From an uncultured Lachnospiraceae bacterium (GTDB taxonomy: Bacteria; Bacillota; Clostridia; Lachnospirales; Lachnospiraceae): a stretch of DNA of 64,000 nt. Location of the stretch: assembly GCA_949948715.1 (NCBI GenBank), contig CATLGW010000003.1, forward strand, positions 1-64,000, read 5' to 3'. The position numbers were made by a program, and so were the translations under genes. Positions 1-64,000 of the stretch are shown in pieces. The first letter of the stretch is position 1, and each line of letters opens with the position of its first letter. A model generated the notes under the pieces. The model was not told where the DNA came from and made no database searches. It was given only the letters and a program-made list of their open reading frames with translations.

Positions 1-158
1 GGGAAAGCCCCCCGCAACTTACGGGGAAAGCCCCCCGCAACTTACGGGGAAAGCCCCCCGCAACTTACGGGGAAAGCCCCCCGCAACTTACGGGGAAAGC
101 CCCCCGCAACTTACGGGGAAAGCCCCCGCAACTTACGGGGAAAGCCCCCGCAACTTAC
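1..158. repeat. Tandem array of ~23-bp hairpin units
   Basis: About seven head-to-tail copies of a unit reading ggggaaagccccccgcaac plus ttac. The first is cut by the window edge and the last two are one base shorter in the C-run. Each unit can fold on itself (GGGG-aaag-CCCC), so the array is a string of small hairpins. There are no spacers, so it is not a CRISPR. The last unit runs straight into the structured repeat at 159. The array may continue to the left of the window. Confidence 0.9.
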
Positions 159-274
159 GGGCAGAGACCCGAAAAAACGGTGTTTTTTCGGGTTCGCTTC
201 GCTCGTCAAATACTCAAATAAGCATCTCCTCGAGCAAGCTCGGCAGATGCTTATTCGAGTACTTGACTCTGCCC
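159..274 (-). repeat. Dispersed three-way-junction repeat, copy A
   Basis: This is the reverse complement of the element at 7768-7880. The ends are complementary (GGGCAGAG and CTCTGCCC). Inside are a long imperfect stem (TCAAGTACTCGAATAAGCATCT with its complement), the mini-hairpin GCGAAGC and a perfect 12-bp stem (ACCCGAAAAAAC with GTTTTTTCGGGT). The arms differ in sequence from copy B but stay paired. No coding potential was seen. Bases 275-430, between it and the first gene, hold only two tiny hairpins and no recognisable feature. Confidence 0.85.
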
Positions 275-430
275 TTTGCGGACATTATACCACACTCCCC
301 TGGAGAATAACATAGGGGTGGAGAGATTTTACTACAGCTTTGCTGTCGGTCTTCAATAATAATTCAGCTCTAAATCAGAGCCGTCCAATATAAGCCGTCT
401 CTCTAATTTTGGGGGATAAGTTATTTATTT

Positions 431-1138
431 TTAACATATATTTACCCGCTTTTTCCTAATCAGTACAAGATAAATACCTGCCGCAATCATGTCCATACCT
501 GCCGTCAGCAGCAACAGCGGAACCGTTGTAAACTGATTTTTGAGGATTAAAAATCTCACCGTTGACATTGCGGGTAAAATCGGCAACGGCAGAACTGTGT
601 TTAACAGATAAATAACAATAATATATGCAAAACTGTTTTCCAAGGAACAGCAATTATTTAAAATCATGTATAGAATCATTATACCAAAGAATCCCAAGCC
701 ATCCATCAGTAAATACAACAGATTTGAAGGGGCTTGCTCTAAATAGAATCCCGCAAAGCAATAATATACAATATGGGAGACTGTAAGCAGTATTTCCCCC
801 AACATAATTACGACTGCCGAATAGGAAACCACGAATTTTCTGTAATTTGTTATTCTGGCGAGAATATATATCATAATATCGCCGGATAATTTATCGGCAA
901 TTTTCCCCGCCGTGATAAAAACAAGGGAAATATTTAAAAGCTTTAATAAAACCGTACTTAAATTTAAGGTATAAACAGCGTTTCCTCCTTGCCAGAGAAT
1001 AGCGCCGTTTTCCCTGTTAAGCGAAACGCCGGTAAAATTTGCATACAAAAAATCCACTAAAACAAAAAGGAAAACGGAAATAAATATATTCTTTCTAAAC
1101 TCTTTAACGATTATTTTAAAGAGTATATACACTTTCAT
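431..1138 (-). CDS. Polytopic membrane protein, ABC-2-permease-like
   Basis: A 235-residue protein with about six hydrophobic segments (near residues 17-35, 61-78, 107-130, 142-160, 170-190 and 207-228) and a basic cytoplasmic N-terminus (KIIVKEFRKN). The layout resembles the small permease subunits of lantibiotic-immunity or ABC-2 exporters, but no diagnostic motif was seen and no ATPase gene lies in the window. It overlaps the end of the upstream ORF by 23 bases, suggesting translational coupling. The stretch is clearly more AT-rich than the spoIIIA region, with AT-rich codons, which suggests acquisition by transfer. Function unknown. Confidence 0.6.
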   Translation of the reverse strand: MKVYILFKIIVKEFRKNIFISVFLFVLVDFLYANFTGVSLNRENGAILWQGGNAVYTLNLSTVLLKLLNISLVFITAGKIADKLSGDIMIYILARITNYRKFVVSYSAVVIMLGEILLTVSHIVYYCFAGFYLEQAPSNLLYLLMDGLGFFGIMILYMILNNCCSLENSFAYIIVIYLLNTVLPLPILPAMSTVRFLILKNQFTTVPLLLLTAGMDMIAAGIYLVLIRKKRVNIC

Positions 1139-1442
1139 TTTCTAAAAACTCCCATCTCTTAGAGAAACAACCCATTGATATCCGGATATAAAACGCCAAG
1201 TACCCAGCCAAGTGAGCGTTATAAAAGAAAATGGAATTCCATAAGACAACGCCGTCAATGGCGAAAACATAATTTCCACCCGCCGAGAAGTCTAAAATCG
1301 GCACCATGAAACATTCTTCTTTAAAAGACGCTATGCCCTGTATAAATTTTACAGATGTATTATGCCGGGTAAATAAGCCGGTTATAGCCCCAAGAAGCAT
1401 CTCGGAATTTAGGCACCCAAAAGATTTAATCACGTTTTCCAT
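1116..1442 (-). CDS. Hypothetical protein, possible fragment of a membrane protein
   Basis: A 108-residue ORF with a good site (aaagga) six bases before its ATG. It contains hydrophobic stretches around residues 15-25 and 60-85 but no family I recognise. The C-terminus reads through the start of the following permease-like gene with a 23-base overlap. It could be a complete small partner of that gene, or the N-terminal remnant of a longer permease broken by frameshift. Base composition is AT-rich like its neighbours. Confidence 0.45.
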   Translation of the reverse strand: MENVIKSFGCLNSEMLLGAITGLFTRHNTSVKFIQGIASFKEECFMVPILDFSAGGNYVFAIDGVVLWNSIFFYNAHLAGYLAFYIRISMGCFSKRWEFLENESVYTL

Positions 1443-1501
1443 GCCATTCCTTTAAAACTGTCTCCGCCGGTGCAATTAATTGTTCTTGGGACGTTCCCCT
1501 G

Positions 1502-2119
1502 TCACTTTATTCTTCTGGCAACAATTTTGTTTGATGCGTGCAAATGTTTAGGAACATTCGGATGTTCATCTTCGAACACATAAGACTTAAATTGTAAGAC
1601 ATCCCAATCGGTATACAATTCTTTGATTTCCTCATCTTTTGCCAAACCAATTGCAAATGGTGCGATATCCTCTGATGCCGGTACGGTATCTGTAAATATT
1701 TGAATTATATGAATACCGCCTATATTGGTATACTCTTTTGCATTGTTAATAAACCTTTTCCAATCATTCTTATCTACAAAATGCAGTGTTCCAAAACAAA
1801 GAATCATATCATAATTCTGTTTAAATTGATATGTAGTCAAATCTGCCACAAATGCGTTTACTTGTGCATTAGATAGTTCACATCTATGTTTCAGCTTTGC
1901 AATCCCATATTCAGACAAGTCGAAAGCATCAACATGATATCCTTTCCGGGCTAAATATATAGCATTTTGACCTTCTCCGCACCCTGCCTCTAATACATTT
2001 GATGGAGTGCCGATTAAATGTTCAAATTCAGTAATGGTTCGATTGGGCTCACTGGAAAATGCAATGATATCGTCTTTCCGATATGCTTCTTCCCAAAATG
2101 GAACTAAATTTTTATTCAT
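1502..2119 (-). CDS. Class I SAM-dependent methyltransferase, TehB-like
   Basis: A 205-residue methyltransferase. Motif I is clear (VLEAGCGEGQNAIYLA), followed by an acidic residue ending beta-2 (DAFDLS) and motif IV-like DMILCFGTLHFV. The size and N-terminus (FWEEAYRKDD) resemble TehB/UbiE-type enzymes that methylate small molecules such as tellurite, thiols or drugs; the substrate cannot be read from sequence. A strong site (aggaggtgtcaa) precedes the ATG. It has its own promoter at 2170-2198 and diverges from spoIIIAA. AT-rich, like the two genes downstream of it. Confidence 0.8.
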   Translation of the reverse strand: MNKNLVPFWEEAYRKDDIIAFSSEPNRTITEFEHLIGTPSNVLEAGCGEGQNAIYLARKGYHVDAFDLSEYGIAKLKHRCELSNAQVNAFVADLTTYQFKQNYDMILCFGTLHFVDKNDWKRFINNAKEYTNIGGIHIIQIFTDTVPASEDIAPFAIGLAKDEEIKELYTDWDVLQFKSYVFEDEHPNVPKHLHASNKIVARRIK

Positions 2120-2169
2120 TTGACACCTCCTCTTTTCTATTGTCCCTCAATATGTGGTTTTTTGCTTTG

Positions 2170-2198
2170 ATTCTATCATTTATATAGTATCATTTCAA
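2170..2198 (-). promoter_or_regulatory. Sigma-A-type promoter of the methyltransferase gene
   Basis: On the minus strand TTGAAA is separated by 17 bases from TAGAAT, about 50 bases upstream of the methyltransferase ATG. Both hexamers are near consensus. Confidence 0.6.
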
Positions 2199-2234
2199 GG
2201 CAAACCGGGAAAACAAAATATTTTCTCCCGAAAG

Positions 2235-2262
2235 ACATATCCGGGACGAGTTCTCATATATA
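2235..2262 (+). promoter_or_regulatory. Candidate sigma-E promoter of the spoIIIA operon
   Basis: ACATATC, a 13-base spacer, then CATATATA, ending 35 bases before the spoIIIAA ATG. This resembles the mother-cell sigma-E consensus (xxATATT, 13-15 bases, CATACAxT), which is expected since spoIIIA is a sigma-E regulon member in known spore formers. The match is partial. Confidence 0.35.
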
Positions 2263-2297
2263 TAGAACAGCAAGAAAACCAGCATGGAGGTGAGAGA

Positions 2298-3458
2298 ATG
2301 CAGGAGGAATTGCTGCAACTGTTTCCCATAGAGAGACGAGCCTTCTGGAGCCGGGTGGCCGCCCAGGCCGATGATGTGGAGGAGATCAGGCTTAGGGCGG
2401 ACAGGCCGGTGTTTGTGAGGATGGCGGGGCGGGAATGGTATCTGGACAGGCAGGGGGAATTGACCTCCCGGGCGGGAGGCGCGTACTGTGCGGGAGAGGG
2501 GGAGCTGGAGGAGCTGTTGCTGCACATCTGCAATTATTCTCTTTACGCTTTTGAGGACGAGCTCAAACAGGGATTTATCACCGTCTCCGGAGGGCACCGG
2601 GTAGGCCTGGCGGGCCAGGCGGTGTTAAATGCGGACGGAAGCATCCGGACCATGAAACACATTTATTATATGAATATACGCGTCTCCCATGAAATCAGAG
2701 GGGCCGCCGATCTGGTACTGCCCTATCTGTACCGGGAGGGCATGGTGAAGAATACGCTGATCCTCTCGCCGCCGGGGTGCGGCAAGACCACGCTGCTTCG
2801 GGACCTGGTGCGGCAGATCTCCGACGGAAGTGTCCACGGAAGGGGCCTTTGTGTGGGGCTGGTGGATGAGCGGTCGGAGATAGCGGGATCTTATCTCGGG
2901 AAGCCGCAGAATGACGTGGGTATGCGGACGGATGTGCTGGACGCCTGTCCCAAGGCGCTGGGCATGAGTCTGCTGCTTCGCTCCATGGCTCCCCAGGTGA
3001 TTGCGGTGGACGAATTGGGAGGCGAGGCGGATATGGAGGCTCTCCATATGGCGGCCTCCTGCGGCTGCAGTCTCCTGGCTACGGCCCACGGGGAGGGGAT
3101 AGAGGATGTGGCGGCGAAGCTTGGAGAGAGCAGATTTGTCAGGGAAGGACTGTTCGAGCTTTGCGTCATTCTGGGCAGAAGGGCCGGAAAACCTACCCTG
3201 CTGCGGGTCTGTGAGAAGGAGGAGATCTATGCTTCGCTTGTTGGGAAGCGCCATGATATTGGCGGGGACTTTCGGATTGGGCATATGGTACGGAGAACAG
3301 TTCCGGCGGCGGATCCAGGCTCTCAGACGTCTGGGGGAGGTGTTGGAGATGCTGATGAGCGAGGTGCGCTACAAAAGGGCCACGCTGCCGGAATGCTGCA
3401 GACATGTGGCGGAACGTGCGCCGGAGCCGCTGGCGGGCTGTCTGAAGGGCATCTATGA
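2298..3458 (+). CDS. spoIIIAA: Stage III sporulation protein AA, ATPase of the SpoIIIA channel
   Basis: Secretion-superfamily ATPase thought to power assembly of the SpoIIIA-SpoIIQ channel joining mother cell and forespore. Walker A is LSPPGCGKTTLLRD and Walker B is VIAVDELGG. The start chosen is the ATG after ggaggtgagaga; the ORF track start 48 codons earlier has no such support. From this start the protein is 386 residues, whereas family members are usually near 310-330. The recognisable domain ends about VILGRRAGKPTLLRVC. The last ~77 residues are low-complexity and lie wholly inside spoIIIAB in another frame (230-base overlap). The extension therefore looks like read-through after loss of the ancestral stop, unless a sequencing error is involved. 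Confidence 0.93.
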   Translation: MQEELLQLFPIERRAFWSRVAAQADDVEEIRLRADRPVFVRMAGREWYLDRQGELTSRAGGAYCAGEGELEELLLHICNYSLYAFEDELKQGFITVSGGHRVGLAGQAVLNADGSIRTMKHIYYMNIRVSHEIRGAADLVLPYLYREGMVKNTLILSPPGCGKTTLLRDLVRQISDGSVHGRGLCVGLVDERSEIAGSYLGKPQNDVGMRTDVLDACPKALGMSLLLRSMAPQVIAVDELGGEADMEALHMAASCGCSLLATAHGEGIEDVAAKLGESRFVREGLFELCVILGRRAGKPTLLRVCEKEEIYASLVGKRHDIGGDFRIGHMVRRTVPAADPGSQTSGGGVGDADERGALQKGHAAGMLQTCGGTCAGAAGGLSEGHL

Positions 3459-3747
3459 GGAGATGTGCGGCAATACGGGGAGAAAATTCGGAGAAATCTT
3501 TGCGGAGGGAATGGGGCGCTGTCTTTCTGCCCTTCCCATATGTCCGTCAGATGCGGACATTTTCCTTCGTTTTGCAAAGCAGAGCGGATTTGCGGAGGGA
3601 GAGATGCAGTTGAAATGGATGGAGGAAAGCAGAGAGCGGCTGGCCCACAGGGTGGAGGAGCTGGAGGCTGAGCTTGCGGGCAGGAGCCGGGTAGCCGTAA
3701 GCCTGGGGGCCATGAGCGGTCTGCTGTTGGTGATTTTGTTGTGGTGA
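3229..3747 (+). CDS. spoIIIAB: Stage III sporulation protein AB
   Basis: A 172-residue protein of normal length for the family. It has a hydrophobic N-terminal segment (MLRLLGSAMILAGTFGLGIWYG) followed by a helical domain and a C-terminal hydrophobic stretch (GAMSGLLLVILLW). The ATG follows gaaggaggagatct; the upstream start in the ORF track is a shadow within spoIIIAA. SpoIIIAB is a mother-cell membrane component of the channel with a fold related to GspF-type secretion proteins. The first 230 bases are shared with the 3' extension of spoIIIAA. Confidence 0.93.
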   Translation: MLRLLGSAMILAGTFGLGIWYGEQFRRRIQALRRLGEVLEMLMSEVRYKRATLPECCRHVAERAPEPLAGCLKGIYEEMCGNTGRKFGEIFAEGMGRCLSALPICPSDADIFLRFAKQSGFAEGEMQLKWMEESRERLAHRVEELEAELAGRSRVAVSLGAMSGLLLVILLW

Positions 3748-3783
3748 GGGACGTTATACTGACAAACGTGAGGCTGGAAGACT

Positions 3784-3978
3784 ATGGAAGTGAGTTTGAT
3801 TTTTAAAATAGCGGCGGTAGGGATTCTGGTCACCGTGCTGAGTCAGGTACTGAAGCACAGCGGCAGGGAGGAGCATTCCTTTCTGGTGAGCCTGGCGGGA
3901 CTGATATTGGTGCTGACCTGGATTGTGCCGTACATATATGATTTGTTCCAGACGATCCAGGCCTTGTTTGCCATTTGA
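3784..3978 (+). CDS. spoIIIAC: Stage III sporulation protein AC
   Basis: A 64-residue, two-helix membrane protein starting MEVSLIFKIAAVGILV, typical in length and sequence for SpoIIIAC. It has the conserved short linker with basic and acidic residues (LKHSGREEH) and a second membrane segment ending in DLFQTIQALF. It lies third in the operon, 36 bases after spoIIIAB and 18 before spoIIIAD, as in other spore formers. It acts in the outer forespore membrane with SpoIIIAD. Confidence 0.93.
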   Translation: MEVSLIFKIAAVGILVTVLSQVLKHSGREEHSFLVSLAGLILVLTWIVPYIYDLFQTIQALFAI

Positions 3979-3996
3979 CAAAGAGGAGGGGAGCGG

Positions 3997-4383
3997 ATGG
4001 AGGGAATTGTAAAGGTGGGGATCCTGGGGGTGGCGGGAGTGCTCCTGGCGATTCAGTTCAAGCAGCAGAAGCCGGAGTATGGGATGTACATCGGATTTGG
4101 GGTCAGCATATTGATTTTTGGCTTTTGCCTGCGGCAGGTGTCTGCAGTGATGGAGCAGCTTGCTCTGGTAAAGAACTATCTGGGAGGTGCAGAGGGCTAT
4201 CTGTCCACGCTGTTAAAGGTCATCGGCATCACCTACATCTGTGAGTTCAGCGCAAGCGTATGCAAGGACGGGGGATTTGGGGCCGTGGCGGATCAGATCG
4301 AGATCCTGGGTAAGCTCTCTGTGATGTTTGCGGGGCTGCCCATCCTGTTTGCCGTCATCGATCAGATATACGGGCTGGGATAG
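3997..4383 (+). CDS. spoIIIAD: Stage III sporulation protein AD
   Basis: A 128-residue integral membrane protein with four predicted hydrophobic segments, starting MEGIVKVGILGVAGVLLAIQFK, the usual SpoIIIAD pattern. The C-terminal half carries the characteristic GITYICEFSASVCKDGG stretch. The ATG is preceded by aggaggggagcgg. It is a component of the mother-cell side of the feeding-tube apparatus, transcribed with its neighbours. Confidence 0.93.
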   Translation: MEGIVKVGILGVAGVLLAIQFKQQKPEYGMYIGFGVSILIFGFCLRQVSAVMEQLALVKNYLGGAEGYLSTLLKVIGITYICEFSASVCKDGGFGAVADQIEILGKLSVMFAGLPILFAVIDQIYGLG

Positions 4384-4465
4384 CGTGAATAGTATTTTTA
4401 ACCGTTCGCGGCAAGGGGCTGCTTCTAGGAAGGCTTTAGGATAATGTGAGAGGAGGTGAGGCGGT

Positions 4466-5542
4466 GTGCTTTCGGCGGGAATCGTGGAAGTGGAGGATAT
4501 CTGGCAGGAGTACGGACTGGACAGGCTGCGGGAGGGGATGGACGCTCTGTTTCCCAGCTCGGGAGTTTCCCTGGAGGAGCTTTTTTCCCAGGTGATGACA
4601 GGGGATGTGCTGGGGGCCTTCACTCGCTTTTTTCAGGGGAATCTGCAGGGACTTGCAGCTCAGGCCGCCGGGCTTAAGAGCGTTCTGGCCTGGCTGCTGG
4701 TGCTGGGTGTGGTCTCCGCACTGTTGACTCATTTTGTGGAGATCTTTGACAGGCATCAGGTGGCGGATTTAAGTTTTTATTTTCTATACCTTTTGTTTGC
4801 GGCGGTGCTCTTAAAGTGTTTCTCCCAGGCAGCGGGAACGGCTATGGTGGCCATGGAGAATATTGTGCTGTTCGTCAAGCTTCTGGTGCCCACCTATCTG
4901 CTGGCCGTGGGCGCGGCCACCGGGGCCGTCACAGTGGGAGCCTGCTATGAGCTTTTGCTCCTGCTGATCTATGGGGTGGAAAATATCCTGGCGGGGGTGG
5001 TGATGCCGCTTATCTACGGCTATGTGATGCTGGCTGTGGTGAACGGCGTCTGGGCGGAGGAAAAGCTGACGCTGTTGATCGAGCTTCTGGAAAAGGGAGT
5101 GGGATGGATCCTGAAAGCGGCGCTGGGACTGGTGACTGGGGTCAGCATTTTTCAGGCGGCGGTGGGGCCCATGGTGGATTCCCTGCAGGCCACCGCGCTG
5201 CAGAAGGCGGTTTCCGCCCTGCCGGGAGTGGGAAATGCGGCGGACGGGGTGATGGATCTGGTGGTGGGCTCCGCCGTGGTGATCAAAAACAGCGTGGGGG
5301 TTGTCCTGCTGATTCTCCTGCTTACGCTCTGTACGGCGCCCCTTTTAAAGATTTTTCTCATCGCGCTGCTCTTGAAGGGAGCCGCGGCGTTTATGGGGAT
5401 CGTCAGCGATAAGCGCATCACCGCCTGCGCCAATCGGGCGGGCAATGCGGGACTTTTGCTGCTTCGGGTGGCGGGGACGTCCATGCTTTTGTTCCTCATC
5501 TGTCTGGCTGTGGTGGCGGCGTCCACCAACAGAGGCTTTTAG
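4466..5542 (+). CDS. spoIIIAE: Stage III sporulation protein AE, polytopic channel protein
   Basis: A 358-residue protein with an extracytoplasmic-looking N-terminus (about residues 1-65) and then seven or eight membrane segments, matching SpoIIIAE. The GTG start follows aggaggtgaggcg; an in-frame TGA at 4457-4459 blocks any longer version. Family members usually carry an N-terminal signal peptide before the region that here starts IVEVEDIWQEYGL, so this copy appears to lack it. The 82-base gap after spoIIIAD may hold the degenerated signal-peptide region. Otherwise the protein is intact and in operon order. Confidence 0.9.
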   Translation: MLSAGIVEVEDIWQEYGLDRLREGMDALFPSSGVSLEELFSQVMTGDVLGAFTRFFQGNLQGLAAQAAGLKSVLAWLLVLGVVSALLTHFVEIFDRHQVADLSFYFLYLLFAAVLLKCFSQAAGTAMVAMENIVLFVKLLVPTYLLAVGAATGAVTVGACYELLLLLIYGVENILAGVVMPLIYGYVMLAVVNGVWAEEKLTLLIELLEKGVGWILKAALGLVTGVSIFQAAVGPMVDSLQATALQKAVSALPGVGNAADGVMDLVVGSAVVIKNSVGVVLLILLLTLCTAPLLKIFLIALLLKGAAAFMGIVSDKRITACANRAGNAGLLLLRVAGTSMLLFLICLAVVAASTNRGF

Positions 5543-5689
5543 AACCCTCTAAAATTGTCAAGTTTGTTTCTTCACAGCATCTGCCCGGACAGTGCCCGGA
5601 ACAAAGTCCGGCTATGTCTTCCAGACGGACATTGTTCTGCCGGTGGAGGTACTGGAGGGGAAGATGCGGAACTAAAATAGGGAGGATAT

Positions 5690-6223
5690 ATGTGGAGCTT
5701 CTTTTATAAAAGTATCTGCCAGGTGGGGATTTTTATGATTTGCTCTCAGGCCATCATCCACTTTCGGCCCAATCGTTCCTATGAGAAGTATTTGAAGCTT
5801 CTGGTGAGCGTCATGATATTGATTCAGCTTCTGCATCCTGTGGTCAGTTTGATAGGCGGCGCCGGGCGCGGAGATTTTGAGGCCAGGGTGGAGCAGTTCA
5901 GAGAGCAGCTCGCCCAAAGCAGACAGCGGGCGGAAGAGAGCGCGGTCCTGTCTCAGGAGCGGCTGGGAGAACTGACCCTTTCCGAGCTTCGAAAAATCTG
6001 GGGGGAGAGAGAAGAAGGGGCAGTGACGGATGAGACGGGGGGAAGGTCGGAGCCGGAGGGGAGGGGAGAGGCAGGGGGAGAGCCGGAGCCGGATGGGACA
6101 GGAGACACCGAGGAGAAGCAGGAATCGTATGGGACAGGAGAGGCGCAGGGAGACGGGAAGGAGACGGGGGATTCGGTTGCCGTCGAGCCTGTGGAGCAGG
6201 TGGTTCCGGTGAAGATAGAATGA
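5690..6223 (+). CDS. spoIIIAF: Stage III sporulation protein AF
   Basis: A 177-residue protein with two N-terminal membrane helices (QVGIFMICSQAIIHF and LLVSVMILIQLLHPVV) and a soluble C-terminal part, as in SpoIIIAF. The family domain normally forms a ring-building-motif-like fold facing the intermembrane space. Here the C-terminal third (from about residue 110) is a low-complexity run rich in Glu, Gly and Thr rather than a folded domain, which is unusual. ATG after aggaggatat. The 147 bases before it contain no complete gene. Confidence 0.88.
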   Translation: MWSFFYKSICQVGIFMICSQAIIHFRPNRSYEKYLKLLVSVMILIQLLHPVVSLIGGAGRGDFEARVEQFREQLAQSRQRAEESAVLSQERLGELTLSELRKIWGEREEGAVTDETGGRSEPEGRGEAGGEPEPDGTGDTEEKQESYGTGEAQGDGKETGDSVAVEPVEQVVPVKIE

Positions 6224-6254
6224 GTGCTGCGGAAGGGTCTTGAGGAGAGCGAGG

Positions 6255-6896
6255 ATGGGGATAATGGAGAAGTTCAGGCGTTGGCTGGAAGAAAAGGGGT
6301 ATGAGAAGTGGTTTCGAAAGGATAATCTGATTGTTCTGGCATTGGCGGGAGTGCTTTTGTTCATTATCGCGCTGCCTGCAAAGGATGCCAGGGAGGAGCT
6401 GAATGAGGGGATCTTTTCCGGCCTGGGGGAGGGGGAGGGCGTATCCAAACCGGAGAGCGCAAAGGACAAAACCCGGGAGGACGCGGGAAGCCTGTCCCAG
6501 GAGGAATATGCCGATTATCTGGAGGAGAAGCTGGAGGATATCCTGGCGGGAATGGACGGCGTGGGTAAGGTGGAGGTCATGATTACCCTGTCCTCCTCCC
6601 GGGAGCTGGTGCTAGAGAAGGACAGTGATACGGACGGTTCCCAGACCGACGAGGAGGATAACCAGGGGGGCAGCAGGCATATTTCTCAGACCACGCGGCA
6701 GGAAACCACGGTATTTCGAACGGAGGGAAACGTGAGCGAGCCCTATGTGATCAAGACGCTGCTGCCCCGTGTGGAGGGCGTGGTGGTGGTGGCGGAGGGC
6801 GCGGGAAACGGCGTGACGGACAAGAGCATCACCGAGGTGGTACTGACGCTGTTTGACGTGGGGGCCCACAAGGTGAAAGTGGTGAAGATGAAATGA
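6255..6896 (+). CDS. spoIIIAG: Stage III sporulation protein AG, ring-forming channel protein
   Basis: A 213-residue protein with a cytoplasmic N-terminus, one membrane helix (NLIVLALAGVLLFIIALP) and an intermembrane domain. It contains the conserved YADYLEEKLEDILAGMDGVGKVEVMITLSSS segment of the ring-building motif and PRVEGVVVVAEGA in the second half. SpoIIIAG oligomerises into a large ring in the intermembrane space. The start is the ATG after gaggagagcgagg; the ORF track begins at an upstream TTG with weaker support. It lies 67 bases before spoIIIAH. Confidence 0.92.
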   Translation: MGIMEKFRRWLEEKGYEKWFRKDNLIVLALAGVLLFIIALPAKDAREELNEGIFSGLGEGEGVSKPESAKDKTREDAGSLSQEEYADYLEEKLEDILAGMDGVGKVEVMITLSSSRELVLEKDSDTDGSQTDEEDNQGGSRHISQTTRQETTVFRTEGNVSEPYVIKTLLPRVEGVVVVAEGAGNGVTDKSITEVVLTLFDVGAHKVKVVKMK

Positions 6897-6963
6897 AGAC
6901 AGGACATATTTTTTCATACAGGCTCATACAATGAAGTAGGAAAATTCAAAAAGGGAGAAAGTC

Positions 6964-7722
6964 GTGAAAAATCTAATCAAAAAAAATCAGCTTATGATCA
7001 CCGCGCTTGCGATTATGATTGCGATTGCAGGGTATCTACAGTTTGCGGGAACGGATCTCGATGAGGACTACCTGGCGGACGCATCCGGGAATGACACCAG
7101 CGCGGTAAATTCAAACGGGATCATCACAGACAACTACACGGCGGGCGGACTGCAGGAGGCGGCTGGACTGCAGGGAGATGTCGGGCTGGACGGTACATTG
7201 GATCTCTCGGAGGAGGATCTGTTATCCGCCGGACTCACAGACATTGAAAGTCTGGATTCCGACGGGAACATACTTACAGAGGACTATCTGCAGGGCGGCA
7301 TGGATGTGGCCCAGGCTACGCCGGAGGCCGGCGAGGTTCCCGGCGAGGCGGTTTTCACCTCCACGGGAGGCGTGGAGATTCTGTCCGAGGCGAAGCTCTT
7401 GAAGGAGCAGACGAGAGCCAGGAACAGAGAGACTCTGATGGAGGTCATTGACAGCGCGGGACTCACCGACGAACAGAAGCAGGAGGCCGTGGACAGCATG
7501 ATCCGTATGACCGAGATCGCCGAGAAGGAGTCGGCTGCGGAGATCCTGCTGGAGGCAAAGGGATTTTCCGACGTGGTGGTCAGCATCAACGGGGACGCGG
7601 TGGACGTGGTGGTGAACGCTGCGGAGCTCACGGATGTCCAGAGAGCCCAGATTGAGGATATCATCCGGCGAAAGACAGATATCGCGGCGGAAAACATCGT
7701 GATCAGCACCGTGGTTCACTAA
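6964..7722 (+). CDS. spoIIIAH: Stage III sporulation protein AH, partner of SpoIIQ
   Basis: A 252-residue protein with one N-terminal membrane helix (LMITALAIMIAIAGYLQFAG), an acidic linker (residues ~40-130) and a C-terminal ring-building (YscJ/FliF-like) domain. That domain carries RETLMEVIDSAGLTDEQKQEAVDSM and ends with a VVNAAELTDVQRAQIEDI segment. SpoIIIAH in the mother-cell membrane binds SpoIIQ from the forespore; a SpoIIQ-like protein is encoded at 37611. GTG start after aaagggagaaagtc. Last gene of the operon. Confidence 0.93.
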   Translation: MKNLIKKNQLMITALAIMIAIAGYLQFAGTDLDEDYLADASGNDTSAVNSNGIITDNYTAGGLQEAAGLQGDVGLDGTLDLSEEDLLSAGLTDIESLDSDGNILTEDYLQGGMDVAQATPEAGEVPGEAVFTSTGGVEILSEAKLLKEQTRARNRETLMEVIDSAGLTDEQKQEAVDSMIRMTEIAEKESAAEILLEAKGFSDVVVSINGDAVDVVVNAAELTDVQRAQIEDIIRRKTDIAAENIVISTVVH

Positions 7723-7729
7723 CAAAATG

Positions 7730-7758
7730 TGTACATTCACCGGTTTATGGGGTATAAT
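7730..7758 (+). promoter_or_regulatory. Sigma-A-type promoter of deoB
   Basis: TGTACA, 17 bases, then a perfect TATAAT, just after the spoIIIAH stop. The predicted start falls around 7765, so the transcript would begin at or within a few bases of the structured repeat at 7768 and carry it in its leader. Confidence 0.65.
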
Positions 7759-7767
7759 ATCCGTACA

Positions 7768-7880
7768 GGGCAGAGTCAAGTGGGCGAAGAAGCATATGCC
7801 AAGCTTGCTTGAGCATATGCTTTTTCGTCCATTTGACGAGCGTAGCGAACCCGAAAACCGAAGGTTTTCGGGTCTCTGCC
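7768..7880 (+). repeat. Dispersed three-way-junction repeat, copy B
   Basis: Same architecture as the inverted copy at 159-274: outer stem GGGCAGAG/CTCTGCCC, a long imperfect arm (TCAAGTGGGCGAAGAAGCATATGC with its complement), the mini-hairpin GCGTAGC and a perfect 11-bp stem ACCCGAAAACC/GGTTTTCGGGT closed by a GAA loop. Sequence differences from copy A fall on both sides of the stems and keep pairing. The element sits in the deoB 5' leader. Confidence 0.85.
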
Positions 7881-7897
7881 CGTAGTCGTCCGGCGAC

Positions 7898-7948
7898 TCG
7901 GGCAGGGCAAAGGAAGAAATTTTGCTGCCGGTTTCGGCTCTCTGCCCG
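7898..7948 (+). repeat. Small inverted-repeat element with the same termini
   Basis: CGGGCAG pairs with CTGCCCG and encloses a GGCAGggCAAA/TTTGCTGCC hairpin. The string ctctgcccg(t/c)agtcgtcc occurs at the end of the preceding element and again at the end of this one, so the two are related. It lies between the large repeat and the deoB ribosome binding site. Confidence 0.55.
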
Positions 7949-8008
7949 CAGTCGTCCAAAAGCCCGGCAAACACAGTCAGGCTCTTACAATATGCCCGGG
8001 AGGTACAC

Positions 8009-9187
8009 ATGAAGCGGATATTTTTGATTGTATTGGACAGCTTTGGAATCGGAGCCATGCCGGATTCAGAGCAATATGGGGATTTTCAGGTGAACACACT
8101 GGGAAGCGTTTCGGGGAGCGCCCATTTCCATGTGCCGAATCTGGAGCGGATGGGGCTGTTTGCCATCGACGGAGTAAAGGAGGCGGGACTGAGAGGGAGC
8201 GCCTCCTCCCACACGGCGGTGGTGGCCCGGATGGCGGAGGCCTCCCGGGGCAAGGACACTACCATCGGGCATTGGGAGATTGCCGGCTTGCGCTCAGAGA
8301 GGCCGCTGCCCACCTATCCGGAGGGGTTCCCGGAGGAGGTGCTGGCGCCCTTTAAGGAGGCCACGGGCCGGGAGGTGCTGTGCAATCGACCCTATTCCGG
8401 AACGGAGGTCATTCAGAGGTACGGCGCGGAGCATCTGCGCACGGGCGCTCTGATTGTCTACACCTCCGCGGACAGCGTGTTCCAGATTGCCGCCCACGAG
8501 GAGAAGGTTCCCGTGGAGCAGCTCTATGAGTACTGTCTTATCGCAAGAAGGATTCTGCAGGGGAAGCACGGCGTAGGACGGGTGATTGCCAGACCCTTCC
8601 TGGGTACGGAGGGAAATTTCACCCGTACCTCGAGAAGACATGACTTTTCCATTTTGCCCCCCGGCATCACCATGCTGGATCAGCTCTCCGGGAGCGGAAG
8701 GGATGTGATCGCCGTGGGAAAGATCAAGGATATTTTTGCCGGGAAGGGGATCACCGAGGCGGTTTACACCGGAGGAAACGAGGAGGGCATCGGTCGGACC
8801 CTGGAGTATATGGAGCGGGATTTTGAGGGTTTGTGTTTTGTGAACCTGGTGGACTATGATATGCTCTACGGGCACAGGCGGGATGTGGACGGATATGCCC
8901 GGGCCCTGAGCTATTTTGACAGGCGGCTGCCGGAGATTGTGGAAAGGCTGAAGCCGGAGGACATTTTGATGCTGACCGCCGACCACGGCTGTGACCCCGC
9001 CTACACCGCCACCACCGACCACACCAGGGAATACACCCCTTTTCTGATGGCCGGGCCGGGGATCCCGCCCCGAAATCTCGGCACGAGAAGCTCCTTTGCG
9101 GACATAGGGGCCACGGTGCTCGATTATTTCGGCATCCGGCCGGAGTTTGCCGGGGAGAGTATGCTCTCTGACGGCTATCGAAATTAA
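8009..9187 (+). CDS. deoB: Phosphopentomutase
   Basis: Interconverts ribose 1- and 5-phosphate (and the deoxy forms) in nucleoside salvage; a binuclear-metal enzyme of the alkaline phosphatase superfamily. It starts MKRIFLIVLDSFGIGAMPD with the metal-binding Asp, has DTTIGHWEIAG, and ends with the second metal site DILMLTADHGCDPAY and TTDHTREYTPFL. Length 392 is normal. The start is the ATG after gggaggtacac; the 29 extra residues in the ORF track translate the repeat region. No other deo gene is adjacent. Confidence 0.95.
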   Translation: MKRIFLIVLDSFGIGAMPDSEQYGDFQVNTLGSVSGSAHFHVPNLERMGLFAIDGVKEAGLRGSASSHTAVVARMAEASRGKDTTIGHWEIAGLRSERPLPTYPEGFPEEVLAPFKEATGREVLCNRPYSGTEVIQRYGAEHLRTGALIVYTSADSVFQIAAHEEKVPVEQLYEYCLIARRILQGKHGVGRVIARPFLGTEGNFTRTSRRHDFSILPPGITMLDQLSGSGRDVIAVGKIKDIFAGKGITEAVYTGGNEEGIGRTLEYMERDFEGLCFVNLVDYDMLYGHRRDVDGYARALSYFDRRLPEIVERLKPEDILMLTADHGCDPAYTATTDHTREYTPFLMAGPGIPPRNLGTRSSFADIGATVLDYFGIRPEFAGESMLSDGYRN

Positions 9188-9216
9188 ACCAGAAAAGTAT
9201 CACGGAGGACATCACA

Positions 9217-10812
9217 GTGAATCATTATACAGAAGAAATTAACCGCAGGCGCACCTTTGCCATTATTTCTCATCCGGATGCGGGCAAGACGACGCTCACG
9301 GAGAAATTCCTGCTCTACGGCGGAGCCATTAATCTGGCGGGGAGCGTGAAGGGGAAGGCTACCGCCAGGCATGCCGTGTCGGACTGGATGGAGATTGAGA
9401 AGGAGAGGGGTATTTCCGTCACCTCCTCGGTGCTCCAGTTTGAGTACGGCGGCTATTGTATCAATATATTGGACACGCCCGGGCACCAGGACTTCTCGGA
9501 GGACACCTACCGTACCTTGATGGCGGCGGATTCGGCGGTCATGGTCATCGACGGAGGCAAGGGAGTGGAGGCCCAGACCAGGAAGCTGTTCAAGGTCTGC
9601 GTCATGCGCAGGATTCCTATTTTTACTTTTATCAATAAGATGGACAGAGACGCAAACGACACCTTTGAGCTGTTGGATGAGATCGAGAAGGAACTGGGGA
9701 TTGCCACCTGCCCCTTAAACTGGCCCATCGGCTCCGGAAAGGAGTTTAAGGGTGTGTACGACAGGGAGAAGAAATGCGTTATCTCCTATGCGGACACGGA
9801 GAAGGGCACCAGGGAGGGCACCGCCACGGAGATTCCCGTCTCCGACGAAGAGAGGCTGACTGAGTTTATCGGAAAAAGCGCGGCGGACAGGCTTTTAGAG
9901 GAGGTGGAGCTCCTGGACGGGGCCAGCGCAGAATTCGATTTGGAGCAGGTCCAGGCGGGAAATCTGACTCCGGTATGCTTTGGTTCCGCGCTGACCAATT
10001 TTGGGGTGGAGATATTTTTGCAGCATTTTTTGAAAATGACCACCACCCCCCTGCCCAGACGGGCCGACAAGGGATTGATCCAGCCGGCGGAAAACGAGTT
10101 CAGCGCCTTTGTCTTCAAAATACAGGCAAATATGAACAAGGCCCATCGGGACAGAGTGGCCTTCATGCGAATCTGCTCCGGGCGCTTTGACGCAAATATG
10201 GAGGTTCGTCATGTACAGGGGGGGAAAGTCATGCGTCTGTCCCAGCCCCAGCAGATCATGGCGGACGAGAGAAAAATATTGTCGGAGGCCTTTGCGGGGG
10301 ATATTATCGGGGTGTTTGATCCGGGTATTTTCTCCATCGGGGATACCATCTGTATGCCGAAGGAGAATTTCAGATATGAGGGTATTCCCACCTTTGCCCC
10401 GGAGCATTTTGCGAGAGTCCGCCAGGTGGACACCATGAAAAGAAAGCAGTTTGTGAAAGGGATTGAGCAGATCGCCCAGGAGGGAGCCATCCAGATCTTT
10501 CAGGAGTTCAACACGGGACTGGAGGAGATTATCGTGGGCGTGGTGGGAGTGCTGCAGTTCGATGTGCTCAAATACCGCCTGGAGAATGAGTACAATGTGG
10601 AGATCCGCCTGGAGAACCTGCCCTATGAGCATATCAGGTGGATTGAGAATAAGGATGAGGTGGATATGACAAAGCTTGTGGGCACCTCCGATATGAAGAA
10701 GGTCAAGGACATGAGGGGGAATCCGCTGTTGCTCTTTGTCAACTCGTGGAGCGTAGGAATGACCCTGGAGCGAAACGAAGGCCTGATTCTGACGGAATTT
10801 AGCCGAAACTGA
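9217..10812 (+). CDS. prfC: Peptide chain release factor 3
   Basis: A GTPase that recycles RF1/RF2 from the ribosome after peptide release. G1 is SHPDAGKTTLTEKFL, G3 is DTPGHQDFSEDTYR, and G4 is NKMDRD. The 531-residue length matches RF3, and the N-terminus with GGAINLAGSVKGKA is specific to RF3 rather than EF-G. GTG start after acggagga, 29 bases downstream of deoB. The C-terminal domain ends with LLLFVNSWSVGMTLERN. No anomalies seen. Confidence 0.96.
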   Translation: MNHYTEEINRRRTFAIISHPDAGKTTLTEKFLLYGGAINLAGSVKGKATARHAVSDWMEIEKERGISVTSSVLQFEYGGYCINILDTPGHQDFSEDTYRTLMAADSAVMVIDGGKGVEAQTRKLFKVCVMRRIPIFTFINKMDRDANDTFELLDEIEKELGIATCPLNWPIGSGKEFKGVYDREKKCVISYADTEKGTREGTATEIPVSDEERLTEFIGKSAADRLLEEVELLDGASAEFDLEQVQAGNLTPVCFGSALTNFGVEIFLQHFLKMTTTPLPRRADKGLIQPAENEFSAFVFKIQANMNKAHRDRVAFMRICSGRFDANMEVRHVQGGKVMRLSQPQQIMADERKILSEAFAGDIIGVFDPGIFSIGDTICMPKENFRYEGIPTFAPEHFARVRQVDTMKRKQFVKGIEQIAQEGAIQIFQEFNTGLEEIIVGVVGVLQFDVLKYRLENEYNVEIRLENLPYEHIRWIENKDEVDMTKLVGTSDMKKVKDMRGNPLLLFVNSWSVGMTLERNEGLILTEFSRN

Positions 10813-10828
10813 TTGGTGGAGCGACTGC

Positions 10829-12076
10829 ATGAAAATTGGTGTGAAGGGGTATCTGGCGCTGCTTGCCTTTTGGGGCTCGGCCGTACTTTTTGGCGGCTGT
10901 GCGGTGGAGGAGCTGACGGCCCGGGTATGGAAAAACACATATTGGGAACCGGAGTCTGGATGGGAGGACCGGGACAGGGAACCTTTGAGCGAGCGCAAGA
11001 TCCAGGAGGATATCCAGGTCGCCCAGGAGAGGAGCCTTCTGACAAAGGAAGCCGGACATTACGCCTACGACTGTCTCACGCAGGCGCAACAGCTCTGGTA
11101 TCGGGACATTGAGAAAAGCCTCGGCAGCATGGCGGAATTTACCAGACTCTCGGAGGAGGGCCTATCAGAGGGATTGGACGAGGATTGTATCGACACCGTA
11201 TTTCAATGTGTGATGAATGATCACCCTGAGATTTTCTACGTGGAGGGCTACAGCTACAGCAAATACACCAGAGGGGACAAGGTGGTGGCAATCGCCTTTT
11301 CAGGCTCCTACAGCATGGATTGGCAGGAGGCGGTTCTTCGCCAGGAGGCCATAGAGGCCGAAGCCGAGGCGCTGTTAACGGGGGCGGAGGACTGTGAATC
11401 CGAATATGATAAGGTCAAATATGTCTATGAGACTCTGATCCGAAATACGGATTACGATCTGGAAGCGGAGGAAAACCAGAATATTTATTCCGTGCTGGTG
11501 AATCGTTCCTCCGTGTGCCTGGGCTATGCCAAGGCCACCCAATATCTGTTGAACCGTCTGGGGGTGGAATGCACTCTGGTACAGGGAACGGTGGATACGG
11601 GGGAAGGACACGCCTGGAATCTTGTGAAGGTGGACGGTGAGTACTACTATGTGGATACCACCTGGGGGGACGCCTCCTATCAGTCCTTAGAGGGACTGCA
11701 GGAGACGGAGCCCTACAGGCCTTCTATCAACTACGACTATCTGTGTGTGACCACAAAACAGCTCCTTTGCACCCACACGCTGGACTGTGTGGTGCCCATG
11801 CCGGAGTGCACGGCCATGGCGGCGAATTACTATGTGAGAGAGGAGGCCTTTTTCACCGACTATGACAGGGGGCAGATGGAGAGGCTCTTTGCCCGGGCCG
11901 GGGAGCGGGGCTGGCCGGACGTGACGGTGAAATGCGCCGACAGGGAGTGTTTTGAGCTGATTTTGGAGGCAATGATCGACGGACAGGAGATCTTTTCGTA
12001 TCTGGACGCGGAGGAGACGGTTGCGTATGCCTGCAATGACAAGCAGATGTCGATTACCTTTTGGACGGTGAAGTAG
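10829..12076 (+). CDS. Transglutaminase-like lipoprotein
   Basis: A 415-residue predicted lipoprotein. The signal peptide ends in a lipobox (LFGGC, Cys near residue 24). The C-terminal half holds a transglutaminase-like cysteine-protease domain with the triad Cys in RSSVCLGYAKA, His in GEGHAWNLV and Asp in YVDTTWGD. Such domains act on the cell surface as peptidases or in cross-linking; substrate unknown. It begins 16 bases after prfC and ends at a strong terminator (12082-12119), so it may share the prfC transcript. Confidence 0.85.
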   Translation: MKIGVKGYLALLAFWGSAVLFGGCAVEELTARVWKNTYWEPESGWEDRDREPLSERKIQEDIQVAQERSLLTKEAGHYAYDCLTQAQQLWYRDIEKSLGSMAEFTRLSEEGLSEGLDEDCIDTVFQCVMNDHPEIFYVEGYSYSKYTRGDKVVAIAFSGSYSMDWQEAVLRQEAIEAEAEALLTGAEDCESEYDKVKYVYETLIRNTDYDLEAEENQNIYSVLVNRSSVCLGYAKATQYLLNRLGVECTLVQGTVDTGEGHAWNLVKVDGEYYYVDTTWGDASYQSLEGLQETEPYRPSINYDYLCVTTKQLLCTHTLDCVVPMPECTAMAANYYVREEAFFTDYDRGQMERLFARAGERGWPDVTVKCADRECFELILEAMIDGQEIFSYLDAEETVAYACNDKQMSITFWTVK

Positions 12077-12081
12077 AGCGG

Positions 12082-12119
12082 GGGGGAGGGGATGGATAAG
12101 GCCCCTTCCCCCTTTTTTT
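12082..12119 (+). terminator. Rho-independent terminator after the transglutaminase gene
   Basis: A GGGGGAGGGG arm faces CCCCTTCCCCC across a short loop, followed by a run of seven T. Located six bases after the stop codon. Confidence 0.8.
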
Positions 12120-12139
12120 GCCCTAACTGGACTTTTTTG

Positions 12140-12169
12140 GTGACAAAATGGGTATAAATATGATATACT
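12140..12169 (+). promoter_or_regulatory. Promoter of the Asp23/nusB/xse/isoprenoid operon
   Basis: GTGACA, 18 bases, TATACT, about 35 bases before the Asp23-family ATG and just after a terminator. The genes downstream to recN are closely spaced, so this may drive a long transcript. Confidence 0.55.
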
Positions 12170-12202
12170 AAACAATAAATCATATTTCAGGAGGGCATTG
12201 TC

Positions 12203-12589
12203 ATGGAGAGAGAGACAGACAAAAACGCGCTGGTTCTGAAAGCGGATGAGAATATCGGCGCAGTGCAGATCGCCGACGACGTTGTGGCCATGATCGCGTC
12301 GTTAGCGGCCACCGACGTGGACGGGGTCAGTGCCATGGCCGGCAATATCACCAATGAACTGATGAGCAGAGTCGGTGTGAAGAACCTTACCAAGGGCGTG
12401 AGAGTGGCAGTGCAGGAGGACAATGTCAGAGTGGATCTGGCAGTGCTTTTGGAGTACGGCTACAATATTCCCGCCACCTGCCAGCAGGTACAGCGCAAGG
12501 TGAAGAGCGCCATTGAGAACATGACGGGATTAAACTGCAGCGATGTCAATATCCGTATTTTGGGAATAACGAACAAGAAGGACAATTAG
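12203..12589 (+). CDS. Asp23/Gls24 family envelope stress protein
   Basis: A 128-residue protein of the Asp23/Gls24 (DUF322) family, with the central VDGVSAMAGN stretch and VRVDLAVLLEYGYNIP followed by a helix ending MTGLNCSDVNIRI. Members are membrane-associated proteins linked to cell-envelope homeostasis and are often encoded beside nusB in Firmicutes, as here. ATG after caggagggcattgtc. The nusB start lies ten bases after the stop. Confidence 0.9.
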   Translation: MERETDKNALVLKADENIGAVQIADDVVAMIASLAATDVDGVSAMAGNITNELMSRVGVKNLTKGVRVAVQEDNVRVDLAVLLEYGYNIPATCQQVQRKVKSAIENMTGLNCSDVNIRILGITNKKDN

Positions 12590-12598
12590 GAAAAGGTC

Positions 12599-13009
12599 AT
12601 GGGACGACATGAGTTGAGAGAGCAGATTTTTAAGCTGCTGTTTCGGGTGGAGTTTTATCCCCCCGACGAGATGCCGGAGCAGGTGAGCCTCTTTGTGGAG
12701 GATGGGGAGAATCCCCTCCGAGAGAAGGACGCGGACTATGTGAGGGAGAAGTTTCAGGAGATCCAGGAAAGACTTCCCGAGCTGGATCGGCTGATCAATG
12801 AGAATACGGAGGGCTGGAATACCGTGCGCATGGGCAAGGTCGAATTGACCCTGCTGAGAATCGCCGTGTACGAGAGCCTGTATGACGAGGATATTCCTGT
12901 CAGTGTGGCAATTAACGAGGCCGTGGAGCTTGCCAAGATTTACGGGCAGGAGAACGCAGCCTCCTTTGTGAACGCTATTCTGGCAAAGATTGCAAAGCTG
13001 GGTGGTTGA
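12599..13009 (+). CDS. nusB: Transcription antitermination factor NusB
   Basis: A 136-residue all-helical RNA-binding protein that with NusE binds boxA RNA in rRNA antitermination. Starts MGRHELREQIFKLLFRVEF and contains the family signatures KVELTLLRIAVYE and VAINEAVELAKIYGQENAASFVNAILAKI. Normal length. It overlaps the beginning of xseA, so the two are probably translationally coupled. Confidence 0.95.
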   Translation: MGRHELREQIFKLLFRVEFYPPDEMPEQVSLFVEDGENPLREKDADYVREKFQEIQERLPELDRLINENTEGWNTVRMGKVELTLLRIAVYESLYDEDIPVSVAINEAVELAKIYGQENAASFVNAILAKIAKLGG

Positions 13010-14219
13010 GATTCGAAACGTATACACGGTGGGACAACTGAATTCCTATATCAAAAATATGTTCATGCAGGATTATCTGTTGCAGGCTCTGTTCGTAAAG
13101 GGTGAGGTCAGCAACTGCAAATATCATTCCTCTGGACATATTTATTTTACGTTGAAGGATAGCAAGGGGGCCGTAAACTGCGTTATGTTCGCGGGCAACC
13201 GCACCGGGCTTTCCTTTCGGCTGACCGACGGGCAGCAGGTGGTGGCGGGCGGCACGGTGGATGTGTATGAGCGGGACGGGAAATATCAGCTCTACGCGAA
13301 ACAGATTATCCTGGACGGCGCGGGACTGCTCTATGAGAAGTATGAGCAGTTGAAACGGGAGTTGGAGGAGCTGGGGATGTTTGCCCTTCAGTACAAGCAG
13401 CCGATCCCTAAGTATATCCGTTCCCTGGGAGTGGTCACCGCGGACACAGGGGCTGCCGTGCGGGATATCATCCAGATTACCCGGCGAAGAAATCCTTATG
13501 TCCAGATTATTCTGTATCCTGCCATCGTCCAGGGTGAGGCAGCCGCGGGCAGCGTCGTCCGCGGGATCCGGGCGCTGGAGAGACAGGGCGTGGATGTGAT
13601 GATCGTAGGGCGGGGGGGAGGTTCCATCGAAGATCTGTGGGCCTTTAACGAGAGAGAGGTGGCCCAGGCGGTATTTGACTGTTCGGTGCCCATTATTTCG
13701 GCGGTGGGCCATGAGACGGACACCACCATCATAGATTTTGTGTCGGATATGCGGGCGCCCACGCCCTCCGCGGCGGCGGAGCTGGCGGTGACGGATATCC
13801 GGGAAATACTGGGGAGCCTGGAGGCATATCGCGTCGCTCTGGAACAGGGGATGAACCGCAGAGTGCAGGAGGCCAGAAAACAGGCCGAGCAATATGGGAT
13901 GCGGCTTGGGTACTTGAGTCCCCTCTCCCGTATCAGGCAGCAGAGGCAGGACGGGATAAAGCTGGAGGAGAAGCTCAGGGACCGTATGCGGGCAGTTCTT
14001 CTGGGGAAGCGCCAGGAGATGGCTCTCTACATTGAAAGGATGAGAGGGTTGTCCCCGTTGGAGAAGCTAAACAGCGGGTTTTCCTATGTGGAGGACAGCG
14101 AGGGGCGAAATATTCGCACCGTCTCCCAGGCAGAGCCGGGGCAGACGGTGCGTATCCGGGTGAGGGACGGCTGTATCCACGCCCAGGTGACGGGGAGCGA
14201 GTTCCTGGAAAAAGCATGA
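13002..14219 (+). CDS. xseA: Exodeoxyribonuclease VII large subunit
   Basis: The large subunit of ExoVII, which degrades single-stranded DNA. The N-terminal OB-fold runs VYTVGQLNSYIKN to about residue 100, with the typical VKGEVSNCKYHSSGHIYFTLKD. The catalytic domain includes GAAVRDIIQITRRRNP, DVMIVGRGGGSIEDLW and AVGHETDTTIIDFVSD. The C-terminal coiled coil is present. The start is uncertain: a TTG at 12990 or this GTG, both overlapping nusB and neither with a strong site. Length of about 405 residues is usual. Confidence 0.92.
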   Translation: MVEIRNVYTVGQLNSYIKNMFMQDYLLQALFVKGEVSNCKYHSSGHIYFTLKDSKGAVNCVMFAGNRTGLSFRLTDGQQVVAGGTVDVYERDGKYQLYAKQIILDGAGLLYEKYEQLKRELEELGMFALQYKQPIPKYIRSLGVVTADTGAAVRDIIQITRRRNPYVQIILYPAIVQGEAAAGSVVRGIRALERQGVDVMIVGRGGGSIEDLWAFNEREVAQAVFDCSVPIISAVGHETDTTIIDFVSDMRAPTPSAAAELAVTDIREILGSLEAYRVALEQGMNRRVQEARKQAEQYGMRLGYLSPLSRIRQQRQDGIKLEEKLRDRMRAVLLGKRQEMALYIERMRGLSPLEKLNSGFSYVEDSEGRNIRTVSQAEPGQTVRIRVRDGCIHAQVTGSEFLEKA

Positions 14220-14267
14220 TTATAACGGGCAGTTTTTGTGCAGAATAACAGAAAGGGCAGGTTTGAT

Positions 14268-14492
14268 ATGGGTAAAGCGGCACAGGAGAAAAGGGAGCGC
14301 AGCCTGGAGGAAAATTTCGCCAGTCTGGAGGAGACCATAGAGAGGCTTCAGGCGGAGGACATCTCACTGGAGGAAGCCTTTGCCGTATACAGCCAGGGAA
14401 TGGCGATTCTAAAGCGGTGCGGCGAGCAGATCGACCGGGTGGAAAAACAGGTTTTGAAGCTGACGGAGCAGGGAGAGCTGGAGGAACTGTGA
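14268..14492 (+). CDS. xseB: Exodeoxyribonuclease VII small subunit
   Basis: A 74-residue helical protein with the family motif LEENFASLEETIERLQAEDISLEEAFAVYSQGM. It binds the coiled coil of XseA to form the holoenzyme. The ATG after aaagggcagg is preferred over the upstream GTG of the ORF track because the shorter form matches the family length. It sits 48 bases after xseA and about 60 before ispA. Confidence 0.92.
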   Translation: MGKAAQEKRERSLEENFASLEETIERLQAEDISLEEAFAVYSQGMAILKRCGEQIDRVEKQVLKLTEQGELEEL

Positions 14493-14553
14493 GGGCGGGC
14501 CGCCTGAGGGAAGAATTTAGGTTCGGGCATCCTGCATGACAGGGAGGAGCACT

Positions 14554-15522
14554 TTGGAGGAGAGAGAATTTCAGGAGCTTTTAAAGACAAGGACGGACGA
14601 GGCGGAGCAGATAATTCGAAGCTATCTGCCCCCGGAGGAGGGATTTCAGAGGACGGTTCTGGAGGCCATGAATTACAGCCTTCTGGCGGGAGGGAAAAGA
14701 CTGCGCCCGCTTTTCATGGGGGAGACCTATCGGATGTTCGGGGGAAGCGGCCGGGTGGCGGAGCCCTTTATGGCGGCCATGGAGATGATACATACCTATT
14801 CCCTGGTCCACGATGACCTGCCTGCCATGGACAATGATATGTACAGACGGGGCAGGGAGACCGCCTGGAAGGTGTACGGTGAGGGCATGGGCGTCCTGGC
14901 GGGAGACGGACTGCTCAACTACGCCTATGAGACCGCCCTCAGGGCCTTTGACATTGTCCGGGCAGACGACAGGGCAAGGCAGGGCGGTTCCGGGGAGCCT
15001 GACGCCCGGGGAGGAGAAGACCGGAGCGGGGTCCTGACGGTGGCCAGAGCTTTGGCAGTGCTGGCAGAGAAAGCGGGCGTCTATGGGATGATCGGAGGCC
15101 AGTGCGCGGATGTGGAGGCGGAAGAGAAGGGCACGGCAGTGTCGGAGGAGCTGCTTCTGTTTATCCATGAGCACAAGACGGCGGCCCTGCTGCAGGCATC
15201 CATGATGATAGGAGCCATTCTTGCCGGAGCCAGTGAGGAGGAGATCCGGGCGGTGGAGAGATGCGCTCTCAATGTGGGGATTGCCTTTCAAATCCAGGAT
15301 GACATACTGGATGTCACCGGCGACAGCGGGGAGCTGGGGAAGTCGGTGGGAAGCGATGCCCAGAATCACAAGGAGACCTATGTGACGGTCAAAGGGCTGG
15401 ATCAGTCGATTGCGGACGTGGAGAAGCTGTCCCGGGAGGCGGTTAATATTTTAAGCGGTCTGCCCGGCGAGCATTCCTTTTTGGAGAGGCTGATCCTCAT
15501 GCTGATACACCGCAGAGCGTGA
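14554..15522 (+). CDS. ispA: Farnesyl diphosphate synthase (polyprenyl synthetase)
   Basis: Condenses isopentenyl diphosphate with allylic diphosphates to farnesyl diphosphate, the precursor of undecaprenyl carrier lipid. First Asp-rich motif is VHDDLPAMDND and second is QIQDDILDVTGD; AGGKRLRP binds IPP. The TTG after gggaggagcac is the best start; the ORF track begins six codons earlier at an ATG without a site. Between the two motifs there is a polar insert (near RADDRARQGGSGEP) not expected in the family. It precedes dxs, as in many Firmicutes. Confidence 0.93.
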   Translation: MEEREFQELLKTRTDEAEQIIRSYLPPEEGFQRTVLEAMNYSLLAGGKRLRPLFMGETYRMFGGSGRVAEPFMAAMEMIHTYSLVHDDLPAMDNDMYRRGRETAWKVYGEGMGVLAGDGLLNYAYETALRAFDIVRADDRARQGGSGEPDARGGEDRSGVLTVARALAVLAEKAGVYGMIGGQCADVEAEEKGTAVSEELLLFIHEHKTAALLQASMMIGAILAGASEEEIRAVERCALNVGIAFQIQDDILDVTGDSGELGKSVGSDAQNHKETYVTVKGLDQSIADVEKLSREAVNILSGLPGEHSFLERLILMLIHRRA

Positions 15523-15607
15523 TCAGATATTGTGCCCTCCGGGGCGGCAGCATACACAGCGGTATGGGAAGAACTTGCGCAGGGGCTAAAGATGAGAGGA
15601 ACGGCAT

Positions 15608-17467
15608 ATGTGGTTGGAACAAATAGAGAATCCCAATGATATCAAGAAGATTGCCAAGGAAAATTATGGGGAGCTGGCGGAGGAGATCAGACAGTTTCTC
15701 ATAGAGAAGATCAGTGTGACGGGCGGGCACCTGGGCTCTAATCTGGGGGCGGTGGAGCTGACGATGGCGCTTCACCTCTCCTTAAATCTGCCGGAGGACA
15801 AGATTATCTGGGACGTGGGGCATCAATCCTACACCCATAAGCTTTTGACCGGACGTAAGGACGGATTCGATTGTCTGCGCCAATTTCATGGCATGAGCGG
15901 TTTCCCCAAGCGAAAAGAAAGCAAATTTGACGCCTTTGACACAGGGCACAGCTCCACTTCCATCTCGGCGGGGCTGGGCCTGGTCAAGGCGCGGGACATA
16001 AGGGGGCAGAAAAACACGGTGGTCTCCGTGATCGGGGACGGATCTCTCACGGGAGGGATGGCCTACGAGGCTCTGAACAACGCGGCCAAGCTGGAGACAA
16101 ATTTTATTATTATCCTGAATGATAACAATATGTCCATCTCGGAAAATGTGGGCGGCGTGTCCAAATATCTGAACAATATCCGCACTGCCAGCGGATACCT
16201 GGACCTGAAGGAGGGGATCTACAATGCCCTGAAGGGTACCCCGGGCGGCGACAATATGGTGTCCAAGATCCGCAGGGCCAAGAGCAGCGTAAAGCAGCTT
16301 GTGATTCCGGGAATGCTGTTTGAGGATATGGGCATCACTTATCTGGGGCCGGTGGACGGCCACAGCATTGCGGCGCTGACCCGGGTGATGCGGGAGGCCA
16401 GGAGGGTGAAGGGAGCCGTGCTGATTCATGTCATCACCCAGAAGGGGAAGGGCTATGGGCCTGCGGAGCGTCATCCCGCAAGGTTTCACGGGGCGGAGCC
16501 CTTTGACATTGAGACGGGCCTTCCCTCCCATCCCAGGACGGCGGCCAACTATACCGACATTTTTTCCACTGTCATGTGTAAGCTGGGCCAGAGGGACGAG
16601 AGCATTGTGGCCATCACCGCTGCCATGCCTGACGGCACCGGACTCAAGCGCTTCCGCAATATGTATCCGGAGCGGTTTTTTGACGTGGGAATCGCGGAGG
16701 AGCACGCGGTGACCTTCGCCGCAGGATTGGCGGCGGGAGGGATGAAGCCCATTGTGGCGGTGTATTCCTCCTTCCTGCAAAGGGGTTACGACCAGATTCT
16801 GCATGATGTGTGCATTCAGAATTTACCGGTGGTGTTTGCCATTGACCGGGCGGGCCTGGTGGGGAGCGACGGGGAGACCCACCAGGGGATCTTTGACTTG
16901 AGCTATCTGTCAGGCATTCCCAATATGAATATCTGCGCTCCCAAGAACAAGTGGGAGCTTTCCGATATGTTGAAGTTTGCCGTGAAGCTGGGGCTGCCCG
17001 TCGCCGTCCGCTATCCCAGGGGCCAGGCCTACGCCGGTCTGCGGGAGCACCGGCCGCCCGTGGAGCTGGGAAAGGCGGAATGGATTTACCGGGAGAGGGA
17101 GATCGCTCTGTTTGCGGTGGGAAGTATGGTGAAGACGGCGGAGGCGGTGCGGGAGCGGCTGAAGGGGGAGGGGTACTGCGTGAGCCTCGTCAATGCCCGG
17201 TTCGTGAAGCCCATCGACAGGGAGGCCGTGCTGGAGGCCTGCCAGGATCACCGGATTATCGTTACCATGGAGGAGAACGTGCAAAACGGCGGCTACGGTG
17301 AGAAGGTCCTGAGCTGTCTGAACGAGCAGAGGCTGTCCAACAAATGTATTGTGGTGGCCGTGCCGGACGCTTATGTGGAGCACGGAAATGTGGAGCAGTT
17401 AAAACGGGAAATCGGCCTGGATGCGGAGAGCATCGCAAGGCGTGTTCTGGAGGCGGACGGGCAATGA
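15608..17467 (+). CDS. dxs: 1-deoxy-D-xylulose-5-phosphate synthase
   Basis: First enzyme of the methylerythritol-phosphate pathway, joining pyruvate and glyceraldehyde 3-phosphate with thiamine diphosphate. Visible are GGHLGSNLG with the substrate-binding His, GDGSLTGGMAYEALNNA (thiamine site, with the later NDNNMSIS), GVDP-like YLGPVDGHS and the transketolase domain with DVGIAEEHAVTFAAGLA. Length 619 is normal. The stop overlaps the tlyA start (ATGA), so the two are coupled. Confidence 0.96.
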   Translation: MWLEQIENPNDIKKIAKENYGELAEEIRQFLIEKISVTGGHLGSNLGAVELTMALHLSLNLPEDKIIWDVGHQSYTHKLLTGRKDGFDCLRQFHGMSGFPKRKESKFDAFDTGHSSTSISAGLGLVKARDIRGQKNTVVSVIGDGSLTGGMAYEALNNAAKLETNFIIILNDNNMSISENVGGVSKYLNNIRTASGYLDLKEGIYNALKGTPGGDNMVSKIRRAKSSVKQLVIPGMLFEDMGITYLGPVDGHSIAALTRVMREARRVKGAVLIHVITQKGKGYGPAERHPARFHGAEPFDIETGLPSHPRTAANYTDIFSTVMCKLGQRDESIVAITAAMPDGTGLKRFRNMYPERFFDVGIAEEHAVTFAAGLAAGGMKPIVAVYSSFLQRGYDQILHDVCIQNLPVVFAIDRAGLVGSDGETHQGIFDLSYLSGIPNMNICAPKNKWELSDMLKFAVKLGLPVAVRYPRGQAYAGLREHRPPVELGKAEWIYREREIALFAVGSMVKTAEAVRERLKGEGYCVSLVNARFVKPIDREAVLEACQDHRIIVTMEENVQNGGYGEKVLSCLNEQRLSNKCIVVAVPDAYVEHGNVEQLKREIGLDAESIARRVLEADGQ

Positions 17468-18393
17468 GAGAACGGTTGGACATTATTTTGGTGAACAGGG
17501 GTTATGCCCCCTCCCGGGAGAAGGCCAAGGCTATGATTATGTCCGGCAGCGTGTTTGTGAACGGGCAGAGGGAGGATAAGGCGGGCACCTTTTTTCGCCA
17601 GGATAAAATAAAAACTCTGGAGGTCCGGGGGAGCGGACTGAAATATGTGAGCCGGGGAGGGCTGAAGCTGGAGAAGGCTCTTTTGGTCTGGGAACTTTCT
17701 CTGAAGGGCCTTGTCTGCATGGATATCGGAGCCTCCACGGGAGGATTTACGGACTGTATGCTGCAAAACGGCGCGCAAAGGGTCTATTCCGTGGACGTGG
17801 GTTCCGGTCAGTTGGCCTGGAAGCTGAGAAACGATCCGCGGGTGGTCTGTATGGAAAAGACCAATTTCCGCTATCTGACGAAAGAGGCTGTGGGGGAGGT
17901 GATGGACTTTGCCAGTGTGGACGTCTCCTTCATCTCCCTGACAAAGATTCTGATTCCCGCCAGGGAGCTTCTGAAGGCCGGCGGGGAGATGGTGTGTCTG
18001 ATTAAGCCTCAGTTTGAAGCGGGCCGGGAGAAGGTGGGCAAAAACGGCGTGGTGCGGGACGAGGCGGTGCACCGGGAGGTCATTCACAGAATGGTGGATT
18101 ACGTCCACTGTGTGGGATTTGAGCCGCTGCATCTGGAGTATTCCCCCATCAGGGGGCCGGAGGGAAATATTGAGTACCTCCTGCATATAATGAAGCGGGA
18201 ACCCGTTCCGGAGGAGGTGAGGGCGCTGACGGAGCATGAGGCCGAGGAGCGCCTGGGGGAGATTGCGGAATCCGGCAGGGGGAAATCTCATCAGGGGGAA
18301 TGGGAACAAAGGATCGCGGACACGGTGGAGAGATCCCACGGCCTTCCCGGAACTGACGGACAGGGCGCCGGGCGGGAGGAGGCAGACATCTAA
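17464..18393 (+). CDS. tlyA: TlyA-family rRNA 2'-O-methyltransferase
   Basis: N-terminal S4 RNA-binding domain (RLDIILVNRGYAPSREKAKAMIMSG) followed by an FtsJ-like methyltransferase domain with the SAM site CMDIGASTGGFTDCML and the conserved Lys in LIKPQFEAG. TlyA enzymes methylate cytidines in rRNA; some homologues are called hemolysin A. The start overlaps the dxs stop by four bases. At 309 residues it is longer than the usual ~270, the extra being a polar C-terminal tail (from about GEIAESGRG) of doubtful function. Confidence 0.92.
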   Translation: MRERLDIILVNRGYAPSREKAKAMIMSGSVFVNGQREDKAGTFFRQDKIKTLEVRGSGLKYVSRGGLKLEKALLVWELSLKGLVCMDIGASTGGFTDCMLQNGAQRVYSVDVGSGQLAWKLRNDPRVVCMEKTNFRYLTKEAVGEVMDFASVDVSFISLTKILIPARELLKAGGEMVCLIKPQFEAGREKVGKNGVVRDEAVHREVIHRMVDYVHCVGFEPLHLEYSPIRGPEGNIEYLLHIMKREPVPEEVRALTEHEAEERLGEIAESGRGKSHQGEWEQRIADTVERSHGLPGTDGQGAGREEADI

Positions 18394-18430
18394 GCGCGGT
18401 TTGGGTTATGGAAAGGGCAGGGTTATACAT

Positions 18431-19297
18431 ATGAAGCATTTTCTGATTTATTCCAATGGGTATAAGGATAAGGGACTGGCGGTCACAGGCCGAGTGGTGA
18501 AGCATCTGGAGAGCAGAGGACAGAGGGCGACGCTTAAACTGAAGGAGGCCGATTGGAAGTCCGGAGCCGGTGAGGAGAGCGAGGAGGCGAAAAACATTCC
18601 CTCCGATGTGGACTGCATGATAGTGCTGGGCGGGGACGGCACCGTGCTGCAGGCGGCCAGAGAGACCAAGAAGCTGCACATTCCCATTATCGGTGTGAAT
18701 CTGGGGACCCTGGGGTTTATGACGGAGATCGAGCCGGAGCATCTGGAGGAGTCTCTGGACCGTCTGATTGCCGGGGACTACGAGCAGGAGAGCCGGATGA
18801 TGCTAAACGGAAAGGTACTCTTTGGGGACGGGAGAATGGACGAGGGCTGGGCGCTGAACGATATCGTAGTCTCCCGCAGCGGCACACTGCAGATCATTAA
18901 TTTTGACATCTATGTGAACCATCAGTTTCTCAACGACTACAAGGCGGACGGAATGATTATCACCACGCCCACCGGTTCAACGGGATACAATCTTTCGGCA
19001 GGCGGGCCCCTGGTGGAGCCTCGGGCAAAGCTCCTCACCATGACCCCCATCTGCCCCCACACACTGACCCAGAGGAGCATTATCCTGTCCCCGGAGGATG
19101 TGATCGAAATTGTGATTCCGCCGATCAGAGGGAATCTGTCCCAGACTGTGGAGGCAAACTTTGACGGCAGCCACAAGATCGCTCTGAGCACCGGGGACCG
19201 CATCCGCATTGTACAGTCGGAGAAGACCACGGAGTTCATTCAGCTCAATCAGATGAGCTTTTTGGAGGTGCTCAACCGTAAAATGAAGGAAGTGTGA
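18431..19297 (+). CDS. nadK: NAD kinase
   Basis: Phosphorylates NAD to NADP. The GGDGTVLQAAR motif and the downstream GVNLGTLGFMTEIEP are diagnostic, followed by NDIVVSRSGTLQIINFDIYVN and TPTGSTGYNLSAGGPLV. Length 288 from the ATG at 18431 fits the family; the ORF track start lies inside tlyA. In many Firmicutes argR comes next and then recN; here no argR is found in the 72 bases before recN. Confidence 0.95.
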   Translation: MKHFLIYSNGYKDKGLAVTGRVVKHLESRGQRATLKLKEADWKSGAGEESEEAKNIPSDVDCMIVLGGDGTVLQAARETKKLHIPIIGVNLGTLGFMTEIEPEHLEESLDRLIAGDYEQESRMMLNGKVLFGDGRMDEGWALNDIVVSRSGTLQIINFDIYVNHQFLNDYKADGMIITTPTGSTGYNLSAGGPLVEPRAKLLTMTPICPHTLTQRSIILSPEDVIEIVIPPIRGNLSQTVEANFDGSHKIALSTGDRIRIVQSEKTTEFIQLNQMSFLEVLNRKMKEV

Positions 19298-19369
19298 TCA
19301 GGGGTACTAATTTTTGTTACTTGTATATGCCACGCGTCGGAGAGGGCGGCATACATAAGGAGAGAAAAA

Positions 19370-21097
19370 ATGTTACAAAGCTTACATGTGAAAAATCTGG
19401 CCTTGATGGAGGAGACGGAGGTAGAGTTCGGGGAGGGGTTAAATATCCTGACCGGAGAAACCGGGGCGGGAAAATCCCTTTTGATCGATTCCGTGACCCT
19501 GGCCTTAGGCGGAAAGTTCGACCGGGATATGCTCAGAAAGGGCGCGGACAGCGCCTATGTGGAGCTGGTGTTCTCCGGCGGGGACGAGAAGGTGGCGGAA
19601 AAGCTTAGGGAACTTGCGTTTCAGGAGGATGAATGCGTCATTGTCAGCCGCAGGATGCAGGCGGGGAAAAGCGTGTACAAGATCAACGGGGAGACGGTGA
19701 CGGCCAGGCAGGTGAAGGAACTGGCGGAAATCCTCATCGACATTCACGGGCAGCACGAGCATCAGTCATTGCTTCATAAGAAGAAGCATATGGAGATTTT
19801 GGACGCTTACTGCGGGGAGGACAACAGGGAGCCGGCCGCCCGGGTAGACCGGCTTTATCATGCCTGCAGGGAGCTGGAAAAGCGTCTGGAGGAGGAGACC
19901 ATGGACGAGTCTGCCAGAGAGAGGGAGCGCGCTCTGGCGGAGTTTGAATGCCGGGAGATTGAGGAAGCCGCCCTTATCCCGGGGGAGGATGAGGAGCTGG
20001 AGACGCGTTACCGTTTTATGGTAAACGGAAGGAAGATTGCGGAAAATCTGGCGGAATGCTGCAGATACACGGGCAGCGGGGAGGAGGACGGAGCCGGAAG
20101 CGCTCTCAGCCGCGCCCTGCGGGCCCTGGGAAGCGTATCCGCCTTGGACGGCAGGCTGGAGCAGCTCCAGGGACAGCTTGAGGAGGTGGACAATCTTCTG
20201 GCTGATTTTAACCGGGATGCGGCGGAGTATCTGCAGGACTGCGAGTTTGACCAGGAGGAATTTACACGGGTGGAGGAGCGGCTGAATCTGATCAATCGCT
20301 TAAAGGGAAAGTACGGCGGCACCCTGGAGGAGGTTGTGAGATACGGGGAGTCCAGGCAGGAGCTGCTGCAAAAGCTTTCCGATTACGATTCCTTTATGAA
20401 GGAGCTCGGGGAGGAGTGGGAGCGGACGGACAGAGAGCTGAAAGCTGCCTGTGGTGAGCTGTCCGGGCTTCGAAGCAGGAATGCCCTGCAGCTTCAAGGG
20501 CTTTTGAAGGAGGCCCTGGTCAACCTGAATTTCCTGACGGTGGAGTTTGAGATTGCGGTGCGGCCGGGCCAGACCGTCACTGCCAGGGGGTACGACGACG
20601 TGGAGTTTTTGATTTCCACGAACCCCGGAGAGCCCCTGAGCCCTTTGAGCCAGGTGGCCAGCGGAGGCGAGCTGTCCAGGGTGATGTTAGCCATCAAGAC
20701 CGTGCTGGCCGGGCGGGATCATGTGGATACCTTGATTTTTGACGAGATCGATGCCGGCATCAGCGGACGCACCGCCTGGAAGGTGTCCGGACAGTTGGAC
20801 GCGGCGGCCCGCGCCCACCAGGTGATCTGCATCACCCACCTCCCTCAGATCGCGGCCATGGCGGACCGGCATTTTGTGATCGAAAAAAGCAGCACCGACG
20901 ACAGCACCATCACGGACATCCGCAGCGTGGAGGGAGAGGAAAGCCTGGCGGAGCTGGCCAGACTTTTGGGAAGCGACGCTCTCACGGAGGCGGCTTTGGA
21001 GAACGCCAGGGAGATGCGGGAGCAGGCGCTTAAGCGCAAGGAGGGCTTTCCGCGGAAGGCTGTGACAGGGGTGGGAGACAGAGGTAACACACAATAA
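19370..21097 (+). CDS. recN: DNA repair protein RecN
   Basis: An SMC-like ATPase acting early in double-strand break repair. Walker A is GETGAGKSLLIDSV near the N-terminus; the Q-loop region HGQHEHQSLL, a central coiled coil, the signature SQVASGGELSRVMLAIK and Walker B DTLIFDEIDAGISG follow. Length 575 is normal. ATG after aaggagagaaaaa. In Bacillus and many clostridia recN is followed by spoIVB; here a block of about 6.7 kb intervenes. Confidence 0.96.
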   Translation: MLQSLHVKNLALMEETEVEFGEGLNILTGETGAGKSLLIDSVTLALGGKFDRDMLRKGADSAYVELVFSGGDEKVAEKLRELAFQEDECVIVSRRMQAGKSVYKINGETVTARQVKELAEILIDIHGQHEHQSLLHKKKHMEILDAYCGEDNREPAARVDRLYHACRELEKRLEEETMDESARERERALAEFECREIEEAALIPGEDEELETRYRFMVNGRKIAENLAECCRYTGSGEEDGAGSALSRALRALGSVSALDGRLEQLQGQLEEVDNLLADFNRDAAEYLQDCEFDQEEFTRVEERLNLINRLKGKYGGTLEEVVRYGESRQELLQKLSDYDSFMKELGEEWERTDRELKAACGELSGLRSRNALQLQGLLKEALVNLNFLTVEFEIAVRPGQTVTARGYDDVEFLISTNPGEPLSPLSQVASGGELSRVMLAIKTVLAGRDHVDTLIFDEIDAGISGRTAWKVSGQLDAAARAHQVICITHLPQIAAMADRHFVIEKSSTDDSTITDIRSVEGEESLAELARLLGSDALTEAALENAREMREQALKRKEGFPRKAVTGVGDRGNTQ

Positions 21098-21236
21098 AGG
21101 GCATTGTGGAGATTCTGTCCCTGGGGATTCTCCTGCCGGGCTTTGACGCGCTCTGTAAAGGGGGGAGCGGGGCGGCTTAATTTGCGATACAGGAAGAAGA
21201 AACTTTTGCGCCCGGGGCGTGAAGGGGAGTTGACGG

Positions 21237-22634
21237 ATGGGGAATGGGGAAAATGAAATAGTGATAGATTTGCGGGAGCTGCTGGGGGCGCTGTGGCGCG
21301 GAGCGTGGCTGATTCTGTTGTGCGGGACGGCGGCGGGAGCCCTTGGTTTTTGTACCAACCGGATCCGAACGACCATACAGTACCAGTCTACCACCCGTAT
21401 TTATGTGCTGAACAGGCAGGATGACAGCGCCTTGACCTACAGCGACGTTCAGCTTGGGACGCAGCTTGCCAGAGATTTTGTCCAAATCATAAAGAGCCGG
21501 TATGTATTGGAGAAGGTGGCAGCCTCTTTGGGGCTGGAGGAAAGCGCCGAATCTCTGGCGTCGAGGATTAGTGTGGCCGCTCAGCCGGACACAAGGATCG
21601 TGGCTATCACGGTGACGGATCCTGATCCGGAGACGGCGAGACGTTTGGCGGACGAGGTGAGAGAGACGGCTGCAGAACGGATCAAGAGTGTGATGGATAT
21701 TCAGGCGGTGAATCTGGTGGACGAGGCGAATCTTCCCTCCGAGCCCGTACCGTCCCGGGCGGTGCGATGGTTGATGGGCGGAGCGATGGTTGGATGTTTT
21801 CTGTCCGGGATGGTGATTTTGACGCTGTTTCTTATGGACGATACGCTGAGAACCGCAAAAGACGCGGGGAAGTATCTCGGTTTGAGCACCCTTGGGGTGG
21901 TTCCCTGCCGGGGAGAAGCGGGAGCGGGCAGACGCGGAGGGCTTGCCCGGGAGGAGTCGGACATTCGCTTCCGGGAGGCTTTTCGGACCCTTCGGACCAA
22001 TATTGAGCTTTCCGGGGAGGGAGCGAGGGTGATCTGTCTGACAAGCTGTATTCCCCGGGAGGGAAAATCAAAGCTCTCCTATGAGCTGGCGAGAGCCTTT
22101 GGGGATAAGGGGGAGCGCGTGCTTTTGGTGGATGCCGATTTAAGAGGGGCCGCCATGGGCGGCAGACAGAGGAAGGCAATGACCTGCGCGGGACTGGTGG
22201 ACTGTCTGGTGGGAATGGCTTCCCTGGAGGAAGCTCTGTGTAGCGCGGAGAATGAGAATTTCCAAATGATAATTCCGGGGAGGACCCCTGCCAATCCCAG
22301 TGAGCTTTTGGGGAGTGAAAGCTTCGGCGCACTGGTGCGTCAGGCCAGGGAGCAGTATGATATGGTGGTGATAGACACGCCTGCCCTGGGAAGCGTCATA
22401 GACGCGGCGGAGGTGGCGAGAGTCTGCGACGGGGCGATTCTGGTGGCGGAGAGCGGGGCCGTCAGCTTCCGGTTCGCTGGCCGGGTGTTGGAGCAACTGC
22501 GGCTGACAGGCTGCCCTGTTCTGGGGTGTATATTGAACAAGGCGGACAGGAAGAGAAAGGGCTGCCCGGGGATGGCCCGGGGGAGACATTACGAGAAAGA
22601 ATATAATAAATTCTACGGCGGCTGTGGGGATTAG
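21237..22634 (+). CDS. Wzz-type chain-length determinant fused to a BY-kinase
   Basis: Residues ~10-205 form a Wzz domain: two membrane helices (ILLCGTAAGALGFC and GAMVGCFLSGMVILTLFL) flanking an extracytoplasmic region. Residues ~235-465 are a bacterial tyrosine kinase: Walker A IPREGKSKLSYELA, Walker A' LLVDADLR, Walker B MVVIDTPALG, and a C-terminal tyrosine cluster (HYEKEYNKFYGG). Such proteins control export and length of capsular or exopolysaccharide. The Walker A has Lys where Thr usually follows GKS. No polysaccharide genes are adjacent, so it is an orphan here. The 139 bases before it hold nothing recognised. Confidence 0.88.
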   Translation: MGNGENEIVIDLRELLGALWRGAWLILLCGTAAGALGFCTNRIRTTIQYQSTTRIYVLNRQDDSALTYSDVQLGTQLARDFVQIIKSRYVLEKVAASLGLEESAESLASRISVAAQPDTRIVAITVTDPDPETARRLADEVRETAAERIKSVMDIQAVNLVDEANLPSEPVPSRAVRWLMGGAMVGCFLSGMVILTLFLMDDTLRTAKDAGKYLGLSTLGVVPCRGEAGAGRRGGLAREESDIRFREAFRTLRTNIELSGEGARVICLTSCIPREGKSKLSYELARAFGDKGERVLLVDADLRGAAMGGRQRKAMTCAGLVDCLVGMASLEEALCSAENENFQMIIPGRTPANPSELLGSESFGALVRQAREQYDMVVIDTPALGSVIDAAEVARVCDGAILVAESGAVSFRFAGRVLEQLRLTGCPVLGCILNKADRKRKGCPGMARGRHYEKEYNKFYGGCGD

Positions 22635-22673
22635 GGCCGATTGAGTACAGAACGGAGTTTTATGGGCTGCGGA

Positions 22674-22702
22674 TTCATGCGGTCCATATTTTTTGTTATA
22701 CT
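22674..22702 (+). promoter_or_regulatory. Promoter of the sigma-factor/ABC operon
   Basis: TTCATG, 17 bases, TATACT, about 70 bases before the sigma-factor gene. Confidence 0.45.
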
Positions 22703-22774
22703 AAAATTATAATTTCTCCGCCCGCAGGAGGGGAGGATTTCGTTATACATAATGAAAGGAGGGGTTCGGCGTCC

Positions 22775-23239
22775 ATGGACAACAGGAAGGAGCTGGCGGA
22801 GCAGTACGACAGGATATACCGGTATTGTTATTACAGGCTGCGGCACAGGGAACTTGCGGAGGATATCACCCAGGAAACCTTCCTTCGATTTTTCCGAAGG
22901 GAACAATATCATTTTTTGGAGAATCCCCTCAAAATTATGTATGTCATAGCCAGGAACCTGTGTGTAGACCAATGCCGCAGAAGCAACAGAGCCGGGGTGG
23001 AGAGGATGGAGGTGGAGGAGCTTGCAGGCGCGGGAATCGAGGAGGGCATTGTGGACCGGGAAATTTTGCGGGGCGCGATGTCGCGACTTGGGGAGGAGGA
23101 GCGGGAAATCGTCTTTTTGCGGGCCGTGAACGGGGAGGACTTCTCTGTGATCGGAGAGATGACCGGGTTGTCACGGTATGCCGTCCGCAGGAGATATCAG
23201 AGCGCATTGCAGACATTGCGGAAGGAGTTGACGGACTAA
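22775..23239 (+). CDS. ECF-like RNA polymerase sigma factor
   Basis: A 154-residue sigma-70 family protein with region 2 (YDRIYRYCYYRLRHRELAEDITQETFLRFF) and region 4 (LGEEEREIVFLRAVNGEDFSVIGEMTGLSRYAVRRRYQSALQTLRK). No anti-sigma factor with the usual domain is seen, but the next gene, five bases downstream, encodes a membrane protein with a cytoplasmic N-terminus that could take that role (inference). ATG after a ggaggggttcggcgtcc leader. Likely controls its own operon. Confidence 0.88.
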   Translation: MDNRKELAEQYDRIYRYCYYRLRHRELAEDITQETFLRFFRREQYHFLENPLKIMYVIARNLCVDQCRRSNRAGVERMEVEELAGAGIEEGIVDREILRGAMSRLGEEEREIVFLRAVNGEDFSVIGEMTGLSRYAVRRRYQSALQTLRKELTD

Positions 23240-23243
23240 AGTT

Positions 23244-23954
23244 ATGAGCGATAGGCGAAAGAGTTTGGAAAAGGAAATAAAAGAGCTGTATGAGATTCCG
23301 GAGCCGGTGAGAAAGAAGGAGTTTCTGCGGCAGTTTGAAAGCCCCTATATTTCCATGGGGAAGTTTATGTGGGAGCAGCTATGGTATCTCAAAAAGTGGG
23401 TGTGGCTTCTGTCGGGCTTTCTCTTTGTGCTGATTTTCTGGCTGGGCAGTAATCTGGAGGCGGAGAAGGCTTGGGTGTTGTACGCCATTATCCCTTTTCT
23501 GGCGCTGTCTCTGTTAATCGAGAGCGACAAATCAAATATACACGGCATGGAGGAATTGGAGTGTGCCACGCGGTTTTCCCTGAAAAGTCTGCTGTTAGCC
23601 AGGATGGGCGGACTGGCCGGGCTGCACAGCGCCTTTATGCTGCTTTTGCTCATCTGTCTGAAGGATCGGCTTATGCCGATGCTCCATGACGTGCTCTATA
23701 TGCTGGTGCCCTATTTTCTGACGGTGTGCCTGGGTTTCCATATTCTGCGGAAGTTCAGGGGAAAGGAATCGGTCTATCTGTGTATGGGGGCATCGGTCCT
23801 GGTGAGCTCTTTGGTGTGTGTGGTGGAACAGACGGCTCCTTTTGTGTTTGGTATATCAATGGCAGGAAGTTGGTTTGCCGCATTTGCGGTCATTGTCTTT
23901 TTGACCGGAAGAGAACTGCTTCTTTTCTATCGGAGGGCACAGATGCCGGCCTGA
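23244..23954 (+). CDS. Six-helix membrane protein of the sigma/ABC operon
   Basis: A 236-residue protein: a ~45-residue charged N-terminus (SLEKEIKELYEIPEPVRKKEFLRQF), then about six hydrophobic helices. No domain I can name. It follows the sigma factor by four bases and precedes an ABC ATPase, so it is probably a regulator of the sigma factor or a third component of the transporter. Confidence 0.65.
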   Translation: MSDRRKSLEKEIKELYEIPEPVRKKEFLRQFESPYISMGKFMWEQLWYLKKWVWLLSGFLFVLIFWLGSNLEAEKAWVLYAIIPFLALSLLIESDKSNIHGMEELECATRFSLKSLLLARMGGLAGLHSAFMLLLLICLKDRLMPMLHDVLYMLVPYFLTVCLGFHILRKFRGKESVYLCMGASVLVSSLVCVVEQTAPFVFGISMAGSWFAAFAVIVFLTGRELLLFYRRAQMPA

Positions 23955-24041
23955 GGCGGAAAGGAGAAGGCTACGGGAAATTTTGCGAAGGAAAGTACGG
24001 GCGGGAATCGCATAAACCGCGGAAAGGACGGGTTAACAAGG

Positions 24042-24755
24042 ATGGAGTGGAAAGCGGACAGAATTTCAAAACAATATCAGGGCAAGATTGCGGTGGACAG
24101 GGTCAGCCTGAGCCTGGGAAAGGGGGTTCACGGCCTGCTGGGGGCCAACGGGGCGGGCAAGACAACGCTGATGCGGATGCTGTGCGGTATTCTGCGGCCT
24201 GATGGCGGCAGCATATCCTACGACGGTCTGGATGTAGTCTCGGAGGAATACAGGAGCATTCTGGGCTATCTGCCTCAGGATTTCGGGTATTATCCTGATT
24301 TCACAGGCATGGATTTTCTGCTCTATATGGCGGCGCTGAAGGGCCTTCCCAAAAACCGGGCGAGGGAGCGTGCCAGGGAGCTTTTGGAGGTGGTGAAGCT
24401 TCAAAATGCGGCGGGGAAGAGGGTAAAGACCTACTCCGGAGGCATGAAGCAGCGTCTGGGAATCGCCCAGGCTCTTTTGAACGAGCCGCGGATACTGGTG
24501 CTGGACGAGCCCACGGCGGGCCTGGACCCCAAGGAGAGAGTGCGCTTCAGAGAACTGATTGCGGAATATGGGAAAGAAAATATTGTTCTCCTCTCCACTC
24601 ACATCGTATCGGATGTGGAACACAGCGCAAAGGATATTCTGATGATGAGGGAAGGCCAGATCATTTTTCAGGGTGAGTGGGACAATGGGGGGGAGGACCT
24701 GGAGGCATTTTACTTAAGACAGTTTGGAGAGGGCAAGGAGGAGGACGATGTGTAA
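24042..24755 (+). CDS. ABC transporter ATP-binding protein
   Basis: A 237-residue ABC ATPase. Walker A is LLGANGAGKTTLMRML, Q-loop LGYLPQDFGYYPDFTG, signature TYSGGMKQRLGIAQALL, Walker B ILVLDEPTAGLDP, H-loop LLSTHIVSD. The YLPQDFGYYPDFT pattern is typical of exporters encoded beside ECF-like sigma factors in clostridia. Its 3' end overlaps the permease start by eight bases. The ~87 bases before it, after the membrane protein gene, hold no other gene. Confidence 0.93.
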   Translation: MEWKADRISKQYQGKIAVDRVSLSLGKGVHGLLGANGAGKTTLMRMLCGILRPDGGSISYDGLDVVSEEYRSILGYLPQDFGYYPDFTGMDFLLYMAALKGLPKNRARERARELLEVVKLQNAAGKRVKTYSGGMKQRLGIAQALLNEPRILVLDEPTAGLDPKERVRFRELIAEYGKENIVLLSTHIVSDVEHSAKDILMMREGQIIFQGEWDNGGEDLEAFYLRQFGEGKEEDDV

Positions 24756-25947
24756 GAATGTAACTGTTTTGATGAAATATGAGTGGAAGAAGCTATGGCT
24801 GAAAAGGAGGGTGTGGATTGCGGTGGCTGTGGTAGCTATGTTTGAGATACTGTTGAATCTGTCCTTTCTGACGCGCTTCTATGGGACCGCCATCAGAACT
24901 TCGGACGGAGCGGAGGAGGTGTTTATGGAATCCGGCTACGAGAGGATGGTGCGGGACCGGAGCAATGCCAGGGATCTGGACGGCAGGCAGATAGACGATG
25001 CCCTGCTCTCGGAGATGAGGCGGTACGCGAAAGGTTATATTCGGACGAGGAAAGGGGATGACCGAAAATATGAGCAGATCTATCGGCTGCTGATTGGAGT
25101 GTGGAAAAATCCGGATTTGCTTATGGATGGAAATGCCGCAGATCTCTATGCCGACTGGAGGGAGCTGGTACGGCAGAGGGGTCAAAGCTTTTACCTTTCC
25201 CGGGAGGAGACTGCTTACTGGGAGGGCAGGATGGAGCGGATGGAGGAACCGCTTACTTACCGGTATGCCTTCTCCTGGAAAAATGTGCTGGAGCAGACTT
25301 TGCCAAACGGCATTATGGTGCTGATGCTGATCGCCGTATGTCTGTCGGGGATGTTTGCGGACGAGCATCAGTTTCGCACGGACCAGCTTCTCCTGTGCAT
25401 GAAAAACGGCAAAAATACCGTCTATTGGGTAAAGATGGCAGTAGGGATCCTGTTTGGGGTCTGCTGTACGCTTTTGGTATACGGCATATCCTTTGCAATC
25501 TGCTTCGCCCTCTATGGAGCGGAGGGATTTGACGCTCTCTTGAGGCTTGATGTATTGGCGGCGCCCTTTGACCTGTCCGTGGGAGAGGCGGTGTTAATCA
25601 TGTTTGGGCTTTCTCTTCTTGCGGGAATGCTGGAGAGCGCTCTCGCCTGCTTTTTGTCCGAGAGGCTTGGCAGCAATGTGGCTGTTATGGCTGTCATGGT
25701 GGGACTCATGTTACTCACACAGTTTGCGGTGATTCCCAGGGAGTGGCGCGGCCTGTCCCAGCTCTGGGAGCTGATGCCCACCTCTGTGCTGAACAGGTAT
25801 AAATTCGAAGACGGACGGACGGTGGCTCTTTTTGGGGAATATCTGACATGTTTTCAGTGCGCGGCTTTTGTCTATCCCGCTGTGACGGCTCTGTTTGTTT
25901 GGCTGGGAAAGAGAAGGTATCTGCGCTCTCAGGTGACGGGGCGGTAA
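24748..25947 (+). CDS. ABC transporter permease
   Basis: A 399-residue ABC-2-type permease: N-terminal helix after a basic segment (YEWKKLWLKRRVWIAVAVV), a large extracytoplasmic loop of ~150 residues, then five or more helices. The ATG inside gaggacgATG is preferred to the track start because it overlaps the ATPase stop in the usual coupled manner. Substrate unknown; the downstream CBM2-like protein is one candidate cargo. Confidence 0.85.
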   Translation: MCKNVTVLMKYEWKKLWLKRRVWIAVAVVAMFEILLNLSFLTRFYGTAIRTSDGAEEVFMESGYERMVRDRSNARDLDGRQIDDALLSEMRRYAKGYIRTRKGDDRKYEQIYRLLIGVWKNPDLLMDGNAADLYADWRELVRQRGQSFYLSREETAYWEGRMERMEEPLTYRYAFSWKNVLEQTLPNGIMVLMLIAVCLSGMFADEHQFRTDQLLLCMKNGKNTVYWVKMAVGILFGVCCTLLVYGISFAICFALYGAEGFDALLRLDVLAAPFDLSVGEAVLIMFGLSLLAGMLESALACFLSERLGSNVAVMAVMVGLMLLTQFAVIPREWRGLSQLWELMPTSVLNRYKFEDGRTVALFGEYLTCFQCAAFVYPAVTALFVWLGKRRYLRSQVTGR

Positions 25948-25954
25948 AAACTGT

Positions 25955-25983
25955 TTGACAAATTCCTCCTTTGCCCATACAAT
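25955..25983 (+). promoter_or_regulatory. Sigma-A promoter of the CBM2-like gene
   Basis: TTGACA, 17 bases, TACAAT, eight bases after the permease stop; a near-consensus promoter suggesting separate, strong expression of the small protein gene. Confidence 0.7.
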
Positions 25984-26046
25984 TAAGGATAACGGTCATA
26001 CTATATTGGGAACAGGATTGGAAGAAAGGGATAGGAGGAAAATGCC

Positions 26047-26496
26047 ATGACGAATTACGAGAGGCCCGCTGTCTGGTTAAGCGAGGGGAGTGCGGAGGGC
26101 GTGTACGCAGCCAGTGGAGCGGTTTCCGAGGGAGAGGGAGGAAGCGGCTCCGCGGGCGGAGAGGGCGCTGTGGGAGGAGCAGGCTCGTCTTCCGTGTCTG
26201 TCTCCCAGGTGGAGCTTACGTCGGAGGGAAATCAGTATGACAAAAGGAATATTTACACCGTGACATTGCAAAACGACACCGGGGCGGACAGCTCGGACTG
26301 GTCGTTTACGCTCACTGTGACCGCGGGCACTGCTGTTAGCGCCCAGGTGTACAACGGCTGGCTGGCAAACGCGTCCTTGTCAGGCAACACCATTACCGTC
26401 ACCCCGGGAGGAGGCGGAACCATCAAGGCGGGGGAATCCAAAGGGATTGAGGTTGTGGTCGAATATGATGGAAGTGATTTCATCACGGTTCAGTAG
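26047..26496 (+). CDS. Small protein with leader-like N-terminus and CBM2-like domain
   Basis: A 149-residue protein. Residues 1-25 (ending AEGVYAASG) look like a leader rather than a Sec signal peptide: there is no hydrophobic core. Residues ~25-50 are a Gly/Ser/Ala linker. Residues ~52-149 resemble a cellulose-binding CBM2-type beta-sandwich (YTVTLQNDTGADSSDWSFTL, VYNGWLANASLSGNTITV, IKAGESKGIEVVVEY), with the two exposed Trp expected. It has its own strong promoter and sits beside an ABC exporter, so export by that transporter is a reasonable but unproven idea. Confidence 0.65.
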   Translation: MTNYERPAVWLSEGSAEGVYAASGAVSEGEGGSGSAGGEGAVGGAGSSSVSVSQVELTSEGNQYDKRNIYTVTLQNDTGADSSDWSFTLTVTAGTAVSAQVYNGWLANASLSGNTITVTPGGGGTIKAGESKGIEVVVEYDGSDFITVQ

Positions 26497-26513
26497 GGAC
26501 AGAGGTTATTATA

Positions 26514-27794
26514 TTGCGTTATTCCGTATATGAATTGTTGATTTTCGGGTTTGTCTATTCCTTCGGAGGCTGGCTGGCGGAGACGGCAGTGGCCTCCGGC
26601 CGGAAGAAAAAGTACCAGAACAGAGGCTTTGCGTCGGGACCTTTCTGCTATCTCTACGGGGTGGGAGCGGTGGTCATCACCCTGTTTTTGCAGGAGCTGC
26701 GGGGCGAGCCTCTGTTTTTGTTTGTGGGATCTTTGGTTTTGGCCACCCTGACGGAGTGGCTTGCGGGAAAGCTTCTGGAGCGGATGAACCGCCAGCGGTG
26801 GTGGGACTACTCCCGCAAGCGATGGAACCTGGACGGCTATATCTGTCTCCAGTATTCTCTGCTGTGGGGATGCCTGGGAACCGCCGCGGTGCTGTACGGG
26901 AACGATCTGATACAGGCGGTGTATCACCTGTTCCCTCCCCTCCTGCGCACTCTGATCGTGTGGGGACTGGCGGTGCTGGGATGTCTGGATATACTGGGTT
27001 CCTGGTTCTCCGTCCGGCATCTGGAGGAATGGGTTTCCGGTCTGTTCCGCTTCAGCAGAAAAGTGGAGGCCTTTATCGCCAGAGCGGGTGGAGCGGTGGC
27101 GGACCGGGTGGAGCGGCGGCTTGTCCGGGTCTATCCCGTCACTCCTTCCTCCCGGGGCCAGGCGGTGGGAAAGCGGGATTTTGCGGAGCTGTTCTGGCTT
27201 TTTGTCATGGGGTCTTTTTTGGGTGATCTGATCGAGACGGTATTCTGCCGTCTGACCATGGGAACCTGGATGAGTCGCAGCAGTGTGGTTTGGGGGCCCT
27301 TTAGCGTGGTGTGGGGGCTGGCCATCATGATGGCCACGGCGCTTCTCTACCGGGACAGGGATAAGCCGGACGGCTATATTTTTGTCATCGGCACCGTGCT
27401 GGGAGGCGCTTATGAGTACATATGCAGCGTGTTTACGGAGCTTGCCTTCGGCACGGTCTTTTGGGATTACAGCGGCATTCCCTTTAACCTGGGAGGAAGG
27501 ATCAATCTGCTGTACTGCTTTTTCTGGGGGATCGCCGCCGTTATATGGATCAAAAAGCTCTATCCCAGGGCCCATAAGCTGATCTGTCAAATTTTGGATG
27601 CCACGGGTCATTGGCTCACGGTGGCAGCGCTTCTCTTTATGCTGGCCAATTTGGGAGTTTCCGTGCTGGCCCTGGCCCGGTATGACGGCCGCAGACAGGG
27701 TTTGGAGCCCCGGTCGGGTTTGGAGCGGTTGATAGACCTGCGTTTTGGCGACGATAGAATGGAGCGCATTTATCCAAACGCCATCACAAGATAA
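26514..27794 (+). CDS. CmpB-type putative ABC-transporter permease, duplicated domain
   Basis: A 426-residue membrane protein with two copies of the CmpB-like (putative ABC transporter type IV) unit. The first is residues ~1-150 (FGGWLAETAV, NRGFASGPFCYLYGVGAV, WWDYSRKRWNLDGYICL) and the second ~225-385 (GDLIETVFCR, VWGPFSVVWGLA, FWDYSGIPFNLGGRINLLYCFFW). The repeated W-D-Y-S and G-R/Y-I-L motifs support duplication. TTG start after agagg. Biochemical role not established for the family. Ends at a terminator at 27849. Confidence 0.8.
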   Translation: MRYSVYELLIFGFVYSFGGWLAETAVASGRKKKYQNRGFASGPFCYLYGVGAVVITLFLQELRGEPLFLFVGSLVLATLTEWLAGKLLERMNRQRWWDYSRKRWNLDGYICLQYSLLWGCLGTAAVLYGNDLIQAVYHLFPPLLRTLIVWGLAVLGCLDILGSWFSVRHLEEWVSGLFRFSRKVEAFIARAGGAVADRVERRLVRVYPVTPSSRGQAVGKRDFAELFWLFVMGSFLGDLIETVFCRLTMGTWMSRSSVVWGPFSVVWGLAIMMATALLYRDRDKPDGYIFVIGTVLGGAYEYICSVFTELAFGTVFWDYSGIPFNLGGRINLLYCFFWGIAAVIWIKKLYPRAHKLICQILDATGHWLTVAALLFMLANLGVSVLALARYDGRRQGLEPRSGLERLIDLRFGDDRMERIYPNAITR

Positions 27795-27848
27795 AAAAGA
27801 ATACTAAAAAATTAAAAATGTCGCATACTAGCATTTAGAGATTTCTGA

Positions 27849-27869
27849 ATGCCGGTGTGCGGCATTTTT
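27849..27869 (+). terminator. Rho-independent terminator
   Basis: ATGCCG-gtgtg-CGGCAT followed by TTTT, about 50 bases after the CmpB-type gene and before spoIVB. Confidence 0.7.
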
Positions 27870-27906
27870 GATTGGGCTGTTTTGCCTGTGATGGAGATAA
27901 CGGATT

Positions 27907-29259
27907 ATGAAAGTGTGGGTAAACGCAAACGATAAGGTAAGGAAGCAGGCCGGGGATGATATGGTGATTTTCCTGAAAAACTGGAAGCGGAAGGTGCGCA
28001 GATACTGCATTTACCGGTTCTGTCTCAGCGTCCTGCTGATGGCAAGCTGCGCCGCATTTCTCGAGGGCGGCTATTATATGCTGGACAGCAGAATTCCCAA
28101 AAGCCTCCGGCTGAGGGCGGGGGAGGAACAGGTGCTGAGTCTGGGAATTCCCGCCAGGGCGGAGATTGTGAGCGCAAGCGGTCAGGGGGAGAGCAATATC
28201 CCCAGGGGGGCCGTAACCATCGACCTGAGCGAGCCGGTGACCATGCGCATGGGAGATCTGCAGGCCTATCTGATGCAGGTGAAGCTCTTTGGCATTCTTC
28301 CCTTCAAGCAGGTGGAAATCCAGGTGGTGGAGGCCATGGAGCTGGTGCCCATGGGGATACCTGTGGGCATCTATGTGAAGACGGACGGGATTCTGGTGAT
28401 CGGCGTGGGAGAATTTACGGGAGAGAACGGCGTGCAGTGTTCTCCGGCCAAATATGTGTTGAGCAGCGGCGATTATATCCGCCAGGTGAACGGGGAGCAC
28501 GTCACGGATAAGGAGGATTTCATGAGCCGGGTGGAGGCAAGCTGCGGGGCGGAGCTGGTGCTTACGGTGGAGCGAAACGGCGAGATGACGGAGGTTCGGG
28601 TGATGCCCGAGAAGGATCAGAGCGGTGCGTACAAGCTGGGCGTGTGGATCAGGGATAATGCCCAGGGGGTGGGCACCATGACCTATATGGACAGCGAGGG
28701 GAACTTCGGCGCCCTGGGGCACGGCATCAATGACCTGGACACCAGTACTCTCATGGACATGGAAGACGGAACCCTGTATCAGACGGAGATTGTTTCTCTT
28801 CGCAGGGGAGAGGTGGGCAACCCGGGGGAGATGACGGGCATGATCGTGTATGCCAAGGACCGGATGCTGGGGGATATCACGGAGAACAGCGAGAGAGGGA
28901 TTTTCGGCCAGTGCAACGAGCAGGCAAGAGGCCTGGCGGTGGAGCAGCCGCTGCCCATCGGCTTCAAGCAGGAAATTCAGAAGGGGCCTGCCGAAATACT
29001 CTGCACGGTGGACGGCGTGACCAGGTACTATCAGGTGGAGATCACGTCGGTGCATCTGGACCACGACAATGTGAACCGGGGAATTGAGCTGCAGGTGACG
29101 GATCCGGAGCTTTTGCAGCTTACGGGAGGCATCATCCAGGGAATGAGCGGCAGCCCCATCGTACAGAACGGGAAATTTATCGGGGCTGTCACCCATGTGC
29201 TGGTGCAGGATCCCGCCAGGGGATACGGCATCTTTATAGAAGAGATGCTGGCGGGATGA
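27907..29259 (+). CDS. spoIVB: SpoIVB serine peptidase, PDZ domain
   Basis: Forespore-secreted protease that triggers pro-sigma-K processing. N-terminal membrane anchor (FCLSVLLMASCAAFL), a PDZ domain (VLSSGDYIRQVNGEHVTDKEDFMSRV), then the peptidase S55 domain with catalytic His in FGALGHGINDLD and Ser in GMSGSPIVQNGKFIGAVTHVL. The start is uncertain: this ATG, or the one 18 codons later (MVIFLKNWK). In many spore formers spo0A follows; here typA lies convergent with only three bases between stop codons and no terminator between them. Confidence 0.94.
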   Translation: MKVWVNANDKVRKQAGDDMVIFLKNWKRKVRRYCIYRFCLSVLLMASCAAFLEGGYYMLDSRIPKSLRLRAGEEQVLSLGIPARAEIVSASGQGESNIPRGAVTIDLSEPVTMRMGDLQAYLMQVKLFGILPFKQVEIQVVEAMELVPMGIPVGIYVKTDGILVIGVGEFTGENGVQCSPAKYVLSSGDYIRQVNGEHVTDKEDFMSRVEASCGAELVLTVERNGEMTEVRVMPEKDQSGAYKLGVWIRDNAQGVGTMTYMDSEGNFGALGHGINDLDTSTLMDMEDGTLYQTEIVSLRRGEVGNPGEMTGMIVYAKDRMLGDITENSERGIFGQCNEQARGLAVEQPLPIGFKQEIQKGPAEILCTVDGVTRYYQVEITSVHLDHDNVNRGIELQVTDPELLQLTGGIIQGMSGSPIVQNGKFIGAVTHVLVQDPARGYGIFIEEMLAG

Positions 29260-29262
29260 GAA

Positions 29263-31098
29263 TTATTTTTTGTTGTTTGCGGCCCTCTTTCTCATGGTGG
29301 CGTCCAGGATTTTCTTGCGGATCCGAAGCTTTCCCGGGGTCACCTCCAGAAGTTCGTCCGTGTCGATAAAGTCAAGAGCCTGCTCCAGGGACAGGATCTT
29401 GGGAGGGGTGAGCCGCAGGGCTTCGTCCGCGCTGGAGGAGCGGGTGTTGGTGAGCTGCTTCTTCTTGCAGACGTTGATCTCAATATCCTCTGCCCGTCCC
29501 GTCTGGCCCACCACCATGCCGGAGTAGACCTTTTCCCCGGGGCCGATGAACAGGATGCCTCGCTCCTGGGCGTTAAACAGACCGTAGGTGATAGACTCAC
29601 CCGCCTCGAAGGCGATCAGGGAGCCCTGCTTGCGGTACTGGATGTCGCCCTTGTAGGGAGCGTAGCCGTCGAAGACGGTGTTCAGGATCCCGTTGCCCTT
29701 GGTGTCCGTCAAGAATTCGCCCCGATAGCCGATGAGGCCCCTGGCGGGGATGGAGAACTCCAGGCGGGTGTAGGTTCCGCCGGAGAGGGAGCCCATATTG
29801 CGAAGCTCGCCCTTTCTCTGCCCCAGCTTCTCGATGACGGCTCCGGAAAATTCGTTGGGCACGTCGATATATGCCAGCTCCATGGGCTCCAGCTTCTTTC
29901 CGCCCTCATCCGTGCGGTAAAGCACCTCCGCCTTACTTACGGCGAATTCAAAGCCCTCTCTGCGCATATTCTCTATCAGGACGGAGAGATGCAGCTCTCC
30001 TCTCCCGGACACCTTGAAGCGGTCGGGGGAGTCGGTCTCCTCCACCCTCAGGGACACATCCGTGTTCAGCTCCCGAAACAGGCGGTCTCTCAGGTGGCGG
30101 CTGGTGACATATTTTCCCTCCAGGCCCGCAAGAGGAGAATCGTTTACCATAAACTCCATGGCGATGGTGGGCTCGCTGATCTTCTGGAAGGGGATGGGCT
30201 CCACGTGATCGGGGGCGCAGAGGGTGTCCCCGATATGGATGTCCGCTATGCCGGAGATGGCAACGATGGAGCCGATGCCGGCCTCGGCCACCTCCACCTT
30301 GTTCAGACCGTCGAACTCGTAGAGCTTGCTGACCTTCACTTTGGTCTGCTTGCCGGGCTCGTGGTGGTTGCAGATCACAACCTCCTGGTTGACTCGGATG
30401 GAGCCGTTGTCCACCTTGCCCACGCCGATGCGCCCTACATATTCATTGTAATCGATGGTGCTGATAAGCACCTGGGTTCCGGCCTCGGGGTCTCCCTCGG
30501 GGGCGGGTATGGCGCTTAAGATGGTGTCAAATAAGGGTTCCATGCTGGTGCCCGGCGTCTCCGCGTCCAGGGAGGCGATACCGGCCTTGGCGGAGGCGAA
30601 GACAAAGGGGCAGTCCAACTGGGCGTCGTCCGCGTCCAGCTCCAAAAACAGCTCCAGTACCTCGTCCACCACCTCGTCGGGTCTCGCCTCGGGACGGTCG
30701 ATTTTGTTGATGCACACGATGACGGGAAGCTTCAGCTCCAGCGCCTTTCTCAGCACGAATTTGGTCTGGGGCATGGAGCCCTCGAAGGCATCCACCACCA
30801 GCACCACGCCGTTGACCATCTTAAGAACCCTCTCCACCTCGCCGCCGAAGTCCGCATGGCCCGGGGTGTCGATGATATTGATCTTGGTTCCCTTGTACAT
30901 GACGGCGGTGTTTTTGGAGAGGATGGTGATGCCTCTCTCTCTCTCGATGTCGTTGGAGTCCATTACCCGTTCCGCCACCTCCTGATTTTCCCGGAACACG
31001 CCGCTTTGCTTTAACAGCTCGTCCACCAAAGTGGTCTTGCCGTGGTCCACGTGTGCGATAATGGCGATATTTCTGATATCTTCCCGTTTCTGTCTCAT
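29263..31098 (-). CDS. typA: Ribosome-binding GTPase TypA/BipA
   Basis: Translational GTPase of the EF-G family involved in stress adaptation and ribosome assembly. G1 AHVDHGKTTLVDELLKQSG, G3 DTPGHADFGGEV, G4 NKIDRPEA, and the TypA-specific C-terminal domain ending in LRIRKKILDATMRKRA. Length 611 is typical. The leader contains an inverted repeat (31120-31165) and the promoter is at 31201-31229. It has no terminator separating it from spoIVB. Confidence 0.95.
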   Translation of the reverse strand: MRQKREDIRNIAIIAHVDHGKTTLVDELLKQSGVFRENQEVAERVMDSNDIERERGITILSKNTAVMYKGTKINIIDTPGHADFGGEVERVLKMVNGVVLVVDAFEGSMPQTKFVLRKALELKLPVIVCINKIDRPEARPDEVVDEVLELFLELDADDAQLDCPFVFASAKAGIASLDAETPGTSMEPLFDTILSAIPAPEGDPEAGTQVLISTIDYNEYVGRIGVGKVDNGSIRVNQEVVICNHHEPGKQTKVKVSKLYEFDGLNKVEVAEAGIGSIVAISGIADIHIGDTLCAPDHVEPIPFQKISEPTIAMEFMVNDSPLAGLEGKYVTSRHLRDRLFRELNTDVSLRVEETDSPDRFKVSGRGELHLSVLIENMRREGFEFAVSKAEVLYRTDEGGKKLEPMELAYIDVPNEFSGAVIEKLGQRKGELRNMGSLSGGTYTRLEFSIPARGLIGYRGEFLTDTKGNGILNTVFDGYAPYKGDIQYRKQGSLIAFEAGESITYGLFNAQERGILFIGPGEKVYSGMVVGQTGRAEDIEINVCKKKQLTNTRSSSADEALRLTPPKILSLEQALDFIDTDELLEVTPGKLRIRKKILDATMRKRAANNKK

Positions 31099-31119
31099 AC
31101 AAACCCAGCCTTTCCCTAT

Positions 31120-31165
31120 ACAAAACAGGGTATGTCGACGATTGCATTTTGCCGCCCTGTTTTGT
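31120..31165 (-). promoter_or_regulatory. Inverted repeat in the typA 5' leader
   Basis: ACAAAACAGGG and CCCTGTTTTGT are perfect 11-base complements separated by 24 bases. The hairpin would lie in the typA leader, 22 bases before the start codon. It could be an operator or an RNA switch; no known motif was recognised. Confidence 0.5.
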
Positions 31166-31200
31166 CAAACTCTTTTTCAACCCGTTTTCGAAACCGTTAC

Positions 31201-31229
31201 AGTATAGCACCATTTTTCCCGGGACGCAA
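31201..31229 (-). promoter_or_regulatory. Extended -10 promoter of typA
   Basis: On the minus strand TTGCGT, 17 bases, TATACT, with the TGC preceding TATACT forming an extended -10. The -35 overlaps the 5' arm of the plus-strand terminator at 31223. Confidence 0.5.
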
Positions 31230-31258
31230 GAGGGGAAGGAGCCCCGGCGTCTTTTTTT
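31223..31258 (+). terminator. Plus-strand rho-independent terminator just beyond typA
   Basis: GACGC-aaga-GGGG-aagga-gCCCC-g-GCGTC followed by seven T. It works only for plus-strand transcripts, yet the nearest plus-strand gene upstream is spoIVB, on the far side of typA. It would stop spoIVB read-through antisense to typA. Apart from this and the typA leader signals, bases 31099-31453 hold no gene. Confidence 0.65.
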
Positions 31259-31453
31259 ACGGTGTGTCACAACTAATATAATGCTAAACAGAGCATAACG
31301 GTGCGGAAATTATGGGAAAACATGATAAAAACGTCGATTTGCGCGATGAAAGCAGGTATTATTTTCCAGGGAAATATAGTATAAATGTATAAACGGTATT
31401 GCATTACTTGGGCATTAAGAAAAATTCTTAAGGTGTAAGAAAGGGGAACGGAG

Positions 31454-32083
31454 ATGACAGATAAGGTTATTGAAAACAATCAGGTAACGGTCATGGGGGA
31501 GGTCGTCAGTGATTTTTCCTATAGCCATGAAATTTACGGGGAAGGCTTTTATATGGTGGATGTGAGTGTGAAGCGTCTGAGCGAGAGCTATGACATTATT
31601 CCGGTGATGGTTTCGGAGAGGCTTTTGGATGTGTCGGTCAGTTATATAGGGATGCTGGTCTGTGTCAACGGACAATTCCGTTCCTACAATCGGCATGAGG
31701 AAAAGAAGAACAGATTGGTGCTGTCGGTATTTGCCCGGGAGATAGAATTTATAGATCAGGTGGAGGAGAGCTCCAAAACGAATCAGATTTGCCTGGACGG
31801 CTATATCTGTAAGGAGCCCATCTACAGAAAAACCCCTCTGGGGAGGGAAATCGCGGATCTTTTGCTGGCCGTAAACCGTCCCTATGGGAAATCGGATTAC
31901 ATTCCCTGTATCTGCTGGGGAAGAAACGCCCGATATGCCAACAGCTTCAAGGTGGGAGAGCGTTGTGTCATATGGGGGCGCATTCAGAGCAGGGAATATA
32001 TGAAAAAACTGGATGAGGAGCATGTGGAAAAAAGGGTGGCCTTTGAGGTGTCGGTAAGCAAGCTGGAGCTGATGGAGGAATAA
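31454..32083 (+). CDS. SSB-like protein with two OB-fold halves
   Basis: A 209-residue protein. Residues ~8-100 and ~108-209 each resemble a single-strand-binding OB-fold. The second is clearer: LDGYICKEPIYRKTPLGREIADLLLAVNRPYGKSDYIPCICWG then YANSFKVGERCVIWGRIQSREY, the usual SSB pattern. No acidic SSB C-terminal tail (DDDIPF type) is present, so it is not the replicative SSB. ATG after aaaggggaacggag. Function otherwise unknown. Confidence 0.7.
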   Translation: MTDKVIENNQVTVMGEVVSDFSYSHEIYGEGFYMVDVSVKRLSESYDIIPVMVSERLLDVSVSYIGMLVCVNGQFRSYNRHEEKKNRLVLSVFAREIEFIDQVEESSKTNQICLDGYICKEPIYRKTPLGREIADLLLAVNRPYGKSDYIPCICWGRNARYANSFKVGERCVIWGRIQSREYMKKLDEEHVEKRVAFEVSVSKLELMEE

Positions 32084-32190
32084 TCCGTAAAAAATTGCCA
32101 AATTTTGGAAAGTATGTTATACTCACTTAAACACTTGTGTGCAGCAGCCGGGTCTGTGGGCCCACGGCTGTATCGTCTGTGAGGTATCGT

Positions 32191-32676
32191 ATGGAAAAAG
32201 GAACTGTATACATTTATACGGGGGACGGCAGCGGCAAGTTTCCGGCGGCTATGGGCCGGGCGGTGTTGGCTGCCATCGAAGAAAAAAACGTGGTGATCAT
32301 ACAATTCTTGAAGGGGCGCAGAAACGGAAACTCCGATTTCCTCAGAAGGATGGAGCCGGATATCAAGTTCTTTCAGTTTGAGAAATCCGGTGAGAATTTT
32401 GAGGAGCTTTCCGGAGAGCGAAGGCAGGAGGAGATACTGAATATCAAAAACGGTATTAACTTTGCGAAGAAGGTGCTCACAACGGGGGAATGCGACCTGC
32501 TGATTCTGGACGAGGTTTTGGGTGTGGTGGAGAACGGGATTCTATCCGTGGAGGAGCTAAAATCCCTGCTTCAGTGCAGGGAGGAGACAGCCGTCATTCT
32601 CACGGGGATCCATTTAAGCGACGGGGTCCGTGCTCTGGCGGACGAGATTTCACGGATTGAGACGATAAAGTTGTGA
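32191..32676 (+). CDS. CobA/BtuR-like corrinoid adenosyltransferase
   Basis: A 161-residue protein of the CobA/CobO (ATP:cob(I)alamin adenosyltransferase) type: N-terminal P-loop GTVYIYTGDGSGKFPAAMGRA, then VVIIQFLKG and the Walker B-like CDLLILDEVLGVVENG and ILTGIHLSDGVRALADEISRI. Canonical CobA has GKGKTTAA; here it is GSGKFPAA, so the Thr after GK that helps bind Mg-ATP is missing. Activity is therefore uncertain. No other cobalamin gene is nearby. The ATG at 32191 has gagg upstream; the track start is inside the promoter region. Confidence 0.75.
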   Translation: MEKGTVYIYTGDGSGKFPAAMGRAVLAAIEEKNVVIIQFLKGRRNGNSDFLRRMEPDIKFFQFEKSGENFEELSGERRQEEILNIKNGINFAKKVLTTGECDLLILDEVLGVVENGILSVEELKSLLQCREETAVILTGIHLSDGVRALADEISRIETIKL

Positions 32677-32693
32677 CATTGGGAAGAAAGCCG

Positions 32694-32722
32694 TTGACAG
32701 CGGCAGGTTAAAATGTTATCAT
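32694..32722 (+). promoter_or_regulatory. Sigma-A promoter of the dapA riboswitch transcript
   Basis: TTGACA, 17 bases, TATCAT, ending 15 bases before the lysine riboswitch. Confidence 0.7.
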
Positions 32723-32736
32723 AGAATTCGATATAG

Positions 32737-32956
32737 AAGATAGAGGTTGCGTGTTTCAAAAGTATTCCTTCGGATGTGGCAGGCACAGGTGAGGAAGGTT
32801 GAAAGGGAAATACGCCGAAAGGAGCGGTGTACTGCGGCTGTATCCTTGGGCATGGGGTTAAGAGCCACATGACTGTCATCTAGCAATAGGTGGTGCGCTA
32901 TCGAAGGGATAGGGAGCGTATATTATCCGTCGGCGCCACAGGTGCCGACGGTTTTT
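32737..32956 (+). promoter_or_regulatory. Lysine riboswitch (L box) with terminator
   Basis: The conserved L-box segments occur in order: agatagaggttgcg, tttcaaaagtatt, gttgaaagggaaatacgcc followed by gaaag, and gactgtcat, closed by gcaata pairing back to ggttgc. An expression platform follows: CCGTCGGCGCC-aca-GGTGCCGACGG and TTTTT (32927-32956) is a strong terminator. By analogy with known L boxes, lysine binding should favour the terminator and lower dapA expression. Confidence 0.88.
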
Positions 32957-32980
32957 GCGTATCAGAATGGAGGAGCGGAT

Positions 32981-33868
32981 ATGGCGATTTTTAGAGGAGC
33001 GGGTGTGGCGATTGTCACTCCCATGAAGAAAAACGGCGAGGTGGATTTCGAGAGGTTTCGGGAACTGATCGAGTTCCAGGTGGAGAACGGAACGGATGCG
33101 GTCATTGTGTGCGGCACCACGGGGGAGGCCTCCACATTGACCCATGAGGAGCACCTGGAGACCATACGTTTTTGTGTGGAGACGGTGGCGGGGCGGATCC
33201 CTGTCATAGCGGGCACCGGCTCCAACTGTACGGAGACGGCCGTTTACCTCTCCAGGGAGGCCCAGGACCACGGCGCGGACGGACTGCTGGTGGTATCCCC
33301 CTACTACAACAAGGCGACACAGAACGGTCTTTACCAGCACTTTAAGGCCATTGCGGAGTCGGTTAAGATTCCGGTAATCCTCTACAACATTCCCGGGCGC
33401 ACCGGCTGCAATATTCTGCCGGAGACTGTGGTGAGGCTGTGCAGGGAGGTTGACAATATCGTGGGGGTCAAGGAGGCCAGCGGCAATATCGTCCAGATCG
33501 CCCAGCTTGCGGCTCTGTCCCACGGTTATGTGGATATTTATTCCGGGGATGACAATCAGATTCTGCCCATACTGGCCCTGGGAGGAGTGGGTGTGATCTC
33601 CGTGCTCTCCAATGTGGCGCCCAGACAGACCCATGAAATCTGCCAGAAATTCTTCGACGGGGATATTGAGGGCAGCCGCAGGATGCAGTTGGAGGCCCTG
33701 GAGCTGATCAACGCTCTGTTTTGCGAGGTGAATCCCATTCCTGTGAAAAAGGCGCTGAGCCTTATGGGCAGGATAGAGGGGACCTTGCGCCGGCCTTTGA
33801 CGGAGATGGAGGAGGCCGGCGCGGCAAGACTGGCCGACGCCATGAAGGCTTACGGGTTATTACCGTGA
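32981..33868 (+). CDS. dapA: 4-hydroxy-tetrahydrodipicolinate synthase
   Basis: Condenses aspartate semialdehyde with pyruvate, the first step to diaminopimelate, lysine and dipicolinate. Shows CGTTGEASTLTHEEH, LLVVSPYYNKATQNGLYQHF with the catalytic Tyr, YNIPGRTG and the Schiff-base Lys in VGVKEASGNI. 295 residues from the ATG after ggaggagcggat; the 13 earlier codons of the track translate the riboswitch terminator. Controlled by the upstream lysine riboswitch, consistent with its pathway. Confidence 0.96.
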   Translation: MAIFRGAGVAIVTPMKKNGEVDFERFRELIEFQVENGTDAVIVCGTTGEASTLTHEEHLETIRFCVETVAGRIPVIAGTGSNCTETAVYLSREAQDHGADGLLVVSPYYNKATQNGLYQHFKAIAESVKIPVILYNIPGRTGCNILPETVVRLCREVDNIVGVKEASGNIVQIAQLAALSHGYVDIYSGDDNQILPILALGGVGVISVLSNVAPRQTHEICQKFFDGDIEGSRRMQLEALELINALFCEVNPIPVKKALSLMGRIEGTLRRPLTEMEEAGAARLADAMKAYGLLP

Positions 33869-33993
33869 GAAGATTTTTAAGTTTCCTTGTCTTGATTTGA
33901 GTTACGGCAAAGCTGTGACATGGGGATTGGCGTGAAAGCGGTGCTTGGCCCGCCGGGCGAGAGGATCGTCCCGGCGGCGGAATGAGAGGAAAA

Positions 33994-34767
33994 ATGATTA
34001 AAATTATAATGAACGGATGTAACGGTAAAATGGGTCAGGTGATCAGCGGCATGATCGAGGAGGATCCCGAGACCGAGATGGCGGCGGGGATTGATTTGAG
34101 GGACGACGGGCATAATTCTTATCCGGTGTTCACCGACATAGAAAGCTGTGACGCCCAGGCAGACTGTCTGATTGATTTCTCCTCGGCAGCGGGCTTGGAT
34201 GCCATGCTGGACTACTGTGTGGACAAAAAGCTTCCCTGTGTGCTCTGCACCACAGGCTTAAGCGAGGAACAGCTAGGGAGGGTGCGGGAGGCCTCCCACC
34301 GGATCCCCATTCTGAAATCTGCCAATATGTGTCTGGGCATAAATATGCTGTTGAAAATTTTGAAGGAGGCTGCGGGGATTTTAGCGCCGGCGGGCTTTGA
34401 CATTGAAATTGTGGAGAAGCACCACAATTTGAAGCTGGACGCGCCCAGCGGCACGGCTTTGGCGCTGGCTGATTCCATCAATGAGGAACTTGACGGGGCC
34501 TATGAATATGTATATGACAGAAGCGGAAGAAGGACCCGGAGGGAACATAAAGAGATCGGCATCAGCGCCGTTCGGGGCGGGACCATTGTGGGGGATCACG
34601 ACGTGATCTTCGCCGGGACGGACGAGGTGGTTACCTTCTCCCACAGGGCCTATTCCAAGGCGGTGTTTGGCAGAGGAGCGGTACAGGCGGCAAAGTTTTT
34701 GGCGGGCAGGGAGCCCGGCCTCTATGACATGGGAGATGTCATAGGCGAAACCATGAAAACGGAATAA
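33994..34767 (+). CDS. dapB: 4-hydroxy-tetrahydrodipicolinate reductase
   Basis: Second dedicated step of the diaminopimelate pathway, NAD(P)H-dependent. N-terminal nucleotide fold IIMNGCNGKMGQVI and the catalytic EKHHNLKLDAPSGTAL motif are clear; the C-terminus ends with VFGRGAVQAAKFL. 257 residues from the ATG after gagaggaaaa. It follows dapA by 125 bases without an obvious promoter or terminator, so it probably shares the riboswitch transcript. Confidence 0.96.
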   Translation: MIKIIMNGCNGKMGQVISGMIEEDPETEMAAGIDLRDDGHNSYPVFTDIESCDAQADCLIDFSSAAGLDAMLDYCVDKKLPCVLCTTGLSEEQLGRVREASHRIPILKSANMCLGINMLLKILKEAAGILAPAGFDIEIVEKHHNLKLDAPSGTALALADSINEELDGAYEYVYDRSGRRTRREHKEIGISAVRGGTIVGDHDVIFAGTDEVVTFSHRAYSKAVFGRGAVQAAKFLAGREPGLYDMGDVIGETMKTE

Positions 34768-34786
34768 TCGGACAAAGAATCCACAT

Positions 34787-34839
34787 AAAAGCACCTTCTA
34801 TGGGCCGTTGTCTCGTTTGTCGGCGTAGAAGGTGCTTTT
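34787..34839. terminator. Bidirectional terminator between dapB and the lipoprotein gene
   Basis: AAAAGCACCTTCTA and TAGAAGGTGCTTTT are a perfect 14-base inverted repeat with A and T runs on both sides, suited to both converging genes. Confidence 0.85.
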
Positions 34840-34846
34840 GAATACG

Positions 34847-35338
34847 TTATCTGACGGTATTTCCGGTGCTCCTGCCGCTGGTCACGCTGTTGTTGTTGAC
34901 ATCGGCATTATTGTTGGTTCCGTTTACTGTGCCGTGGTTGCCGGTCAGGTCGTTTGTCAGATCGTTTACGCCGTCCACAGCGCCGTCGATGACATCATTG
35001 ATCACATTTCCGGCGTCGTCCAACAGGGAACGGTCCGTGCCGTTCATGGTGCCGTTGGTGCTGTCGGTGCCGTTCATGGTACCGTTGGTGGTGCCGGTGC
35101 TGTCGGTGCCGTTCATGGTACTGTTGGTGGTGCCGTTGGTTCCGTTTATATTGCTGCCAGTGCCGCTTGTGCTGTTTTCAGCGCCGGAGGCAGTACCGGA
35201 TTGTGTCTCCGTACTGCCTGCCATGTCGCCGTTGTTTGTGTTGTTCTTGTTACCGCTGGAGCAGGCGGTGGCGATACACATATACGCCGCGATCAGTCCC
35301 AGCGCAAGAAACTTGTTCATGTGCTTTGTCTTTTTCAT
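34847..35338 (-). CDS. Low-complexity Asn/Thr/Gly-rich lipoprotein
   Basis: A 163-residue predicted lipoprotein: signal peptide with hydrophobic core FLALGLIAAYMCIATAC, lipobox Cys at about residue 24, then a low-complexity body of NGT, NST and MNGTD repeats (residues ~60-110), a helix-prone DDAGNVINDVIDGAVDGVNDLTND segment and an Asn-rich end. The DNA has matching short tandem repeats (35035-35145). The start follows ggaggatcct. No family recognised; the VINDVIDG segment is reminiscent of small spore-associated lipoproteins, but that is a guess. Confidence 0.7.
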   Translation of the reverse strand: MKKTKHMNKFLALGLIAAYMCIATACSSGNKNNTNNGDMAGSTETQSGTASGAENSTSGTGSNINGTNGTTNSTMNGTDSTGTTNGTMNGTDSTNGTMNGTDRSLLDDAGNVINDVIDGAVDGVNDLTNDLTGNHGTVNGTNNNADVNNNSVTSGRSTGNTVR

Positions 35339-35480
35339 AGGATCCTCCATTTTGCTCAGTTTCGGACTTTTTCGCCGTCCGCTGATAGTATGTGCAGAGA
35401 CCATGAATTTATACAAAAGGATATTTTTGCCAGGCGGCAAAAAAGATCAAAATAGAATGAAAAAAGGAGAAATGGGAAAG

Positions 35481-36299
35481 ATGGAGTTTCGCCCCTGTAT
35501 AGATATTCATAACGGAAAAGTTAAGCAGATTGTAGGCGGCAGCCTGCGGGACGAAAAGGGCCGGGCGGAGGAAAATTTTGTGTCTGATCAGGACGCGGCC
35601 TTTTTTGCGGATTTGTATCGGTCCGCAGGGCTTAGAGGGGGACACGTTATTCTGCTCAACGCCTCGGACAGCGAATTATTTTCCGTCACAAAGACGCAGG
35701 CTCTGGAGGCGCTGAGGGCTTATCCGGGAGGGCTGCAGGCGGGGGGAGGAATCACGCCGGAAAATGCGGAGGAGTATCTGGACGCAGGAGCTTCCCATGT
35801 GATTGTCACATCCTATGTATTTCAGGGCGGGCGCATCCATCTGGACAGGCTGAGACGGATGGTGGAAACGGTGGGGAGAGAACGGCTGGTTTTGGATATG
35901 AGCTGCAAGAGGAGAGGGCAGGAGTATGTGGCGGTCACGGACCGGTGGCAGAGAGAGACCAGCGAGGCGGTGAACGGGGAGCTTTTGGCCGGGCTGTCGG
36001 AATACTGTGACGAATTTCTGATCCACGGCGTGGATGTGGAAGGGAAGTCGGAGGGGATAGAGCGGGAGCTGGTAAAGCTTCTGGGGGAATTTGACCGCCG
36101 CCCCGTGACCTATGCGGGGGGTGTCCACAGTATGGAGGATCTGAGGCAGATCCGCGAGTTAGGCAGGGAACGCGTCAATGTCACCGTGGGAAGCGCGCTG
36201 GATTTGTTCGGCGGGAAAATGAGGTGGGAGGACGTGCTGGCGCAGTGTGTCACAGTACAGACAGGTCACGGAGCCGTTAACGCAGTGCCGTTTGAATAG
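35481..36299 (+). CDS. hisA: HisA isomerase of the eukaryotic (HIS6) type
   Basis: A TIM-barrel ProFAR isomerase of histidine biosynthesis. The N-terminus MEFRPCIDIHNGKVKQIVGGSL and the middle GGHVILLNASD and LQAGGGITPENAEEYLDAGASHVIVTS resemble the eukaryotic-type HisA subfamily rather than the usual bacterial IDLKDG form. The catalytic Asp pair is plausible at CIDIHNG and LDMSCKRRG. The start may instead be the ATG at 35472; the long N-terminal ORF extension is antisense to the lipoprotein gene. No other his gene is in the window. Confidence 0.85.
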   Translation: MEFRPCIDIHNGKVKQIVGGSLRDEKGRAEENFVSDQDAAFFADLYRSAGLRGGHVILLNASDSELFSVTKTQALEALRAYPGGLQAGGGITPENAEEYLDAGASHVIVTSYVFQGGRIHLDRLRRMVETVGRERLVLDMSCKRRGQEYVAVTDRWQRETSEAVNGELLAGLSEYCDEFLIHGVDVEGKSEGIERELVKLLGEFDRRPVTYAGGVHSMEDLRQIRELGRERVNVTVGSALDLFGGKMRWEDVLAQCVTVQTGHGAVNAVPFE

Positions 36300-36391
36300 G
36301 AACATATTTTTTGTCTGGGGTTGACTTTCTTCGCCCCCTGTGATAATGTAATGCCAACTGACAAGACAGTGGTATACACAGGAGGCGGGAT

Positions 36392-37444
36392 ATGAAAGAC
36401 AGGCTTAAGTTTTGGTTTCATGAAATTTTTATCGACGGATTGAGCGGTATGGCCCTGGGGCTGTTCTCCACTCTGATCATAGGCACTATCATAGCGCAGG
36501 CGGGCACTTTGATCGGCGGCACGGTGGGAATGTACCTGACCGCCGTCAGCAATGTGGCGAAGACGGTGACGGGAGCGGGTATCGGAGTGGGCGTGGCCTG
36601 CAAGTTTAAGGAGGGGCCTCTGGTGACGGTGTCCGCTGGGGTGACGGGACTGATCGGCGCTTTTCCTGCCGTGGCGTCCATGGAAACGTTGAAGTTTGGT
36701 GCGCCGGGAGAGCCTCTGGGAGCTTTTATCGCTGCCGTGGTGGCGATAAAAGTGGGGCGTCTGGCAGCGGGCAGGACCAAGGTGGATATCCTGGTAACGC
36801 CCCTGGTGTCCATCCTCTCCGGCGCGCTGGCGGGATTGGTGGCAGGGCCCCCCATCACCGCGTTTATGGGATGGCTGGGAGCCTTGGTCAATTTCAATGT
36901 GGAGGTGCATCCCGTCATCGGGGGCGTCGTTGTGTCCGTGCTGATGGGGATGATACTGACGCTGCCCATCAGTTCCGCGGCAATCGGCATCTCCATGAGC
37001 ATAAGCGGTCTGGCCGCGGGGGCCGCCACCGTGGGCTGCTGCTGCAATATGGTTGGGTTTGCGGTGGCCAGCTATCGGGAGAATAAGATGGGAGGTCTGG
37101 TGGCCCAGGGGGTTGGCACCTCCATGCTTCAGGTTCCCAATATTGTGAGGAAGCCCGTTATCTGGCTGCCGGCAATTATTTCCAGCGCCATACTGGGACC
37201 TGTTGCCTCCGCGGTACTTGGCATGACCAGCACTCCGGTGGGCTCCGGTATGGGCTCTGCCGGCTTTGTGGGGCAGATTGCGGCGTACGGGTCCATGACG
37301 GAAGGGGGAATGAGCGGGATTATGGCCATCGCCCTGATCCTTCTGATGCACTTTGTTCTTCCCGCCGGGCTGACCCTGGCCGTCTCCGAACTGATGCGGA
37401 GAAAAGGTATGATTGCACAAGGAGACATGGAGATCAAGGCATAG
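36392..37444 (+). CDS. EIIC-like membrane permease (PTS_EIIC_2 type)
   Basis: A 350-residue protein with about ten hydrophobic helices. GLSGMALGLFSTLIIGTII, VHPVIGGVVVSVLMGMILTLPISSAAIGISM and GLAAGAATVGCCCNMVGFAVASYREN match the EIIC-like family often annotated as PTS sugar transporter subunit IIC. No EIIA or EIIB gene is nearby, and members are often standalone, so transport coupling and substrate are unknown. ATG after acaggaggcgggat. A poor promoter-like pair (TTGACT, GATAAT) precedes it near 36320-36345. Confidence 0.8.
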   Translation: MKDRLKFWFHEIFIDGLSGMALGLFSTLIIGTIIAQAGTLIGGTVGMYLTAVSNVAKTVTGAGIGVGVACKFKEGPLVTVSAGVTGLIGAFPAVASMETLKFGAPGEPLGAFIAAVVAIKVGRLAAGRTKVDILVTPLVSILSGALAGLVAGPPITAFMGWLGALVNFNVEVHPVIGGVVVSVLMGMILTLPISSAAIGISMSISGLAAGAATVGCCCNMVGFAVASYRENKMGGLVAQGVGTSMLQVPNIVRKPVIWLPAIISSAILGPVASAVLGMTSTPVGSGMGSAGFVGQIAAYGSMTEGGMSGIMAIALILLMHFVLPAGLTLAVSELMRRKGMIAQGDMEIKA

Positions 37445-37554
37445 GGAAATACCGATTTTGTCAGTATTGCACAAAAAATAAAGGTTTTTATAGTGAATTT
37501 CGCTCTTAAAAATGAAGAAATTCAGAAAAATGTTACAAAAATATTAAGCTGTTA

Positions 37555-37583
37555 TTGATGTGCCGGGTCGCTTGTGGTAAAAT
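37555..37583 (+). promoter_or_regulatory. Promoter of the LytM-like/bactofilin pair
   Basis: TTGATG, 17 bases, TAAAAT, about 30 bases before the ATG at 37611. Confidence 0.5.
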
Positions 37584-37610
37584 GATATGGCTTACCGGAG
37601 GTGACCCTTT

Positions 37611-38345
37611 ATGCATAGCAGAAAACACAAACGTAAAAAAAATCATGTAGTGCTTGTTACCTCAGATGCCGTAGACACAGGCCTAAAGCAGTACCGTGTC
37701 AAGTCGTGGCTTCTGCACACGTTGGTTTTTGTGCTGTGCGCCGGCATTGGCGCACTGATCGGTTATCTGGTATATGAGGGACAGAACAAGGGTGTTGTGT
37801 TCGTGGAAAACACGGAGCAGACAGCCAGGGTGCAGACCCTGGAGTCGGAGAAGGCAGCTCTGGAGTCGGAGAAGACTGCCCTGGAGTCCCAGATTGTTCA
37901 GTTGAACGAGCAGATTCAGATTCTCAGTGCGACGGTAAATGAAAAGATACAGAGCGAGAGTGATTTGGCAAGGCAGTTAGAACAGCAGAGTATTCCCTCC
38001 AAATTTCCCCTCACGGGCTCTGCCTCCATGGAGGAGCCGACCGAGGGTGATCCTATCTGTATCTTTACAGCGTCCGTGGGTACCATGGTGGTGGCTACCG
38101 CCAGCGGGACGGTGATGTCCGTCAATGACGATGCGGATTACGGTCACAATGTGTGGATCAACCATGGAAACGGTTATATTACGATCTACCGCAATCAGGG
38201 CGACGTCACAGTGAAGCAGGGTGAGACGGTGGCCCAGGGAGCCACGCTGTTTGTGATTGGAGAGGATAACGGTAAGCTGGGGTACCAGATGATGAGGGAC
38301 AATGAGTATATCGATCCGATGGAGGTCGTGTCCATCAGCGGTTAG
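37611..38345 (+). CDS. LytM/M23-like membrane protein lacking catalytic residues (SpoIIQ-like)
   Basis: A 244-residue protein: basic N-terminus, one membrane helix (LHTLVFVLCAGIGALIGYLVY), a coiled coil of LESEKAALESEKTALESQ repeats (~residues 78-115), and a LytM fold (~130-244) with VGTMVVATASGTVMSV and NVWINHGNGYITIYRNQGDVTVKQGETVAQGATLF. Active M23 enzymes keep an H-x-H motif after the GNGYxTxY strand; here it is RNQ, and the other zinc ligands are also absent, so it is not a metallopeptidase. The topology matches SpoIIQ, the forespore partner of SpoIIIAH. It is paired with a bactofilin gene. Confidence 0.8.
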   Translation: MHSRKHKRKKNHVVLVTSDAVDTGLKQYRVKSWLLHTLVFVLCAGIGALIGYLVYEGQNKGVVFVENTEQTARVQTLESEKAALESEKTALESQIVQLNEQIQILSATVNEKIQSESDLARQLEQQSIPSKFPLTGSASMEEPTEGDPICIFTASVGTMVVATASGTVMSVNDDADYGHNVWINHGNGYITIYRNQGDVTVKQGETVAQGATLFVIGEDNGKLGYQMMRDNEYIDPMEVVSISG

Positions 38346-38384
38346 GGAAACTGCGGAATGCTTACAGGCAGGTGAGGAGGAAAA

Positions 38385-38882
38385 ATGTTGGGAAAGAAGA
38401 ATGAGGAAGTCAGAATCAGCACTTTATTGGGCCAGGAGGCCGAGATCAACGGCGATTTCAACACCAGCGGTTCAGCCAGGATGGACGGAACGGTCAACGG
38501 CAACGTGACTGTCTCGGGAACCCTGATTTTGGGAGCCGGGGGATGCATCAACGGGAATATTGAGGCGGATGCGGTTTTGATCGGCGGGGAGGTTTTGGGA
38601 AATATCATGACCAAGACCAAGGCGGAGCTGACCGGCACGGCCCGAGTGTTTGGAGATATCATCACCAGCGTCATCGTCATCGATGAGCACGCTGTCTTCC
38701 AGGGCAAGTGTGATATGCATCAGGATGTGAATGACAAGAGGGCCAGGAACAATGCGGCCAAAGCGGCACGCGCCAGCAGGAAATCCGCCAAGGCGGCTAT
38801 CGCCGAGGCGCTGAAGGATGTGGAGGAAGGCCGCAGCGAAATCCAGACGGACCAGCAGACAGCCTCACAGAATGTAGGCTGA
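38385..38882 (+). CDS. Bactofilin
   Basis: A 165-residue bactofilin (DUF583): a right-handed beta-helix of short repeats (INGDFNTSGSARMDGTVNGNVTVSGTLILGAGG then INGNIEADAVLIGGEVLGN) with non-helical ends; the C-terminus is a charged, Ala/Lys-rich tail. Bactofilins polymerise into membrane-bound scaffolds and are frequently encoded beside M23-family proteins, as here, where they position cell-wall or spore-envelope factors. ATG after gtgaggaggaaaa. Ends at a bidirectional terminator. Confidence 0.93.
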   Translation: MLGKKNEEVRISTLLGQEAEINGDFNTSGSARMDGTVNGNVTVSGTLILGAGGCINGNIEADAVLIGGEVLGNIMTKTKAELTGTARVFGDIITSVIVIDEHAVFQGKCDMHQDVNDKRARNNAAKAARASRKSAKAAIAEALKDVEEGRSEIQTDQQTASQNVG

Positions 38883-38909
38883 GAACATAGAGGGTATATC
38901 GCCCCAGAG

Positions 38910-38963
38910 AATAAGCTATAGGAGACCTTTCGGCGTTTGCGGGGGGCTCTTATAGCTTATTTT
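38910..38963. terminator. Bidirectional terminator between bactofilin and yerC
   Basis: AATAAGCTATA and TATAGCTTATT form an 11-base inverted repeat around a GC-rich centre, with T-rich flanks for both converging genes. Confidence 0.75.
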
Positions 38964-38970
38964 GTGTCCG

Positions 38971-39285
38971 TTATTTTTCTATGTCCCCGGAGGCGGCCCG
39001 GGCGTTCATCTTGGAAAACACCATCTCATAGCCGTCGTTTCCGTAGTTCAGAGATCGGTTTACCCGGCTGATAGTGGCGGTGGAGGCTCCCGTTTTCTCC
39101 GCGATCTCCAGGTATGTTTTATTGTCCCGAAGCATGGTTGCCACCTCGAATCTCTGGGATAGGGACAAAAGCTCGTTGACCGTGCACAGATCCTCAAAGA
39201 AACGATAACACTCTTCTTTGGTCTCAAGGCTGACAATTGCCCTAAACAGGGCATCTACGGAATCTGTCTTGATTTTTTTATTCAT
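38971..39285 (-). CDS. YerC/YecD family TrpR-related DNA-binding protein
   Basis: A 104-residue protein of the YerC/YecD family, related to the Trp repressor: helix-turn-helix in LSQRFEVATMLRDNKTYLEIAEKTGASTATISRVNRSLNYG. The start MNKKIKTDSVDAL gives the usual family length; the longer ORF has no site upstream. Regulatory targets unknown. It converges with the bactofilin gene. Confidence 0.88.
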   Translation of the reverse strand: MNKKIKTDSVDALFRAIVSLETKEECYRFFEDLCTVNELLSLSQRFEVATMLRDNKTYLEIAEKTGASTATISRVNRSLNYGNDGYEMVFSKMNARAASGDIEK

Positions 39286-39443
39286 AGGGTTTTCCCATAC
39301 CTCTCTTTCTGTACTGTTTGGTAAAAAGCGAATACTCATATTTTAACATATTAAAGTCTTAAAGTAAAGATACGCTTTCTGCCAAAGGGTCAAAAGAAAA
39401 GTGTGCCGGCTGTTTTGGGGCCAAACTGAATTTTTAAAAAAGA

Positions 39444-39472
39444 TTGTCATGTAGTTTTGAATACTATATAAT
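39444..39472 (+). promoter_or_regulatory. Sigma-A promoter of the DUF1836 gene
   Basis: TTGTCA, 17 bases, perfect TATAAT, 100 bases before the DUF1836 start. Confidence 0.7.
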
Positions 39473-39571
39473 GGAGGAAAAGCAAAGGAGCGTACCGGTC
39501 CCTTTGGAGCGCATACGATTATGGTCAGGGGCCGCGGCCTCTCGGGGCTCTGCGGCAGAATGAGAGGGAAT

Positions 39572-40219
39572 ATGACGATTGACAATTCTGATGATTTGTT
39601 GAAGGGAATTATGGAAAGTCTGGACAGGCTGAATTACATCCGGCCGGAGGATATACCGAACATTGATCTCTACATGGATCAGGTGACCACCTTTATGGAC
39701 AGAAGAATGCGGTCCGCTGCCCGTTATCCGGAGGAGGGCAAGATTCTGACCAAGACAATGATCAACAATTATGCGAAGAACGACCTGCTTCCCCCGCCGG
39801 TGAAGAAGAAATATTCCAAAGAGCATATGATGATCCTGATTTTTATTTACTATTATAAGAGCATTCTGTCCATCGGCGATATCCAGGCGCTGCTCCATCC
39901 CATCACAGACCGTTTTTTCGGACGGGGGGAGAGTTTTAATATAGAGAGTATTTACAGGGAGGTCTTTGCCATGGAGCCGGGGACGGTGGAACAGCTCAAG
40001 GAGGACATCCGGCGAAAGTATGCCCGGGCGGAGGAGACCTTTGAGGACGCGCCGGAGGACAGCGTAGAGTTTTTGAAGAAATTTGCCTTTATCTGCGAGC
40101 TGAGCTTCGACGTATACATGAAAAAGCTTTTGATCGAGAAGCTGGTGGACGGATTGGGACAGGGGGGAAGGGCCGCCGGAAAGGGAGGCAGGAGGGAACC
40201 CGGGGAGCAGGGAGAGTAG
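39572..40219 (+). CDS. DUF1836 family protein, MerR-like
   Basis: A 215-residue protein of the DUF1836 family. Residues ~60-110 (LTKTMINNYAKNDLLPPPVKKKYSKEHMMILIFIYYYKSILSIGDIQALL) resemble a MerR-type DNA-binding head, as is common in this family. The C-terminus is a Gly/Arg-rich tail. ATG after tgagagggaat; the track start is 17 codons earlier. Regulatory function unproven. About 160 bases separate it from the zinc-ribbon gene. Confidence 0.85.
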   Translation: MTIDNSDDLLKGIMESLDRLNYIRPEDIPNIDLYMDQVTTFMDRRMRSAARYPEEGKILTKTMINNYAKNDLLPPPVKKKYSKEHMMILIFIYYYKSILSIGDIQALLHPITDRFFGRGESFNIESIYREVFAMEPGTVEQLKEDIRRKYARAEETFEDAPEDSVEFLKKFAFICELSFDVYMKKLLIEKLVDGLGQGGRAAGKGGRREPGEQGE

Positions 40220-40381
40220 GTTTGGCTGCCCGCTGGAAAATAGTACCGGCTTTAAAATCGCATTGACGGCGGGGCCCGGAAATTGTAAAATAATGAAGAG
40301 ACTCCCGGTTGGTTTTGGCCTTTGTGCACAAGCGGCCGGCGGGTGTGCGGAAGGCGGCTCCGCAGAGGAGGAGAGCAGACA

Positions 40382-41371
40382 ATGATTTTTAAATGTAAAA
40401 ATTGCGGGGGAAATGTGGTGTACAGCCCGGAGAAGCGCGCTATGTACTGTCCTTTTTGTGAAAGCGAGGGCAGCCAGGAGCGAAAGGATTACTCGGAGGA
40501 GGATTTACAGGTCTGTCCCAACTGCGGGGGACAGGTGCCTGTTTTGGAGCACACCGCTGCCACCAGATGTCCTTATTGTGACAATTACCTGATCTTCAAC
40601 CAGAGGGTGGAAGGCAAGTATAAGCCTCTGCGCATTATTCCCTTTCAGATGGGAAAGGAGGTCTGCAAGAAATCCCTCAGAGATAAATTTAAGAAATGTA
40701 TCTTTGCCCCCACGGATTTTCTGTCGGAGGCAAGACTTGAGAGTATGCAGGGGACCTATGTGCCTTACTGGTTCTATGATTATGAGACCGACTGTGATTT
40801 TCAGGCGGAGGGAACCCGCGTACGCACCTGGTCCTCCGGCGATATGCGGTACACGGAGACCTCTCATTACCGTATCTATCGAAATGTGCAAATTGATTTT
40901 CGCGATATTCCCGCGGACGCTTCCGTGGAGATGCCGGATGATGTGATGGAGCTGATAGAGCCCTTTGACTGCGGCCGGATGGAAGCGTTTAAGGAGGAGT
41001 ATCTCTCCGGATTTTACGCGGAGAAATACAATATGGAGGCTGATTTGACAGAGAGCCGGGCCAAGGCAAAGAGGGATGAGGATATCGCCCAGCTTCTCCG
41101 CTCCTCCTACAGCGGATACAGCAGCGTGAAGGTGCAGCATCAGAACGTGGGTGTGAGAGAGCGCCGCGTCACTTACGGGATGCTGCCGGTGTGGAAATAT
41201 ATTTATGAGTACAAGGGAAAGCAGCATCCCTTTTATGTGAACGGGCAGACCGGCAAGATCGTGGGAACGGCCCCTATTTCCGCGGCAAAGGTTTGGGCTT
41301 ATGCGGGTACCCTTTGGGGATGTCTGACATTGCTTCTGGTGTCTGCCAACTGTATCCTGGGATGGCTGTGA
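40382..41371 (+). CDS. Zinc-ribbon protein with C-terminal membrane helix
   Basis: A 329-residue protein. Two zinc ribbons lie at the N-terminus: CKNCGG with CPFC (residues ~5-25) and CPNCGG with CPYC (~42-65). The long middle part (residues 75-285) has GTYVPYWFYDYETDCDFQAEG, a conserved stretch of uncharacterised TFIIB-type zinc-ribbon proteins. A helix near the C-terminus (YAGTLWGCLTLLLVSANCIL) anchors it. ATG after gaggagagcagaca. It precedes a TPM-domain gene by 46 bases; the pair probably works together at the membrane. Confidence 0.75.
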   Translation: MIFKCKNCGGNVVYSPEKRAMYCPFCESEGSQERKDYSEEDLQVCPNCGGQVPVLEHTAATRCPYCDNYLIFNQRVEGKYKPLRIIPFQMGKEVCKKSLRDKFKKCIFAPTDFLSEARLESMQGTYVPYWFYDYETDCDFQAEGTRVRTWSSGDMRYTETSHYRIYRNVQIDFRDIPADASVEMPDDVMELIEPFDCGRMEAFKEEYLSGFYAEKYNMEADLTESRAKAKRDEDIAQLLRSSYSGYSSVKVQHQNVGVRERRVTYGMLPVWKYIYEYKGKQHPFYVNGQTGKIVGTAPISAAKVWAYAGTLWGCLTLLLVSANCILGWL

Positions 41372-41417
41372 ATGTGAGTGTATATTCTGATCAATATGTT
41401 AGGAAATGGAGCGAAAG

Positions 41418-42305
41418 ATGGATAAGGAGATAAAGAGAGAGTCCGCAAGGCAGTATATGCGGTATTTCAGGCTGTGGTTTGTCGCAGTGGGGATTTTGGC
41501 GGTAATTTGTGTCGTGGCGGGAATACTACATATGACAAGGAGCAGGGGAGGCAGAGGGAATCTCACGGACTCTGTCCAGAGGGTCTTTGATTACGGAGAG
41601 GTGCTCTCCCCGGAGGAGGAGAGCAGCTTGCAGGATTATATCGACGGCTGCCAGGAGAAATACGGGATAGATATTGTGCTGGTGACCATCCGTGAGGATG
41701 TGGAGAGCCTGGGGGACTGGGAGGACGTCATGATGAATTATGCCGACGACTTCTATGACCAGGGGGATTATGGCTATGACAAGGTACACGGAGACGGTTT
41801 CCTGCTCCTGGACAATTGGTACGAGGACGCGGACGGGAGCCAGAAGGGGAACTGGCTGTCCACCTGCGGCAGGGTGTACCGGCTGTTTGGGATGGGGGAT
41901 ATAGATTATGTGCTGGATCAGGTGGATAAACGTGTTGACATAAGCCCCTATGAGGGCTACCAAAACGGAATCAAGGCGGCCTGCGCGCGGCTGGCTGCCC
42001 GGGAGAAAAACCCTATTGTGCTTCCCTGGAGCGCAGTGCTCCTGCTGCCTCTGGTGGCGGCGGGAATCTATGCAGGGGTACATTTGAGAAAAACGCCCGC
42101 CCGGGATACCACCACGGCCACCACCTATCTGGCGGGACGTGATCCCGTGTTCAAGAGGCGGGAGGATGAGTTCCTGTATAAGAATGTGGTGAGCAGGCGG
42201 ATCGAGACGAGCAGTTCCGGGGGCGGCGGGGGCCGTTCCGGAGGAGGCGGAGGCCATGTGAGCAGCGGCGGCGTCAGCCACGGGGGCGGAGGACACAGGC
42301 GCTGA
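41418..42305 (+). CDS. TPM-domain membrane protein (YgcG-like)
   Basis: A 295-residue protein: N-terminal membrane helix (LWFVAVGILAVICVVAGIL), a TPM domain at ~residues 45-185 (VFDYGEVLSPEEESSLQDYIDGCQEKYGIDIVLVTI), a second helix (SAVLLLPLVAAGIYAGVHL) and a Gly/Ser/His-rich tail (GGGGGRSGGGGGHVSSGG), as in YgcG proteins. TPM proteins act in the envelope; for some, phosphatase or repair roles are reported. ATG at 41418 is spaced better from ggagcgaaag than the track start. Confidence 0.85.
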   Translation: MDKEIKRESARQYMRYFRLWFVAVGILAVICVVAGILHMTRSRGGRGNLTDSVQRVFDYGEVLSPEEESSLQDYIDGCQEKYGIDIVLVTIREDVESLGDWEDVMMNYADDFYDQGDYGYDKVHGDGFLLLDNWYEDADGSQKGNWLSTCGRVYRLFGMGDIDYVLDQVDKRVDISPYEGYQNGIKAACARLAAREKNPIVLPWSAVLLLPLVAAGIYAGVHLRKTPARDTTTATTYLAGRDPVFKRREDEFLYKNVVSRRIETSSSGGGGGRSGGGGGHVSSGGVSHGGGGHRR

Positions 42306-42358
42306 CACAGGGAATTTTCACGGGCAGCATTTTCCGTGTTCCATAAAACGGTAAAACA

Positions 42359-42392
42359 AAAGAGCATCCACATGACGGTATGGATGCTCTTT
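42359..42392. terminator. Bidirectional terminator between the TPM gene and rpsT
   Basis: AAAGAGCATCCA and TGGATGCTCTTT, perfect 12-base arms with a 10-base loop, serving both converging genes. Confidence 0.85.
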
Positions 42393-42457
42393 CGTTTTAC
42401 TGTAAGTGAGGCGCGGCAGCGCAGCTTGCAGCCGGTCTCACGGTATACCGGAAAGTG

Positions 42458-42721
42458 TTAAGCCATCTTGTTGACAGCCGTGGCAATGCGGGAAACCTTT
42501 CTGGACGCATTGTTCTTATGGTAAACACCCTTGGTGGCAGCCATCTCGATCACCTTGGTGGCAGCGGCAAGCTCCGTCGCAGCGGCGGACTTGTCACCGG
42601 ACTCAACAGCGGCAAAGACCTTCTTCATCGCGGTCTTTACGCCGGATCTGATGGACTTGTTCCTCTCAGCATGGGTACGGTTTACTAAGATTCTCTTTTT
42701 TGCGGATTTAATGTTAGCCAA
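42458..42721 (-). CDS. rpsT: 30S ribosomal protein S20
   Basis: Binds 16S rRNA in the small subunit. 87 residues starting ANIKSAKKRILVNRTHAERNKS, ending AVNKMA, the normal S20 pattern. The start is a TTG seven bases after ggagg; the ORF track ATG five codons earlier overlaps that site and is not used. It has its own promoter (42819-42847). S20 beside gpr, spoIIP and lepA is common in Firmicutes. Confidence 0.95.
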   Translation of the reverse strand: MANIKSAKKRILVNRTHAERNKSIRSGVKTAMKKVFAAVESGDKSAAATELAAATKVIEMAATKGVYHKNNASRKVSRIATAVNKMA

Positions 42722-42818
42722 GTTACACACCTCCATTTGTATGAAATCTATGTTTTGATTTTGTTGTGAAAATGTTTACCTTAGCCAGACACGGGCGACT
42801 AATTAAACATACGATAGT

Positions 42819-42847
42819 AGTTTAGACAAAATAGATAGGTTTGTCAA
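42819..42847 (-). promoter_or_regulatory. Sigma-A promoter of rpsT
   Basis: On the minus strand TTGACA, 17 bases, TAAACT, giving a leader of roughly 90 bases before the TTG start. Confidence 0.7.
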
Positions 42848-42989
42848 TACATATTTTTAATTTTTCTACAAAAACTGTTGTGGTGAAGCAACTGTTCGGC
42901 TATACGGCGCCGCAAAGGGCGGGACTGGAATCATGTTCATCGGACCGAAGGGAATCTGCGGTGTGCGCTGATGGAGAAAGAGGAAAGGA

Positions 42990-43907
42990 ATGGGCAATTT
43001 TCAGATAAGGACGGATCTGGCGCTGGAGGCCAGGGAGAGCGTCAGCGATGCGGACGGCTCCATGCGGGGCGTCAGGGTGGAGGAATATTACAGGGAAGCG
43101 GAAGATATCCAGGTGACAAAGGTGATGATAGATACGCAAAACGCCGCCAAGGTCATGGGGAAACCCAGGGGGATCTATGTGACCATGGAGGCTCCCGCGC
43201 TGGTGGAGCCGGACGAGGATTATCACAGGGAGATATCCGATTGTCTGGCGGAGGAGCTTTTGGAGCTGATACCGGACTCCGAGAAGGAACAGTCCGTGCT
43301 GGTAGTGGGACTGGGAAACAGAGAGGTGACCGCGGACGCTCTGGGCCCCCAGGTGGTAGACAATCTGTTTATCACCCGGCATGTGGTAAAAAATTACGGG
43401 AAGGCCGCCTATAACTGCAGCCGCATGAATCTGGTGAGCAGCATCGAGCCCGGGGTTATGGCAAAGACCGGAATGGAGACGGCGGAGATTGTCAAGGGCG
43501 TGGTGCAGGAGACGAAGCCGGACGTGCTGATCGTGATCGACGCCCTGGCGGCCCGCAGCACCAAAAGGCTGAACCGTACCATACAGATCACAAACACCGG
43601 CATTCAGCCCGGTTCCGGCGTGGGCAACCACAGAAACGCCCTGACCAAGGAGAGCCTGGGAGTGCCCGTCATCGCCATAGGCGTTCCCACGGTGGTGGAT
43701 GCCGCCACCATAGTGGGGGACGCCCTGGACCAGATCCTCAACGACGAGGAGTTTGACGGGCTGAAATATGTGGGACAGAACAGCATGGCCATGGCGGAGT
43801 TAAACAATATGTATATGACGGGCAAGGACATCGACGCGGTCATCAAGCGGGTCAGCTTTACCGTTTCCGAGGGCATCAACATTGCCATGGAGCGGGGAAT
43901 GGCCTGA
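42990..43907 (+). CDS. gpr: GPR germination endopeptidase
   Basis: Cleaves small acid-soluble spore proteins at germination. The N-terminal propeptide ends with the typical RTDLALEARES sequence, where self-processing occurs. Conserved VLVVGLGNREVTADALGP, DVLIVIDALAARS and GIQPGSGVGNHR follow. 305 residues. ATG after aaagaggaaagga. It precedes spoIIP, as in Bacillus. Expected to be forespore expressed, but no sigma-G promoter could be assigned with confidence. Confidence 0.95.
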   Translation: MGNFQIRTDLALEARESVSDADGSMRGVRVEEYYREAEDIQVTKVMIDTQNAAKVMGKPRGIYVTMEAPALVEPDEDYHREISDCLAEELLELIPDSEKEQSVLVVGLGNREVTADALGPQVVDNLFITRHVVKNYGKAAYNCSRMNLVSSIEPGVMAKTGMETAEIVKGVVQETKPDVLIVIDALAARSTKRLNRTIQITNTGIQPGSGVGNHRNALTKESLGVPVIAIGVPTVVDAATIVGDALDQILNDEEFDGLKYVGQNSMAMAELNNMYMTGKDIDAVIKRVSFTVSEGINIAMERGMA

Positions 43908-43965
43908 CGTTTCGTTGGAATGACATTCGCCCCTGGCGCATAAAATTAGCAGAGAGCGCAGGTAC

Positions 43966-45261
43966 GTGCTGTGGGACGGCGCGTATGGAAAGGGAGCGGC
44001 GGACGTAAAGGGACATGTGAAATCGAAAACCAAAAATCTAGGCCTGGCAGTCCTGGCGCTGTTGGGGATCGTCATGGGCAATCATCTTTTCCTGGCCCAG
44101 GATAAGCTGGGAGAGGCGGCAAAGCAGGTGCTGGCCACGGAACTGTGCAGCGCTCTGTACCGGCAGTTTCTCCCTGCCGTCTCATGGATGCAGGGGGAGG
44201 ATTCCCTGCTGCAGAGCCAGATTACGGACGTGATGCCGCTGTACGGCTATGCCGGAATTCTGGCTCAGACCAGGGAGGATCCCCATGAGGGGGTTCTCTA
44301 TTATGAGGAGTTGTTTCCGGACACGTCCCCCGACGTAACCGAACCTGCCGCCGGGGAGGAGGAAGAGGAGATCAGGGATGTGCCGGCGGGAGACATGGAT
44401 TCCATAGAGAGCCTTTTAAAGGCGGAGAATGAAGCGGCTATGCTGGCCCTGGAGGAGCAGAACAGACTTCAAACCCCCTTTGTGCCCCACGGGGTGCAGA
44501 GCGTGATTGATCTCTCCCTTCTGACAGATTACGAGACTCTGGTACATAGCTTTTACACCATAGACAGCAACACCATGGCGGGGAGCGATCAGCTCAATGT
44601 GGAAGCTCTTACGTCCTATGACATGACCATAGACAAGACGGCCCAGGGGCCCCAGATTCTGATTTATCATACCCATTCCCAGGAGGCCTTCGCCGACTCC
44701 CTTCCCGGGGACGAGGGAACCTCCATCGTCGGCGTGGGGGACAGACTGGCTCAGATTCTGACGGAGCAGTACGGCTATCAGGTGCTGCACCACAGGGCAA
44801 AGTATGACCTGGAATCCAGAAACGACGCATACGCGGAGTCTCTGCCGGATCTGGAGCGGATCCTCGCCGAAAATCCTTCCATTCAGGTGGTGATAGATCT
44901 GCACCGGGACGCGGTGGCGGAGGGGACGAGACTGGTGACGGAGGTGGACGGCAGACCCACCGCCAGGTTTATGTTTTTCAACGGCTTAAGCCGCACGAAA
45001 AAGACGGGCAGCATCTCCTATCTGTACAATGGGAACCAGGGGGGGAATCTGGCGTTTTCCTTTCAGATGCAGTTGGCCGCCGAGACTTACTACCCGGGCC
45101 TGGCCCGGAAAATATACTTAAAGGGCTATCGGTATAATCTCCATCTGCTCCCCCGCAGTCTTCTCATCGAGCTGGGGGCACAGACAAACACGGTGGAGGA
45201 GGCCATGAATGCCTGCGATCCCATCGCTCACATCCTGGACGCGGTATTGTCTGGACAATAG
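43966..45261 (+). CDS. spoIIP: Stage II sporulation protein P, engulfment amidase/endopeptidase
   Basis: A septal peptidoglycan hydrolase acting with SpoIID and SpoIIM in engulfment. N-terminal membrane helix (LGLAVLALLGIVMGNHLF), a variable region to ~residue 215, then the SpoIIP domain: ILIYHTHSQEAF, the second metal ligand region DLHRDAV, and LLIELGAQTNTVEEA with the catalytic Glu. GTG start. Length 431. The lepA promoter lies in its last bases. Confidence 0.94.
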   Translation: MLWDGAYGKGAADVKGHVKSKTKNLGLAVLALLGIVMGNHLFLAQDKLGEAAKQVLATELCSALYRQFLPAVSWMQGEDSLLQSQITDVMPLYGYAGILAQTREDPHEGVLYYEELFPDTSPDVTEPAAGEEEEEIRDVPAGDMDSIESLLKAENEAAMLALEEQNRLQTPFVPHGVQSVIDLSLLTDYETLVHSFYTIDSNTMAGSDQLNVEALTSYDMTIDKTAQGPQILIYHTHSQEAFADSLPGDEGTSIVGVGDRLAQILTEQYGYQVLHHRAKYDLESRNDAYAESLPDLERILAENPSIQVVIDLHRDAVAEGTRLVTEVDGRPTARFMFFNGLSRTKKTGSISYLYNGNQGGNLAFSFQMQLAAETYYPGLARKIYLKGYRYNLHLLPRSLLIELGAQTNTVEEAMNACDPIAHILDAVLSGQ

Positions 45262-45280
45262 CGGGGAATTCTGCTACAAT
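45252..45280 (+). promoter_or_regulatory. Sigma-A promoter of lepA
   Basis: TGGACA, 17 bases, TACAAT, overlapping the end of spoIIP and lying 62 bases before the lepA ATG. Confidence 0.6.
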
Positions 45281-45342
45281 GTAGAAATATTAAAGGTTTC
45301 ACCCATTGTACGGAAGGTGTGAGGGAAGGCGGAAAGGCATAC

Positions 45343-47151
45343 ATGGAGCAGAGTAAAATTCGAAATTTTTGTATCGTTGCGCATATAGATCACGGAAAAT
45401 CCACATTGGCGGACCGCATTATCGAGCATACGGGGCTGCTCACCAGCAGGGAAATGCAGGATCAGGTTCTGGACAATATGGATTTAGAGAGGGAGAGGGG
45501 TATCACCATCAAGGCCCAGACGGTGCGGACGGTCTATCGGGCAAAGGACGGGGAGGAGTATATCTTTAACCTGATCGACACGCCGGGGCATGTGGATTTT
45601 AATTATGAGGTAAGCCGTTCCCTGGCGGCCTGTGACGGAGCCATTCTGGTGGTGGACGCCGCTCAGGGGATCGAGGCTCAGACCCTGGCAAATGTCTATC
45701 TGGCGCTGGATCACGACCTGGAGGTATTCCCGGTGATCAACAAGATCGATCTGCCCAGCGCCCAGCCGCAGAGGGTGATCGATGAGATTGAGGACGTCAT
45801 AGGGCTGGAGGCTCAGGATGCTCCCCAGATTTCCGCCAAGAACGGCATCGGCATCGAGGAGGTGCTGGAACAGGTGGTGCACAGGCTTCCCCCGCCCTCG
45901 GGCGACCTTTCTGCTCCCCTGCAGGCCCTGATTTTTGATTCCCTGTACGATCCCTACAAGGGCGTCATTATTTTCTGCAGGGTGATGGAGGGCACCGTGA
46001 AGAAGGGCACTGTCATCCGCCTCATGGCTACGGGGGCCAGGGAGGAGGTGGTGGAGGTGGGGTATTTCGGCGCGGGCCAGTTTATCCCCTGCGAGGAGCT
46101 CTCCGCCGGAATGGTGGGCTATATCACGGCCTCCATCAAGAATGTGAAGGATACCGCGGTGGGGGACACCGTCACCGACGCGGAGCGTCCCTGCGAAAAG
46201 CCCCTGCCGGGCTACAAGAAGGTGCTGCCCATGGTATACTGCGGCCTGTACCCTGCGGACGGGGCCAAGTACCCGGATCTGCGGGATGCCCTGGAGAAGC
46301 TGCAGTTAAACGACGCTTCCCTGCACTATGAGCCGGAGACCTCCGTGGCCCTGGGCTTCGGTTATCGCTGCGGCTTTCTGGGACTTTTGCACCTGGAGAT
46401 TATTCAGGAGCGGCTGGAGCGGGAGTACAATCTGGATCTGGTAACCACGGCTCCCGGTGTGGTCTACAAGGTGCACAGGACGAACGGCGCGGTCATCGAG
46501 CTGACCAATCCCTCCAATCTTCCCTCCCCCACAGAGATCGAGTATATGGAGGAGCCCATCGTCAGCGCGGAGATTATGGTGACCACAGAGTTTATCGGGG
46601 CCATCATGGAGCTCTGCCAGGAGCGTCGGGGGCGTTATCTGGGCATGGAATATATTGAAGGTAGCCGGGCGCTGTTAAAGTACGAGCTGCCCTTGAACGA
46701 GATTATATATGATTTCTTCGACGCGCTGAAATCCCGCTCCAGAGGCTATGCTTCCTTTGACTATGACATCAAGGGCTATGAGCAGTCGGAGCTTGTAAAG
46801 CTGGACATCCTCATCAACAGGGAGGAGGTGGACGCCCTCTCCTTTATCGTCCATGGGGGTTCCGCCTACGAGCGAGGCAGAAAGATGTGTGAGAAGCTGA
46901 AGGACGAGATTCCCCGGCACCTCTTTGAGATTCCCATCCAGGCGGCCGTGGGGGGGAAGATTATCGCCAGGGAAACCGTGAAGGCCATGCGAAAGGATGT
47001 GCTTGCAAAGTGCTATGGCGGTGACATCACCCGCAAGAAGAAGCTTTTGGAGAAACAGAAGGAGGGAAAGAAGCGTATGCGCCAGATCGGCAATGTGGAG
47101 ATTCCCCAGAAGGCCTTTATGAGTGTGCTGAAGCTGGATGACAGGAAATGA
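45343..47151 (+). CDS. lepA: Elongation factor 4 (LepA)
   Basis: A ribosome-associated GTPase affecting translation initiation and back-translocation. G1 [17 protein letters not shown]3 [16 protein letters not shown]4 NKIDLPSA, and the LepA-specific C-terminal domain ([40 protein letters not shown]). 602 residues from the ATG after gcggaaaggcatac; the eight upstream codons of the track are left out. The stop overlaps the hemW start (ATGA). Confidence 0.96.
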
Positions 47152-48305
47152 GCGCCATGAAACCCATAGAGTTATACTTTCATATTCCCTTTTGCGTAAG
47201 GAAGTGCCTGTACTGCGATTTTCTGTCGTTTCCCGGAGAACGGAGGACGATAGAGGCCTATATGCGGGCGCTTTGCACAGAGCTGGAGGAGAGGGCGGAC
47301 GAGTACCGGGAATCCTTGGTCTCGTCCGTCTTTATCGGCGGCGGCACGCCCTCCGTGGCAGAGCCCGGGCTGGTGGAGGAGCTGTTAAAACGGGTGCATA
47401 CGCTCTTTTGTGTGGAGGACGGGGCGGAGATCACTCTGGAGATGAACCCGGGCACGGCGGATGGGGAAAGCATGAAGAGATACAGAAGAGCCGGAATCAA
47501 CCGCCTGAGCATGGGACTGCAGTCTGCCTGGGACAGAGAGCTCAAAAGGCTGGGGAGAATCCATACCTTCGGGGAGTTTTTGGAGTGCTACGCCGCTGCG
47601 TTTTCGGCGGGATTTGACAATATCAGCCTGGATCTGATGTTCGGTCTGCCGGGGCAGACCCAGGAGGATTGGAGGGGGACGCTTAAACGGGTGCTGGCCT
47701 TAAGGCCCCTTCCCGCCCATATCTCAGCCTACAGCCTGATCGTGGAGGAGGGCACGCCCTTTTATGCGCTGCAGGAGCAGGGAAAGCTGTCTCTGCCGGA
47801 GGAGGACTGTGAGAGGCAGATGTATGCGGACACGGAAAAGATCCTGGGAAGCGCTGGTTTTTTCCGGTATGAGATTTCCAATTATGCCAGGGAGGGGTAT
47901 GAGTGCCGACATAACTGCGGCTATTGGCAGCGGAGAGACTATATCGGCTTTGGCATAGGGGCGGCCTCTCTGTTTCAAAACACCCGGTTTCGCAACGGCA
48001 GCGATCTGCAGGAGTACCTGCGGTCGCCTGGGGCCTTGCGGGAGGCGGAGGAGGTTTTGGACAAGAGGGCCCAGATGGAGGAGTTTATGTTTCTGGGACT
48101 GCGCATGATGAGAGGGGTGAGCGGGAGAGTGTTCCGGGAGACCTTCGGCGAAGGGCTGGAGGCAGTGTACGGGGACATACTTTCCAGGAATGAAAGGGAC
48201 GGGCTTCTGTACCGGAGGGAGGAGCCGGGGGATGTCTTCTGGGCCCTCACGGTACGGGGCATCGATGTGAGTAATTATGTGATGAGTCAGTTTCTCTTTG
48301 GCTGA
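47148..48305 (+). CDS. hemW: HemW-type radical SAM heme chaperone
   Basis: A radical SAM protein formerly called oxygen-independent coproporphyrinogen oxidase-like. The cluster motif [10 protein letters not shown] follows [21 protein letters not shown] and [20 protein letters not shown] are typical of HemW. The C-terminal HemW domain ([18 protein letters not shown]) is present. 385 residues, or 382 from the second ATG. Overlaps lepA by four bases, the common lepA-hemW pair. Confidence 0.93.
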
Positions 48306-48369
48306 CAGGCACGCCGGGGGCCGGACACTCATAAAATAATGTTGAGAGTGATATCCACGGAGGTTGTTT

Positions 48370-49005
48370 TTGAAAACCTTTCAAAAGCCCCTTTCCTCGG
48401 TCGAGGAAGCGGAGTTTATCCGCTTGTTACGGGAGGGAAACGAGCAGGAGGCCAGACGGGCGAAGGACGTTCTGATCGAGCGGAATCTGCGCCTGGTGGC
48501 TCATATTGCGAAAAAATACCAGAACGTGGATGAAAGTTCCGAAGATCTGATTTCCATAGGCTGTATCGGTCTGATCAAGGCGGTGGACACCTTTGATGCC
48601 GGAAAGGGAAGGCTGGCCACCTATGCCTGTCGCTGTATAGACAATGAACTTTTGATGTTTATCCGCAGTAAGAAGAAAAGCTCCCGGGAGGTGTCTTATT
48701 TTGAGCCCATCGGACAGGACAAAGAGGGAAACGAGATACATTTGGTGGATGTGATCGAACAGCAGCAGCCCGACATCGTGGAACGGCTGGAATGCGAGCG
48801 AAACTGCAGACGGCTCTTTGAGCTGATGGAGGGGTGCCTCACGGACAGGGAGCGGGAAATTATCATTTTGCGGTACGGGCTGAACGGGAAGCAGGAGGCG
48901 ACCCAGAGCGAGATCGGAGCAAAGCTGGGCATTTCCCGCAGCTATGTGTCCAGGATAGAAAAGAGGGCGCTTAGTAAGCTGCGGGAGAGGTTTGAGCAGG
49001 GGTAG
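48370..49005 (+). CDS. sigK: RNA polymerase sporulation sigma factor SigK
   Basis: Late mother-cell sigma factor. Region 2 (RNLRLVAHIAKKYQNVDESSEDLISIGCIGLIKAVDTFD) and region 4 (LTDREREIIILRYGLNGKQEATQSEIGAKLGISRSYVSRIEKRALSKLRERF) are complete. The N-terminus has the short hydrophobic-poor leader of clostridial SigK. The TTG at 48370 lies six bases after GGAGG; the track TTG at 48364 directly abuts that site. The gene is not split by a skin element, but its last 63 bases are repeated twice downstream. Confidence 0.95.
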   Translation: MKTFQKPLSSVEEAEFIRLLREGNEQEARRAKDVLIERNLRLVAHIAKKYQNVDESSEDLISIGCIGLIKAVDTFDAGKGRLATYACRCIDNELLMFIRSKKKSSREVSYFEPIGQDKEGNEIHLVDVIEQQQPDIVERLECERNCRRLFELMEGCLTDREREIIILRYGLNGKQEATQSEIGAKLGISRSYVSRIEKRALSKLRERFEQG

Positions 49006-49008
49006 GCA
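48943..49008 (+). repeat. sigK 3'-end direct repeat, left copy (putative attL)
   Basis: These 66 bases, from the Tyr codon of the SYVSRIE region through the stop and gca, are repeated exactly at 54938-55003 and in diverged form at 52498-52557. Confidence 0.9.
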
Positions 49009-49044
49009 CAGAGGATAGAGGAGATACAGGAACACCGGGGCGAT

Positions 49045-49097
49045 GGGATAGAGCCTATTTCAGCTATAAATGCTGAAATAGGTTCTGTCCCGTTTTT
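49045..49097 (+). terminator. Rho-independent terminator of sigK
   Basis: A long stem, GGGAtAGAGCCTATTTCAGC paired with GCTGAAATAGGTTCTgTCCC, then GTTTTT, 40 bases after the sigK stop. Confidence 0.88.
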
Positions 49098-49149
49098 GTT
49101 GCCTGCTGGCGATAGCGGTGAAAATTGCCGAAGTGCTGTTAACTTTTCC

Positions 49150-49178
49150 TTGCAAAAGGGATATGCCTATATTAGAAT
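49150..49178 (+). promoter_or_regulatory. Promoter of the HEPN-like/NTPase pair
   Basis: TTGCAA, 17 bases, TAGAAT, about 65 bases before the HEPN-like ATG. Confidence 0.5.
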
Positions 49179-49241
49179 AATATTATATCGCTTGCCGGAG
49201 TGTGGTTTTCCAATGAGAATGAAATGGGGAGAAACAAAAGG

Positions 49242-49670
49242 ATGAGCAGCAGGATAAATATCACAAGGCGGGAGTTTCAGGACAGCTACCGCAGACATTA
49301 TAAAATGTACAAAGAAACTACCGGAAATAGCAAATCACGAAGACTGCTTTTGTTTTATTCTGTAGAATGCGGCTTGAAAAGTCTGCTGATGAAAGACTTG
49401 GGCAATAATACTTACGAGGAGTTTCTGGAATGCTGCGGGAGCGAGAAAAGGGAACTGACAGGACATAACATAAGCGCCATGCTGAAAAAATTGAATCCTC
49501 ATAGCAGTTATTATCTTCGAAATATCCATTTGAAAAGAGGCGGTTATGCTCCTCCGGAAAAGTTCAACGAGCTGTGGAGGTATGGCGCCGAGCCGGAAGA
49601 TGGAGATGAGGAAGAAAAGGCAGAGAAGACGCTGGCAAGGATAGCGGAATGGATTCATACAAAATTATAG
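49242..49670 (+). CDS. HEPN-like small protein, partner of the downstream NTPase
   Basis: A 142-residue all-helical protein. RRLLLFYSVECGLKSLLMK (residues ~33-51) followed by GHNISAMLKKL (~74-84) resembles HEPN-fold proteins, and RELTGH (70-75) would fit an R-x4-H motif. WRYGAEPEDGDEEEKAEKTLARIAEW forms the last helices. HEPN proteins are often RNases or nucleotide-transfer targets in toxin-antitoxin and phage-defence operons. The assignment rests on pattern only. The start is the ATG after ggggagaaacaaaagg. The next gene begins 10 bases downstream. More AT-rich than sigK. Confidence 0.6.
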   Translation: MSSRINITRREFQDSYRRHYKMYKETTGNSKSRRLLLFYSVECGLKSLLMKDLGNNTYEEFLECCGSEKRELTGHNISAMLKKLNPHSSYYLRNIHLKRGGYAPPEKFNELWRYGAEPEDGDEEEKAEKTLARIAEWIHTKL

Positions 49671-49680
49671 GAGAGTAGTG

Positions 49681-52317
49681 ATGCGTCTGTTTACATGGTA
49701 TGATATTGAGGTTGAACTCAAGAAAAAGCGGAATCTGTGGCCGCTGTGGTGGAACAGAGTTGATGTCTATGGTGACGAGATTGTAGTCAATATTGACCCA
49801 AAGAGAAATAGGAAAGAGGATAACGAAGAGACATTTAAGACAATCTTCGGAAAACTATACACAGACGGCAAAGTGATGGTTGAATTCGACCAAAAAATGT
49901 TGGAGATCATTTACGAAGAAGGGGAGGAAGCTGACAGGACTGAGCCGGTAAAGTCTCCGCTGTTTAAGGATATGTATTCGAAAGAAGAAGGGGAGGCTAA
50001 AACAGCTGACTTACCCGGAAGGCCAGTCACGGTATTCCATTCCTATAAAGGTGGCGTAGGGAGGACGCTGGCGCTGATTTCCCTGGTGCGGGAGATATCA
50101 GAGAAATATGGGAATCAAAAAAAGGTATTGATCATTGACGCCGATTTGGAGGCTCCCGGCCTGACCTGGATGCTGGGACAGGGGATGAGCAATGAGAAAA
50201 TCAGTTATTTTGACGTGTTGGAGCTGCTCCATTTCAACGATGTGGACGGGGGATTTGTGAAGGATGTGGCAAAGCTTGTGGAGAAAAATGTCATTAAAGT
50301 GATAACGGAGAAACTGGAAGTGGAGCATTATTTTCTCCCGGTATACAGAGAAAAGTCTCAGATGATGAATATTTATTCAAGCCCTGAGAAAATAATCGCT
50401 GTCCAGAAAGATAAGTATGTCATCACGGAGTTCCTTTCCAGGTTAGGCGAGGCGCTGGGAGCGGAACTTGTCCTGGTAGATCTGCGGGCCGGGGTCACGG
50501 AATTTTCCGCGCCGTTCCTGTTTGATTCCCGGGTCGATAAGTTTTTTATTTCCTCCACGTCGATGCAGTCGATAAAGGGGACAAAACTCATATTGGAGGA
50601 AATACAGCGAAAGGTAGCGGAGGGGCATTCGAATTCCAAATTGCTGCTGACCATGATTCCGAAGGATATGGAAGAGGATAAGGTGGGCAGCCTGGAAGAT
50701 GAGCTGGCGGAAAGCTTGGAGGAGGATTTCGACCCGGAGAACATGAATGTATTGAGGGAAGACTATCTCTACAGGGTTCCCTTTGATTCGGTGTTTGCCT
50801 CTCTGGGAGATTTCCAGGAGATATGCAGCCTGCTGAAAGGGAAGATGCTTTCCGATGTCATGGCGCGGATTGCCGATGGCATATTGGAGACAGAGGCAGA
50901 GGCAGAAGGCACAGAGGAGAACGGCCTCTCCCTTGAGGACGTGAAGGATACCGTAAATCGGCTGCATGAGATCACCACCATGGAGATAACGGCTGAGGGC
51001 AGCGCGTCCTCCAATATGCTGGCAACGACATCCATACGGGAAATAGTGCGGGAATTCCGGGATGCCGTTCCCCAACTGGTCGTGTTGGGAGCGAAAGGCT
51101 CCGGAAAAACTTACATCTATAAACAACTGCTCTCCAATATGACTTGGGAAAATTTTGCATATGGGGTGGAGCCAGCATGGGAGAAAAACAGGGACAGAAC
51201 ATTTGTCCTTCCCCTTGCCTGTTCGGTGAATATGAAAAGGCTGCTTTCCATGGTGCGGGAATGTCTTAGCAGCTGCAACCGTTCCTTTGAGGAGATAAAC
51301 ATAAAAGCAGATATTGTTGAACGTAATTACAACAAGCTGGCTTCTCATGCCGAAAAGGAGACGTCTCTTACAGAGTGGATGGAGATATGGCAAAGGCTGA
51401 TGCTGGATATGCTGGGGGCTGGTTTTAGCGATTTAGCTGAACTGGATTGTTATCTGGAGAATAAGGGAAAAAGAATCCTGTTTATTGTGGATGGACTGGA
51501 AGACCTTTTCATGGATCTGCAGATTCAGAAGCAGAAGACCTGGAGATTTGCCATCCGGACTCTGTGCCAGAATGTAATGAACACATTGCAGAACCTCCAG
51601 TTCGGAAACATTGGCATTATCATTTTTGCCAGAAAGGATATGGCGCAAGAGGCGATTGAAATCAATTTTGACCAGTTCCAAAACCAGTACCATAAATATG
51701 AACTGAAATGGTCGCCGTCGGAAGCGCTTCGGCTGGCTTTGTGGATCGCGAAACAGGCAGCCCCTGCCCTGGGAGATGGCATCGATATCTTGAAGGCCAG
51801 CCGGGAAGTGCTGGAAGAACGTCTGGAAAAGCTGTGGGGGAAAAAACTGGGGAGATACGATTCCAAAGAGGCGAATTCGGCAAGATGGATTATCGCGGCG
51901 CTTTCTGACTTCTCGAATCAGCTGCAGGCAAGGGACATTGTCAGATTCCTGCAGTTTGCCACCGGTACGTTTCCGGAGGGGCGGCCGCCGTATGAAGATA
52001 GATATATCATGCCTAAGCAGATTAGGGAGGCCATTCCGGATTGCTCCAGAGAAAAGTATACTGAGATCAGGGATGAGATGAAAGCAATCTACCAGATACT
52101 TAAAAAATTTGAGGACATGCCGGAAGAGGAGAAGATGCTGCCGCTTACCTTGGATAAAATCAGCCTGACCGGAGAAGAGATTGCCAGGTTGGAGAACCAG
52201 GGTTACTTTATAATGGCAGATAAAAAATACTATTTCCCAGAAATCATCAGATTCGCTTTGGGATTTAAATATGCAAAAGGGGCAAGGCCCAGGGTGTTGT
52301 CTTTATTGGCGAGATAA
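49681..52317 (+). CDS. Dual-NTPase protein: KGGVGR-type ATPase plus STAND/AAA-like domain
   Basis: An 878-residue cytoplasmic protein. Residues 1-110 are an uncharacterised N-terminal domain. At ~117-390 is a ParA/MinD-like ATPase with the variant P-loop FHSYKGGVGRTLAL, LIIDADLEAPG and a second motif LVLVDLRAGV. At ~445-690 is a separate P-loop domain with VVLGAKGSGKTYIYKQLL, Walker B RILFIVDGLEDL and IGIIIFARKDM, STAND- or AAA-like. The C-terminus looks helical (winged-helix type). The pairing of the two domains with an upstream HEPN-like protein suggests a conflict system: sensor NTPases controlling an effector. ATG at 49681, eight bases after GGAG. Confidence 0.75.
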   Translation: MRLFTWYDIEVELKKKRNLWPLWWNRVDVYGDEIVVNIDPKRNRKEDNEETFKTIFGKLYTDGKVMVEFDQKMLEIIYEEGEEADRTEPVKSPLFKDMYSKEEGEAKTADLPGRPVTVFHSYKGGVGRTLALISLVREISEKYGNQKKVLIIDADLEAPGLTWMLGQGMSNEKISYFDVLELLHFNDVDGGFVKDVAKLVEKNVIKVITEKLEVEHYFLPVYREKSQMMNIYSSPEKIIAVQKDKYVITEFLSRLGEALGAELVLVDLRAGVTEFSAPFLFDSRVDKFFISSTSMQSIKGTKLILEEIQRKVAEGHSNSKLLLTMIPKDMEEDKVGSLEDELAESLEEDFDPENMNVLREDYLYRVPFDSVFASLGDFQEICSLLKGKMLSDVMARIADGILETEAEAEGTEENGLSLEDVKDTVNRLHEITTMEITAEGSASSNMLATTSIREIVREFRDAVPQLVVLGAKGSGKTYIYKQLLSNMTWENFAYGVEPAWEKNRDRTFVLPLACSVNMKRLLSMVRECLSSCNRSFEEINIKADIVERNYNKLASHAEKETSLTEWMEIWQRLMLDMLGAGFSDLAELDCYLENKGKRILFIVDGLEDLFMDLQIQKQKTWRFAIRTLCQNVMNTLQNLQFGNIGIIIFARKDMAQEAIEINFDQFQNQYHKYELKWSPSEALRLALWIAKQAAPALGDGIDILKASREVLEERLEKLWGKKLGRYDSKEANSARWIIAALSDFSNQLQARDIVRFLQFATGTFPEGRPPYEDRYIMPKQIREAIPDCSREKYTEIRDEMKAIYQILKKFEDMPEEEKMLPLTLDKISLTGEEIARLENQGYFIMADKKYYFPEIIRFALGFKYAKGARPRVLSLLAR

Positions 52318-52332
52318 CGCAGGTAAAAATAT

Positions 52333-52424
52333 TTTATTCAGGCATTGCTGGAGGATGATATAAAGTCCATGAACGCCTAAATGAACTGGATGGTGCTGAC
52401 CACGTTCATGCCCCAGGACTAATT
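52333..52424 (+). pseudogene. Fragment of an AAA/PD-(D/E)XK gene
   Basis: Translation gives IQALLEDDIKSMNA, a stop, then MNWMVLTTF, matching IRAMLQDDVKSMNAYMNRVALATF of the intact gene at 53205-54896. An in-frame TAA and loss of everything upstream show decay. It lies just before the middle sigK-tail copy, as the intact gene lies just before the right copy. Confidence 0.8.
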
Positions 52425-52472
52425 TAAGGTTGTATGTTGATTTTGAGATAGCGGGTTCATTTGATGCGCAGC

Positions 52473-52557
52473 TTTTAGCCCTATCTTGACAGGGGAGTAT
52501 GTCTTGAGGACTGAGAAGAAAGCACTTTCGAAGCTGCGGGAGAAGTTTGAGGAGTAG
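52473..52557 (+). repeat. Diverged sigK-tail repeat with element right end, middle copy
   Basis: Bases 52473-52497 read ttttagccctatcttgacag followed by gggag, nearly the same as at 54912-54937. Bases 52498-52557 translate to YVLRTEKKALSKLREKFEE and a stop, the C-terminus of a SigK from another lineage. Likely the junction between two successive insertions. Confidence 0.8.
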
Positions 52558-52717
52558 ACGTTTGTATCCCCGTCAAGCCCTCGTATCAGATCGATCAGGT
52601 CATTGATAGCGGACTGTGTGTGGGTATGTCGCGGGGCGGCATGAGAACCAAATCGCCGGGTCTGCAGATTGTGACAGTGCTCTTGCCTTTGGAAACATCA
52701 ATACCAACAGCGTTCAT
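52558..52717 (-). pseudogene. IS110-family transposase remnant, N-terminal fragment
   Basis: The minus strand from an ATG at 52717 reads MNAVGIDVSKGKSTVTI and RPGDLVLMPPRDI; a frameshift after IPTH then HTQSAINDLIDLIRGLDGD in another frame. GIDVSKGKS with the first catalytic Asp is typical of IS110-family DEDD transposases. No further part of the gene was found, so it is a dead fragment. The island's own boundary lies at its 3' end. Confidence 0.75.
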
Positions 52718-53011
52718 AACAGATACTCTTTTAAGATGTATTAGCAATGGTCAATACCAGATTTACTCATTGCCTGTTCAATCTACTGGGTATCACACGA
52801 ACGCCTAAAGGTTCAACCTGCGTAAAACGAATGCTGCGAATGAGGGCTGGTTGGCTGACTTAAATACGGACGTAAAGTCCTGGAAGGTATTGGCCAGGCT
52901 TATTGTCTTACTCATTCTAACAGCTTAAGCAACAAGATGGATAATTCCTTACTGGCTGTAAGGGGTATTAACCATAAATACATTGTAGTAGGGAGAGGTA
53001 TTAATGCAATG
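52718..53011. other. Non-coding stretch of the island
   Basis: No ORF with a plausible start or family is visible. It contains upstream sequence of the IS110 remnant, which in intact IS110 elements would hold the left end and guide RNA, but I could not define such ends. Short AT-rich and GC-rich segments alternate, consistent with decayed mobile DNA. Confidence 0.4.
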
Positions 53012-53060
53012 GGACAGAGTTAGTTTGACTGGGGCTGTTGTACTGATTCTGTCCTATTTT
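53012..53060 (+). terminator. Terminator-like hairpin
   Basis: GGACAGAgTtAGT and ACTgATTCTGTCC pair across a 16-base loop, then TATTTTGTTT. The stem end (GGACAGAA/TTCTGTCC) resembles that of the sigK terminator, so it may be a relic of it. Confidence 0.55.
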
Positions 53061-53204
53061 GTTTGGTAGGGGTATAGATGCTACGAGATTTTGTGTAATT
53101 TTCTTGTAGGTTATATGAGAAGCATATATAATAAGGGATGGTATTGAGTTTGATATAGAATATGGTGATGGAATGGATGTTTGGAATAGAGAGGATATAT
53201 TGCC

Positions 53205-54896
53205 ATGGCAAGAACTGTAGGGATAGGGATCCAGAGTTTTGATAAATTGATAGGAAACCAGTATTTATATATTGATAAGTCAAACTTTATCAGAGAGTGG
53301 TGGGAAAATGGGGATGATGTAACTTTGATTACCCGTCCGCGCAGATTCGGGAAAACCTTGAATATGAATATGCTGGAGAGATTTCTTTCCATAGAGTATG
53401 CAGGTCAGGGAGAGATTTTTGATGGGCTATCCATATGGAAGGACGAGAAGTACCAAAACCTTCAGGGAACCTACCCTGTAATCTTCTTAAGCTTTGCCGG
53501 GATAAAGTCGTCTTCTTTTGATGAGGCCAGAAAAAGTTTATTATACTTGATTGAAAAATTGTATAACAGATATGAATTTTTGTTGAAAGAAGACAGCCTG
53601 AATGAAAAGGAGAAGGACTTCATAAAGAACATTTCTGTCAATATGGATAACTATTCTGCCATTTCATCTCTGGGGACGCTATCCGAGTTCCTGTATCGTT
53701 ACTATGGGAAAAAGGTGATTATCCTGCTGGACGAATATGATACACCTCTTCAGGAAGCCTGGGTATACGGTTATTGGAAAGAGATGGTGGAATTTATCAG
53801 AGGCCTGTTCAATTCCACATTCAAGACGAACCCCTTTCTGGAGCGGGCGGTAATGACGGGAATCACAAGGATAAGCAAGGAATCTATTTTCTCTGATTTA
53901 AATAATCTGGAAATAGTGACCACTACATCGGAAAAATATGAAGACAGCTTCGGGTTTACGGAGGAAGAGGTATGGGCGGCATTGCAGGAATGCGGCCTGT
54001 ACGAAAACCGACTGGCTGTAAAAGCCTGGTATGACGGTTTCACATTCGGAAAGAGGAAGGATATCTATAATCCATGGTCGATTATCAATTATCTGGATAA
54101 AAAAAGATTTTCCACCTACTGGGCCAACACCAGCAGCAACGGACTGGTAGATAAGCTGATACGGGAGGGAAGCGCAGACACAAAAATATCCATGGAGAAT
54201 CTGCTTAAGGGCGAGCATTTGCACAAGGAAGTCGATGAACAGATCGTTTTTGATCAGTTAGGCGTAGATGAGAACGCCATCTGGAGCCTGTTCCTGACAA
54301 GCGGATACCTGAAAGCGGAGAGTTACGAATTGAATGAGGACACGGGAGCAGATTTGTATGAGCTGGCGCTGACGAACAAGGAAGTACAGATTATGTTCCA
54401 AAAGATGATTCGGAAATGGTTTACCCGTTCCGGGACAGTCTACAACGGCTTTATCAGGGCGATGTTACAGGATGACGTAAAGTCCATGAACGCTTACATG
54501 AACCGTGTAGCCCTGGCCACGTTCAGCTATTTTGACAGCGGAAGAAATCCCTCTATGGAAACGCAGCCGGAACGGTTCTACCATGGCTTTGTACTGGGCC
54601 TGGCTGTGGAACTGGCAGACCGCTATATCATTACCTCCAACCGGGAGAGTGGTTTCGGAAGGTATGATGTGATAATGGAGCCGGAGAACGCAACGGATAA
54701 TGCAGTAATAATGGAATTCAAGGTCAGAGATTCGGGAGAGGAGAAATCGTTGGAGGATACTGCAGATGCCGCGCTGAAGCAGATTGAAGAGCAGCGATAC
54801 CAGGCAGATTTAGAGAGCAGGGGATTCTCTGGAGGCCGAATCCGGAAATATGGCTTTGCCTTTGAAGGGAAACAAGTTCTGATAAAAAGTAAATGA
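53205..54896 (+). CDS. AAA-ATPase_like / PD-(D/E)XK (DUF1703-type) protein
   Basis: A 563-residue protein of a family present in many copies in Clostridia and Bacteroidetes. The N-terminal ATPase domain starts with YIDKSNFIREW and has Walker A TRPRRFGKTLNMNML, Walker B VIILLDEYDTPL and ERAVMTGITRISKESIFSDLNN. The C-terminal PD-(D/E)XK nuclease-like domain has RYDVIM and AVIMEFKV (catalytic Asp, Glu and Lys). Biological role is not settled; mobility and defence have both been considered. ATG after gaggatatattgcc. It is full length, unlike the fragment at 52333, and abuts a conserved right end at 54912. Confidence 0.85.
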   Translation: MARTVGIGIQSFDKLIGNQYLYIDKSNFIREWWENGDDVTLITRPRRFGKTLNMNMLERFLSIEYAGQGEIFDGLSIWKDEKYQNLQGTYPVIFLSFAGIKSSSFDEARKSLLYLIEKLYNRYEFLLKEDSLNEKEKDFIKNISVNMDNYSAISSLGTLSEFLYRYYGKKVIILLDEYDTPLQEAWVYGYWKEMVEFIRGLFNSTFKTNPFLERAVMTGITRISKESIFSDLNNLEIVTTTSEKYEDSFGFTEEEVWAALQECGLYENRLAVKAWYDGFTFGKRKDIYNPWSIINYLDKKRFSTYWANTSSNGLVDKLIREGSADTKISMENLLKGEHLHKEVDEQIVFDQLGVDENAIWSLFLTSGYLKAESYELNEDTGADLYELALTNKEVQIMFQKMIRKWFTRSGTVYNGFIRAMLQDDVKSMNAYMNRVALATFSYFDSGRNPSMETQPERFYHGFVLGLAVELADRYIITSNRESGFGRYDVIMEPENATDNAVIMEFKVRDSGEEKSLEDTADAALKQIEEQRYQADLESRGFSGGRIRKYGFAFEGKQVLIKSK

Positions 54897-54911
54897 AAAT
54901 TTTTGGATGAA

Positions 54912-55003
54912 TTTTTAGCCCTAACTTGACAGGAGAGTATGTGTCCAGGATAGAAAAGAGGGCGCTTAGTAAGCTGCGGGAGAGGTTTGAGCAGGGGTAG
55001 GCA
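54912..55003 (+). repeat. Element right end and exact sigK-tail repeat (putative attR)
   Basis: Bases 54912-54937 (tttttagccctaacttgaca plus ggagag) match the right end at 52473. Bases 54938-55003 are identical, base for base, to the sigK 3' end at 48943-49008. Confidence 0.9.
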
Positions 55004-55021
55004 GGGAAAGAAAGATTTTTG

Positions 55022-55079
55022 AAAAAGGAGAGAGAGCCAATTTTGCGTCGGAATGCGGAATGGGCACTGTCTCCTTTTT
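55022..55079 (+). terminator. Terminator-like inverted repeat after the island
   Basis: AAAAAGGAGA and TCTCCTTTTT are arms of a 10-base inverted repeat around a 38-base centre, 18 bases after the right sigK-tail copy. It may have been the original sigK terminator. Confidence 0.6.
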
Positions 55080-55127
55080 AATTGTGGGCACTCTGTCCTA
55101 TATGATTGTAAGTGAATAGAAAATACG

Positions 55128-55895
55128 TTATAATAATTTTGACAATGTATTTTCACACCGATTTTTCGGAAGCGTCTTTGTCAGAACTAAAGCGTATACC
55201 ACAACCACAATCAAGTTTGCAGCGGAGAACAGAATACGCTTTTCTACTGTAAGCCCCGCCTCATTGGCAAAAACGCTGACCGCATTATTTACCGAATGAG
55301 CAATGATACATGGAATCAGACTGCCTCCGCGATAGAAGATGACAACAAAAAGGAAACCACAGACAATCGCACCAACTATTTGATATAGATTTGTAGCCAG
55401 ATCCATCCCGCTGCCGTTGAACAAATTAAGTATGTGCCCCAAACCAAAAGTAACGCTGGATACGATGATTGCCGTTTTGACATTGTCTTTTGCAAGTGCC
55501 TTGAATAAAAAACCTCTAAAAATTACTTCTTCCAAAAAACCAACCCAGAGCATACTTAGGATATAACACACTGTGTCCGCTGCCGGATAATTTACAGCAA
55601 AACCAACCCAGAGATTATGGGACATAAACAAGATCAATGGGATATACCAAAGAAAAGCTGCTGCCGGAGAATTGGCGCTGCATAAACCATAATACTTTGT
55701 CAGTCCCTTTTTCTTGATCCACATAAACAGCATAATTGTTAGAATTGAATTGCATATGAGAGACGCAGAGCTATCGATACCGATTGCTTCTGATATAGGA
55801 TTAGCCAGCGAGTTCACAAAGCAATAGATGCCAATCCAAACCAACGCAAAATAGAGTTCATTTCTTTCGTACAGATTATCGAGCCACCTTTTCAT
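55128..55895 (-). CDS. CPBP family intramembrane metalloprotease
   Basis: A 255-residue membrane protein of the CPBP (CAAX protease/Abi) family with seven to eight hydrophobic helices. The glutamate motif EEVIFRGFLF and the second motif SSVTFGLGHILNL are intact; IIAHSVNNA supplies the third conserved site. Members process prenylated proteins or peptides, or confer bacteriocin immunity; substrate unknown. The start overlaps the tetR-like stop by four bases, so the two are one operon. Confidence 0.88.
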   Translation of the reverse strand: MKRWLDNLYERNELYFALVWIGIYCFVNSLANPISEAIGIDSSASLICNSILTIMLFMWIKKKGLTKYYGLCSANSPAAAFLWYIPLILFMSHNLWVGFAVNYPAADTVCYILSMLWVGFLEEVIFRGFLFKALAKDNVKTAIIVSSVTFGLGHILNLFNGSGMDLATNLYQIVGAIVCGFLFVVIFYRGGSLIPCIIAHSVNNAVSVFANEAGLTVEKRILFSAANLIVVVVYALVLTKTLPKNRCENTLSKLL

Positions 55896-56464
55896 TTTCC
55901 TTCCTCCTGTGATGCTGATATCGCCCCTCGGTACGTTCGTTCCAGATGATCGGAAACAACGGTTTCGTCATACTCAAAGGAATTGTTTGCGATAATACTG
56001 GCATAGCCGTGAGCAAATATTGCAATGGTTAAAAATACTTCTTTCATTTGTTTTTCATTCATTCCGGAGGCTTCCTGCATTGCGGCAAGCAAAGGTTTTA
56101 ATTTCTCGGAATCTATCATTTCAAGCAGGCTATTCTCCACGGCATACCCGGATTGAAACAGAAAGCGGAACAGATGAGGTTCCTCGATTGCAAAACGGAT
56201 ATAGTTTAGTCCTATACCAAGCATAAATTCCTCTGATTCCTCGTCAACATTCCTTAGATAGCTCGAGTGAAACCAATCTGATTTTTCATAAACAACTCTT
56301 TTCAGTTCCTCAATCGTTGCAAAATGGTACATCACCGGTTGCGTGGAACAGTTCAGCTTTTTTGATACCGTCCTTGCATTGATGTTTTCCGCCCCTGTTT
56401 CACGGGCGATTTCAAACGCAGCGTCAATAACCATGTCTTTTGTAATCTTTGCTCTCGGTGGCAC
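55892..56464 (-). CDS. TetR family transcriptional regulator
   Basis: A 190-residue regulator with the TetR helix-turn-helix (MVIDAAFEIARETGAENINARTVSKKLNCSTQPVMYHFATIEELKRVVYE) and a helical ligand domain. First gene of the operon with the CPBP protease. A consensus promoter with a 12-bp palindrome across its start site lies upstream, which fits autoregulation. AT-rich relative to flanking housekeeping genes. Confidence 0.9.
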   Translation of the reverse strand: MPPRAKITKDMVIDAAFEIARETGAENINARTVSKKLNCSTQPVMYHFATIEELKRVVYEKSDWFHSSYLRNVDEESEEFMLGIGLNYIRFAIEEPHLFRFLFQSGYAVENSLLEMIDSEKLKPLLAAMQEASGMNEKQMKEVFLTIAIFAHGYASIIANNSFEYDETVVSDHLERTYRGAISASQEEGK

Positions 56465-56491
56465 TCTGTTTTTCCTCTTTTCTATAATTAG

Positions 56492-56535
56492 TGTTATATA
56501 ACATAAATTATAATAACTTTTGCCGGCGTTGTCAA
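56492..56535 (-). promoter_or_regulatory. Consensus promoter with TetR operator candidate
   Basis: On the minus strand TTGACA (56530-56535), 17 bases, TATAAT (56507-56512), both perfect. The perfect palindrome TGTTATATAACA (56492-56503) covers the expected transcription start, a typical position for a TetR-family repressor site. Confidence 0.75.
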
Positions 56536-56716
56536 CCCCTGAATTAAAACGTGTTCCTCGACAAGCCTATTATAATTTTTCTTTAATAGATTATCATGCC
56601 GATCCCATAAATCTTGCAAATTTGAACTATTATAATTTCGCAGGGCATGGTTTTTCTTCACTTTGGATTTCTATCGAGGAAAAAAGACTGTTTTTTGTTG
56701 TAAAGGCCTGTGAAAA

Positions 56717-56769
56717 CCGATATAATAATATCGGCGGAAATTGGATATATAACGGTTAACCGATATTGT
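56717..56769 (+). promoter_or_regulatory. Palindrome and promoter of the DUF262-like cassette
   Basis: CCGATAT-aata-ATATCGG at 56717-56734, then TTGGAT (56741), 17 bases, TATTGT (56764). AACCGATAT occurs both in the palindrome and over the -10 region, suggesting a regulator binding site. The rest of 56536-56799 contains AT-rich sequence with a weak 79-codon ORF not judged real. Confidence 0.5.
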
Positions 56770-56799
56770 ATTGTGTAAAAAGCAGGCTGAGAGGTCCCT

Positions 56800-57813
56800 A
56801 TGGAGAGATTTTCCGGTAATTATATAGATTGCTATGAAAAAAAGATTTCAGTTCGTCAGATATATCGGATGTATCGGGAAAGAAGGATTGTATTTCCTAC
56901 GGTTCCTCTGATGAAAAGAACCAAGAAAATAGAACGTATTTCCGGGGTCGTAGAAATCATTTTGTTGGGATTTACCCTGCCCACCGTCTATGTATCGGAG
57001 CGGCAGGACGGGAGTCTGCTTGTCCTGGAGTCAGATGACAGGCTGCGGTGTCTTATTGAGTTTTTGGAAGGAAACTATCCTGTCAGGGGGCTTGAATTTT
57101 ACCCGGAATTAGATGAGTGTAAAATAGAGCGGCTAGAGCGGCAGTTTCCCAGAAGGTCATCCTGGTTATATGATTATAGTTTTTCTTTTCTTGTGATCGA
57201 ATATACCACACCTCGGTATATGCATATACAGATGGGAAACTATATTGAGAGATGGAATTTTACCAGGGAGCAGGGAATCAGGAACGAATTGTATGGAGGA
57301 GATTTGGAACAGCGGTTGCGTTTGTTGGAGCAAACCCTTGGAGGCTCCGCCGGTTTTTTCAGCAAAGTGGATTTAAACCGGCAATATATGGTGCTGCGGA
57401 TTCTGATGTATCGTTTTGTGCGTTTGGAGTATATTCAGGAGGAATGGGGAGAAAGTTTGAGTTTTCAACAATTGCTGGATCGGGCAGTAGCGCTTGCCCT
57501 GGAGAAGGACAGTCATTGGATCAGCGAAACGGCAGATGCCCTCAGGGAGGCAACCGAAGAAATTTTATATTGGGAGCGGAAGGCATTTATGAATTTGGAT
57601 CTGGAGAGAGAAAAGGGGAAAGAGCGGCAGGCGAGAGTACTTGGTTATCTGTATAATACGGTATGGATATGCCGGGAAAAGGACTGGGTGGCACAGCGGG
57701 GATTGGAGCGGGTTGTTTCTGACAGTGTGCTTTGGAGAAGGATTGAAAGCGACAAGGTAAACATAGCCGGTATCCGCAGGCATTTTGATATGATAGAAGA
57801 GAGGTTGCGATAA
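56800..57813 (+). CDS. DUF262-like protein with degenerate active motif
   Basis: A 337-residue protein. The N-terminal ~120 residues follow the DUF262 plan: ISVRQIYRMYRERRIVFPTVP, then ISGVVEIILLGFTLPTVYVSERQDGSLLVLESDDRLRCLIEFLEG. In active DUF262 (ParB/Srx fold) proteins a DGQQR motif stands where this protein has ESDDR (77-81), so nucleotide-dependent catalysis may be lost or changed. The remaining ~200 residues are helical, of no recognised family. First gene of a three-gene cassette; its stop overlaps the next start (TAATG). Confidence 0.65.
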   Translation: MERFSGNYIDCYEKKISVRQIYRMYRERRIVFPTVPLMKRTKKIERISGVVEIILLGFTLPTVYVSERQDGSLLVLESDDRLRCLIEFLEGNYPVRGLEFYPELDECKIERLERQFPRRSSWLYDYSFSFLVIEYTTPRYMHIQMGNYIERWNFTREQGIRNELYGGDLEQRLRLLEQTLGGSAGFFSKVDLNRQYMVLRILMYRFVRLEYIQEEWGESLSFQQLLDRAVALALEKDSHWISETADALREATEEILYWERKAFMNLDLEREKGKERQARVLGYLYNTVWICREKDWVAQRGLERVVSDSVLWRRIESDKVNIAGIRRHFDMIEERLR

Positions 57814-58844
57814 TGCTGAACTGTATCAGAATACAAGGGTTTAAGTGCTTTCAGGAAGCAGAAATCAGGTTTTCCAATTTTACATTGCTTGCGGGAAAAA
57901 ATTCTACCGGGAAATCCACAGTTATTCAGGCCGTTCTCGCGCTGTATCAGAACAGTGCCAGTTCGCTGGCGGGAAAGTATATGAACATCGGAACTGTCGG
58001 GGAGGTTAAAAACTGGATTGCGGGAAGCAGCGAAATTGTTCTGGAGGCAGCGTATGAATATTGTGGAGAGGAATCCTCGTACAGGAAAACTTTTAGGGAA
58101 GGGTTTGAGAAAAGAGAAGGAGCCGAATTTTCAGATAAAATAAATGTCCGCTATCTGACGGCGGACAGAATCGGCGTGGAGGATACGTACCGGAAATCAC
58201 TGGAAGGAAGGGATAAAATCGGAGTTCGCTGCGAATATGCGTTTTTCTATCTGGCAGGGCATAAGGATGAGGAGATACAGGAGAAAGCATTTATTTATGA
58301 CAGCACGGCGAAGACGACTCTGGGAGGCCAGGTGGACTATTGGCTGGAGAGGATTTTAGGCTACCGGGTGTCCGCGGAAGAAATTCAGGGGACGGAGTTG
58401 ATTCGGGTGGCATACAAAAACCGTGAGCTTGGAAGAGATATCAGGCCTAAAAACGTGGGGACCGGCGTCAGCTATATTGCAGAGATAATTATTGCCGCGT
58501 TTTCCTGTGGAAAGGACGATGTGCTGATCGTCGAAAATCCGGAGATCCATCTCCATCCTTCCGGGCAGTGTGAATTGATGGAATTCTTGGTTTTTTTGGC
58601 GCGAAAGGGTCTGCAGGTGGTGATGGAAACCCATAGCGATCATATTTTTAACGGGCTGCGGAGATGTGTCAGCAGAGATCGGATCACCAATGATAAAGTG
58701 CGGATTTATTTTTTCCGGCAGAACGAGGACAAGATAAGTATACCGGTGGAGATCTTCGTGGAGGAGGACGGGCATGTGAAGAATCAGCAGGATGGGCTGT
58801 TCGACCAGATTGAGAAAGATTTGGATGTGATTTTGGGGTGGTGA
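57813..58844 (+). CDS. AAA ATPase of the DUF3696/OLD-like type
   Basis: A 343-residue ABC/SMC-like ATPase. It begins MLNCIRIQGFKCFQEAEIRF with Walker A LAGKNSTGKSTVIQAVL; signature region IRPKNVGTGVSYIAEII; Walker B VLIVENPEIHLHPSGQ; H-loop METHSDHIFNGLRR. The C-terminus GLFDQIEKDLDVILGW is the DUF3696 ending. Such ATPases are sensors or motors in several phage-defence systems. It overlaps the upstream gene by one base and leads into the third by three. Confidence 0.88.
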   Translation: MLNCIRIQGFKCFQEAEIRFSNFTLLAGKNSTGKSTVIQAVLALYQNSASSLAGKYMNIGTVGEVKNWIAGSSEIVLEAAYEYCGEESSYRKTFREGFEKREGAEFSDKINVRYLTADRIGVEDTYRKSLEGRDKIGVRCEYAFFYLAGHKDEEIQEKAFIYDSTAKTTLGGQVDYWLERILGYRVSAEEIQGTELIRVAYKNRELGRDIRPKNVGTGVSYIAEIIIAAFSCGKDDVLIVENPEIHLHPSGQCELMEFLVFLARKGLQVVMETHSDHIFNGLRRCVSRDRITNDKVRIYFFRQNEDKISIPVEIFVEEDGHVKNQQDGLFDQIEKDLDVILGW

Positions 58845-58847
58845 GGC

Positions 58848-59702
58848 GTGAATTTTATTTTGAACGAAAAATCTCTGCACGGTCAGTTTGAAAGCGTAGA
58901 GGAATTTCTGAAAAGTCTGGAGACTAACCTGGGGTGCTTTAGGCTGGTGAGAAGCCAGGGAGACGGAGAAATCAGAAAGATTGCGGATTTTTATAAATGC
59001 AAAATCACAGAGAAATTGCGCCTGGGAGATTTAAAACAGTTTCCCAGGTCGGATGAATTGAGCCGCTTCAGGATTGCGCTGGATAAGGAGATGAGAACTG
59101 AGCCTTACTGGGATTTGACGCCGGCTCATGATTATGGTAAGCCCTACTGGATGGGGGAGGAGGATATGGCGGCTACGGCAGTGGCGGAGGCAACAGCGCG
59201 GCAGGAAAGCCTTTTATCTTTTGATTCCGCCGATTATTCTGACCGCAGGCTTTGTATCAGGTTTGACGGAGAAGAATATTCCGTGCTTTCCATATATAGC
59301 CCGGCATATCTGGCAGAATGCCTGGGTGAACGGATGGGGCTGGAACGGGACGAGTGCCTGAAGGCACGTTATGCCAAAACGCGCCTGGATTGTTCCCTTT
59401 TGGAAAGAGAATACGGGGCAGAGGGTTTGGAGAAAGAAGAGTATGCCCTTCTTATGGGAACCCTGGACAAGTTTGTGAAACATGAATCATGGGAAAGCAT
59501 CGGATTGGATGACGGATTGGAATATAAAAAGTACACGCCGGCTTCAAGCGAGGAAGACTGGTTTCGTAATACGGTTTACAGCGATAAGACTATTATGAAA
59601 TTTCGTTTCAGCAGCAGGATGAGGTGTTTCGGATATCGGAAAGGAGACCGTTTTCGATTATTGAGGATAGAAAGGGATCATAAGAGAAGCGACAAGGGGT
59701 AA
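58848..59702 (+). CDS. Uncharacterised third protein of the DUF262/DUF3696 cassette
   Basis: A 284-residue soluble protein beginning MNFILNEKSLHGQFESVEEFLKSL. The first ~130 residues are mixed helix/strand, followed by a Cys-poor acidic middle part; no nuclease or nucleotide motif could be assigned. DWFRNTVYSDKTIMKFRFSSRMRCFGYRKGDRF at the end is basic and could touch nucleic acid. GTG start three bases after the ATPase stop, so the three genes form one unit. Probably the effector or an adaptor of the system; this is inference from position only. Confidence 0.6.
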   Translation: MNFILNEKSLHGQFESVEEFLKSLETNLGCFRLVRSQGDGEIRKIADFYKCKITEKLRLGDLKQFPRSDELSRFRIALDKEMRTEPYWDLTPAHDYGKPYWMGEEDMAATAVAEATARQESLLSFDSADYSDRRLCIRFDGEEYSVLSIYSPAYLAECLGERMGLERDECLKARYAKTRLDCSLLEREYGAEGLEKEEYALLMGTLDKFVKHESWESIGLDDGLEYKKYTPASSEEDWFRNTVYSDKTIMKFRFSSRMRCFGYRKGDRFRLLRIERDHKRSDKG

Positions 59703-60001
59703 TCCATAAGAAATTTTCGGTTCCGGTAAATATAAATCGCCGGAAGAGGTGCCAAAAGAAGGCTCTATGGGAAACCTGCGCCAAGTATGACCGGTATTAC
59801 GTGGCGCAATTGGATGAACTGCACAGGGAGGTGTGCAGAATTCGAGTGGATTGTAAGGCAGGCAGCAGGCAAAGGGCTGCGGAAAAATGTTTTCGGAGGC
59901 GGCGTATGAGTATTGTGCTTTATTTCGAAATATAGTATAATAACAACTACTTTAGGGCGGATGCCTGTGCCGCGCGGCGCGGACAATGGGAGGAAACTGG
60001 G
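59703..60001. other. Intergenic region, possible gene remnant
   Basis: No complete gene. In one frame (about 59733-59935) the codons read RRKRCQKKALWETCAKYDRYYVAQLDELHREVCR and onward, protein-like and free of stops but without a start codon, perhaps the decayed end of a gene. The last ~60 bases lead up to the PilT-like gene, with a tatagtataata box near 59930 as a candidate -10. Confidence 0.3.
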
Positions 60002-60910
60002 ATGTCTGTAATTGAGGATGTGGAAGCGATATTGAGGACGGCGGCGGACGCGGATGCCAGCGATGTGCATTTGTCCGTGGGTGCGACCCCGCGTATGCGC
60101 GTGAGGGGGAAGCTGGCGGAGATGGATTTTCCCAGGCTTTCGCCGGCGGATACCCTGGATATTCTGGTGAATCTGATGAACGATGTTCAGAGAGAGCGCT
60201 TTGAGGAGAAGGGCGAGTTTGACATGGCCTGTTCCTTTGCGGGGAACATCAGGTGTCGTGTCAGTGCGTACAAGCAGATGGGAAACGTATCTCTGGCCTT
60301 TCGCCTTATATCCCCCCATGTGCCCTCCCTGGAGAGTCTGAGCGCCCCGGAGGCAGTGGCCGGACTTTGCGCCGAGAGGAGCGGTCTGGTGCTGGTGGCG
60401 GGCCCCGTTGGCAGCGGCAAGACCACCACATTGGCGGCCATTGCGGACCATATCAACAAAAACAGGGAGGCTCATATCATTACTCTGGAGCGTCCGGTGG
60501 AATATCTGCACATTCATGACAAGTCCGTGGTTGACCAGAGGGAGATCGGTCTGGATTCGGAGAGCTATGCCATGGCCCTGCGCGCGGCTCTCAGAGAGGA
60601 TCCGGATGTGATTCTGGCAGGGGAGCTGGAGGATGCGGATACCGTTTGCGCGGCGCTGGACGCCGTGGAAGCGGGATGTCTGGTGTTTACGGCGGTGGCG
60701 GTGACGGGAGCCAACGGCGCCCTGGAATATCTGCTTCACAAATTTCCCGCGGCTTTGCAGCAGCAAATCAGAAATCGTCTGGCGGGAGTGCTGCAGGCGG
60801 TGGTGGTTCAGAGGAGGTCCCCGGAGAACCATGGCATTTCCTATGAGGTTCTGCAGGTGACAGCTCAGAACAGGGCGGAGCTTAGAGGCGTCAGAACGGG
60901 CAAGGTTTAG
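60002..60910 (+). CDS. PilT/PilU-like secretion ATPase, degenerate
   Basis: A 302-residue protein of the PilT branch of type II/IV secretion ATPases. N-terminal domain AADADASDVHLSVGATPRMRVRGKL; Walker A VAGPVGSGKTTTLAAIAD; Asp-box region ITLERPVEYLH; Walker B REDPDVILAGELEDADT. Normal PilT has GEMRD here and a His box TLHTNSA; this protein has GELED and TAVAVTGANGA, so the Arg and the His are missing. It is ~40 residues shorter at the C-terminus. No other pilus gene is in the window. Motor function is doubtful. Confidence 0.8.
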   Translation: MSVIEDVEAILRTAADADASDVHLSVGATPRMRVRGKLAEMDFPRLSPADTLDILVNLMNDVQRERFEEKGEFDMACSFAGNIRCRVSAYKQMGNVSLAFRLISPHVPSLESLSAPEAVAGLCAERSGLVLVAGPVGSGKTTTLAAIADHINKNREAHIITLERPVEYLHIHDKSVVDQREIGLDSESYAMALRAALREDPDVILAGELEDADTVCAALDAVEAGCLVFTAVAVTGANGALEYLLHKFPAALQQQIRNRLAGVLQAVVVQRRSPENHGISYEVLQVTAQNRAELRGVRTGKV

Positions 60911-61152
60911 AGGAAGGCGTACGGGGCGGGAGTTCAAACCGGCCCCGGGGAGAGAGCAGCGAGGGTTTTGCCCCAGGGGGGCAGCCACGGCAATTCGGGG
61001 CGAAGAGATCTGGTCTATTCTATTTCTGGTATTTTCTTTTATTTACCCAATCAAGTATACTGTAAAATTTACAATGCCCAAAGGGGTGAACACAGGTCCG
61101 GGCCGTCTGCGGCTTTTCTTTGTGTACCCCCAGGGGCCCAAAGGAGGTTTTT

Positions 61153-62685
61153 ATGTATTGCAGAGTTTTGTCCAGCGCCCTGGAGGGCGTGAAAGCGTAT
61201 CCGGTGGGAGTGGAGGTGGACATTGCGCCGGGGCTTCCTACCTTTAATATGGTAGGTTCTCTGGGAACGGAGGTGAGGGAATCGAGAGAGAGGGTCAGCG
61301 TGGCGTTACGAAATGCGGGCTTCCCGATCCCCTGCGCTCACATTACCGTGAATTTGTCGCCGGCCGACCGCAGAAAGGAGGGAACTGCCTTTGATCTTCC
61401 CATTGCGGTAGGGCTTTTGCAGTCCATGGAATATTTTCCCCGGGGAGCAGCGGAGAATATTCTGTTTCTGGGGGAATTGGGACTTGACGGAGAGCTGAGG
61501 CGGGTCAACGGAGTGCTGCCCATGGTGCAGGCCGCGGCCAAGGGGGGAATCGAAGAATGCATTGTCCCCCTGGAAAATGCCACGGAGGGGGCGGTGGTGC
61601 CGGGGATCACCGTGAGAGGAGCGGAGAATGTGAGACAGGTGCTGCAGTTTTTGCGGGAGGGCAGAGAGAGCCCTGTGCTGGAGGCTGCCCATGTGAATCT
61701 GGAGGAGCTGTTTTATCGGGGAGAGGATGCCGGCCGGGACTTTGCCCAGGTGAACGGCCAGGAAGGGGCAAAGCGGGCGGCCGAGATTGCCGCCGCGGGC
61801 TTTCACAATCTGCTGATGACAGGGCCTCCCGGCGTGGGAAAGTCCATGATTGCCAAGCGGATTCCCGGCATCCTGCCGCCTCTCAACCTGGAGGAGAGCC
61901 TGGAGGTGACGGCGGTGTACAGTGTGGCCGGAAACCTGGGGGATGCGGCGCTGGTGACAGACAGGCCCTTTCAGAGCCCTCACCACACGGTTTCCGCCTC
62001 CGCCTTTATCGGGGGAAGCGCCGTGCCCAAGCCGGGGCTTTTGTCCCTGTCCCATCGGGGCGTGCTGTTTTTGGACGAGCTGCCGGAATTTCCCAGAAAG
62101 CTTCTGGACGGCATGAGACAGCCCCTGGAGGAACGCCGGGTGCAGATATCGCGGGTTTTCGGAAATGTGACTTATCCCGCGGAATTTATGCTGGTCTGCG
62201 CCATGAACCCCTGCCCCTGCGGATATTATCCCGATCTGGGCCGCTGCCGCTGTACCCCAGCCCAGATCAGAAGATATATGGGGAAGGTCTCCGGCCCTGT
62301 GATGGACCGCATCGACCTGTGTGTGGAGCTTCAAGCGGTGGAGCTTATGGGGCTTAGAGAGAGGGGCCGGGGGGAGGACAGCGGGCGGATCAGAGAGCGG
62401 GTCATGGTGGCCAGAAGCCGACAGGAGCGGCGCTTTCGGGGAACCGGATACCGTTTTAACGCGGATATCCAGGCGGCGGATGTGGAGCGATACTGTAAAC
62501 TGGGGGAGAGTGAGGGACTGTGCGCGGCGCAGATTTACCACAGTCTGCAGCTCAGCGCCAGAACCTATCACAGGATTCTCAAGGTGGCCAGGACCATCGC
62601 TGACCTGGCGGATGCGGATGAGATAGGGGACGAGCATCTGCTGGAGGCGGCGGGCTATCGTCCGGCCCAGGACTATTGGCTGTAA
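61153..62685 (+). CDS. comM: YifB/ComM-family Mg-chelatase-like AAA+ protein
   Basis: A 510-residue AAA+ protein. The N-terminal Lon-like ChlI domain starts YCRVLSSALEGVKAYPVGVEVDIAPGLPTFNMVGS; Walker A LMTGPPGVGKSMIAKRIPGIL; Walker B GVLFLDELPEF; the insertion with CAMNPCPCGYYPD and the C-terminal domain are present. In naturally competent bacteria ComM is a branch-migration helicase in transformation; its role elsewhere is less clear. ATG after aaggaggttttt. Bases 60911-61152 hold no gene; a weak GGCCG-tctg-CGGC hairpin with TTTTC ends there. Confidence 0.93.
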   Translation: MYCRVLSSALEGVKAYPVGVEVDIAPGLPTFNMVGSLGTEVRESRERVSVALRNAGFPIPCAHITVNLSPADRRKEGTAFDLPIAVGLLQSMEYFPRGAAENILFLGELGLDGELRRVNGVLPMVQAAAKGGIEECIVPLENATEGAVVPGITVRGAENVRQVLQFLREGRESPVLEAAHVNLEELFYRGEDAGRDFAQVNGQEGAKRAAEIAAAGFHNLLMTGPPGVGKSMIAKRIPGILPPLNLEESLEVTAVYSVAGNLGDAALVTDRPFQSPHHTVSASAFIGGSAVPKPGLLSLSHRGVLFLDELPEFPRKLLDGMRQPLEERRVQISRVFGNVTYPAEFMLVCAMNPCPCGYYPDLGRCRCTPAQIRRYMGKVSGPVMDRIDLCVELQAVELMGLRERGRGEDSGRIRERVMVARSRQERRFRGTGYRFNADIQAADVERYCKLGESEGLCAAQIYHSLQLSARTYHRILKVARTIADLADADEIGDEHLLEAAGYRPAQDYWL

Positions 62686-62753
62686 GGAACCGTAAAAATT
62701 GTTTTTTTATTTCAGTTTCGTTTATTGTAAATATCGGGAAAGGCGGGGAGAGG

Positions 62754-63941
62754 ATGGAGAAAGCTTGCGTTTATTGGCTGTGCAGTATGAAAAGCCTGGG
62801 CAGCCGCACCGTAGACAGACTTTTGGAGTATTTCGGGACGGCGGAGGCGGTCTACCGCGCGCCGGAGAGGGAGCTGCGACTGCTCTTGAAGGAGAAAAAG
62901 CTGGGGGAGGTGCTGGAGAGCCGAAGAGACCGGGATCCGCAGCGGGAGTTCGGGCTTTTACAGGAGAGAGGCATCGGATTTCTGGCGAGGGAGGATCCGG
63001 AGTATCCCAGACGGCTCTTGGAGATTCCCGACGCGCCCCGGGGTATATTTTATCTGGGAAGACTGCCGGAGGAGGAACGGCTGTCCGTGGCCGTCATCGG
63101 GGCCAGAGACTGCTCGGAGTACGGCAGATTCGTGGCGGAGGGGCTGGGGAGGGAGCTGGGCAGACGGGGCGTCCAGGTAGTCAGCGGCATGGCCAGGGGG
63201 ATTGACGGAATCGGTCAGAGGGCGGCTTTGGAGGCGGGCGGCAGCTCCTTCGGGGTGCTGGGATGCGGTGTGGATCTGTGCTATCCCAGGCAGAACAGAG
63301 AGTTGTATGAACGGTTGAGGGAGAAGGGGGGCCTGCTGTCCACCTTTGCCCCGGGGACGCCCGCCCTGGCCCGGAATTTTCCGCCCAGAAACCGGATTGT
63401 CAGCGGATTGGCAGACGCCGTGGTGGTCGTGGAAGCCAGGCAGAAAAGCGGCACGCTGATCACGGTGGATATGGCGCTGGAGCAGGGAAAGGAGGTCTAT
63501 GTGGTGCCGGGCCGGGTGACGGACAGATTGAGCGACGGGTGCAACAGGCTCTTAAAGCAGGGGGCGGGGATCTTTCTGTCCCCCGCAGAGTTTGCGGAGG
63601 AGATGGAGGAGCTTTTTCGGCGAAAGACGGGGAGGGGACCGGAGCATAAGGGCGCCGCCGGGGATGTTTCCGGGGAGAGGGACAGAGACGGGCGGGAGCA
63701 AAAAAAGGCTTCTGACGGAAGCGTTTTTTTGGCGGAAGATAACCGGAGCCTGCAGCTTTCGGAGGAATTGGCGGCCATATACGGGGAACTGGATTTTTAT
63801 CCCAAATCCGTGTCCCAAATCCAGGCGGGGCTGTCCGAGAGATACGGTCCGAGAAAGGTGGGGCTGTGCCTGATGGAGCTGTGCGTAAGGAAGCTGGCGG
63901 TGCAGGTGAGTCCCGGTTCCTTCAGGATTTTCACCGCATAG
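62754..63941 (+). CDS. dprA: DNA processing protein DprA
   Basis: Loads RecA on incoming single-stranded DNA. 395 residues from the ATG after ggcggggagagg. N-terminal helix-hairpin region (VYWLCSMKSLGSRTVDRLLEYFG), Rossmann-like core VAVIGARDCSEYG, VVSGMARGIDGIGQRAALEAGG and FPPRNRIVSGLADAVVVVEARQKSGTLITVDMALEQGKEVYVVPG, then a polar linker and a C-terminal winged helix (ELAAIYGELDFYPKSVSQIQAGL). comM-dprA is a common pair, usually followed by topA, which would lie beyond the window; only 59 non-coding bases follow here. Confidence 0.95.
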   Translation: MEKACVYWLCSMKSLGSRTVDRLLEYFGTAEAVYRAPERELRLLLKEKKLGEVLESRRDRDPQREFGLLQERGIGFLAREDPEYPRRLLEIPDAPRGIFYLGRLPEEERLSVAVIGARDCSEYGRFVAEGLGRELGRRGVQVVSGMARGIDGIGQRAALEAGGSSFGVLGCGVDLCYPRQNRELYERLREKGGLLSTFAPGTPALARNFPPRNRIVSGLADAVVVVEARQKSGTLITVDMALEQGKEVYVVPGRVTDRLSDGCNRLLKQGAGIFLSPAEFAEEMEELFRRKTGRGPEHKGAAGDVSGERDRDGREQKKASDGSVFLAEDNRSLQLSEELAAIYGELDFYPKSVSQIQAGLSERYGPRKVGLCLMELCVRKLAVQVSPGSFRIFTA

Positions 63942-64000
63942 ACAGGGAGGGCCAGGCGATACCCGCGCCGGCGTTGGGAAAATACAGAGAAAAGACCAGG

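Follow-up and report, generated by a model that had tools for sequence, protein, structure and literature searches.

Long same-strand overlaps in phase 1 that arise when the upstream gene is extended at its 3' end are a described class, and models of codon composition suffice to account for them without selection (Fonseca et al. 2013, PMC3887535; Sabath et al. 2008, PMC2542354). A survey of 338 genomes found no real co-directional overlap longer than 60 bp (Palleja et al. 2008, PMC2478687), and the longest one accepted as real, holD-rimI of Enterobacteria, spans up to 56 bp (PMC2478687). Translational coupling by termination-reinitiation needs a stop near the start, with a separation of ~20 nt almost abolishing it (PMC10666635). 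For the spoIIIA operon itself, Bacillus subtilis does not lose sporulation when SpoIIIAA or SpoIIIAE is reduced 5-10-fold (PMC2703783).

The spoIIIAA-spoIIIAB junction and its operon

We analyzed the spoIIIAA-spoIIIAB junction in a 64,000-nucleotide stretch of DNA from an uncultured Lachnospiraceae bacterium (the window; contig CATLGW010000003.1, positions 1 to 64,000). The features discussed below are as follows.

2298 to 3458, forward strand: spoIIIAA, 386 aa, ATPase of the SpoIIIA-SpoIIQ channel, with its conserved domain at residues 2-306
3216 to 3222, forward strand: Shine-Dalgarno sequence of spoIIIAB, AAGGAGG, inside spoIIIAA and 6 bases before the ATG at 3229
3229 to 3747, forward strand: spoIIIAB, 172 aa, matching PF09548 (E=2.4e-39), its N-terminus aligned across all fetched loci
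3229 to 3458, forward strand: overlap of spoIIIAA and spoIIIAB, 230 nt, with a Gly/Ala/Arg-rich tail as its product in the spoIIIAA frame
3234 to 3236, forward strand: site of the lost 8-nt-overlap stop, spanning spoIIIAB codons 2 and 3; TCG in the window, TAA or TAG in many relatives
3291 to 3293, forward strand: site of the stop that gives a 65-nt overlap in G022; CGG in the window, TAG in G022, by ungapped alignment
3456 to 3458, forward strand: spoIIIAA stop TGA, made by the spoIIIAB codons Tyr-Glu (TAT GAG); the same TATGA is present in G355, G423 and G022
3784 to 7722, forward strand: downstream operon genes, with spoIIIAC at 3784, AD at 3997, AE at 4466, AF at 5690, a gene in the AG position at 6240 and AH at 6964

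The original prediction held that spoIIIAA reads 230 bases into spoIIIAB in another frame and so gains about 77 residues past its conserved domain, and both statements proved correct. Starting at the ATG at 2298, the spoIIIAA frame passes the spoIIIAB ATG at 3229 and meets its first stop, a TGA at 3456-3458, after 386 codons. The Pfam model Spore_III_AA (PF19568) matches residues 2-306 (E=4.6e-100, 335 bits against a cutoff of 27) and TIGR02858 ends at residue 305 (315.4 bits against 281.3), which makes SpoIIIAA a full-length family member above the curated cutoff and leaves ~77-80 residues beyond the domain. The translation contains a Walker A motif, SPPGCGKTT, and a Pfam search of the tail (3229-3458) gave no domain match. 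Relative to spoIIIAA, spoIIIAB is read in the +1 frame (frame offset 1), and each gene matches its own family, as is the case for a phase-1 unidirectional overlap by 3' extension, in which the downstream gene sits at +1 and both genes are real. The TIGR02833 score of spoIIIAB, 87 bits, falls under the cutoff of 146.5.

The operon context of spoIIIAA extends from AA to AH. Pfam models matched AB, AC, AD, AE, AF and AH, and the AG-position gene, which had no Pfam match, was assigned by position. Every downstream frame is open and the operon is in place, and there is thus no hint of a decaying locus.

Three other features of the window lie in or near the operon or at the contig end. In the protein at the SpoIIIAF position, the C-terminal half is long, of low complexity and rich in Glu and Gly (window 6010-6200), and Pfam Spore_III_AF matches residues 21-93 only. 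Between spoIIIAH and the next gene (7775-7957) lies a 25-bp inverted repeat at 7775-7837, 88% complementary with a 13-nt loop, and 3' of it two direct copies of a 26-bp sequence, at 7866 and 7932. The contig begins, at 1-161, with 7 copies of a 23-bp tandem repeat (GGGAAAGCCCCCCGCAACTTACG) that is found nowhere else in the window; this is probably the point where the assembly stopped.

The junction in related species

The source sequence comes from a draft assembly of 54 contigs that is 66.7% complete, and an assembly or sequencing indel near 3215-3240 could have opened the frame artificially, a possibility that the original prediction raised. Comparison with relatives recovered an identical 230-nt overlap, in the same frame, in two further assemblies of the same genus, each from another species: G355 (locus L032, 73% protein identity) and G423 (L036, 66%). 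In the sister species G022 (L002), spoIIIAA stops at an overlap of 65 nt. Across the junctions of the window, G355, G423 and G022 the alignment spans 271 columns with 0 gaps, and spoIIIAA and spoIIIAB both match their families across the junction. Because three species share the 230-nt overlap and the junction is ungapped, an indel is so improbable that it is excluded for practical purposes.

Two of the fetched records are themselves anomalous. L032 (JAMPHU010000041.1) is titled 'Candidatus Gastranaerophilales' in the public record, yet its spoIIIA junction is identical to that of G355, a member of the window's genus, which suggests a wrong title or a mixed bin. In L056 (G331) there is an in-frame TGA at about position 2230, within the conserved part of spoIIIAA, which points to an interrupted gene or to an assembly error at that site.

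We fetched orthologous junctions from 137 distinct loci, of which 133 were usable. Among 90 species sampled from the window's genus (L123 and L124 picked for long open frames, the remaining 88 mainly by match-score order), the overlap was 60 nt or longer in 43 and 190 nt or longer in 17; among 43 species of other genera, 16 of them picked for long open frames, a single one reached 60 nt. The expectation that spoIIIAA and spoIIIAB normally overlap by a few bases holds, mostly, for other genera. Every long overlap in the 133 usable junctions is in the same phase. The lengths recur at discrete values (8, 35, 65, 68, 134, 206, 218, 230 and 248 nt), since each corresponds to a homologous codon junction in spoIIIAB. 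Parsimony on the tree gave ~10 switches between long and short states within the genus, and close relatives can differ in length (65 vs 230 nt). The spoIIIAB start and its Shine-Dalgarno sequence stay fixed across relatives while the spoIIIAA stop shifts; most of them retain AAGGAGG or GGAGG. The original prediction had suggested a recent stop loss. A 3' extension by stop loss is what we find, but its being recent is not supported: the 230-nt state occurs in three species and long overlaps recur genus-wide. Within frame-1 species, overlap length showed no correlation with GC3 (Spearman 0.05-0.07, p>0.5), and we rejected GC content as the driver of overlap length on that ground.

The stops can be read directly from the spoIIIAB codons. 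Where the overlap is 8 nt, spoIIIAA always ends at a triplet that takes its T from the wobble position of spoIIIAB codon 2 and its other two letters from the start of codon 3; this triplet is TAA or TAG, with spoIIIAB typically starting ATG CTT AAG or ATG CTT AGG. In the window, G355 and G423, spoIIIAB opens instead with ATG CTT CGC. As AGG and CGC both encode Arg, the 8-nt stop can vanish without any change to SpoIIIAB. The 65-nt stop of G022 is formed by TAT AGA, and the three 230-nt species avoid it by different codon pairs (TAC GGA, TAT CGG and TAC AGG); all three terminate at the conserved Tyr-Glu pair TAT GAG.

These codon patterns suggest how the overlap may have formed. CTT CGC in the window's lineage would have removed the 8-nt stop and left spoIIIAA open past the spoIIIAB start, and ribosomes would continue out of frame until the spoIIIAB codons give the next stop, TAT GAG at 230 nt. 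The tail would then be translated as a disordered, tolerated C-terminal extension of SpoIIIAA, spoIIIAB would be initiated from its own strong Shine-Dalgarno sequence within spoIIIAA, and tight termination-reinitiation coupling would be lost or unneeded.

Chance, stop depletion and tests for constraint on the tail

We compared the overlap with a codon null in which the spoIIIAB amino acids are fixed and synonymous codons reshuffled, with codon usage taken from 44 long ORFs of the window. Overlaps of at least 230 nt appeared in 4.5% of reshuffles. With the locus's own codon usage, and given an open frame start, the chance of the window's overlap was ~7%; for the 17 long-overlap species, each with its own usage and the early stop already absent, the chance ranged from 2.6% to 30%. 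The 4-7% for the 230-nt length alone counts against a neutral reading. Stops in the spoIIIAA frame are, in general, scarce in this part of spoIIIAB: over codons 4-72, species whose spoIIIAA has stopped earlier carry 0.53 of the expected number. In long-overlap species the figure over the same codons is 0.40 (16 vs 39.5 expected), partly by construction because these species were grouped by the absence of an early stop, and beyond the overlap it is 0.54. Since depletion is similar where no tail is read, the openness of the frame reflects mostly general codon-pair composition, not maintenance of the tail, and we rejected stop avoidance. The 230-nt overlap is long, yet not far beyond chance, particularly given this general out-of-frame stop depletion.

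The original prediction also proposed that the tail might be an overprinted addition to the channel ATPase, and a selected extension could serve, for example, as a tether to SpoIIIAB or the membrane. The recurrence of long overlaps and their persistence across species speak for such a tail, and persistence in several lineages counts against a purely neutral reading. In this register, synonymous changes at third positions of spoIIIAB alter first positions in the spoIIIAA frame, and constraint on the tail would therefore be expected to lower the synonymous rate of spoIIIAB. For the window's clade, where weak constraint may be missed with only 4 sequences, we counted 1.23 synonymous changes per conserved spoIIIAB codon within the overlap, against 1.19 outside it (p=0.60). 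Pairwise synonymous counts between G000 and G355 were likewise not reduced (22/49 vs 29/61), and their tail identity, 0.41, was at the level of a null based on spoIIIAB only (0.39 +/- 0.05). We thus found no purifying selection in the second frame in this clade, of the kind that would mark an overprinted functional tail, and this part of the prediction found no support there.

One separate subclade (L101, L105, L108, L109, L113, L114 and L116; overlaps of 206-218 nt) behaved differently. Its tail conservation had a mean z of 1.5 against 0.3 in short-overlap controls, the pairs not being independent, and its inside/outside synonymous ratio was 0.77 (p=0.11), against 0.85 to 1.43 in clades with little or no tail. 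It is the only subclade that hints at constraint, and its weak excess of conservation counts against the neutral reading. A motif that recurs in the tail, (D/G)ER...G..(G)ML, reflects conserved codons of spoIIIAB, and we rejected it as a feature of the tail itself. In an AlphaFold2 model built from 49 sequences, pLDDT exceeded 85 over most of the domain and fell to ~30 at residues 319-386, where shallow alignment coverage also depresses confidence; the prediction fits an unstructured extension.

With null-level identity, unreduced synonymous change, a motif that mirrors spoIIIAB codons, a disordered model and a length that changes from 65 to 230 nt between close relatives, we regard a selected SpoIIIAA extension as quite unlikely. 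There is similarly little likelihood that the tail is under selection as a young overprinted extension of the ATPase in some long-overlap lineages, most plausibly the 206-218-nt subclade. Instead of a new functional tail or a sequencing error, the overlap looks like drift that has been tolerated: very probably spoIIIAA was passively extended at its 3' end, giving a long phase-1 overlap on the same strand that is neutral, clade-wide and unusually long.

Translational coupling and comparison with described overlaps

A long overlap might also act as a regulatory device that weakens or alters translational coupling between spoIIIAA and spoIIIAB. Because termination-reinitiation needs a stop close to the start (PMC10666635), it is an unlikely mode with the stop 230 nt downstream, and spoIIIAB retains a strong Shine-Dalgarno sequence of its own; both points would suit such a device. 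Equally strong Shine-Dalgarno sequences are, however, frequent in species with an 8-nt overlap, overlap lengths switch between close relatives, and there is no signal for keeping the frame open beyond the general stop depletion. An effect of the long overlap on coupling is possible; that the overlap is a dedicated device we consider distinctly improbable. The tolerance of Bacillus subtilis for reduced SpoIIIAA or SpoIIIAE (PMC2703783) suggests that changes at the junction would be easily accommodated.

The overlap indicates no new mechanism: it is real, unusually long and otherwise ordinary. It shows that long same-strand overlaps, although often discounted as errors of annotation, are sometimes genuine and can recur genus-wide at a key operon junction. 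The naturally graded overlap lengths in the genus could serve to test coupling and the tolerance of C-terminal tails.

The canonical junction in other genera of the family shares the gene order and the internal spoIIIAB Shine-Dalgarno sequence, but usually has a 4-16 nt overlap or a short gap, mostly in another phase, unlike the window. Like the phase-1 overlaps described previously (PMC3887535, PMC2542354), that of spoIIIAA and spoIIIAB is long and on the same strand, the upstream stop has been lost, and its length is set by the next stop in the codons of the downstream gene; unlike them, it is found repeatedly in a large part of a genus, at a single core sporulation junction and with stops at discrete homologous positions. 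It resembles holD-rimI in being co-directional and variable in length among related taxa, although holD-rimI reaches at most 56 bp and the spoIIIAA-spoIIIAB overlaps reach 230-280 nt. This family of overlaps is therefore a counter-example to the 60-bp limit (PMC2478687) in existence, though not in function.
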